A model generated the notes under the pieces. It was not told where the DNA came from. It made no database searches and saw only the letters and a program-made list of their open reading frames with translations. A program made the position numbers and the translations under genes. Below, piece by piece: positions 1 through 36,871 of a stretch of 36,871 nucleotides of DNA. The stretch spans positions 1 to 36,871 of the forward strand of contig MNYW01000082.1 of the NCBI GenBank assembly GCA_001873295.1. The letters run 5' to 3'. The DNA is from Nitrospirae bacterium CG2_30_70_394 (GTDB lineage Bacteria; CG2-30-53-67; CG2-30-70-394). Within the stretch, counting starts at the first letter, position 1. Each line of letters begins with the position of its first letter.

Positions 1-1
1 G

Positions 2-601
2 GTGATGCAACCCGTCAGCATCACAACCACCCCGTCGTTGACGGTACAGGGTGCCTTCGAGAGCGGCTCGAACTCGATCGAGGTCGAGGCTGACCTCATC
101 CAGGTGGTCCTGTGCGTCAAGCCGGACCCCTTCATCACCTCCAGCTTCACCATCACCAACAGCAGCAGCGCCACCCAGACCTTCTCCTTCCTGTCGACCT
201 TACCGGTCTCGCCGGCGATTCCCTCCCCGACCGTGATGAACGGCCACATCAGCGGCACGGTGACCGACGCGAACAGCTCCGGCTCGGCCCTCGTCTCCAC
301 CAACGGTTCCGCCCCCCTCTACCAGGGATGGATCGATGGCGGCGTCGTGGGAACCACTGCCCTCTATTCCGATCCGTCCAGTTGGGGCACGGGCACCATC
401 CCCTATGTCTCCTTCGCCAGCCTGCCGGGCGGGGCGGTGGCGAGCGCGATCGGCATCCAGATCAACTTCACCCTCTCCGCGGGGGACAGCGTGACCCTCG
501 ACAGCTTCTTCGAGGTCCTCCCGGTGCCCGAGCCCGCCTCCGCGGGGCTGGTGGCGATCGCCTCGGCTGGCCTTGCCCTCCTGCACCGCCGGCGGGCGTA
601 G
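2..601 (+). CDS. PEP-CTERM sorting-domain protein, 5' end missing
   Basis: The reading frame is open to the left edge, so the real start and any signal peptide probably lie outside the window. The visible ~199 residues are rich in Ser, Thr, Gly and Ala with few charges, as in an exported beta-rich protein. The C-terminus has the tripartite PEP-CTERM signal: VPEPAS, then a short hydrophobic helix of small residues (GLVAIASAGLALL), then the basic end HRRRA. Known family role: exosortase EpsH/XrtA recognises this tail, cleaves it in the inner membrane, and the protein is released to the surface or matrix. The N-terminal part matches no family I recognise. A strong terminator follows 21 nt after the stop, so this is the last gene of its transcript. 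The first codon in the window (GTG, then ATG) should not be taken as the start. Confidence 0.75.
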   Translation: MMQPVSITTTPSLTVQGAFESGSNSIEVEADLIQVVLCVKPDPFITSSFTITNSSSATQTFSFLSTLPVSPAIPSPTVMNGHISGTVTDANSSGSALVSTNGSAPLYQGWIDGGVVGTTALYSDPSSWGTGTIPYVSFASLPGGAVASAIGIQINFTLSAGDSVTLDSFFEVLPVPEPASAGLVAIASAGLALLHRRRA

Positions 602-622
602 CTTCCACCTCGTCGACTTCCT

Positions 623-658
623 GGGGCGGCCCCCACCCGGGGGCCGCCCCCTTTTTTT
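623..658 (+). terminator. Rho-independent terminator after the PEP-CTERM gene
   Basis: A perfect 12-bp stem (623-634 with 639-650, GGGGCGGCCCCC) has a 4-nt loop (ACCC) and is followed by C and seven T. This is a textbook intrinsic terminator on the plus strand, 21 nt after the stop codon. Confidence 0.93.
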
Positions 659-880
659 GCCCGCGCCCAACGCGCCGGGTACGGGCGCGTTGGCTTGGGG
701 GCGCGGACCCGAGGGTTGCCCGCCGCCCACGGCGGGCGGTCGCGCGGCGCGCCGTGGGGGATGGGGCGGGGGAGGATGGCCGCGGAGGCGGCCCGACCTT
801 CCCGGCGTGGACGATGGCCCCCGTCGACCGCCGGACCGCCCCCATCCCCCCCAACCTGGGCGCGCCGGCGCGCCCGCGCC
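659..880. other. Gene-free GC-rich stretch with hairpins between convergent genes
   Basis: No convincing gene is present. The stretch holds a 10-bp hairpin (667-676 with 684-693, 7-nt loop), an 8-bp hairpin (718-725 with 730-737, 4-nt loop) and a perfect 18-nt palindrome at 858-875 just past the stop of the minus-strand permease gene. The palindrome could help end the permease transcript but has no T-tract, so the role is a guess. Confidence 0.5.
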
Positions 881-1930
881 TCAGCCGGCGGGGCGCGTTT
901 CCAGGTTGAGGGCGTCGAGGACCGACTTCACCACCACCGCCAGGGGCACCGCGAAGAAGGCGCCCCACACCCCCCACAAGGTGCCGAAGACGAGCAGCGC
1001 CAGGATAATCGCCGCAGGGTGGAGGTGGACCGCCTCGCCGACGACCACCGGCGCTAAGAGGTTGCCGTCGACCAGCTGGATCAGGCCGTAGGCGAGCAGC
1101 ACCCAGCCCGCATCCCAGGTGAACCCCCACTGGGCGAAGGCCAGCAGCGCCACCGGCACGGTCACCGCCAAGGCGCCGACGTACGGGATGAGGGCCGAAA
1201 CTCCGGAGATCAAGGCGAGGAGAAAGGCGTAGTGCAGTCCAAGGAGGGCAAACGCGATCTCGGTAATCACGGTGACGATCACCACCTCCCACAGCTTGCC
1301 GGTGATGTAGCGCCCCATCTGGCCGTCCACGTCCTTCAGGACCCGGTTGAGGAGGCCCTGGTCGCGCGGCCAATAGCGGCCGATCCAGGCGAGGATCTGC
1401 TCCTTGTCCTTGAGGAAGAAGAAGACCAGGAGGGTGACCAGGACGAGGTAGACGAGGAGGGTGACCAGCCCCGGGATCCCCTGCATGATCCCGCTCACCG
1501 CCGCCTGCCCCACCTCGCGGAGCTGGTCGGAGAGGCGCTGGGTCACCTCATTCATATAGCCGGCGCCGATCAGCCGGCGGGTCTCCTCCAGGCGCGCCGC
1601 CGCGGTCTCCTGGACCGCCGCGACGATCCGCGGCAGATCGCCCACCAGGGCGGTGAGTTGGCTGACCACCGCCGGCAACAACCACAGGAAGCCCCACAGG
1701 AGGACGAGGAAAAAGCCAAGGTAGAGGGCGGTAAAGGAGGCCCAGCGCGGCAACCCGAGGCGCCCGAGGGCGCGGATCATCCGCTCGAGGCAGTAGGCGA
1801 TCACCACCGCCGCCAAGAACGGCGCCATCGGCCCGGCGCAGCTGACCACCAGAACGAGGCCGACCCCGAGCACCCCGAGGAGGGCGAGGACCTGGCGATC
1901 GCGCAGCAGGGGGGGGACGAGGAAGGCCAT
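881..1930 (-). CDS. PerM / AI-2E exporter family membrane permease
   Basis: 349 residues from the ATG at 1930. It has the AI-2E/PerM layout: two N-terminal hydrophobic helices (about residues 11-45), a further helix pair (about 62-85), a soluble amphipathic stretch (about 85-150), then several C-terminal helices. These include VTLLVFFFLKDKEQIL and the family-typical region GVSALIPYVGALAVTVP, followed by GNLLAPVVVGEAV. Members export small molecules or ions (TqsA exports AI-2; others are Na+/H+ antiporters), and substrate cannot be read from sequence. A longer frame extends upstream, but its product is Arg/Gly/Pro-rich and not membrane-like, so I start at MAFLVPP. No clear Shine-Dalgarno site is visible. 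The gene is divergent from the FabX-like gene, with 173 nt between the two start codons. Confidence 0.85.
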   Translation of the reverse strand: MAFLVPPLLRDRQVLALLGVLGVGLVLVVSCAGPMAPFLAAVVIAYCLERMIRALGRLGLPRWASFTALYLGFFLVLLWGFLWLLPAVVSQLTALVGDLPRIVAAVQETAAARLEETRRLIGAGYMNEVTQRLSDQLREVGQAAVSGIMQGIPGLVTLLVYLVLVTLLVFFFLKDKEQILAWIGRYWPRDQGLLNRVLKDVDGQMGRYITGKLWEVVIVTVITEIAFALLGLHYAFLLALISGVSALIPYVGALAVTVPVALLAFAQWGFTWDAGWVLLAYGLIQLVDGNLLAPVVVGEAVHLHPAAIILALLVFGTLWGVWGAFFAVPLAVVVKSVLDALNLETRPAG

Positions 1931-2103
1931 GGCGAAGGCGGCGACGCGACCGCTCGCGCGCAACCGTACGGCCCGCGGTGGCCAGCGACAACCCCGCGGC
2001 CGCCCGCCACCGCGCCGCTTTTTCACTCCCCCTGGCCGGCGTAGTACTCTGGCCCGGTTCGCGGATTCCCGAACGCCACGCGGGCCCGAGGTCACCGACT
2101 TCC

Positions 2104-3189
2104 ATGAAGCTCCCCCATCTGAAGATCCGCAACATCGACGTCCCCCACCCGATCATCCAAGGCGGGATGGGGATCGGCGTCTCCTGGGAGCGGCTCGCCG
2201 GCAACGTGGCGAAGAACGGCTGCATCGGCATCATCTCCACCGTCTGCACCGGCTACCGCCACCCGAGTTTCGTGAAGATGAAGGGCGGCCGGCCGGTGAA
2301 GCCGGAAAATCTGCACAACGGCCCGGCCCTGACCAAGATCATCCACGACGCCAAGCTGATCGCCGGCGGCATGGGGGCGATCGGGGTGAACATCCTGTGC
2401 GCGATCACCGACTACGCGCGGGTGGTGACGGACTCGGTGGCCGCTGGCGCCCAGCTCATCATCTCCGGCGCCGGCCTGCCCCTGCGTCTGCCCGAGTACG
2501 TGGGAAGCGCGGACGTAGCCTTGCTGCCGATCATCTCCTCCGCGCGCGCCTTGAAGCTCATCTGCAAGAGCTGGCAGCGGCGTTACGACCGTCTGCCCGA
2601 CGCCGCGGTCCTCGAGGGGCCGCTCTCCGGCGGCCACCAGGGGTTCACCATGGAGCAGTGCGACGACCCCGCCTACCAGCTCGAAAATCTTCTGCCGCCG
2701 GTCCTCGAGGAGGCGAAGGTGTGGGGCGACATCCCGATCATCGTCGCTGGCGGAATCTGGGACCGCGCCGACATCGACAAATACCTGGCGATGGGCGCCG
2801 CCGGGGTGCAGATGGGGACGCGCTTCATCGGCACCTTCGAGTGCGACGCGGACGCCCACTTCAAGCAGGTGATCCTGGAGGCGAAGAAGGAAGACATCCA
2901 GCTCATCCACTCGCCGGTCGGCTATCCGGCGCGGGGCGTCATCACCCAGCTCCAGCACGACATGGCGTCGGGGACCGCGCCGCCGATCCAGTGCATCTCC
3001 AACTGCGTCACCCCATGTGACCACGGGCGTGAGGCGAAGGAGGTGGGGTTTTGCATCTCCGACCGCCTCGCCGACGCCCAGAAGGGGAAGGTGGAGACCG
3101 GCCTCTTCTTCTCCGGCTCCAACGGCTACCGCCTCGACCGGATCGTGCCGGTGAAGGAGCTCATCGCAGAGCTCACCGCCGAGACGTGA
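2104..3189 (+). CDS. fabX: FabX-like Fe-S flavoenzyme of the nitronate monooxygenase fold
   Basis: 361 residues. The FMN-dependent TIM-barrel family of 2-nitropropane dioxygenase/NMO enzymes is shown by IIQGGMGIGVSWERLAGNVA near the N-terminus, the catalytic-His motif GGHQGF (His178), AGGIWDRADID and the phosphate-binding GVQMGTRF. Five cysteines match the pattern I recall for Helicobacter pylori FabX: Cys247 in GTFEC, Cys297, Cys301 and Cys305 in CISNCVTPC, and Cys317 in VGFC. FabX is a decanoyl-ACP dehydrogenase/isomerase that carries a [4Fe-4S] cluster and makes unsaturated fatty acids. The C-terminal SGSNGYRLDRI also fits that group. I therefore infer an acyl-ACP role rather than nitronate oxidation; simple NMO activity remains the alternative. 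The ATG at 2104 opens the conserved MKLPHLKI; no clear Shine-Dalgarno site precedes it. The stop overlaps the next gene by 4 nt (GTGA). Confidence 0.82.
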   Translation: MKLPHLKIRNIDVPHPIIQGGMGIGVSWERLAGNVAKNGCIGIISTVCTGYRHPSFVKMKGGRPVKPENLHNGPALTKIIHDAKLIAGGMGAIGVNILCAITDYARVVTDSVAAGAQLIISGAGLPLRLPEYVGSADVALLPIISSARALKLICKSWQRRYDRLPDAAVLEGPLSGGHQGFTMEQCDDPAYQLENLLPPVLEEAKVWGDIPIIVAGGIWDRADIDKYLAMGAAGVQMGTRFIGTFECDADAHFKQVILEAKKEDIQLIHSPVGYPARGVITQLQHDMASGTAPPIQCISNCVTPCDHGREAKEVGFCISDRLADAQKGKVETGLFFSGSNGYRLDRIVPVKELIAELTAET

Positions 3190-3944
3190 GCCGCGCGGTC
3201 GCTACCCTGCGGTGGCGCGACCTCGCCGTCCTCGCGCTGCTAATCACCGCGCTCGCCGGCGCGACCGCCCTCCTCCTCACCCTCGGCGCGGGCCACGACG
3301 AGCCACGCGGCTGGCTACGCCTGGCGATCACCCTGTTGCTCCTCACCCTCCTCGCCAAGGGGTGCGCCCTGGCCCGCGGTCAGGCGGAGGAGCGCTACCG
3401 GCGGCTCTTCGAGGGGGTCGCGCGCCACACGGGCGGGGAGCTGGAGGTCATGGCGCACCCCGCCACCGGCGCGCTTCCTGCGCGCGGCGCGGCGACCACC
3501 ACCCTCTTCACCCTCCGCTGGCACCAGGCGGGCTACGCCTGCGCATGGTCCTTCGTGCGCGACCACCAGGGACGCACCACCACCGACCGCTTCCCGGTAC
3601 GGGTGGCATGTCGCAACCCGCGCCGTTGGAGTTGGTCGATCCGCCAGGACCTCACCCGCTCCCCCTTTCCCGACCCCCACGCCCCACCCACCGGTGACCG
3701 TGGTTTCGACGAACGGTACCGGGTGGTCGCCAGCCGCGAGGCCGCCCCCGCCCTCACCAGCGCCCGGATCCGCGACCGGCTCCTCACCCTCCACCCCCTC
3801 CTCCACCTGGACCTCGACGGCCGCCCGGACGCAATCGTCGCCACCCTCTACCACCCGACCACCGACCCCTACCCGTACCCCTACCTCTTCGAGCTCCTCA
3901 CCTGGCTGGCGGCGGCGCAGGAGGGGACCACCCCCCCCGAGTAG
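3186..3944 (+). CDS. Two-helix membrane protein of unknown function
   Basis: 252 residues from a GTG whose last two bases are shared with the upstream TGA stop (GTGA), so it is probably translationally coupled to the FabX-like gene. Two hydrophobic helices lie near the N-terminus (about residues 13-33 and 45-60) with a short loop between, followed by a soluble domain of about 190 residues rich in His, Arg, Pro and Thr. That domain contains paired aromatic/Pro runs such as DPYPYPYLFELL near the C-terminus. I recognise no family or catalytic motif. The close coupling suggests a membrane-side partner for fatty-acid or redox work, but this is inference only. After the stop the next feature is the terminator of the convergent ACT gene, so the two transcription units meet here. 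Confidence 0.6.
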   Translation: MSRAVATLRWRDLAVLALLITALAGATALLLTLGAGHDEPRGWLRLAITLLLLTLLAKGCALARGQAEERYRRLFEGVARHTGGELEVMAHPATGALPARGAATTTLFTLRWHQAGYACAWSFVRDHQGRTTTDRFPVRVACRNPRRWSWSIRQDLTRSPFPDPHAPPTGDRGFDERYRVVASREAAPALTSARIRDRLLTLHPLLHLDLDGRPDAIVATLYHPTTDPYPYPYLFELLTWLAAAQEGTTPPE

Positions 3945-3991
3945 GCCGGCGCTGGCCGTGGTGCGCGGGGGCCACGCAAGGCACGCGCAAC

Positions 3992-4025
3992 AAAAAGGCC
4001 CGTGGCCGCAGCGCGGCCACGGGCC
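3992..4025 (-). terminator. Rho-independent terminator of the ACT/H1-tail gene
   Basis: A perfect 13-bp stem (3997-4009 with 4013-4025) with a 3-nt loop. On the minus strand it is followed by five T (3992-3996). It lies 25 nt past the stop of the minus-strand ACT gene. On the plus strand it lacks a T-tract, so it serves the minus strand only. Confidence 0.9.
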
Positions 4026-4050
4026 TGATCACCCTCCACAACGCGCCGAG

Positions 4051-4662
4051 TTACGCCTTCTTCGCGGTGGCACGCTTCTTCGGGGCAGCCTTCTTCTTCG
4101 CCGTCGCCCGCTTCTTCGGGGCAGCCTTCTTCTTCGCCATCGCCCGCTTCTTCGTACCGGCCCGCTTCTTCGCGGTGGCGCGCTTCTTCGGGGCGGCCTT
4201 CTTCTTCGCGCCCGCCTTCCGCTTCGCGCCCGCCTTCTTCTTCGAAGCCGCCTGGAGCACCTGCACCGCCTTGTTGGAATCCTGGACCGAGTCGAAGGCG
4301 AGGTAGATCACCGCGTTGCGGCCCAGGGCCGCCGCCGAGTAGCCACGCAAATTGATCCCCGCCGCCGCCAGCTTGGTGCTGATCTCGGTGCACAGCCCCA
4401 TCTTGTTCGGCGCCACCACCCGCAGCGACCCCATGGTGTCCGCCTTGGCGAAGCCGGCGTTCTTCGCCACCCGCATCCCCTTGGCGCCGGAAATCGGCGC
4501 GACAAAGAGGACGCCGTTTTTCCCGTTCGTGTCCCGCCGCGCAATGATGAACTCGAGGTCCACCCCTGCGTTCGACAAGGCGGCGAGCTTCTCCGCCATC
4601 CCACCGGGCTCATCCTTGATCGAGCCCGCCCAGACGTTGACACGCGCTACGTTCATTGCCAT
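4051..4662 (-). CDS. Tandem ACT-domain protein with histone H1-like Lys/Ala tail
   Basis: 203 residues. Residues 3-60 and about 80-138 each read as an ACT domain: DEPGGMAEKLAALSNAGVD in the first, NKMGLCTEISTKLAAAGIN followed by LRGYSAAALGRNAVIYLAF in the second. ACT domains bind amino acids or other small ligands in regulatory proteins. Residues 141-203 are a basic low-complexity tail of about ten hexapeptides of the form A-x-x-K-K-[KR] (for example AAPKKR, ATAKKK), like histone H1 or bacterial AlgP/HupB tails that bind DNA without sequence preference. A strong AGGAGG lies 7 nt before the ATG at 4662 and fixes this start over an upstream ATG. The gene lies 97 nt after ruvB on the same strand and ends at its own terminator. 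I infer a ligand-responsive nucleoid protein; a tail recruited for RNA or polyanion binding is the alternative. Confidence 0.8.
   Translation of the reverse strand: MAMNVARVNVWAGSIKDEPGGMAEKLAALSNAGVDLEFIIARRDTNGKNGVLFVAPISGAKGMRVAKNAGFAKADTMGSLRVVAPNKMGLCTEISTKLAAAGINLRGYSAAALGRNAVIYLAFDSVQDSNKAVQVLQAASKKKAGAKRKAGAKKKAAPKKRATAKKRAGTKKRAMAKKKAAPKKRATAKKKAAPKKRATAKKA
4054..4242 (-). repeat. In-frame 18/36-bp repeats encoding the H1-like tail
   Basis: The DNA for the Lys/Ala tail is built of 18-bp units (six codons). Two 30-bp blocks are identical at 4073-4102 and 4109-4138 (36-bp offset), and a third at 4181-4210 differs by two bases. Such arrays tend to change copy number by slippage or recombination, so tail length may vary between strains. 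Confidence 0.85.
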
Positions 4663-4685
4663 GTCCTTCCCTCCTCTGTGGAGTG

Positions 4686-4718
4686 GGGCCCGCGGGCCCG
4701 TTGATGGTGGTACCGCCA
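4686..4718 (-). promoter_or_regulatory. Paired palindromes in the leader of the ACT/H1-tail gene
   Basis: Upstream of the Shine-Dalgarno site lie a perfect 14-nt palindrome (4686-4699, GGGCCCGCGGGCCC) and a near-perfect one around GGTACC (4705-4718, TGGTGGTACCGCCA). Either could be an operator or an RNA hairpin in the ruvB-ACT gap. No clear promoter was found beside them. Confidence 0.35.
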
Positions 4719-4759
4719 ATCGCGGTCGTTCGCTCCCCTTTCGGCAAGGAGCCTAGCGC

Positions 4760-5806
4760 CTACAGGTAGAGCATCTCTTGCGATCCCTCGCTCCCCTCGG
4801 GAGCCGAACGCCCGAGGGCCGCGTAGCCGGCGGCGGAGACAACCCGACCGCGCGGCGTCTTCTGTAAGAGTCCCTGGAGGATGAGGTAGGGCTCCACCAC
4901 ATCCTCCACCGTATCGCGCTCCTCGTTGACCGCCGCGGCGATGGTGGAGAGGCCCGCCGGGCCGCCGCCGTACTTGTCGATGAGGATCGTGAGGAGGTGG
5001 CGATCGAGGGCGTCGAGGCCGAGGCGATCGACGGCCAAGCGGGTGAGGGCACGATCCGCCACCGCACGGTCGATCCGCCCGTCCCCTTCCACCTCGGCGA
5101 AGTCACGCACCCGGCGCAGCAACCGGTTGGCGATGCGTGGCGTGCCGCGCGCCCGGCGGGCGATCTCGGCCGCGCCGTGGTCGCTGACAGAGCAGCCGAG
5201 GATGGTGGCGGAGCGGTTGCAGATGCGGGTGAGCTCGGCCGCGTCGTAGAACTCCATCCGGCCGATGATCCCGAAGCGATCGCGCAGGGGCGGCGTCAAA
5301 AGCCCCATGCGAGTGGTCGCCCCGACCAGGGTGAAGGGTGGCAGCGGCAACTTCACCGACCGCGCCGCCGGCCCCTCGCCGATGATCAGGTCGAGCTCGA
5401 AGTCCTCCATCGCCGGATAGAGGATCTCCTCCACCGTCGGCGAGAGGCGATGGATCTCGTCGATGAACAGGCAGTCGCCACGTTCGAGGTTGGTGAGCAG
5501 GGCCGCGAGGTCGCCGGGCTTCTCGATCACCGGCCCAGAGGTGACACGCAGGTTCGCCCCCATCTCGTGGGCGATGATGTGCGCCAGGGTGGTCTTGCCC
5601 AGCCCGGGCGGGCCGGAGAAGAGGCAGTGGTCAAGCGCCTCCCCGCGGCGGCGCGCCGCCTCGATGAAGACGCGCAGGTTGGCGACCAGGCCGGACTGCC
5701 CGACGTAGTCCGCGAGCCGCCTGGGCCGCAGGCCATCTTCCGCAACCCCGTCCCCGGGGACGGCGGCGGCAACGAGGAGCTCACTGCGCTCGATTGGCTC
5801 GGCCAT
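4760..5806 (-). CDS. ruvB: Holliday junction branch-migration ATPase RuvB
   Basis: 348 residues, the usual RuvB length. It is the AAA+ motor that drives branch migration of Holliday junctions with RuvA. Walker A is GPPGLGKTT (residues 65-73), Walker B is FIDEIH (114-119), sensor 1 is GATTRMG, and the arginine-finger region is RDRFGI. The C-terminal winged helix ([14 protein letters not shown] then [17 protein letters not shown]) is the DNA-binding domain. The N-terminal [12 protein letters not shown] is also family-typical. I start at MAEPIERSE (ATG 5806) because the upstream in-frame extension is not conserved-looking. It belongs with yebC-ruvC-ruvA but is separated from ruvA by about 600 nt, so it may have its own promoter; a weak -10 (TATAAA on the minus strand, 5846-5851) lies 40 nt upstream without a good -35. 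Confidence 0.97.
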
Positions 5807-5965
5807 GGCGGCTTGCGTCTCGCATCCGGCGACACACGCGGCGCCTTTATACATTCATCGGCGCGTTGTGTCTTTTTTTTTGCAACACCGCTCAACCCCA
5901 CCGCCCGCACCGCCGCGCACGAGCGCGGACCTTGCCAGCGCATGAGCTGACCGACCTCGCCACAT

Positions 5966-5995
5966 CGCCGCCGCCCGTGCGCGCAAGGGCGGATT
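5966..5995. repeat. Palindromic intergenic repeat, copy 1
   Basis: A ~29-nt unit reading GCCGCCGCCCGTGCGCGC then AAGGGCGGATT. The ends CCGCCC and GGGCGG can pair across a 10-nt loop, as in REP-like elements. Copy 2 lies about 60 nt downstream and differs by one base. Confidence 0.7.
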
Positions 5996-6027
5996 GATCG
6001 CGCCGGAAGCGCGTCATTCCAGGGCAT

Positions 6028-6056
6028 GCCGCCGCCCGTGCGCGCGAGGGCGGATT
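6028..6056. repeat. Palindromic intergenic repeat, copy 2
   Basis: Second copy of the same unit (CCGCCC arm, 10-nt loop, GGGCGG arm, then ATT). It is preceded by GTCATTCCAGGGC, which resembles the edges of short palindromic repeats scattered in some proteobacterial genomes. That likeness is an impression, not a match I could test. Confidence 0.7.
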
Positions 6057-6402
6057 CTCGAACGCCAGCACCTCCCGCCCCGGTCCGTCACTTCGCCCGC
6101 GCGCGAGCGCGGACCGCGCGGTGGTACCGGCAAGGCACCGGACTTGCGCGCCCCGGCGCACGCGGAGAGGGCAGGCAAGCTCGCGCGTGTGCGACTGCCC
6201 CGCGCCGCGGGCGCGCACCGCGCGCAGGAGACGACGCGCAATCCCGCGCACGTAGCCATCGCCCAGCGGTCACGCGCGCGCCCAGCGAAGCCAGCGCGCC
6301 GCGCCTCGTGTTGGGGCCGCGCAATACGCCGCGAGCAGCCACGTGCAAAGGCGGAGGCAGGGTGCGGCGCGCGCTCGGACCGCGCGCGTCGGCGAGCCTC
6401 GC

Positions 6403-6981
6403 TCACCGCCCGAGCAACGCCAGGCCGTCGCGGATCCAGGCGTTGAGATCCGTTGCCCCGCCCTTGTCGCGCACCTTCTCCAGGGCGCGATCCACCACCT
6501 CCGGGCGGTAGCCGAGGTTGATCAGGGCCGAGCGCGCGTCCTGCTCGCTGTCGTGCGTGGGGCCTCCCTCCACCTCGCCCTTGCCCACCCGTTCGCGCAG
6601 TTCGAGGACCAGACGCTCGGCGGTCTTCTTGCCAATCCCGGGAACGGTGGCGAGACGGGCGGCGTCGCCGGCGCGGATCGCGCTAACCAGCGCGGCGCGC
6701 GACAATCCGGAGAGGAGCGCCAACGCGAGGCGCGGGCCGATCTTCTGCACGGTCAACAAGAGGCGGAAGAGGTGGCGCTCCTCCTCCGTAACGAAGCCGT
6801 AGAGGTGAATCGCGTCCTCGCGTACCTGGGTGTGGACGAACAGGGCGGCGCTCTCCCCCACCTCGGGCAGGCCAAGGAAGGTGGAGAGAGGACAGAGCAG
6901 GCGGTAGCCGACGCCGTGGCAGTCCACCACCACCTCCTCCGGCTGCTTCGCCAACAAAACACCGTGCAGGCGCGCGATCAC
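6403..6981 (-). CDS. ruvA: Holliday junction DNA helicase subunit RuvA
   Basis: 192 residues, the usual length. RuvA tetramers hold the four-way junction flat and load RuvB. The N-terminal OB fold begins IARLHGVLL and includes DCHGVGYRLLCP and the family-typical REDAIHLYGF. Helix-hairpin-helix motifs follow: VQKIGPRLALALLSG, then VPGIGKKTAERLVLELRER. The C-terminal RuvB-binding domain III is ARSALINLGYRPEVVDRAL. The start is a GTG at 6981 that overlaps the ruvC stop (GTGA), giving a 4-nt coupled junction; longer in-frame extensions upstream only shadow ruvC. The downstream neighbour ruvB is unusually far away. Confidence 0.97.
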   Translation of the reverse strand: MIARLHGVLLAKQPEEVVVDCHGVGYRLLCPLSTFLGLPEVGESAALFVHTQVREDAIHLYGFVTEEERHLFRLLLTVQKIGPRLALALLSGLSRAALVSAIRAGDAARLATVPGIGKKTAERLVLELRERVGKGEVEGGPTHDSEQDARSALINLGYRPEVVDRALEKVRDKGGATDLNAWIRDGLALLGR

Positions 6982-7481
6982 TGGACCACTCCACGGGTAA
7001 GGCGGCGCGCCACGCCCGCGTGCTGCAGGTGGCAGATCGCGAGCGCCAGGGCGTCGGTCACGTCCGTCGGACGCGGCGCCAAAGCCAGGCCGAGGAGTCG
7101 CCTGACCATCTCCGCCACCTGGCCCTTCTCCGCCTGGCCATACCCAACCACCGTCTGCTTCACCAGACGCGGCGCGTAGCCCGCCACCTCCAGCCCCGCC
7201 TCGGCCACGGCGAGCAACGCCACGCCGCGCGCCTGACCGAGGACCAGGGCGGCGCGCGCGTGGCACCCGACAAAGAGCTCCTCCACCGCCACCGCCGCCG
7301 GCCGATGGCGTGCGATCACCACAGCGAGGGCGTCGTGGATGGTCAGCAGGCGGCGGGGCAAGGGATCCTCGCCACGGGTCCGGATGGCGCCGCTGGCGAT
7401 ATGGACGAGGCGGCTGCCATCAAGGGCCACCACCCCGTAGCCGGTCACCGCCGAGCCTGGGTCGATACCGAGAACGAGCAT
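6978..7481 (-). CDS. ruvC: Holliday junction endonuclease RuvC
   Basis: 167 residues. RuvC is the dimeric Mg2+-dependent nuclease that resolves Holliday junctions by paired nicks. The RNase H-like fold and catalytic acids are visible: Asp7 in GIDPGSAVTGYG, Glu67 or Glu68 in VEELFVG, and Asp140 and Asp143 in PTDVTDALALAICH. GQARGVALL and YGQAEKGQVAEMV are also family signatures. The ATG at 7481 gives the conserved N-terminus LVLGIDPG, although no clear Shine-Dalgarno site is visible. It is coupled to ruvA by a 4-nt overlap and lies downstream of yebC. Confidence 0.97.
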   Translation of the reverse strand: MLVLGIDPGSAVTGYGVVALDGSRLVHIASGAIRTRGEDPLPRRLLTIHDALAVVIARHRPAAVAVEELFVGCHARAALVLGQARGVALLAVAEAGLEVAGYAPRLVKQTVVGYGQAEKGQVAEMVRRLLGLALAPRPTDVTDALALAICHLQHAGVARRLTRGVVQ

Positions 7482-7484
7482 GGG

Positions 7485-7748
7485 CTAGGGGCGGGTACGG
7501 ACAGGGGAGGACGAGACGCAGCAGGGACCCCTGTGGCCGGCGCCAACGTTTACCCCCGGAGCCACCCTCCCACCCGCACCTCTCGGGGTGGGGTGGCCAG
7601 GGTCCACGAAAGGCCGCGCACCCGCCCCGCTGGACAAGATCGCCGGAGGGGGTACGGCCCCATCCCGGGCGGCCACCACCACCTCGCGGATCGCGACGGA
7701 GCGCGTGCCCCCCCCGATGCGTGGCCCAGCCCCCGCGACCTGTCGCAC
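7485..7748 (-). CDS. Doubtful 87-residue reading frame between yebC and ruvC
   Basis: A GTG one base after the yebC stop opens a frame of 87 codons that ends 3 nt before the ruvC ATG, so it would exactly fill the gap. A GAGGGG run lies a few bases upstream of the GTG. The product is rich in Gly, Ala, Pro, Arg and Val, has no recognisable domain and looks much like chance translation in this GC-rich DNA. I list it only because of the operon-like fit; more likely the gap is non-coding. Confidence 0.22.
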   Translation of the reverse strand: MRQVAGAGPRIGGGTRSVAIREVVVAARDGAVPPPAILSSGAGARPFVDPGHPTPRGAGGRVAPGVNVGAGHRGPCCVSSSPVRTRP

Positions 7749-7749
7749 C

Positions 7750-8499
7750 TCACCCCTCGTAGCTCGCCAGCACCTCGTCCGGGATGTCCTCGTTGGAGTA
7801 GACCTCGTTCACGTCGTCCGAGTCATCGAGGGCATCGAAGAGCCGCAGCAGGGTGTGGCCGGTCTTCTCGTCCACCGGGACCCGCGTCTTCGGGACCATG
7901 GCGACCGTGGCCTCCTGCGCGGTGAAGCCGGCAGCCTCGAGCCCCTCCTTCACCCGCTCCATCTCTGCCGGGGCGGTGCGGACCTCGACACTCTCCCCCT
8001 CCTCCACCACGTCCTCGGCCCCCGCCTCCAGGGCCGCCTCCATCAGACCGTCCACGTCCACCTCGCCGCGCGCGAAGGTGATCACCCCACGCCGATCAAA
8101 AAGATAAGAGACCGAGCCGTTCTCCCCCATGTTGCCGTTGTAGCGGGTGAAGGCGTGGCGGATCTCCGCCACCGTGCGGTTGCGGTTGTCGGTGAGCCCC
8201 TCGATGAGGATCGCCACTCCGCCGGGCCCAAACCCCTCGTAGGTCACCTCCTCGTAGGTGACCCCCTCCAACTCGCCGGTCCCCTTTTTGATTCCCCGGA
8301 CGATGTTTTCCGCGGGCATGTTGGCCGCCTTCGCCTTCAACAAGATCGCGCGCAGGCGCGGGTTGCCGGCCGGGTCGCCGCCCCCGATGCGCGCCGCCAC
8401 CGAGATCTCGCGCAGGATCTTGGTGAAGACCTTGCCGCGCTTGGAGTCGATCGCCGCCTTCTTGTGCTTGGTCGTTGCCCACTTGGAGTGGCCGGACAT
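7750..8499 (-). CDS. yebC: YebC/PmpR family protein (TACO1-like)
   Basis: 249 residues, the usual length. It begins with the invariant MSGHSKWATTKHKKAAID, followed by KRGKVFTKILREI and then NPRLRAILLKAKAANMP. VTYEGFGPGGVAILIE and TDNRNRTVAEIRHAF are further family blocks. YebC proteins were described as DNA-binding regulators (PmpR) and more recently as ribosome-associated factors easing translation of proline-rich stretches, as the mitochondrial TACO1 does. The start at 8499 is set by the conserved N-terminus and a GAGGG about 5 nt upstream; the frame stays open far upstream across rpsB, but that is shadow. It is the first gene of the yebC-ruvC-ruvA-ruvB set and is divergent from rpsB. Confidence 0.97.
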   Translation of the reverse strand: MSGHSKWATTKHKKAAIDSKRGKVFTKILREISVAARIGGGDPAGNPRLRAILLKAKAANMPAENIVRGIKKGTGELEGVTYEEVTYEGFGPGGVAILIEGLTDNRNRTVAEIRHAFTRYNGNMGENGSVSYLFDRRGVITFARGEVDVDGLMEAALEAGAEDVVEEGESVEVRTAPAEMERVKEGLEAAGFTAQEATVAMVPKTRVPVDEKTGHTLLRLFDALDDSDDVNEVYSNEDIPDEVLASYEG

Positions 8500-8576
8500 A
8501 ACACCCTCGTTCGTCGAAATCGGGATTCGCGCCGACGCCCGCGGCCGCGCCGCGCGCGCCTTGGGACAAGCGCTAG

Positions 8577-8606
8577 ACGCTACATGGACGCGCCGACGCG
8601 GTGCAA
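8577..8606 (-). promoter_or_regulatory. Candidate promoter for yebC-ruvCA
   Basis: Minus-strand TTGCAC (8601-8606) and TAGCGT (8577-8582) are separated by 18 bp and lie 78 nt upstream of the yebC ATG. The -10 is identical to the one proposed before folC. Match to consensus is moderate. Confidence 0.45.
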
Positions 8607-8694
8607 GGCGATGGCTCTTCGCCGCCGGCGATTCCTTCCCAACCGCCGCGCCGCCATGATAACTTCCGCCCCCCCCAAGAAGGGGAAATCTCGA

Positions 8695-8740
8695 GTGTCC
8701 CACGACGCAGGTGGACGGTCTTTCGACCCCCCCGGGACAC
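8695..8740 (+). promoter_or_regulatory. Inverted repeat in the rpsB leader
   Basis: GTGTCCC (8695-8701) can pair with GGGACAC (8734-8740) around a 32-nt interior that ends 35 nt before the rpsB ATG. In E. coli the rpsB-tsf leader binds S2 for autorepression. A structured leader here would fit that role, but I cannot match it to the known S2 motif. A possible -10 (GATAAC, 8658-8663) lies just upstream without a good -35. Confidence 0.35.
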
Positions 8741-8775
8741 CCTAGCCTAACCCGCGTCACGGTAAGGAGTTGTCC

Positions 8776-9582
<807 letters not shown>

Positions 9583-9643
9583 CCCGCCCGCGCCGGCCCC
9601 CCCTTTTCATCCTTTCCCTCTCCACCACCACACGGGACCCACC

Positions 9644-10552
9644 ATGGCGATCACCGCAAACCAGGTAAAAGAGCTCCGGACCCAGACCGGCGCGGGGATG
9701 ATGGACTGCAAGAAGGCGCTCCAGGAGACGGGCGGCGACCTGGCCAAGGCGGTCGACTTCCTGCGCGAAAAGGGGCTTGCCGCCGCCGCCAAGAAGGCCG
9801 GCCGGATCGCCGCCGAGGGCGCGGTGGTCGCGGCGCAGAGCAGCGATGGCACCACCGGCTGCATCGTCGAGGTGAACTCCGAGACCGACTTCGTGGCCAA
9901 GAACGACCTCTTCCGCACCTTCGCCGCGGCGGTGGCGGAGCACATCCTCGCCCACAACCCCGCCGACGTAACGGCGCTCCTCGCCCAACCCATGGCCGAC
10001 GGCCGGCCGGTCGCCGACCACGTTACCGAGCAGATCACCACCATCGGCGAGAACCTCGCCATTCGCCGCTTTGCCCGCTACGGCGGCACCGGCAAGGTCG
10101 CCGCCACCTACATCCACATGCAGGGCAAGATCGGCGTGCTGGTGGAGATGGAGGGGGCGGGCGCCGCCCGGGCGGTGGAGGTGGGACGGGACATCGCCAT
10201 GCACATTGCCGCCAGTAACCCCCTGGCCCTGTCGCGCGCCGACGTCCCGGCGGCCGAGGTGGAGCACGAGCGGCAGATCTACACCGTGCAAGCGCGCGAG
10301 AGCGGCAAGCCGGAGAAGGTGATCGACAAGATGGTCACCGGCCGCTTGGAGAAGTTCTTCGCCGCGAGCTGCCTATTGGAGCAGCCGTTCGTGAAGGACC
10401 CGGACCTCACCGTCCACCAGCTCCTCGCCGCCAGGGCGAAGGAGCTCGGCGGGCCGATCGTGATCACCCGCTTCACCCGCTTCGCCCTCGGCGAGGGGCT
10501 AGAGAAACGCCACGAGGACTTTGCCAGCGAGGTCGCCGCGCAGCTCCGCTAA
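9644..10552 (+). CDS. tsf: Translation elongation factor Ts
   Basis: 302 residues. EF-Ts is the nucleotide exchange factor that regenerates EF-Tu-GTP. The N-terminal UBA-like domain reads [19 protein letters not shown]. The core exchange motif TDFVAKND lies at about residue 84, and [10 protein letters not shown] plus the following Asp-Ile-Ala-Met-His-Ile-Ala segment mark the dimerisation core. The start at 9644 gives the family N-terminus [12 protein letters not shown]; upstream frame belongs to the shadow of rpsB. A weak GGGA lies upstream. It is 61 nt after rpsB on the same strand, the classical pair. Confidence 0.97.
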
Positions 10553-10560
10553 CTTTTCTT

Positions 10561-10587
10561 CCCCTCCCCGCCCAGTGCGGGGAGGGG
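10561..10587 (+). other. Strong hairpin between tsf and pyrH
   Basis: An 11-bp perfect stem (10561-10571 with 10577-10587, CCCCTCCCCGC) with a 5-nt loop lies 8 nt after the tsf stop. No T-tract follows on the plus strand, so it is not a standard terminator. It may stabilise the rpsB-tsf mRNA end or mark a processing site ahead of pyrH. Confidence 0.6.
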
Positions 10588-10727
10588 GAGTAACGGGGTT
10601 CGCGGGACGACACGGGTGGCGCGCCCGCCCTTGCCGCAGCTGCAGCTGGCGAGCAACGATATCCGCGGCCGCGGCGCCCTTCGGGCGCGTGCCGCAGGCC
10701 GAGATGATCCCGCTCAGGAGGCAAGAG

Positions 10728-11450
10728 GTGGCCCGATCCGCGTACCGACGACTGCTGCTCAAGCTGAGCGGCGAGGCGCTCATGGGGGGGCGCGAGTATG
10801 GTGTCGACCCGGAGACGGTGGCGGCGATCGCCGGCGAGCTCGCCACGGTCCACGCAACCGGCGTGGAGCTTGCCCTGGTGATCGGCGGCGGCAACATCTT
10901 CCGCGGCCTCTCCGCTTCGGCGCGCGGCATGGACCGCACCTCCGCCGACGCCATGGGGATGCTGGCGACGGTGATGAACGCCCTGGCGATGCAGAGCGCC
11001 CTGGAAAACCAGGGGGTCCCGACGCGGGTGCAGTCGGCGATCCCGATGCAGTCGCTGGCCGAGCCGTACATCCGGCGCAGAGCGGTGCGCCACCTGGAAA
11101 AGGGGCGGGTGGTGATCTTCGCCGCCGGCACCGGCAACCCGTACTTCACCACCGACACCGCGGCCACCCTGCGCGCCCTGGAGATCGGCGCCGACGCAAT
11201 CTTCAAGGCGACCAAGGTCTCGGGGGTCTTCGACATGGACCCGGTGGTCCACCCCGACGCGGTGCGCTTCGCGGCGATCTCCTACAAGGAGGTCCTCACC
11301 CGCGGCCTGAAGGTGATGGATGCCACGGCGATCGCCATGTGCATGGAAAACCACTTGCCCCTGGTGGTCTTCGACATGACGGTCGCCGGTAACCTGATCC
11401 GTGCGTGTGGCGGCGAGCCGATCGGCACCACGGTGCAGATGGAGGTGTGA
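10728..11450 (+). CDS. pyrH: Uridylate kinase (UMP kinase)
   Basis: 240 residues, the usual bacterial length. PyrH phosphorylates UMP to UDP; it is a hexameric amino-acid-kinase-fold enzyme unrelated to eukaryotic UMP/CMP kinase. Signature blocks are [13 protein letters not shown] at the N-terminus, [12 protein letters not shown], the UMP-binding [36 protein letters not shown], and [15 protein letters not shown] choose the GTG at 10728 because AGGAGG sits 6 nt upstream (10716-10721), and this gives the conserved start; an upstream ATG at 10704 would overlap that site. It lies 175 nt after tsf and 3 nt before frr. Confidence 0.96.
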
Positions 11451-11453
11451 GCC

Positions 11454-12011
11454 ATGGCAGACGAGGTCTACGAGATGGCGGCGATGGAGATGGACGACGC
11501 GATCACCTCCCTGAAGAAGAGCCTCGGTGGCCTGCGCACCGGCCGCGCCTCGACCCACCTCCTCGACTCCATCCAGGTCGCCTACTACGGCGGTCTGTCG
11601 CCCCTCAACCAGATGGCGACCGTCTCCACCCCGGAGCCGCGGCTGATCGTCATCCAGCCGTGGGACAAGTCGGCGATGGCGGCGATCGAAAAGGCGATCC
11701 TCGCCTCCGACCTTGGCCTCACCCCGGCCAACGATGGCTACGTCATCCGCCTGTCGATCCCCCAGCTCACCGAGGAGCGGCGCAAGGAGATCGTCAAGAT
11801 CGCCCACAAAGAGGCGGAGCAGGCGCGGGTGGAGGTCCGCCGCCACCGGCGCAACGCGAACGACGCCTACAAGAAGCAGGAGCGGGAGAAGGAGCTCCCC
11901 GAGGATCAACTGCACACCCGCACCGACGCGATCCAGCACCTGACCGACGCGAAGATCCAAGAGATCGACACGCTGCTTGCGGCGAAGGAGGAGGAGATCC
12001 TCACCGTGTAG
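11454..12011 (+). CDS. frr: Ribosome recycling factor
   Basis: 185 residues, the exact usual length. RRF with EF-G splits post-termination ribosomes. The three-helix-bundle domain includes LRTGRASTHLLDSI, and the domain II core has YYGGLSPLNQMATV then LIVIQPWDKSAM. The C-terminal helix has EERRKEIVKIAHKEAEQARV and RRHRRNANDAYKK. The ATG at 11454 follows pyrH by 3 nt, and its GGAGG site overlaps the last pyrH codons. In many proteobacteria frr is followed by uppS and cdsA; here a sensory operon follows instead. Confidence 0.98.
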   Translation: MADEVYEMAAMEMDDAITSLKKSLGGLRTGRASTHLLDSIQVAYYGGLSPLNQMATVSTPEPRLIVIQPWDKSAMAAIEKAILASDLGLTPANDGYVIRLSIPQLTEERRKEIVKIAHKEAEQARVEVRRHRRNANDAYKKQEREKELPEDQLHTRTDAIQHLTDAKIQEIDTLLAAKEEEILTV

Positions 12012-12042
12012 GAACCGGCGCCACCGCGACGAGGCAACGAGG

Positions 12043-13050
12043 GTGGCGACGCGACAATCTCTCACGCAGGCTGGCGGCCGGGGGCGATACTGGCCGGCGG
12101 TAGGGGCCGCGGTGGTCGCCCTTCTGGGCTGGCCAACCCGCCCGCACCGCCGCGGGGGGGGAGTGGCCATGGCCCTTGCCCTCCTCGCCTGGGGGGCCCC
12201 GCCGGTCACCGCGCAGGAGATCGGCATCCTGCAATCGATGCAGGCGGACGCCTTCACGGAGGCGGTCACCGCCTTCAAGGTCGGCCTCGCCCGCGACTTC
12301 CCCGGCGCCACCTTCGTTGACCTGGGCGTTGTCGCCCCCGGCTGGCACGGCCGCCTCGCGAAGTTTCACGGCGAAGCCTTGCTGGCGGTCGGTTCCCACG
12401 CCCTACAGACCCTCCTGGCGGCGGGCGAGGCGCGGCCGATCGCCTTCACCATGGTCCTGAACCCGCGCCTGCCCGCGGGCAGGCGGGTGGCCGGGGCGGC
12501 GATGGAGGCGGCGATCGACGAGGAGGTGGCCCTGGTCCACCGCGTCCTCCCCGCCCTCACCCGGATGGCGGGGCTGGTCTTCCAAGGCGCGCCGCCCGCG
12601 TGGGACGCGGCGGCGGGCGCGAGTGCGCAGCGCGCCGGCCTCACCTGGCGGCCGATCACGGTGGCCACCGTCGACGCCTTGCCCGAGGCGATCCACCGGG
12701 CCGCCCCCTTCGACCTCCTCCTCCTGCCGCCGGACGAGGCCCTCCTCACCCCGCGCGCCTTTCGGGTCCTGGTGAGCCTGGCGCGTCGTGAGGCGTTTGG
12801 CATGCTTGCCCCCTCGCCGCCCTTCGTACGCGCCGGCGCCGCCGCGGCGGTCGAGGTGAGCTGGGCCGAGTCGGGCGTGCTGGCCGCGATCCAGATGGGA
12901 CACCTCCTGCGCGGCGCGCCACCGGAACCCACGATCCTCTATCCCAAACCGACTCGCCTCTGGCTCCACCAGGAGCGTGCGCACGACCTCCACTGGCTTC
13001 CGCAGCCGGGTTCGCCAAGCCCCCTCCTTTACCTCTGGGAGGAGCGATGA
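12043..13050 (+). CDS. Periplasmic ABC-type substrate-binding protein, sensory partner
   Basis: 335 residues from the chosen GTG at 12043. The mature part looks like the ABC_sub_bind (DUF534/TrpX-like) family: IGILQSMQADAFTEAV, DLGVVAPGWHGRLAKF, then LLAVGSHALQTLLAAG and IAFTMVLNPRL, and later FDLLLLPPDEALLTPRAF. An export signal MALALLAWGAPPVTAQ ends near residue 60 of this frame. The start is uncertain: GTG 12043 (GAGG 8 nt upstream), GTG 12112, GTG 12163 and ATG 12169 are all possible, and the last two sit behind a GGGGGGGG-rich run. No permease or ATPase gene is nearby. The stop overlaps the kinase start (ATGA), so I infer that it feeds a periplasmic ligand signal to the kinase rather than an importer. 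Confidence 0.75.
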   Translation: MATRQSLTQAGGRGRYWPAVGAAVVALLGWPTRPHRRGGGVAMALALLAWGAPPVTAQEIGILQSMQADAFTEAVTAFKVGLARDFPGATFVDLGVVAPGWHGRLAKFHGEALLAVGSHALQTLLAAGEARPIAFTMVLNPRLPAGRRVAGAAMEAAIDEEVALVHRVLPALTRMAGLVFQGAPPAWDAAAGASAQRAGLTWRPITVATVDALPEAIHRAAPFDLLLLPPDEALLTPRAFRVLVSLARREAFGMLAPSPPFVRAGAAAAVEVSWAESGVLAAIQMGHLLRGAPPEPTILYPKPTRLWLHQERAHDLHWLPQPGSPSPLLYLWEER

Positions 13051-14663
13051 AGGCGGCCGTCGAGACCACCCTGGCGCACTGGGTGGCGCGCCTGCGGCGC
13101 CTCGGCCTGGGGACGAAGGCGAGCCTCACCGCCTGCCTCACGGTCACCCTCTTGCTCGCCCTCTTTACCTCCATCCTCCTGCGCCACGACCGCCACCTGT
13201 TGGAGGCGGAGCTGGCGGAGAAGGTGCGCATCCTCGCCCGCGGCGTCGCTCGCGCCGCCGAGCTCGGCCTGCTCACCAACAACCTCGGCCTACAGCGGGA
13301 GGGGGCGCACACCGCCACCCTCGATCCGGATTTCCTCGCGGTGCAGATCTTCGACCGCCAGGGCGTGGGGACGATCGCCGAGCTCCGGCCGAAGGCGGCC
13401 GCCACCCTCACCGCCCTGCACATCGAGCTGACCGACCGCCTCCCGGTAGGCCGTCTGGTGTGGCTGCCCCGGCCGAAACAGCCACTCGTCGTCGCCTACC
13501 GCGTCGAGGTTCCGCTCGCCAGCGGTGGCGAAAACGAGGCGCTGCTCCTCAACCCGGAGGCGGCCGGCGACCCGGTGAGCGGCGGCGCGGTGCAGGTGTG
13601 GCTCACCACCGCCCGCATCGACGCCACCTTCGCCACCGCGCGCCACCGGCTCTTCGCCGCGACCGCGGTGGTTTTGGTGGCGGTGTGGCTCCTCACCATC
13701 TTCGGCATCCGGCGCCTGTTGCGACCGGTCCGGACCCTGGTGGAGGCGATGGCGCGGGTCGGCCGGGGCGAGGAGATCGTGCCCTTGGAGGCGGCGTCGC
13801 GCGATGAGATTGGCCTGCTGACCCGCCGCTTCAACGCCATGACCGCCGACCTCGCCCGCTATCGCGCCGCCACGTCAGCGACCCGCGCGGAGCTGGAGCG
13901 ACGGGTCGCGGAACGCACCGCCGATTTGGCGCGCCAGCGCGACCGGGCGCAGGAGGCGGTCCGCGCCCGCACCGCCTTCCTCGCCAACACCTCCCATGAG
14001 CTGATCACCCCGCTCAACGCGATCCTCGGCTTCACCGAGTTGATCCAGAACCAGGGCAGCGGCCTGCCGGCGACCGTGTGCCGCGATCTCGGCCGCGTCC
14101 ACCGCTCCGCGACTCACCTCCAGGGGCTGATCCAGCAGCTCCTCGACTACTCGCGCATGGGGGCGAGCCGCCTCACCCTGCGCCGCGAGGCGGTGGCGGT
14201 GGCCGACCTCCTCGACGACTGCCTCACCTCCACGGTCTTGTTGTCCAAGAAGGAGGGCGTCGCCGTGCGGCGCGAGATCCCCGCCGACCTGCCGCCTTTG
14301 GAGGGCGACACGGCGCGCCTGCGCCAGGCCTTCCTCAACGTCCTCGGTAACGCGGTGAAGTTCACCGACCGCGGCACCATCACCGTGCGCGCCCGCGGCC
14401 TCGGCGAGCGACTGATCGTCGAGGTGGAGGACACGGGAATCGGCATCGCGCAGGCGGACCGGGACAAGGTCTTCACCCCCTTCGCCCAGGTGGACGACCG
14501 GTTGGCGCGCCACTACGACGGCCTCGGCCTGGGTCTGCCAATCACCAAGGAGATCGTCGAGCGCCACGGCGGCACCCTCGACTTCACCTCCTCCCCGGGC
14601 GCGGGGAGCTGCTTCACCATCACCCTGCCCCTCCACCCGCCAGAGCCGGAGCCCACCCGATGA
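13047..14663 (+). CDS. HAMP-domain sensor histidine kinase with altered H-box
   Basis: 538 residues. Membrane helix 1 is at about 25-46 and helix 2 at about 201-220, enclosing a ~155-residue periplasmic sensor domain. HAMP follows (about 221-275, RRLLRPVRTLVEAMARVGRG), then a coiled coil (about 277-308) and the HisKA domain with H-box SHELITP (His317). The HATPase_c domain shows the N-box FLNVLGNAVKFT (about 429-440), G1 EDTGIGI (461-467) and G2 GLGLGL (492-497). The H-box has Ile where nearly all kinases have Arg or Lys (HELRTP), while His and Glu are kept, so activity may be normal or modified. No response regulator gene is in the window. ATGA overlaps on both sides couple it to the binding protein and the receptor, suggesting a single sensing unit across the envelope. 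Confidence 0.9.
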   Translation: MKAAVETTLAHWVARLRRLGLGTKASLTACLTVTLLLALFTSILLRHDRHLLEAELAEKVRILARGVARAAELGLLTNNLGLQREGAHTATLDPDFLAVQIFDRQGVGTIAELRPKAAATLTALHIELTDRLPVGRLVWLPRPKQPLVVAYRVEVPLASGGENEALLLNPEAAGDPVSGGAVQVWLTTARIDATFATARHRLFAATAVVLVAVWLLTIFGIRRLLRPVRTLVEAMARVGRGEEIVPLEAASRDEIGLLTRRFNAMTADLARYRAATSATRAELERRVAERTADLARQRDRAQEAVRARTAFLANTSHELITPLNAILGFTELIQNQGSGLPATVCRDLGRVHRSATHLQGLIQQLLDYSRMGASRLTLRREAVAVADLLDDCLTSTVLLSKKEGVAVRREIPADLPPLEGDTARLRQAFLNVLGNAVKFTDRGTITVRARGLGERLIVEVEDTGIGIAQADRDKVFTPFAQVDDRLARHYDGLGLGLPITKEIVERHGGTLDFTSSPGAGSCFTITLPLHPPEPEPTR

Positions 14664-16765
14664 TCCGTGTCCTGCTTGCCACCCTCCTCCTTGCCCTTGT
14701 GGCCTCCAGCCCGCCCCCCGCCGCGGCCGCGGAAGCGGAGCCGGCGAACCCCGAGTCGCTGCTGCTCACCCCGCTGCCCGAGGTGTTCACCGCCAACCGG
14801 TTCAAGGAGCAGGTGAACCGTGCCGCGTCGGCGGTGACCGTGATCACCGCCGAAGAGATCGACCTCTACGGCCTGACCAGCCTCGCCGAGTTGTTGCGCT
14901 ATGTGGTGGGGGTGAACGTGGCGGCGACCACCAGCTCCTCGGCGATCGTCGGCCTGCGCGGTTCAACCAGCGACCTGTCGCACAAGATCCTGGTGATGGT
15001 GGATGGCCGGTCGGTCTACTACGACTTCTACGGCCACTACTGGTGGCAGAGCCTGCCGGTGCCCATCGAGGAGATCCGCCAGGTGGAGATCATCCGCGGC
15101 CCGGGCGCGTCGCTGTACGGCGCCAACGCCTTCGACGGGGTCATCCACATCCTCACCAAGCGGCCCGGCGAGCTTGCCCGCGCCACCGGCGTAGCCGGCT
15201 ACTCCAACCGCTCCACCGCGCGTAGCGCCGCAATCGCCAGCTACGCGGATGAGCACCTCGGGGTGAAGCTCTCCGGTGAGCTCACCGAGCTTCCCGCGTG
15301 GCGCGATCGGGACGAGACCTCGGGAAGGGCGAAGCGCTTCAACCTGTACGCGGAGCGGGTGGTGAACGGCGACGGCCTGCTCAGCTTCGCCCTCGGCCGC
15401 AGCTGGCTGGACAACGAGTTCGTCTCCGAGTTCGTCCCCGACCGTCTCGACAACGGCCTGCGCGTCGACTACCTGCAAACCTCCGCGCACCTCGGCGACC
15501 TCACCCTCCAGGGGTTCATCACCGCCATCGAGCTGCGCGACGGCTCGCAGTTCAATCAAGAGTTCGACCCGCGCGCAGAGCCCGACTTTCAACGGATCAC
15601 TGCCGACTCCACCACCTACGACGTGGAGCTGAACTACGATCGCGACCTTGGCTGCCACCACCTGGTCGGAGGCACCTCCTTCCGGCGCAACGAGGTGCGC
15701 TCCAACCTGTTCGTGGACAAAGAGCCGAGCCTCGATGCGCGGCGCAACGAGGACCTCTCCGCCCTCTACCTGCAAGACAGCTTCCCGATCGCCGAGCCGG
15801 TGGCGGTGGTCGCCGGCCTACGCTTCGATCGCCATCCGCTCACCGCCAACCACCTGTCGCCGCGCGTCGCCCTCCTCGTCTACCCAGCCGCCGGCCACAC
15901 CCTGCGCCTCTCCTACGCGCGCGCCTTCCGCAACCCGAGCTTCGTCGAGAGCTACATCGGCAACGGCAACACCTCGGGCTTCGCGGTCGACGAGAGGCTG
16001 GCGATGAAGGAGCCGCGGCTCCGTCCCGACCTCAACGAGGAGCCCGACGCGGAGGGGCTCACCGCGTGGGAGCTGGGCTACCGCGGCAGCCTCGGGTCGC
16101 GGCTGTCGCTCAACGCGGAGCTCTACTACAACCTCCTCGCCCACCTGATGGAGCCGCGCGAACGGCTGAACGAGGAGGGCAACACGATCATCCTGATCCG
16201 CAACTTCGCGCGCGGCCGGGCGTGGGGGGCGGAGGTAGAGGGGGAGTTCGCGGCCAGCCGCCAGGTGGAGCTGTTTGCCAACACCAGCTACCGCCGCTTC
16301 GCCTTCGACGACCAGGCCGACCCCGCCGCCGGCTGGGGGCCGTCGAGCTTCCTCGACGACGGCGCACCGCGCTGGCTCGCCAACCTCGGGGTGCGCGTAT
16401 GCGCCGCAACCGGCTGGTTCGCCACCACCGCCCTCCACCGCACCGGCTCCTATCGCACCTTCCCCCTACGCATCCGTGGCCTCGCCGTAGACCCGAGGCT
16501 AGCGGCGGCGGCAAGCCTCGCCGAGCCGCAGACGGTGGCGGCGTACACAACCGTGAACGGCTCGGTCGGCTACCACACGCGCCACGGGATCACCCTTACC
16601 CTCGCCGCCGCCAACCTGCTCGGCAACGACCACCTCGAAGCCGCCGCCACCAACCACCGCTACGCGACCGCCCTCGCCGGAACGCCCTTGGTGCCGCCCC
16701 CCGAGGGGGAGGCGGCCGAGCCGATCGGCCGCGAGGTGACCCTCCAGCTCCGCTACGACTTCTGA
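14660..16765 (+). CDS. TonB-dependent outer-membrane receptor
   Basis: 701 residues. A signal peptide (about 1-24, ending PPPAAAAE) precedes a TonB-box-like segment (LPEVFTANR, about 39-47). The plug domain follows: SAVTVITAEEID, LAELLRYVVGVNV, IVGLRGSTSD, and the family-typical VEIIRGPGASLYGANAFDGVIHI. The remaining ~530 residues are a beta-barrel of alternating strands ending in VTLQLRYDF, with the terminal Phe needed by BAM. It transports an unknown ligand using TonB-ExbBD energy. The start ATG overlaps the kinase stop (ATGA). No FecR or sigma gene accompanies it, so control presumably runs through the kinase. Its stop is only 4 nt from the stop of the convergent hemW, with no terminator visible between. 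Confidence 0.93.
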   Translation: MIRVLLATLLLALVASSPPPAAAAEAEPANPESLLLTPLPEVFTANRFKEQVNRAASAVTVITAEEIDLYGLTSLAELLRYVVGVNVAATTSSSAIVGLRGSTSDLSHKILVMVDGRSVYYDFYGHYWWQSLPVPIEEIRQVEIIRGPGASLYGANAFDGVIHILTKRPGELARATGVAGYSNRSTARSAAIASYADEHLGVKLSGELTELPAWRDRDETSGRAKRFNLYAERVVNGDGLLSFALGRSWLDNEFVSEFVPDRLDNGLRVDYLQTSAHLGDLTLQGFITAIELRDGSQFNQEFDPRAEPDFQRITADSTTYDVELNYDRDLGCHHLVGGTSFRRNEVRSNLFVDKEPSLDARRNEDLSALYLQDSFPIAEPVAVVAGLRFDRHPLTANHLSPRVALLVYPAAGHTLRLSYARAFRNPSFVESYIGNGNTSGFAVDERLAMKEPRLRPDLNEEPDAEGLTAWELGYRGSLGSRLSLNAELYYNLLAHLMEPRERLNEEGNTIILIRNFARGRAWGAEVEGEFAASRQVELFANTSYRRFAFDDQADPAAGWGPSSFLDDGAPRWLANLGVRVCAATGWFATTALHRTGSYRTFPLRIRGLAVDPRLAAAASLAEPQTVAAYTTVNGSVGYHTRHGITLTLAAANLLGNDHLEAAATNHRYATALAGTPLVPPPEGEAAEPIGREVTLQLRYDF

Positions 16766-16769
16766 GCTG

Positions 16770-17927
16770 TTACTCGAAGAGGTCGCAAAAGAGGGTGTCG
16801 GAGAAGAGCCACCCCTCGACGGTCAGACGCCACCCGGCCGGGCTCTCCGCCACCCAGCCGCGACCGCGATATGGGGCGAGGGCGCGTTCGAGCCACCCCA
16901 CTGCGCCGGCGCCGAAGCGGCCGGCGAGTTCCGCCCGCGCCACCCCCGCGGCGAGACGCAAGCGGAGCATGGTCCATTCGCCACGGGCGGTGGCGCCGGT
17001 GACCCGGTCGCGGCTCACAATCCCATCGCCGCCCCCGGCGATGGCGGCGAGGAAGCGATCGAGATCGGTCTCGTTCGCCCACCGCTCCCAGCCGCACCCA
17101 TCGTCGAGCAGGGCCATGCCGTGGGCGCCAGTGCCGGCGGCGAGACACGGGCGACATTGCCAATAGCCGAGGTTGTGGCGCGCCTCCGCCCCGGGGCGGG
17201 CAAAGTTGGAGAGCTCGTAGGCCACCAACCCCGCCGCGGCGGCTGCGCGGTGGAGGGTACGGTACTGCTCCGCCACCGCCCCCTCCGCCGGCAGCAACAA
17301 CCGGCCGGCGCGCACCTGGCGCGCCATCGGGACCGACTCTTCCAAGTGGAGGAGGTAGGCGGAGAGGTGGGGGACGCCGGTGGCCGCTGCCGCCGCCACG
17401 TTCGCCGCCACCCGCGCCGCGTCCTGTCCCGGCAGCCCCACCATGAGATCGAGAGAGAGGTTGTCGATCCCCGCCGCCGCCGCCGCCGCCAGCGTCTGGT
17501 AGATCTCCGCCACCGTGTGGCGCCGGCCAAGACGGGTGAGCTCGACGTCGTCGAAGGACTGGGCGCCAATGGAGAGGCGGTTGACGCCGGCTCCGGCGAC
17601 TTCGCGAATGAACGGGGTGGCGCCGTCGCCCGGGTTTACCTCCACCGTCACCTCCGCCCCCGCCTTCAGGCCGAAGAGGGTGTGCACCTCATCCAGAAGG
17701 CGGACCACCTGGCCGGGATCCAGCGCCGACGGGGTGCCACCCCCGAGATAGAGGGTCGCCAAGGGGCCCGGGAACTGGCTAGCGAGCTGGCCAAGCTGGC
17801 GATGAAGGGCCCCAAAGTAGGCCGCGACGCGGTCGCCGCCACCGGCGAGGGGAACCACGGTGAAGTCGCAGTAGGCGCAGCGACTGCGACAAAACGGTAG
17901 ATGGATGTAGAGGCCCGTGGCCGGCAT
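16770..17927 (-). CDS. hemW: Radical SAM heme chaperone HemW
   Basis: 385 residues. HemW is the CPDH-like radical SAM protein that binds heme and delivers it to client proteins; older annotation calls it oxygen-independent coproporphyrinogen III oxidase. The cluster motif is CRSRCAYC (Cys13, Cys17, Cys20, CX3CX2C) after GLYIHLPF. Other blocks are TLYLGGGTPSAL, EVTVEVNPGD, GVNRLSIGAQSFDD, LGRRHTVAEI, NLSLDLMVGLPGQ and YELSNFARPG followed by RHNLGYWQ. The HemW C-terminal domain is present. CX3CX2C without the extra upstream Cys of true HemN supports HemW. Start ATG 17927 precedes the conserved N-terminus; the frame stays open upstream only as low-complexity shadow. It is convergent with the TonB receptor gene. 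Confidence 0.93.
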   Translation of the reverse strand: MPATGLYIHLPFCRSRCAYCDFTVVPLAGGGDRVAAYFGALHRQLGQLASQFPGPLATLYLGGGTPSALDPGQVVRLLDEVHTLFGLKAGAEVTVEVNPGDGATPFIREVAGAGVNRLSIGAQSFDDVELTRLGRRHTVAEIYQTLAAAAAAGIDNLSLDLMVGLPGQDAARVAANVAAAAATGVPHLSAYLLHLEESVPMARQVRAGRLLLPAEGAVAEQYRTLHRAAAAAGLVAYELSNFARPGAEARHNLGYWQCRPCLAAGTGAHGMALLDDGCGWERWANETDLDRFLAAIAGGGDGIVSRDRVTGATARGEWTMLRLRLAAGVARAELAGRFGAGAVGWLERALAPYRGRGWVAESPAGWRLTVEGWLFSDTLFCDLFE

Positions 17928-18233
17928 GGGGCGGAGGGTACGGCAGCGGCAGGCGGTGGGGGCGCACTCCTCCGCACGTTCCGCACCTTGGCCACGACCG
18001 CAAGGGACGCCAGCGCCACCGCGGCGCGCACCGCGGCGGCGCGCAACGCGAAGAGTTTCGCCTGCGCCAGTGGCCCAGGCGCGGAGCTCGCATGCACGGT
18101 CCCTCGCCCCCGCCCCCTGGCCGCGCACGCCGCGCCCCCAACCGACGGTGCCAGCACAGCGCGCGGCGCGCGGGGAGGCGGCGCGGTCTCCGGGGTACGG
18201 CAACGGGGCGATCGCTGGCACGGTGGTGGCGCG

Positions 18234-18252
18234 CGGCATGGGGGGGCGCAGC
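18234..18252 (+). repeat. 19-bp direct repeat, copy 1
   Basis: CGGCATG followed by GGGGGGCGCAGC, identical to 18310-18328 at a 76-nt offset, inside the hemW-folC non-coding block. Both copies are followed by a CCGCGG-containing stretch. Confidence 0.85.
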
Positions 18253-18309
18253 ACGATGGCTCCGCGGCGGGTCGCGACACGGTAGCGAGGGGCAACACGG
18301 TAGGTGGCA

Positions 18310-18328
18310 CGGCATGGGGGGGCGCAGC
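18310..18328 (+). repeat. 19-bp direct repeat, copy 2
   Basis: Exact copy of 18234-18252, followed directly by GCCGCGG. Confidence 0.85.
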
Positions 18329-18553
18329 GCCGCGGCGCACAGCCACGGCGGCGGTGCGGCGCGGTCTCCGAAACGGCAACGGCTCCGCGGCCACGGGCGA
18401 CGGGCCGGGTCGCAACCCGGCCGGCAGCGCCCCCCGTGGCGGGGGTACCCCACGGGGGTGTTCACGGCACAAAGGCGATCGCCGCGCGCGATTCGGCGCA
18501 GCGCCGCGGCGGTGCGGTGCGGTCTCCACCACGGCGGGGGTACGCCACCGCCG

Positions 18554-18583
18554 TTGACAGCGACAGCGACCGCTCCGTAGCGT
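18554..18583 (+). promoter_or_regulatory. Candidate folC promoter, start site near the ATG
   Basis: A perfect TTGACA (18554-18559) is followed after 18 bp by TAGCGT (18578-18583), which ends 6 nt before the folC ATG. If used, transcription would begin at or next to the start codon, giving a leaderless or nearly leaderless mRNA. No Shine-Dalgarno site precedes this ATG, which agrees. Confidence 0.5.
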
Positions 18584-18589
18584 CCGACC

Positions 18590-19897
18590 ATGGGCGGCGC
18601 TGACAGCTTTCTCGCCAGCCTGGGAGAGGCGCGAATGGTCTTCGACCTGGACGCCTTTGCCCGTCTCCTCGCCGCCCTCGATTTTCCCGAGCGGCGTATT
18701 CCCGCCCTCCACGTCGCCGGGACCAATGGCAAGGGGTCGGTGTGCGCGATGGCTGAGGCGGTGTTGCGCGGCCACGGCGAACATACCGGCCTCTACACCT
18801 CGCCCCACCTCGACCACCCGCGCGAGCGGCTCGCGATCGACGGCGAGGCCATCGCCCTGGACCGGTTCGAGGGCGAGGTGGTCGCCCTGCGCGACCGGCT
18901 CGCCCACGCGGCGGAGGCGACGGGCTACTCCTACTTCGACTTTCTCACCGCCCTCGGCTTCACCCTGTTCGCCGCCGAGTCGGTCTCCGCGGCGGTGGTG
19001 GAAACGGGCCTCGGCGGCCGCCTCGACTCGACCCGCTTGTGCCAGGCGCGGGTCGCTTGCATCACCCCCATCGACTTCGACCACACGGCGATCCTCGGCG
19101 ACACCTTGGCGGCAATCGCGCGCGAGAAGGCAGGGATCCTGCGCCCCGGCGGGGTGGCCGTGGTGGCGCCACAAGTCGAGGAGGTAGCGGAGGTGGTGGC
19201 GGGAGTGGCCGGGGCGTGCGGCTGCACCCTGCTCCGGTTCGGCCATGAGTTTGGCGCGGAGGTGAGCGGGACGCGGGGCGGCACGCCGGTGTGCGTTGGC
19301 CACCCCGTTGACGGCGCAGCCGCCGCGCGCACCTGGCGCTACCACTCCCTTTCCGGCACCACCCTGGAGCTGCCCATGCCGCTTTTGGGCGACCACCAGG
19401 TGGTGAACGGGGCGTGCGCCCTGGCATGCGTCGAGGCCTTCCGCCGCCGCCCCCTCGATCCGGAGCGGACCGCCGCGGCCCTCGCCGGCGTGCGTTGGCC
19501 GGGGCGGCTGGAGTGGATCGGCGACGTCCTGGTCGATGGCGCCCACAACGTGGCGGGCGCCCGGGTCCTCGGGGCGTATCTGCGCGCGCAAAAAAGGCCG
19601 ATCCGCTTGCTGTGGGGGATGCTCCGAGACAAGGACGCGGCGGGCTTTTTCGCCGCCCTCGGCGTGCGGCCGGTGGAGGTGATTTTGCCGCGCCTGGCCG
19701 CGCCACGCGGCCGCACTCCCGAGACCTTGGTGGAGCTGTTGCCTCCGGCGCTGCCGTACCGGCTGGCGGAAACGGTGGCGGAGGGGCTGGCGATGGCACG
19801 CGGCGACGGCGAGACCCGCGTGTGCGTCACCGGCTCTCTCACCCTGGTGGGCGAGGCGCGTCGTCTTCTCCTCACCCCCGCGGCCCACGCCCGATGA
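18590..19897 (+). CDS. folC: Dihydrofolate synthase / folylpolyglutamate synthase
   Basis: 435 residues. FolC adds glutamate to dihydropteroate and then to folates (Mur-ligase fold). The ATP-binding loop is HVAGTNGKGS (41-50). LYTSPHLDHPRERL, the metal/ATP region VVETGLGGRLDSTR, PIDFDHTAILGDTL followed by IAREKAGILRPGG, and the C-terminal-domain DGAHN are all FolC signatures. The ATG at 18590 gives an N-terminus of the right length before FDLDAFARLLAAL. There is no Shine-Dalgarno site, but a TTGACA-type promoter sits just upstream. The stop overlaps a possible upstream start of lptD, so the two are co-transcribed. Confidence 0.95.
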   Translation: MGGADSFLASLGEARMVFDLDAFARLLAALDFPERRIPALHVAGTNGKGSVCAMAEAVLRGHGEHTGLYTSPHLDHPRERLAIDGEAIALDRFEGEVVALRDRLAHAAEATGYSYFDFLTALGFTLFAAESVSAAVVETGLGGRLDSTRLCQARVACITPIDFDHTAILGDTLAAIAREKAGILRPGGVAVVAPQVEEVAEVVAGVAGACGCTLLRFGHEFGAEVSGTRGGTPVCVGHPVDGAAAARTWRYHSLSGTTLELPMPLLGDHQVVNGACALACVEAFRRRPLDPERTAAALAGVRWPGRLEWIGDVLVDGAHNVAGARVLGAYLRAQKRPIRLLWGMLRDKDAAGFFAALGVRPVEVILPRLAAPRGRTPETLVELLPPALPYRLAETVAEGLAMARGDGETRVCVTGSLTLVGEARRLLLTPAAHAR

Positions 19898-19911
19898 GGG
19901 GGGGCGTGGCC

Positions 19912-22221
19912 ATGCGGTGGCTCGCCGTCCTTTGCCTCGGCGTGGGCCTCGCCGGGGTCGCCACGGCGGATATGCGCGAGGCGGATATCCAGGCGCGCCT
20001 GCGCGCGGCGCGGGAGCGGCTCTCCCCAGAGTCCCAGGAAGGACCGGCGACGAGCGAGCCGCCGGCGGTCGAGCACAACGAGCCGCTGGCCCGCTTCCTT
20101 CAGACCCCCCTGAGCGTCCTCAACCTGCACGAGACGGTGGCGATCGGCACGGTCACCCTGGAGGCGGATAGCCTGACCCACGAGGGTGAGGGGCGGTTTC
20201 GCGCCCGCGGCCATGTGCGACTGCACTATCGCGACACCACGGTGGAGGCGAACGAGCTCACCTTCAACGAGCCGGTCGGGGAGATCCAGGCGACCGGCAG
20301 GGTAACCCTCCGGCGCGGCGACGCGGTCCTGCGGACACGCGATGTGCGCCTCAACCTGAAGAGCGAGCTGGGCACCCTCGGGGCGACCCACCTCTACCTC
20401 GAGGGACGCCACTACTATGTGGACGCCGACCATCTAGAAAAGGTCGGGCCAACCCACTACGACGTCGCCGGCGGGCGGTTCTCGGCCTGCGTGCCGACGA
20501 ATCGGACGTGGGAGTTCCGCGCCAAGCAGATGTCAGTCGACACCGCCGGCAAGTTGAAGGCGCACCATGTCCTCTTCTACTGGCGCAGCGTACCCATCCT
20601 CTACCTGCCGTATCTGGAGCAAGACATCAGCACCCCACGCACCTCGGGGCTGCTCCTCTCTCAGCCCGAGACGAGCAGCCGCTACGGCTTCACCCTCGAC
20701 AATGCGTACTACTGGGTGATCAACAACTCGATGGACGCCACCGCCCGCTTCGACATCAAGGGGAGCCAGGGGTTCGGCGTCGGCGGCGAGTTCCGCTACG
20801 CCGCGGGTCCGGAGAGCGAGGGGGAGATCAAGGCGTACCGCCTGCAGGACACCTCCGGGGTCTCCTACGAGGCGCACGCCGACATCCGCCACCAGATCAC
20901 CGACCGCACGCGCGCCCGCCTCAACCTCCACTACATCGATGAGACCGACGCGGAGAGCCTGCGCGGCTTCTCCAGCTCGACCGCCACCCGGGTGACGCGC
21001 AACCTCGTCTCCGACGCCTTTATCAGCCAGCGCGCCGAGAACATGGTCGGCACCGTGAACCTGCGCCTCTTCCAAGATCTGGTGGACCACGCGGGGACCC
21101 AGTTTCAACGTCTCCCCGATCTGCGCCTGGAGATGCCCCTGCGCCCGGTCTTCTCCCAGCGGCTGCTGTGGCGCAACGCGGTCCACGCCACCAACTTCTG
21201 GCGCGACCAGGGCAGCCACGGCTGGCGCATCGACCTCAACAGCGCCCTGCGGCGCGACCTCAGCCCGCAACCGGGAATCGACCTGTACGGCGAAGCCGGC
21301 ATGGAAGAGGCGCTCTACACCTTCAGTGAGATCGAGGAGGATCGGGACAACCACAACCGCACCCTGCTCCACACCCGCCTCGGCACCCGCGGGCGCCTCT
21401 ACCGCAGCTACGGCGACCTGGACCATGTGGTCGAGCCGCGCCTGGAGTACTTTGGCCGGATCGGCGAAACACCGGAGAACGTGCCGCAGATCGATCGGAT
21501 TGACCGGCACGCGCGCGCCAGCCAGATCGATTTGTTGTTGACCCAGCACCTGCGCGATCACGCCACCGGCTTTCCCCTGGCGACCTTACGCACCGGCACC
21601 GGAGTCAACCTCCGCAACGCCGATCTCGACGCGCGGGACGAGTCCATCGACACCTTCGGTGAACTCACCCTGCGCTCACCCGCGGGTCTCGCCTTCGACC
21701 TTGAGAGCCACTGGCACACCGATCCCGGCAGCCACCGGGTAAGCGGCATGAACCTGTCGTACATCAAAGATCGCAACTGGTTTCTGCGCGGCGGCGTGCG
21801 CTGGCTGGCCACCAATCACCAGTTCGCCACCGCCGCCGGTGGTATCCGTCTGTCGCCACGCTGGGCGCTGGCCACCGAACAATGGTTCGACCTCAACGAC
21901 GGCGAACTCTCCGAATCGAGCTTCAGCATTGATCGCACCAGTCAGTGCTACGGCCAAACCCTCGAGCTCCACTACTTTCAGCGTGCCACTGACGGCACCA
22001 CGTCCTCCGGTGAATACCGAGTCCTGGCGAAGCTCCGCCTCCTCAACGTCGGTTCAATCGCCACGCCGTCTTTGGCGCTCGAGCGCTCCACCTCGACCAT
22101 CGACCGCTCAGCCGCGCCAACCAGCGCCGTGCCCCCGGCGGGTTCTAGCGCTCTCGACACAAACCGCTCCGTCGACCCCAGCCAGGTCATCCGCGGCTGG
22201 GTACGCGGGAGCTTTCTCTAA
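19912..22221 (+). CDS. lptD: LPS-assembly protein LptD
   Basis: 769 residues. LptD is the outer-membrane barrel that, with LptE plugged inside, inserts lipopolysaccharide into the outer leaflet. A signal peptide MRWLAVLCLGVGLAGVATA is followed by the N-terminal beta-jellyroll (OstA-like) domain: VTLEADSLTHEGEGRFRA, VEANELTFNEPVGEIQATG and FSACVPTNRTWEF. The barrel part contains VPILYLPYLEQDIST, the family-typical TSGLLLSQPETSSRYGF and NAYYWVINNSMDAT. I prefer the ATG at 19912 (AGGGGGGG run about 8 nt upstream, clean signal peptide); an ATG at 19894 overlaps the folC stop (ATGA) and would add six residues. Only a few Cys are visible, so the disulfide pattern of E. coli LptD is probably not conserved. 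Its partner may be the LptE-like gene at 34.3-34.9 kb. Confidence 0.93.
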   Translation: MRWLAVLCLGVGLAGVATADMREADIQARLRAARERLSPESQEGPATSEPPAVEHNEPLARFLQTPLSVLNLHETVAIGTVTLEADSLTHEGEGRFRARGHVRLHYRDTTVEANELTFNEPVGEIQATGRVTLRRGDAVLRTRDVRLNLKSELGTLGATHLYLEGRHYYVDADHLEKVGPTHYDVAGGRFSACVPTNRTWEFRAKQMSVDTAGKLKAHHVLFYWRSVPILYLPYLEQDISTPRTSGLLLSQPETSSRYGFTLDNAYYWVINNSMDATARFDIKGSQGFGVGGEFRYAAGPESEGEIKAYRLQDTSGVSYEAHADIRHQITDRTRARLNLHYIDETDAESLRGFSSSTATRVTRNLVSDAFISQRAENMVGTVNLRLFQDLVDHAGTQFQRLPDLRLEMPLRPVFSQRLLWRNAVHATNFWRDQGSHGWRIDLNSALRRDLSPQPGIDLYGEAGMEEALYTFSEIEEDRDNHNRTLLHTRLGTRGRLYRSYGDLDHVVEPRLEYFGRIGETPENVPQIDRIDRHARASQIDLLLTQHLRDHATGFPLATLRTGTGVNLRNADLDARDESIDTFGELTLRSPAGLAFDLESHWHTDPGSHRVSGMNLSYIKDRNWFLRGGVRWLATNHQFATAAGGIRLSPRWALATEQWFDLNDGELSESSFSIDRTSQCYGQTLELHYFQRATDGTTSSGEYRVLAKLRLLNVGSIATPSLALERSTSTIDRSAAPTSAVPPAGSSALDTNRSVDPSQVIRGWVRGSFL

Positions 22222-22607
22222 CACCCCAAACACCGGCCTGGCCAACCTCCGTGGGTTCAGCGTCCCGGCTAACCAGGAGCTATCTCGAACAGTCCGAGCT
22301 CCAGGATGTACCGAACCTCCGCAAGATCAGATCGCCTGGAGTTTTCCCAGCGTGACCTTGCCCGGAATGAGGCGAGAGCCCCCTTCAAAGGCACCAACGG
22401 ACCACCTAGGACTGTGTCGGACTTCGTCGATCGTCGCGAGAAGAAACGGGCTCGACTCCCGATCGGGACCCGTTCGAGCTGCTTAGCGGAGGTATAGAAC
22501 GAAGAACGGGACACGATTTGGCCCTGGGTCCGCTTTTCGTAGTAGATCGGGACAAGGTCCGACAGCCTCCCAGCGGCCCACGCCGCCAAAACCTGGCGAC
22601 AGTCCAC
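22222..22607. other. Gene-free stretch of lower GC between lptD and the rRNA terminator
   Basis: 386 nt whose base composition is visibly less GC-rich than the flanking genes. A minus-strand frame of up to 140 codons runs from inside 5S down to 22269, but it overlaps the 5S gene and its terminator and matches nothing I know. A 12-nt palindrome TCCCGATCGGGA (22457-22468) is flanked by AACGGG and CCCGTT arms. No lptD terminator with a T-tract is visible. Confidence 0.5.
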
Positions 22608-22644
22608 AAAAAAAGGCCTGCAGACCCTCACGGGTCTGCAGGCC
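22608..22644 (-). terminator. Terminator of the rRNA operon
   Basis: A perfect 13-bp stem (22615-22627 with 22632-22644, GGCCTGCAGACCC arm) with a 4-nt loop, followed on the minus strand by seven T (22608-22614). It begins 8 nt past the 5S 3' end. A run of eight T also precedes the stem on the minus strand. Confidence 0.95.
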
Positions 22645-22652
22645 AAAAAAAA

Positions 22653-22762
22653 TCCCGGCAGTGACCTACTCTCCCACCGTAGCAGTACCATCGGCGCTGG
22701 AGGGCTTAACTACCGTGTTCGGGATGGGAACGGGTGGAACCCCTCCGCAATGACCACCGGGA
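22653..22762 (-). rRNA. rrf: 5S ribosomal RNA
   Basis: 110 nt from TCCCGGTGGTCATTG to CACTGCCGGGA on the minus strand. The ends pair as helix I (TCCCGG with CCGGGA). Internal conserved blocks such as CCATCCCGAACACGG and GATGGTACTGC are present. Last RNA of the operon, followed at once by the terminator. Ends were set from helix I pairing and may be off by a few bases. Confidence 0.95.
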
Positions 22763-22775
22763 AATCGAAATTATC

Positions 22776-22798
22776 GACAAGAGAGAAGCAGGTGTACA
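22776..22798 (-). other. 23S processing stem, 3' arm
   Basis: GACAAGAGAGAAG (22776-22788) and GGTGTACA (22791-22798), as written on the plus strand, are perfectly complementary to 25792-25804 and 25781-25788. The transcript can thus form a 13+8 bp stem closing the 23S precursor, the usual RNase III substrate. Confidence 0.85.
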
Positions 22799-22818
22799 CA
22801 AAAAAAATTGGGAAGTTT

Positions 22819-25765
<2,947 letters not shown>

Positions 25766-25780
25766 AAGCCCAACAATTCA

Positions 25781-25804
25781 TGTACACCTCACTTCTCTCT
25801 TGTC
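25781..25804 (-). other. 23S processing stem, 5' arm
   Basis: TGTACACC (25781-25788) and CTTCTCTCTTGTC (25792-25804), plus-strand notation, pair with 22791-22798 and 22776-22788, separated by a 3/2-nt internal loop. It lies just upstream of the 23S 5' end. Confidence 0.85.
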
Positions 25805-25839
25805 AATGAGCTTGCCTCACACAGGTGTGGGCAATGGAA

Positions 25840-25885
25840 AGAAACAGACGTAACCTGCGACAAATCGCGGGTCACGTCTGTTTCT
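25840..25885 (-). other. Long hairpin abutting the 3' end of tRNA-Ala
   Basis: AGAAACAGACGT (25840-25851) and ACGTCTGTTTCT (25874-25885) form a perfect 12-bp inverted repeat, extended inward by about eight more pairs with one mismatch. Its outermost base is the final A of the tRNA-Ala CCA. In the transcript it lies between tRNA-Ala and the 23S processing stem, and may guide cleavage of the spacer. Confidence 0.8.
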
Positions 25886-25960
25886 GGTGGAGGATAGCGG
25901 GATCGAACCGCTGGCCTCCGGCTTGCAAAGCCGGCGCTCTCCCAGCTGAGCTAATCCCCC
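25885..25960 (-). tRNA. tRNA-Ala(UGC)
   Basis: 76 nt including an encoded CCA. Acceptor GGGGGAT pairs with ATCCTCC (one G-T); the anticodon loop is TTTGCAA with anticodon TGC; the T-arm contains GGTTCGATCC. Second tRNA in the 16S-23S spacer, the classical position. Confidence 0.97.
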
Positions 25961-26001
25961 AGAGCCGCCGCTCGCCGCCCCTTGAGATCCGCTCAGGCCT
26001 C

Positions 26002-26078
26002 TGGTGGGCCTGGGTAGACTCGAACTACCGACCTCACGATTATCAGTCGTGTGCTCTAGCCAACTGAGCTACAAGCCC
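26002..26078 (-). tRNA. tRNA-Ile(GAU)
   Basis: 77 nt including an encoded CCA. Acceptor GGGCTTG pairs with CAGGCCC; the anticodon loop is CTGATAA with anticodon GAT; the T-arm has AGTTCGAGTCT. First tRNA in the 16S-23S spacer, 41 nt upstream of tRNA-Ala. Confidence 0.97.
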
Positions 26079-26111
26079 GCCCCCGCCTCCGAGGGCTCTG
26101 TTGAAACCACG

Positions 26112-26138
26112 TTGATAGACAGAATTTAGCCTAGCGGG
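26112..26138 (-). other. 16S processing stem, 3' arm
   Basis: This 27-nt segment (TTGATAGACAGAATTTAG, then CCTAGCGGG in plus notation) is complementary to 27837-27863 over its full length with one G-U pair. Together they close the 16S precursor for RNase III. Confidence 0.9.
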
Positions 26139-26197
26139 GCCGACCTGGATATTTCCCAATCTACGGACCCGCTTGCGCGAATACGAGATTGAAGAAA

Positions 26198-27762
<1,565 letters not shown>

Positions 27763-27836
27763 AGCTGCAATCAAAAAAACGCAGCCACATCCGCTAGGGA
27801 TGCAACTGATCCTTGCGATCTTGTCGATCGCGGACG

Positions 27837-27863
27837 CCCGCTAGACTAAATTCTGTCTATCAA
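27837..27863 (-). other. 16S processing stem, 5' arm
   Basis: 27 nt pairing with 26112-26138 (see that entry). It lies about 75 nt upstream of the 16S 5' end and directly next to the boxA-like site. Confidence 0.9.
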
Positions 27864-27864
27864 C

Positions 27865-27875
27865 TTTCAGAGAAC
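27865..27875 (-). promoter_or_regulatory. boxA-like antitermination site in the rRNA leader
   Basis: The minus strand reads GTTCTCTGAAA here, close to boxA sequences such as TGCTCTTTGAAA that load the NusB-NusE antitermination complex. Its position between promoter and 16S fits. Confidence 0.6.
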
Positions 27876-27909
27876 CGCCCCTGAGGCGATTGCTCGCCAC
27901 GGGAGGAGT

Positions 27910-27938
27910 AATGTAGTCCTGGCCGGGGTGTGCGTCAA
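27910..27938 (-). promoter_or_regulatory. rRNA operon promoter
   Basis: Minus-strand TTGACG (27933-27938) and TACATT (27910-27915) lie exactly 17 bp apart. An A-rich stretch upstream (including GAAAAATA and AACCAAAGAAA) resembles an UP element. Transcription would begin around 27903, about 140 nt before 16S. Confidence 0.8.
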
Positions 27939-27986
27939 CCCCTTTCTTTGGTTGGGGCGAGCGCTATTTTTCAATGGGTTACGAAA

Positions 27987-29039
27987 CTAGTGCTGCGCGA
28001 CCGTGGATACGGAGGCAGCGTTCGGAACGAGGAGATCGGCGATCGCCTCGAAGAGGGCGACATCCCGAATAAGGGCGATGTGGGAGCGGCTCAAATAGCC
28101 CTCTCCGGGCCGAAGTTCCGCCGTTCGCCCACCCACGAGACCCGCCTCGACGCTCGCTACGGTCACGAGGCCGTCGTTGGCCAAGCCGTCATAAAGGTCA
28201 AGGTTGGAGACATAGTCGAGGAACAGGTTGGCCTCGGCACCCGTACCGGCGAAGGCGTAATACGCGGGGCGCGGCGGAGCAAGCGTGGCGAGGAAGCTGC
28301 TTCCCTCGGCGAGGTCGCGTGAAACCTCACGCTCACCAAAGAGCTCCCGATAGACCGCCCGCGCCACCTCCCGCGTCAGGGCAGTGGGGAGTGGGTCCGG
28401 CAGCTGGTTGATGTCCTCCAAGAGCGTCGCCTTCATTGCCTCCAGGGGTAGGCCGGCGTTGGGGGTGGCGATCATGGTCAAGAGGAGGACCGGAAACTCC
28501 TCGCCGAACTGGGTATCGAAACTCCGCGCCACCAGGCCGCCTTGGCTGTAGCCGATGAGGATCACCGGGCCCTGATAGCCGATGCGATGGAGCTCTCCGG
28601 CTAGTTCCGCGGCCGAGCGGTCGAGGTGGTTGAGCGGCTCGTACCGGTAGAGCCACTCCTGATAGTGGTCGTCCCACCCCGCAACACGGGTAGTGAGATC
28701 GGCGATCAAATCGTCCATCTGTTGCTGCGGGGAACCGCTGCTCAGAGGCAGGTGAAAGCCGTGAATGAAGATGACCGGCAGATGGCCCTCCCGAGGTCGC
28801 CGGCCGCGGCGCAGGGGATCGACATTGATCTCACCGTCCCCCGCCGGGTGGCTGGCGGTGGACTCGGTAAGCGCGAGGATCCGTGCCGTATCCGCATCTC
28901 CCGCATCCCCGCTCGATCCACCCCCGCATCCGCCCGCGGCGAGGAGAAGGACAAGGAGCACCGTCCACCGAGACCGACGCAGGTGCCAGCGGGCCACACT
29001 TCCTCGAATCATGTGGGTGGGCGCCGGCCAAGTTTTCAT
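27987..29039 (-). CDS. Lipase-like alpha/beta-hydrolase lipoprotein
   Basis: 350 residues. A basic N-region and hydrophobic stretch (WTVLLVLLLAAGGC) end in a lipobox-type Cys38, followed by a Gly/Ser/Asp linker, so it is probably a membrane-anchored lipoprotein. The alpha/beta-hydrolase core has the oxyanion motif VIFIHGFH (about 89-96) and nucleophile elbow IGYSQGG (Ser165), as in triacylglycerol lipase class families. The likely Asp lies in NDGLVTVAS and the His in SRSHIALIRD near the C-terminus. Substrate is unknown: lipid esters or a PGAP1-like role are possible. The ATG at 29039 is 4 nt after the tyrS stop; an internal ATG at 29012 gives a shorter N-region and is equally possible, since neither has a clear Shine-Dalgarno site. 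Last gene of the rpsP-tyrS transcript. Confidence 0.83.
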   Translation of the reverse strand: MKTWPAPTHMIRGSVARWHLRRSRWTVLLVLLLAAGGCGGGSSGDAGDADTARILALTESTASHPAGDGEINVDPLRRGRRPREGHLPVIFIHGFHLPLSSGSPQQQMDDLIADLTTRVAGWDDHYQEWLYRYEPLNHLDRSAAELAGELHRIGYQGPVILIGYSQGGLVARSFDTQFGEEFPVLLLTMIATPNAGLPLEAMKATLLEDINQLPDPLPTALTREVARAVYRELFGEREVSRDLAEGSSFLATLAPPRPAYYAFAGTGAEANLFLDYVSNLDLYDGLANDGLVTVASVEAGLVGGRTAELRPGEGYLSRSHIALIRDVALFEAIADLLVPNAASVSTVAQH

Positions 29040-29043
29040 GGGT

Positions 29044-30297
29044 TTAGGTTTGCGGATCGATCCGGGCGTAGCGTCGCTTGCCGACCTGCACCAGGACCGC
29101 CGCTCCCGCGACGATCTGATGCTCCTTATCGGTGATCCGCTCCCCCTCTACACGCACCGCACCCTGGCGGATCAGGCGGATCGCCTCACTGGTGGAGCTG
29201 GTCAACCCGGCCTTGGTGAGCACCCCGGGCAGCCACTCCGACCCACGGTCGAGGTGGATCGCCACCACTCCCACATCCTCGGGCACGCCGCCGGACTGGA
29301 CCTCCCGCTCGAACTTCGCCTCGGCATCGGCCGCCGCCGCCGGTGAATGGAAGCGGCCGACCAGCTCGCGAGCGAGCGCCTTCTTCGCCGCCATCGGGTT
29401 CACTGCCCCCGCCGCGAGATCCCCACGCAGGCGTTCCACCGCCGCCGATCCCACGCCGCTCACCAGCTCGTAGTACCGAACCATCAGGTCATCGGAGATC
29501 GACATGACCTTGCCATAAATCGCCTTCGGCGACTCGCGCAGGCCGATGGTGTTACCCAGGCTCTTGCTCATCTTCTGGACGCCGTCGAGCCCCTCCAAAA
29601 TCGGCACCATCACCACGAGCTGTTGGGACAACCCCGCCTCCCGCTGGAGCTCGCGACCCATGAGGAGGTTGAACTTCTGATCCGTCCCCCCCACCTCCAC
29701 GTCCGCCTCCAGGCGGACCGAGTCGTACCCCTGTATCAGCGGGTAGAGGAGCTCGTGGACCCCGATCGCGCGGCCTGCCGCCATCCGCTTGCTGAAATCA
29801 TCGCGCTCCAACAGGCGCGCCACCGTGCCGCGCGCCGCCAGGCGGATCAGGTCGGCGGCGGACATGACGCCAAACCACTCGCCGTTGCGCCGCACCTCGG
29901 TGCGCGCCGAATCGAGGATCGTGTAGACCTGCTCCAGGTAGGTGGCGGCGTTCGCCTCGATCTGCTCCGGACTTAGGACTGGCCGCGTCTCCTGCTTGCC
30001 GGTGGGATCGCCGATGGCGGCGGTGAAGTCACCGATGAGAAAGATCACCTGGTGGCCGAGCTCCTGAAAGTGGCGAAGCTTCTGGAGGAGGACCGTGTGG
30101 CCCAGGTGGAGGTCCGGAGCGGTGGGATCGAAGCCTGCCTTCACCCGCAGCGGCCGGCCAGCGGCGATTGCCGCCGCCAGCCGCCCCACAAGATCACCCT
30201 CGGGGAGGATCTCCGCCGCCCCCCGCTCGAGGGTCTCCGCCTGCGCGCGCGCCTCGGCGACCACCGCCGGCGCGAAGCTATTCAGATCATCCATCAT
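29044..30297 (-). CDS. tyrS: Tyrosyl-tRNA synthetase, KMSKS type
   Basis: 417 residues. It charges tRNA-Tyr. The class I HIGH motif appears as HLGH (64-67, [14 protein letters not shown]) and the second as KMSKS (242-246, [12 protein letters not shown]). Family blocks include [24 protein letters not shown] and [17 protein letters not shown]-terminal S4 RNA-binding domain follows (about 355-415). KMSKS rather than KFGKT places it in the TyrZ-like clade. Two ATGs are adjacent (30297 and 30294). The first overlaps the dtd stop (ATGA), with AGGAG just upstream, so translation is coupled to dtd. Confidence 0.96.
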
Positions 30298-30737
30298 CGT
30301 CTCCTGCTGTCGAGCCAGAGGGTGACCGGCCCATCGTTGACCAGCGCCACCGCCATGTTCGCACCGAAGAACCCCTCGACCACGGCGAGCCCGGCGAGCC
30401 GCAACCGCGCCACCAGCGCTTCCACCATGGGCGCCGCCACCTCCGGCCGCGCCGCGCCGGTGAAGTCGGGCCGCCGCCCCCGGGCGAGGTTGGCGGCGAG
30501 GGTGAACTGGGAGACCACCAAAACCTCGCCGCCAAGGTCGAGGACCGACCGATCCATACGCCCGGCCTCGTTGTCGAAGATCCGCAGGTGGGCGATCTTG
30601 TCCGCCGTGTAGATCAGGTCCTCCTCAGTATCGCCCGCCACCACCGCCACCAGCACTCCAAGGCCGGGGCCGATCGCCCGCTCCTGTTCGCCGCAACGGA
30701 CTGCGGCGCGCGCCACCCGTTGCACCACCGCGCGCAT
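30294..30737 (-). CDS. dtd: D-aminoacyl-tRNA deacylase
   Basis: 147 residues, near the usual 145. DTD removes D-amino acids (and Gly from tRNA-Ala) from mischarged tRNA. The N-terminus is [11 protein letters not shown]; the two active-site motifs are SQFTLAA and NDGPVTL (cross-subunit Gly-cisPro). [20 protein letters not shown] is also typical. The ATG at 30737 overlaps the yraN stop (TGATG), and the stop overlaps the tyrS start, so the gene is coupled on both sides. Confidence 0.95.
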
Positions 30738-31126
30738 CACTCGTCCCCCGTAAAGGCATTCGCCACGTACTCCACCCGGGCGCGCCCGGTGCGCGGGTGA
30801 AGATGGACCGCGGCCACGTCGAAGCGGCACACCCGCGGCAACCGCCTACCCATCAAGTAGTGGGCGGCAGCCCGCCGTAGGCGCGTCCGCTTGGTGGCGG
30901 TGACCGCCTCCAGGGGCGAGCCGTAACCGTCGCCGCGGCGCGTCTTCACCTCCACGAAGCAAAGCACCCCGCCGCGACGGGCGATCAGGTCCACCTCGCC
31001 GGCGGGGCAGCGGTAGTTCTCCGCCACGATCCGGTAGCCGCGCAGGCGCAAGTAGCGACGGACGCGCCGCTCGCCCCACGCCCCGGCCTCAACCGCGCCG
31101 CTACTTCGCCACCACCACAAACTCAC
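30737..31126 (-). CDS. yraN: UPF0102 (YraN) family nuclease-fold protein
   Basis: 129 residues from a GTG at 31126. The restriction-endonuclease-like core is clear: GAWGERRVRRYLRLRGY, then AENYRCPAGEVDLIARRGG and LCFVEVKTRR, which give the D-x(n)-E-x-K pattern. The biological role of YraN is not settled; some members show nuclease activity. It overlaps the end of rnhB by 26 nt, a common arrangement of rnhB-yraN. No ATG is available near the expected start, so GTG 31126 is accepted although the exact start could be slightly downstream. Confidence 0.9.
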   Translation of the reverse strand: MSLWWWRSSGAVEAGAWGERRVRRYLRLRGYRIVAENYRCPAGEVDLIARRGGVLCFVEVKTRRGDGYGSPLEAVTATKRTRLRRAAAHYLMGRRLPRVCRFDVAAVHLHPRTGRARVEYVANAFTGDE

Positions 31127-31787
31127 CCACCCCGCGGAAGGTCTTCCGGTGAATCGGCGACGGCCCCAGGCGCGCCACCGCCTCCCGGTGGTCGCGGGTC
31201 GGATACCCCTTGTGGCGCTCGAAACCGTAGCCGGGGAAACGTGTGGCGTACTCCTCCATCAGCCGGTCCCGGGTCACCTTGGCAAGAATCGACGCGGCGG
31301 CAATCGAGGCGCTCCGCTGGTCGCCCTTCACCAGCGCCACCTGCGGCACCGCCATCGGGAAGGTCACCGCATCCACCAGGACCACCTGCGGGGGATCGCC
31401 GAGGGCCGCCACCGCCCGGGCCATCGCCTGGCGGGTCGCCTGCAGGATGTTGATCGCCTCGATCTCCGCCACCGACCCGAACCCGATCCCCCAGGCGATC
31501 GCCCGCGCGGTGATCTCATCAAAGAGCCGCTCACGCCGGCGCGGCGTCACCCGCTTCGAGTCGTCGAGGTAGTCGAAGCGATCGTCCGGAGCCAGGATCG
31601 CCGCACCCGCCACCACCGGCCCGGCCAAGGGGCCGCGGCCCGCCTCGTCCACCCCCGCGAGACGACCTCCGTAGGCCGCGCGATAGGCGATGTCCAGGGC
31701 GTAGAGCGAGCAGTCCGGCGCCAGCGCCAGGGGCCCCGCACCGAGGCCGGCAACCACCGGCCTCTCGCTCCACCGGGCGCCGGCCAT
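31101..31787 (-). CDS. rnhB: Ribonuclease HII
   Basis: 228 residues. It cleaves RNA in RNA-DNA hybrids and single ribonucleotides in DNA. The signature AGVDEAGRGPLAGPVVAGA holds the catalytic Asp-Glu pair. DSKRVTPRRRERLFDEI, VLVDAV, the family block VKGDQRSASIAAASILAKVTR and FERHKGYPTRDH follow. About 40 residues precede the catalytic motif, a longer N-terminus than E. coli RnhB but seen in some relatives. The ATG at 31787 is 10 nt after the rplS stop; an upstream frame overlaps rplS and is rejected. Confidence 0.96.
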   Translation of the reverse strand: MAGARWSERPVVAGLGAGPLALAPDCSLYALDIAYRAAYGGRLAGVDEAGRGPLAGPVVAGAAILAPDDRFDYLDDSKRVTPRRRERLFDEITARAIAWGIGFGSVAEIEAINILQATRQAMARAVAALGDPPQVVLVDAVTFPMAVPQVALVKGDQRSASIAAASILAKVTRDRLMEEYATRFPGYGFERHKGYPTRDHREAVARLGPSPIHRKTFRGVGEFVVVAK

Positions 31788-31797
31788 CGCCCGCGAC

Positions 31798-32136
31798 CTA
31801 CCGCTCGCGGATACGACCCGCCTTGCCGGTGCGCGAGCGCAGGTAGTAAAGCTTGGCACGCCGCACCCGGCCCCGCCGGGTGACCTCGATCTTGTCGATG
31901 CGCGGGCTGTGGACGAAAAAGACCCGCTCCACCCCGACGCCGCTGGCGATCTTACGGACCGTGAAGGTCTCCCGCGACGAGCCCCCCTTGCGGCCGATCA
32001 CCACCCCTTCGAAAACCTGGATCCGCTCCTTGCCGGATTCCTGGATTTTCAGATGGACCCGTACCGTATCCCCGGGGCGAAAATCCGGAATGTCGTTACG
32101 CAGGGCGCGCGCCTCGATCTTGTCGATGGGATTCAT
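31798..32136 (-). CDS. rplS: 50S ribosomal protein L19
   Basis: 112 residues, as usual. L19 lies at the subunit interface. Family sequence: [57 protein letters not shown], and [10 protein letters not shown] followed by [21 protein letters not shown] upstream of ATG 32136 decides the start over an in-frame upstream ATG at 32199. Part of the conserved rpsP-rimM-trmD-rplS order. Confidence 0.98.
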
Positions 32137-32211
32137 CTGAACTCTCCCGCAGGGATCAGCCAAAGGGCGGGCTTTATACCCCATCGCCGGGTGCGGCACA
32201 AGGAATCGCGC

Positions 32212-32949
32212 TCACCCTGCCCACCCCAGCTCCGCCAGAAAGGCACGATCCGCCACGCTGAGCGCGACCCGGGCGAGCAGCTCCGGCCGCCGCGCGAGGG
32301 TCCGGCGGAGCGCCTCCTGGCGCCGCCACAAAACGATCCGCGCGTGGTGGCCCGAGAGCAGCACCTCGGGAACCTCCTGGCCCTCGAACTCGCGCGGCCG
32401 GGTGTACTGCGGATATTCGAGAAGGCCGTCAGAAAACGACTCCTCCGCCGACGAGGCGTCATCGCCGAGGACCCCGGGCAGCAGCCGGCTCACCGCATCC
32501 ACCACCGCCAACGCCGGGATCTCCCCGCCGGTCACGACAAAGTCGCCCACCGCCAACTCCTCGTCGACCATCTGCTCCGCGACCCGCTCATCCACCCCCT
32601 CGTACCGGCCGCACACCAGCAACAGGGGGCGCGCCTCGAGCGCATACGCACGTGCCACCTGCTGATCAAAGGGGCGACCAGCGGCGGTGAGGAGGACCAC
32701 CCGTGGAACGAAGCGCGCCCGCAGATCGCGGATCGCCGCCGCCAGGGGCTCGGGCTTGAGGACCATGCCGGTGCCGCCGCCGAAGGGGTAGTCATCGACG
32801 GTCCGGTGGCGGTCGGTGGTCCAGTCGCGGAGTTGGTGACAGGTCACCGCCACCCGCCCGGTCGCGATCGCCCGGCCGAGGATCGACACGGACAACGGCC
32901 CGGCGAAGAACTCCGGGAAGAGGGTGAGGAGGTGAAAGGTACCGCTCAC
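32212..32949 (-). CDS. trmD: tRNA (guanine-37-N1)-methyltransferase
   Basis: 245 residues. TrmD makes m1G37 to prevent frameshifting. It is a SPOUT enzyme whose trefoil knot is seen in [14 protein letters not shown] followed by [15 protein letters not shown]-terminal [19 protein letters not shown] and [19 protein letters not shown] are signatures. [14 protein letters not shown] is the interdomain linker. The start is a GTG at 32949 overlapping the rimM stop (GTGA). Confidence 0.97.
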
Positions 32950-33473
32950 CCCACCATCCCCGGCAGCGGGGTCACCACGATCCGCCGCGCCTCGGGGTCG
33001 ATTCGGCGAACCACCTCGCGGATCGCTGGCAACAAGAGCTCACCACCTGCGCCGCGGACCACGTAGACGTCCGCCGCGCCGGTCTCGATCACCTCGGCCA
33101 CCTCCCCCAGCGGCGCGCCGCTCACCGTCTCCACCCGCATCCCCAAGAGATCGGCCACGTAATAGGCGCCCTCTTCCAGTTTTGGCAGCGCCTCGCGGGC
33201 CATCCACAAGGTGGCGCCGCGCAGACCATCGGCCGCCTCGAAGGTGTCACATCCGGCCACCGCGAGGAGGACGAAGGGCGGCTTCATGGGAGTCGCGGCC
33301 GCCACCTGCAAGGCGGGCGCCCCCTCCCCCTCCCCCAGATAGAGGAGCGCCTTCGCAACGACCGGGACGTCCGGGGCAAGCCACTTGACCTTCAGCCGCC
33401 CCTCCACCCCATGGGGCCGAACCACCTGCCCCACCCGCAGACGGCGCGCTTCGCCGTCCCCCATCGAGGTCAC
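32946..33473 (-). CDS. rimM: 16S rRNA processing protein RimM
   Basis: 175 residues. RimM helps mature the 30S head and binds S19. The N-terminal domain has [19 protein letters not shown], and the PRC-barrel domain [15 protein letters not shown] followed by [18 protein letters not shown] and [14 protein letters not shown]. The GTG at 33473 overlaps the rpsP stop (GTGA); an ATG three codons later (33464) is an alternative. Its own end overlaps trmD. Confidence 0.95.
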
Positions 33474-33754
33474 TCGGCGGGCGCCGCCTCGGCCTCGCCG
33501 CGGGGCGTCCCCGCGACAATCTTCGCCTTGCGCAACAGGCTCTTCACCGCCGCGCTCGGCTGCGCGCCCTGATCTAGCCAGTGGCGAATCCGCTCCACCA
33601 CCAGGGTCGCCCCCGCCTCGACGAGGCGCGGGTTGAAGGTCCCCACCTGCTCGACGATGCGGCCGTCACGCCGCACGCGGCTATCGGCGACCACCACCCG
33701 GAAGAAGGCGGCCTTCTTCGCGCCGCCACGCGCCAGACGAATCACCACGGCCAT
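33470..33754 (-). CDS. rpsP: 30S ribosomal protein S16
   Basis: 94 residues. MAVVIRLARGGAKKAAFFR, then VVADSRVRRDGRIVEQVG and RIRHWLDQGAQPS identify S16. AGGAG sits 6 nt before the ATG at 33754. It opens the rpsP-rimM-trmD-rplS-rnhB-yraN-dtd-tyrS-lipase transcript, with a promoter 50-79 nt upstream. The C-terminus has a short Ala/Glu/Pro tail. Confidence 0.98.
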   Translation of the reverse strand: MAVVIRLARGGAKKAAFFRVVVADSRVRRDGRIVEQVGTFNPRLVEAGATLVVERIRHWLDQGAQPSAAVKSLLRKAKIVAGTPRGEAEAAPAE

Positions 33755-33803
33755 CAACCACTCCTACAAAAGGGGGCCACCCATGGGCGGCGAAAGGGAC
33801 GGA

Positions 33804-33833
33804 ACTTTACCGACAACACCTCTCTTCCGTCAA
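33804..33833 (-). promoter_or_regulatory. Promoter of the rpsP operon
   Basis: Minus-strand TTGACG (33828-33833) and TAAAGT (33804-33809), 18 bp apart, about 50 nt upstream of the rpsP ATG. It lies in the gap after the ferredoxin gene. Confidence 0.65.
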
Positions 33834-33844
33834 ACCGCACCCCG

Positions 33845-34210
33845 TCACCCCCCGAGCTGCATCCCGCCTGGGGGCGGACCGGGCATGATGTTGAGCGCCT
33901 CCGCCGCCATCCGGTACTTGTCCACCGGCCGGCCCCCGAGGATGTGCGACTCGAAGATCTCGCGCGCCGCGTCCGGATCCTGGATCGAGTACCAGACCGC
34001 GTCCGGATAGACCACCACCGCGCTGCCCGCGAGGCACGGTCCCATGCACTTGGTCTCGGTGATGAAACAGTCGTTGTGCATCATCCGCTTCCCCATCTCC
34101 TCGAGGAAGGTGAAGTAGATGTTCAGCCCCTGTTTGTCGGAACAGCAGCCACGCGGGTGGCCGGGGGGGCGCTGGTTGGTACAAACGAAGATGTGGTGCT
34201 TCGGGGGCAT
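33845..34210 (-). CDS. Thioredoxin-fold [2Fe-2S] ferredoxin
   Basis: 121 residues. The N-terminus MPPKHHIFVCTNQRPP and cysteines at 10, 22/23, 55 and 59 (TKCMGPC) fit the thioredoxin-like [2Fe-2S] ferredoxin family, related to Aquifex Fd and to the NuoE C-terminal domain. VVVYPDAVWY and the C-terminal helix are also typical. An extra Cys48 is present. It acts as a low-potential electron carrier; the partner is not evident from the neighbours (lptE upstream, rpsP downstream). The start ATG at 34210 gives the conserved N-terminus, with an AGGAAG-type site upstream (GAAAGGGAAGGCGCC reading on the minus strand is imperfect). A palindrome GTGGTACCAC lies at 34263-34272 upstream. Confidence 0.88.
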   Translation of the reverse strand: MPPKHHIFVCTNQRPPGHPRGCCSDKQGLNIYFTFLEEMGKRMMHNDCFITETKCMGPCLAGSAVVVYPDAVWYSIQDPDAAREIFESHILGGRPVDKYRMAAEALNIMPGPPPGGMQLGG

Positions 34211-34293
34211 GGCGCCTTCCTTGAAAAGAGGGGAGACCGCGAGCCGTGCGGCGCGGGCGGGTGTGGTACCACGGGGTCGCGACTCAACTCAAA

Positions 34294-34320
34294 CGGTGGC
34301 GCATCGAGCGAGCGCCACCG
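34294..34320 (-). terminator. Hairpin after the lptE-like gene, weak terminator
   Basis: A 9-bp perfect stem (34294-34302 with 34312-34320, CGGTGGCGC arm) and 9-nt loop starts 2 nt past the lptE stop. On the minus strand it is followed by TTTGAGTT, a poor T-tract, so termination is probably partial. Confidence 0.5.
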
Positions 34321-34322
34321 CC

Positions 34323-34865
34323 TCAGTACGGGTACGGCCGCACCTCCGGCCGGCCACCGCCGAGGAGCTGGCTGGCCAGGTCGTTGGCGAAACGGTCCAC
34401 CGCCCGATCGATCGCCTCCTGGCGCGAGTCCTCCTGGCGCTGGGAGTCGTCGAAGGCCTCGAACTCATCGAAGAAGCGCAGCCCGGTCCGCTTCCACAGG
34501 AGGTGGTGGACGCCGTCCTCCAGGCGCACGTCCGCCTCAATCTGCAACCGATACTCGGAGACCTTGTCGACGTCCACCAGGGAGATCGGGTCGGTGTCGA
34601 AGGCCTGCACCACCACCCTCAGGCGCCGCTCCGCCCCCGACTCGCCGGCGACGGTGACCCCGCGCTCGGCGAGCGCCCGGATCAGGGCGTCGGTGAACCG
34701 CCCCTCCAAGAACGGCTCGCGCGAGTTATTCAGGACCACCGGTACCTGCCACCGCTGGCCTTCCGCGACCGGCGCCGGCCCCACGTTACCGAGGTGGTAC
34801 CCACAACCACCGACGACGAGGAGGACGAAAAGAGGGGTGGAGGCCAGCCGCTGCCGCAACGCCAT
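34323..34865 (-). CDS. lptE: LPS-assembly lipoprotein LptE-like
   Basis: 180 residues. A short signal (LASTPLFVLLVVGG) ends in lipobox Cys21, followed directly by GYHLG, the CGYHL start typical of mature LptE. FTDALIRALAERGV and the beta-alpha pattern after it fit the family, and the length is right. LptE plugs the LptD barrel and binds LPS. The C-terminal helix (EAIDRAVDRFANDLASQLL) is typical. In many proteobacteria lptE follows leuS; here it follows tRNA-Val on the same strand with 46 nt between, and may be read from the tRNA promoter. The ATG at 34865 is preferred (GGAG about 10 nt upstream); an ATG ten codons earlier is possible. Confidence 0.85.
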   Translation of the reverse strand: MALRQRLASTPLFVLLVVGGCGYHLGNVGPAPVAEGQRWQVPVVLNNSREPFLEGRFTDALIRALAERGVTVAGESGAERRLRVVVQAFDTDPISLVDVDKVSEYRLQIEADVRLEDGVHHLLWKRTGLRFFDEFEAFDDSQRQEDSRQEAIDRAVDRFANDLASQLLGGGRPEVRPYPY

Positions 34866-34910
34866 CGCGCATCGCTCCAGGACACCCAAGGCCACCGCGG
34901 GAGGGGCGAA

Positions 34911-34985
34911 TGGTGGGCGATACTGGGATCGAACCAGTGACCCCTGCCGTGTGAGGGCAGTGCTCTCCCGCTGAGCTAATCGCCC
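34911..34985 (-). tRNA. tRNA-Val(CAC)
   Basis: 75 nt including encoded CCA. Acceptor GGGCGAT pairs with ATCGCCC, the anticodon stem CTGCC/GGCAG encloses CTCACAC with anticodon CAC, and the T-arm has GGTTCGATCC. It lies 45 nt upstream of the lptE-like gene on the same strand. Confidence 0.96.
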
Positions 34986-35011
34986 GCTAACCCCTCAAAA
35001 AACGGAGCGGC

Positions 35012-35041
35012 AGCCTACCATCCGCCATTTTCGAGGGTCAA
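35012..35041 (-). promoter_or_regulatory. Promoter of tRNA-Val
   Basis: Minus-strand TTGACC (35036-35041) and TAGGCT (35012-35017) with an 18-bp spacer, 26 nt upstream of the tRNA 5' end. It has the same layout as the rpsP and folC promoters. Confidence 0.6.
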
Positions 35042-35103
35042 TCCGACACCTCCTCACCCTCTCCCCGCTCCACTGGCGGCTCCACCGCGCAGGCGCTGGA
35101 GGT

Positions 35104-35193
35104 TCAGCCGGAGCCAGGGAGGATGAGGCGGAGGCCGAAAATGACACCGACCACCACGAGGACGTGAATCCATTCCATAGGGACGCGGAACAT
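35104..35193 (-). CDS. Possible 29-residue membrane peptide downstream of orn
   Basis: An ATG at 35193 with a strong purine-rich site just upstream (AGGCAGGGGAG) opens 29 codons: MFRVPMEWIHVLVVVGVI followed by FGLRLILPGSG. The product would be one transmembrane helix with short ends. It starts 49 nt after the orn stop on the same strand. The purine-rich site can pair with ACTCCCC just after orn, so translation might depend on ribosomes finishing orn. I recognise no family, and short hydrophobic frames occur by chance, so this is only a candidate. Confidence 0.4.
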   Translation of the reverse strand: MFRVPMEWIHVLVVVGVIFGLRLILPGSG

Positions 35194-35242
35194 ACTCCCC
35201 TGCCTCCCTCCTCCGCCAGGGGGGGTCACGAGGGGGAGTTGC

Positions 35243-35815
35243 CTACTCCGCATCGCCCCCTCCCGAACTCGCGCCCGCCGACCCCGCGGGCGCCTCCGGA
35301 ACCACCACGTAGCGGAGATAGCCGGCAAGCTCGCGAATCGACTCGTGGGTGTCTTGCAGGGCGCGGTGGTTGTTGGACTTCTCCCACTGCACCCCGTAGC
35401 GCGAGCGGAACAGCTCCTTGAAGGACGACACGTCCACCATCCGGTAGTGGAGGCGGGCGGCAAGGCGCGGCAAGTAGCGGTCGATGAAGCGCCGATCCTG
35501 GTGAATCGAGTTGCCGCACAAGACCACCCGCGCGTTGACCGGGTAGTGGCGATCCACCAAAGCGAGGAGCTCCGTCTCCACCTCGGCGAGAGGCTTGCCG
35601 CACGGGATCTCTCCGATCAGGCCGCTGTCGCCGTGGGTCTTCACACACCAGGCGTCCATCACCGCCAAGGCCGCAGGTGGCTGGAAGACCACCTGGCTGT
35701 ACTCCTCCAGGGGGGTGAGCTCCAGGTCGGTGATCACCACCGCCACCTCGATAATCGTGCACACCTCGGGGTCGAGGCCGGTCATCTCCAGGTCCATCCA
35801 AAACATCCGCTGCAT
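35243..35815 (-). CDS. orn: Oligoribonuclease
   Basis: 190 residues. Orn degrades dinucleotides from RNA decay and pGpG from c-di-GMP turnover. It is a DEDDh exonuclease: Asp8 and Glu10 in FWMDLEMTGLDP, later Asp in GNSIHQDRRFIDRY, and His/Asp in NNHRALQDTHESI. DVSSFKEL is also diagnostic. The C-terminal 15-20 residues are Gly/Ala/Ser-rich and go beyond the E. coli length. GGGGA about 7 nt before the ATG at 35815 fixes the start; the longer upstream frame is not conserved. It is divergent from aroC. Confidence 0.96.
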   Translation of the reverse strand: MQRMFWMDLEMTGLDPEVCTIIEVAVVITDLELTPLEEYSQVVFQPPAALAVMDAWCVKTHGDSGLIGEIPCGKPLAEVETELLALVDRHYPVNARVVLCGNSIHQDRRFIDRYLPRLAARLHYRMVDVSSFKELFRSRYGVQWEKSNNHRALQDTHESIRELAGYLRYVVVPEAPAGSAGASSGGGDAE

Positions 35816-35856
35816 CGCGATCCCCTTGGCGCCGCGCTCCCCGCCGGCGGGCGGGC

Positions 35857-35878
35857 ACAGACGCGGTCGCGAGTCTGT
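35857..35878. promoter_or_regulatory. Inverted repeat in the orn-aroC divergent region
   Basis: ACAGAC (35857-35862) and GTCTGT (35873-35878) with a 10-nt spacer lie between the divergent orn and aroC starts. It could be an operator. The evidence is only symmetry. Confidence 0.3.
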
Positions 35879-36015
35879 CGGACTTTGGCGATCGTGGCGA
35901 GGGGAGGCAGGCGGCCGCGCCGGCAATCTGGCGCTCGCTGCACGACCACTCTGAGGCGGCCGGCCACGACCGCCGCCTACCGGCCGCGCGCGCCAGCCGA
36001 TAGACTCGCGCCCCC

Positions 36016-36871
36016 ATGGCCCCCCTGCGCTACCTCACCTCGGGCGAGTCCCACGGGCCCACCCTCACCGCCATCGTCGACGGCCTGCCCGCCCACCTGC
36101 CCCTTACCGCGGAGCAGATCGACCGCGACCTCGCCCGCCGCCAGGGCGGCTACGGCCGCGGTGGCCGGATGCAGATCGAGCACGACCACGCCGAGCTCCT
36201 CGGCGGGGTCCGCTGGGGGGAGACCACCGGCGCGCCGCTCACCCTGCAGGTGGCCAACCGCGACTGGAAAAACTGGGGGGCGAAGATGTCCGCCGACGCC
36301 GCCGACGCCGGCTGCCTCGCGCCGGTGACCCGGCCGCGTCCCGGCCACGCCGACCTTGCCGGCTGCCTCAAGTACGACCAGCGCGACACCCGCAACGTGC
36401 TGGAGCGCGCCTCGGCGCGCGAGACCACCCTGCGCGTCGCGGTCGGGGCGGTGGGCCGGGCGCTGCTCGCCCAGCTCGGCATCGACTCCCTCGTCCACGT
36501 GGTCAACCTCGGCTCCATCCGGGCCGAGTTGGCGCCCGACCTCCCCTTCGCCGACCTGCGCGACCGCACCGAGCAAAGCGACGTGCGCTGCGCCGACGAG
36601 CAAGCGGCCCAACGGATGCGCGCGGCGATCGACGCCGCCAAGCAGGCGGGCGACTCCCTCGGCGGGGTGGTGGAGGCGCGGGTCCGGGGGCTCCCCCCCG
36701 GTTTGGGCTCCTTCGTCCAGTGGGACCGCAAGCTCACCTCCCGGCTCAGCGGTGCGGTGATGTCGATCCAGGCCTTCAAGGGGGTAGAGATCGGCCTCGG
36801 CTTTGGCTGCGCCGACCTCCCCGGCTCGCAGGTCCACGACGAGATCCTGTGGGATGAGGCGCGCGGCTACC
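36016..36871 (+). CDS. aroC: Chorismate synthase, 3' end beyond the window
   Basis: 285 residues are visible and the frame is open at the right edge. AroC makes chorismate from EPSP using reduced FMN, the last common step to aromatic amino acids. LRYLTSGESHGPTLTAIVDG is the N-terminal signature, with the conserved His13 in GESHG. The region RRQGGYGRGGRMQIE then GGVRWGETTGAPL is the FMN/EPSP site in the form found in Gram-positive and many deltaproteobacterial enzymes, not the RRRPGTSRFTTQR form of gamma and beta classes. RPRPGHADLAG, DTRNVLERASARETT, LGGVVEARV and SIQAFKGVEIG follow. ATG 36016 has no Shine-Dalgarno site; a TAGACT lies 9 nt upstream, so the mRNA may be leaderless. Confidence 0.95.
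   Translation, partial: MAPLRYLTSGESHGPTLTAIVDGLPAHLPLTAEQIDRDLARRQGGYGRGGRMQIEHDHAELLGGVRWGETTGAPLTLQVANRDWKNWGAKMSADAADAGCLAPVTRPRPGHADLAGCLKYDQRDTRNVLERASARETTLRVAVGAVGRALLAQLGIDSLVHVVNLGSIRAELAPDLPFADLRDRTEQSDVRCADEQAAQRMRAAIDAAKQAGDSLGGVVEARVRGLPPGLGSFVQWDRKLTSRLSGAVMSIQAFKGVEIGLGFGCADLPGSQVHDEILWDEARGY

Follow-up and report, generated by a model that had tools for sequence, protein, structure and literature searches.

ACT domains commonly bind small ligands, in many cases amino acids, at the interfaces between domains. Two such domains in tandem can be found in the regulatory (beta) domain of aspartokinase (3ab4, 2dtj, 2re1), where they belong to an amino-acid-regulated enzyme, and in BT0572 (PDB 2f06), a stand-alone chain of 144 residues listed as a conserved hypothetical protein. 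BT0572 has no lysine-rich tail of the kind considered here, and we know of none in aspartokinase beta domains. Tails that are long, disordered and C-terminal have been described in nucleoid proteins, namely the mycobacterial HupB/MDP1 and HupS from Streptomyces, and these are lysine-rich; their head is HU, itself DNA-binding, whereas the head of the protein studied here is a ligand-binding fold.

Closer to the present architecture, PhaF from Pseudomonas putida is described as a functional head joined to a disordered DNA-binding C-terminal domain of short repeats, which is unfolded in the absence of DNA and recognises DNA (PMC3574117). It differs in that its head binds PHA granules and oligomerises through a coiled coil, and that its repeats span 4-5 residues. 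AlgP from Pseudomonas aeruginosa is reported to harbor an H1-like disordered Lys/Ala/Pro tail, and both a fragment of its C-terminal domain and KPAA peptides bind DNA, although its head is helical, its KPAA region extends over 154 residues and it associates with polyP granules (PMC9239181). For AlgP and PhaF alike, the tail is proposed to anchor the head at the nucleoid (PMC9239181, PMC3574117). An extension at the C-terminus does not have to increase DNA affinity, however, as that of Ku from M. tuberculosis is reported to lower it (PMC9638933). No paper joining an ACT domain with an H1-like or lysine-rich tail was found among the matches listed in a search of the open-access literature. Both parts, the tandem ACT and the H1-like tail, are known, and their combination is new.

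This combination is encoded by the window, i.e., the whole stretch of 36,871 nucleotides from Nitrospirae bacterium CG2_30_70_394 that was analysed. The gene occupies 4051..4662 on the minus strand, from an ATG at 4662-4660 to a stop ending at 4051 (203 codons and the stop). The coordinates given in an earlier note on this DNA are exact and the strand, which it did not state, is minus; the plus-strand frame across 4051..4662 is not the protein that it described. An AGGAGG ribosome-binding site lies seven bases 5' of the first ATG, and an intrinsic-terminator-like hairpin with a 14-bp stem and a T run (3996..4026, minus strand) lies 3' of the gene, where the sequence of the sister species also reads as a hairpin and T run of this kind; a promoter scan of positions 3500-8800 found none. 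The sister genome is the MAG Dive96_bin1.162 (locus L007; L002 is the same locus from another genome set). The Dive96 sample is described as a sulfide mineral from the Southwest Indian Ridge, taken in the vent region of Longqi (PMC9769843, whose main text does not name bin1.162). Both the gene and its tail are present in the two genomes of the genus that were examined, i.e., those of the window and the sister.

Residues 1-138 (4249..4662, minus strand) are, by profile and predicted structure, two ACT domains, as the earlier note had proposed. The 203-residue protein reaches 31.4 bits with Pfam PF01842 (ACT), above the cut-off of 27, and residues 1-138 alone reach 32.8 bits, the match being split over two stretches. 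By sequence the first repeat matches poorly, the other ACT models falling below their Pfam cut-offs there, and only ACT models are among the Pfam matches. In an AlphaFold2 model built from an 11-row alignment (mean pLDDT 80.2, pTM 0.69), the core forms two units with the element order beta-alpha-beta-beta-alpha-beta. The top Foldseek rows are regulatory tandem-ACT domains of aspartokinases (E 4.2e-8, TM ~0.6, identity 12-19%), while the highest TM-score among the best 50 rows is that of BT0572 (0.75/0.72, rmsd 2.9, 16% identity). A sequence search of solved structures gave weak matches to the same proteins (2f06, E 0.0045; aspartokinase chains, E 0.0056-0.066) and to one putative phosphohydrolase (E 0.41). 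Pfam found no kinase domain of aspartokinase in the 203 residues and, at E up to 1, neither an HU domain (PF00216) nor a linker histone H1 winged-helix domain, the predicted fold being ACT; an NCBIfam profile search gave nothing near any cut-off.

Regarding the putative ligand sites, ACT domains have a conserved glycine in the ligand loop that follows their first strand, and the corresponding G20 and G89 do not vary across the 11-row alignment. The PG loop of the second ACT domain has M in the window where seven of nine tail-less rows have P, and in the sister species V replaces the proline in both ACT loops; no ligand can be read from the sequence. The core carries a charge of about +5.5 and, to judge from 137 codons aligned with the sister (80% amino-acid identity, dN/dS 0.37), evolves under constraint.

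The remainder of the protein (residues 139-203; 4054..4248, minus strand) is a tail of 65 residues with 26 K, 6 R, no D or E and a charge of about +31.8. Its hexads follow the register A/G/T/M - A/P/S/T - K - K/R - K/R - A ten times and close with TAKKA. The lysine-rich hexads of the earlier note are thus present, in 65 residues instead of the 63 that it gave and in the register A-x-K-K-[KR]-A. The likeness to H1 and AlgP tails that it drew is borne out by the composition, the complete lack of acidic residues and the low pLDDT: in the full-length AlphaFold2 model the last core helix extends to residue 145, past which there is no secondary structure, and the tail has a pLDDT of 46-58, from which it is predicted to be disordered. 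Compared feature by feature with AlgP and PhaF, the Lys/Ala-rich repeat tail without acidic residues is shared, while KPAA-type tetrad or pentad repeats are absent, A-x-K-K-[KR]-A hexads being found instead; the window protein would work like the AlgP and PhaF tail proteins but is not a member of that group.

Relatives of the core are sparse and scattered, as the small counts of the surveys indicate. A search with the core finds a match at E 0.001 in 6 of 41 relatives, and four of these matches are weak (3.5e-8 to 5.6e-4). In the other six genomes of the class, three match at E 7e-4 to 9e-4 through frames of 420-426 residues, which may be aspartokinases, and three do not match. Surveys with a family profile at E 1e-15 found at least 3 of 386 genomes over the domain, the window's own and the sister among them. 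Around centre genomes that were picked because they have the gene, and are counted in, the profile matched 11 of 155 genomes in the class of G049, 12 of 68 in the phylum of G295, at least 5 of 294 in the phylum of an Anammoximicrobium genome, at least 2 of 369 in the class of Competibacter, and at least 1 of 301 in the phylum of a Chloroflexi genome, where the centre genome is the one match; the lower bounds come from surveys that scored a limited number of candidates per genome.

Thirty-seven distinct members, that of the window included, were compared, each with an E of no more than 1e-20 and no fewer than 110 residues aligned; duplicates were left out, as were L044, which is cut by a contig end, and the distant L003-L006 and L017-L019. 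All 36 others, of which 35 lack the long tail, can be aligned with the core over 131-138 residues at 34-80% identity. Two members have the long tail, and in 34 the protein stops no more than 6 residues from the end of the core. The remaining one, the distant homologue L060 (G817, found in the survey of the Anammoximicrobium phylum), terminates in a basic stretch of 16 residues, AGRKQGKPPARGRGRG, which is perhaps a second, independent and shorter basic tail. Five homologues on Burkholderiaceae plasmids have no tail. Phylogenetically, the two tailed members group together with 100/100 support, so that one gain suffices, and the nearest tail-less rows are 54-55% identical to them. The tail, found in the sole close relative examined and absent from the other members compared, is therefore a genus-level addition and not a property of the family; its conservation is to be read from one species pair, the only two tailed species. 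Neither of the outcomes that the earlier note named as speaking against it was obtained, since the predicted fold is ACT and the close relative has the tail. Its interpretation, a nucleoid protein with tandem ACT domains and an H1-like tail, is supported for the two parts and otherwise plausible, but in a narrower form than written. As the tail-less relatives display the state without it, the locus offers a clear example of how an unrelated head can acquire a K-K-x-A repeat tail.

The best explanation, to which we give about even chances, is that a tandem-ACT sensor is held on a polyanion, most likely the chromosome, by the H1-like tail. The starting point would be a small amino-acid-type sensor, probably oligomeric, made of two ACT domains without an enzyme, to which the genus ancestor would have added a disordered and strongly positive tail of hexads. 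Like the Lys/Ala/Pro tails of PhaF and AlgP, this tail would keep the sensor on the polyanion without base specificity, and a ligand at the ACT core might alter the oligomeric state or the partners and, in consequence, the number of tails jointly engaging DNA. Binding of DNA and of a ligand is suggested by composition and fold, respectively; oligomerisation and DNA as the target are likewise inferred, and gating by the ligand would be a further step, suggested by fold and gene order. If true, the direct fusion of a small-molecule sensor with a tail that binds the chromosome non-specifically would let DNA packaging or DNA transactions answer to metabolism in a simple way. The protein need not be the main nucleoid protein, since the genome already has HU: all 8 genomes in the phylum set encode HU proteins, and of the six HU matches in the genus the five that were read show no lysine-rich tail, the sixth lying at a contig end.

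Such tails may also bind RNA or polyphosphate, and it is conceivable, if unlikely, that the tail binds RNA or the ribosome instead of the chromosome, posting an amino-acid sensor at the translation machinery. A poly-basic K/A composition does not choose between DNA and RNA, but the upstream neighbour in both species is ruvB and no translation gene. As the earlier note had it, the gene sits next to ruvB (4760..5854, minus strand; RuvB_N, AAA_lid_4, RuvB_C), which lies immediately upstream on the same strand, at a distance of 97 and 98 bases in the two species. When RuvA, RuvB and RuvC were used in tblastn, with the window as positive control, all ruvB matches came from the two genomes with the tail. 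The loci examined for tail-less homologues, which mostly cover ~1.5 kb on each side, yielded no ruv gene. A link with ruvB is thus suggested by gene order, i.e., by adjacency in two genomes of one genus.

The sister locus opens with the end of ruvA, which lies near base 130 of L007, and ruvB follows at once; in the window, ruvA and ruvB are separated by a gap of ~550 bases (5855-6402), which holds 29-base direct repeats at 5967-5995 and 6028-6056 that are 97% identical. Since the sister has no such gap, the window seems to carry an insertion there.

Between ruvB and the ACT gene, a leader of 97 nt (4663..4759, minus strand) contains, besides the AGGAGG, the palindrome GGGCCCGCGGGCCC (4686-4699). 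It is identical to that of the sister at 83 of 97 nucleotides, and at 37 of 38 over the last 38, compared with a nucleotide identity of 84% for the core gene. The leader is more conserved between the species than the fourfold sites of either gene (51 of 68 identical for the ACT gene, 143 of 201 for ruvB), which points to regulation of its own for the ACT gene. The 14-bp palindrome is not rarer than expected by chance at two mismatches (1 match against 2.69 expected). Regarding an RNA switch, an Rfam search of the leader gave no match at E up to 1, sub-threshold matches falling on the terminator hairpin or the tail end, and folding is not clearly better than that of shuffles (z -1.89 and +0.55); an RNA switch is therefore unsupported, the leader being nonetheless conserved. 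A fuller scheme, in which the ACT core would gate assembly on DNA in response to a metabolite and thereby couple nutrients to the nucleoid or to RuvAB recombination, with feedback through the leader, is in our view doubtful.

We consider it distinctly improbable that the tail is no more than an 18-bp DNA repeat that has expanded neutrally into a low-complexity stretch without function. In DNA, the tail is indeed a tandem array with a period of 18/36 bp, its length differs between the two species (65 residues against 48, the latter with eight APKKKA-type hexads), and it is missing from the other family members compared. Yet at least 48 tail residues are kept in both species, and within the hexads the codons show synonymous variation that leaves the charge and the last alanine untouched. 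Lysine being almost always AAG in the ACT gene, the synonymous yardstick was taken from alanine. Over the 18 full hexads of both tails together, the codons of Ala-6 differ at 95 of 153 pairwise synonymous sites against 0 of 306 nonsynonymous ones, counts in which the pairs are not independent as hexads copy each other. Positions 3-5 of the hexads are K or R in 54 of 54 codons, while positions 1 and 2 vary freely in the window (pN 0.44). When 54 AAG codons were simulated under neutrality, a per-site change of only 0.05 produced a mean of 5.2 charge-losing codons, with 0.3% of runs losing no charge; at a per-site change of 0.02, this share was 11%. The hexads show constraint at the protein level, on the charge and on Ala-6. 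With its presence in the sister and a codon variation that spares charge and alanine, the tail is not due to chance and is unlikely to be a mere artefact of a DNA repeat.

Coming back to the sensor held on a polyanion, the polyanion might be polyphosphate or another storage granule, where the tail would place the sensor as AlgP does. AlgP is enriched with polyP granules and its KPAA-repeat domain is reported to be needed for granule spacing (PMC9239181), but this region, with its 154 residues, is more than twice as long as the window tail and has a different register, and we hold a granule to be a very unlikely target.

Downstream of the ACT gene the two species differ: between it and the converging gene, the sister has a class-II glutamine amidotransferase-like gene, on the other strand, and a 511-residue ORF without a Pfam match. 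The neighbours of tail-less homologues, typed at four loci, are all different, i.e., starch synthase, adenylosuccinate lyase, Thy1 and a NUDIX regulator. That the protein is a free regulatory subunit of a metabolic enzyme, comparable to aspartokinase beta, with a tail that merely aids assembly with an acidic partner, is the least probable reading. The best Foldseek E-values, which are to aspartokinase regulatory domains, and the amidotransferase-like gene that follows in the sister speak for it; the identity of 12-19% to those domains, the lack of the amidotransferase gene at that place in the window and the four different neighbours speak against it.

Some additional observations were made in the same genomes. 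Searched as protein in the phylum set of 8 genomes, the tail matched the ACT gene and its sister and also seven more loci in the window's genome (E 1e-5 to 0.07). Among the four of these that were translated (L026, L027, L029 and L031), three are repeat arrays with frames of 0-4% lysine and the fourth is a short frame with stops; they were rejected as chance, although a further tail of this type may exist. The arrays (L026/L027 on contig C100, L029 on contig C82 of G000) are long short-tandem-repeat arrays with several frames open (NRATPR, FRGVARF), and they occur at at least two places in this genome. That of L029 starts inside what we take to be the start of an acpS gene; either the array was inserted there or the assembly was joined at a repeat. 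In one of the five Burkholderiaceae plasmids, that of Paraburkholderia (L088, ~4001-4413), the tandem-ACT homologue is split into two frames, as either a pseudogene or a sequencing error. Finally, the first ORF of the window (2-601) ends in VPEPASAGLVAIASAGLALLHRRRA, which, we assume, resembles a PEP-CTERM sorting signal.
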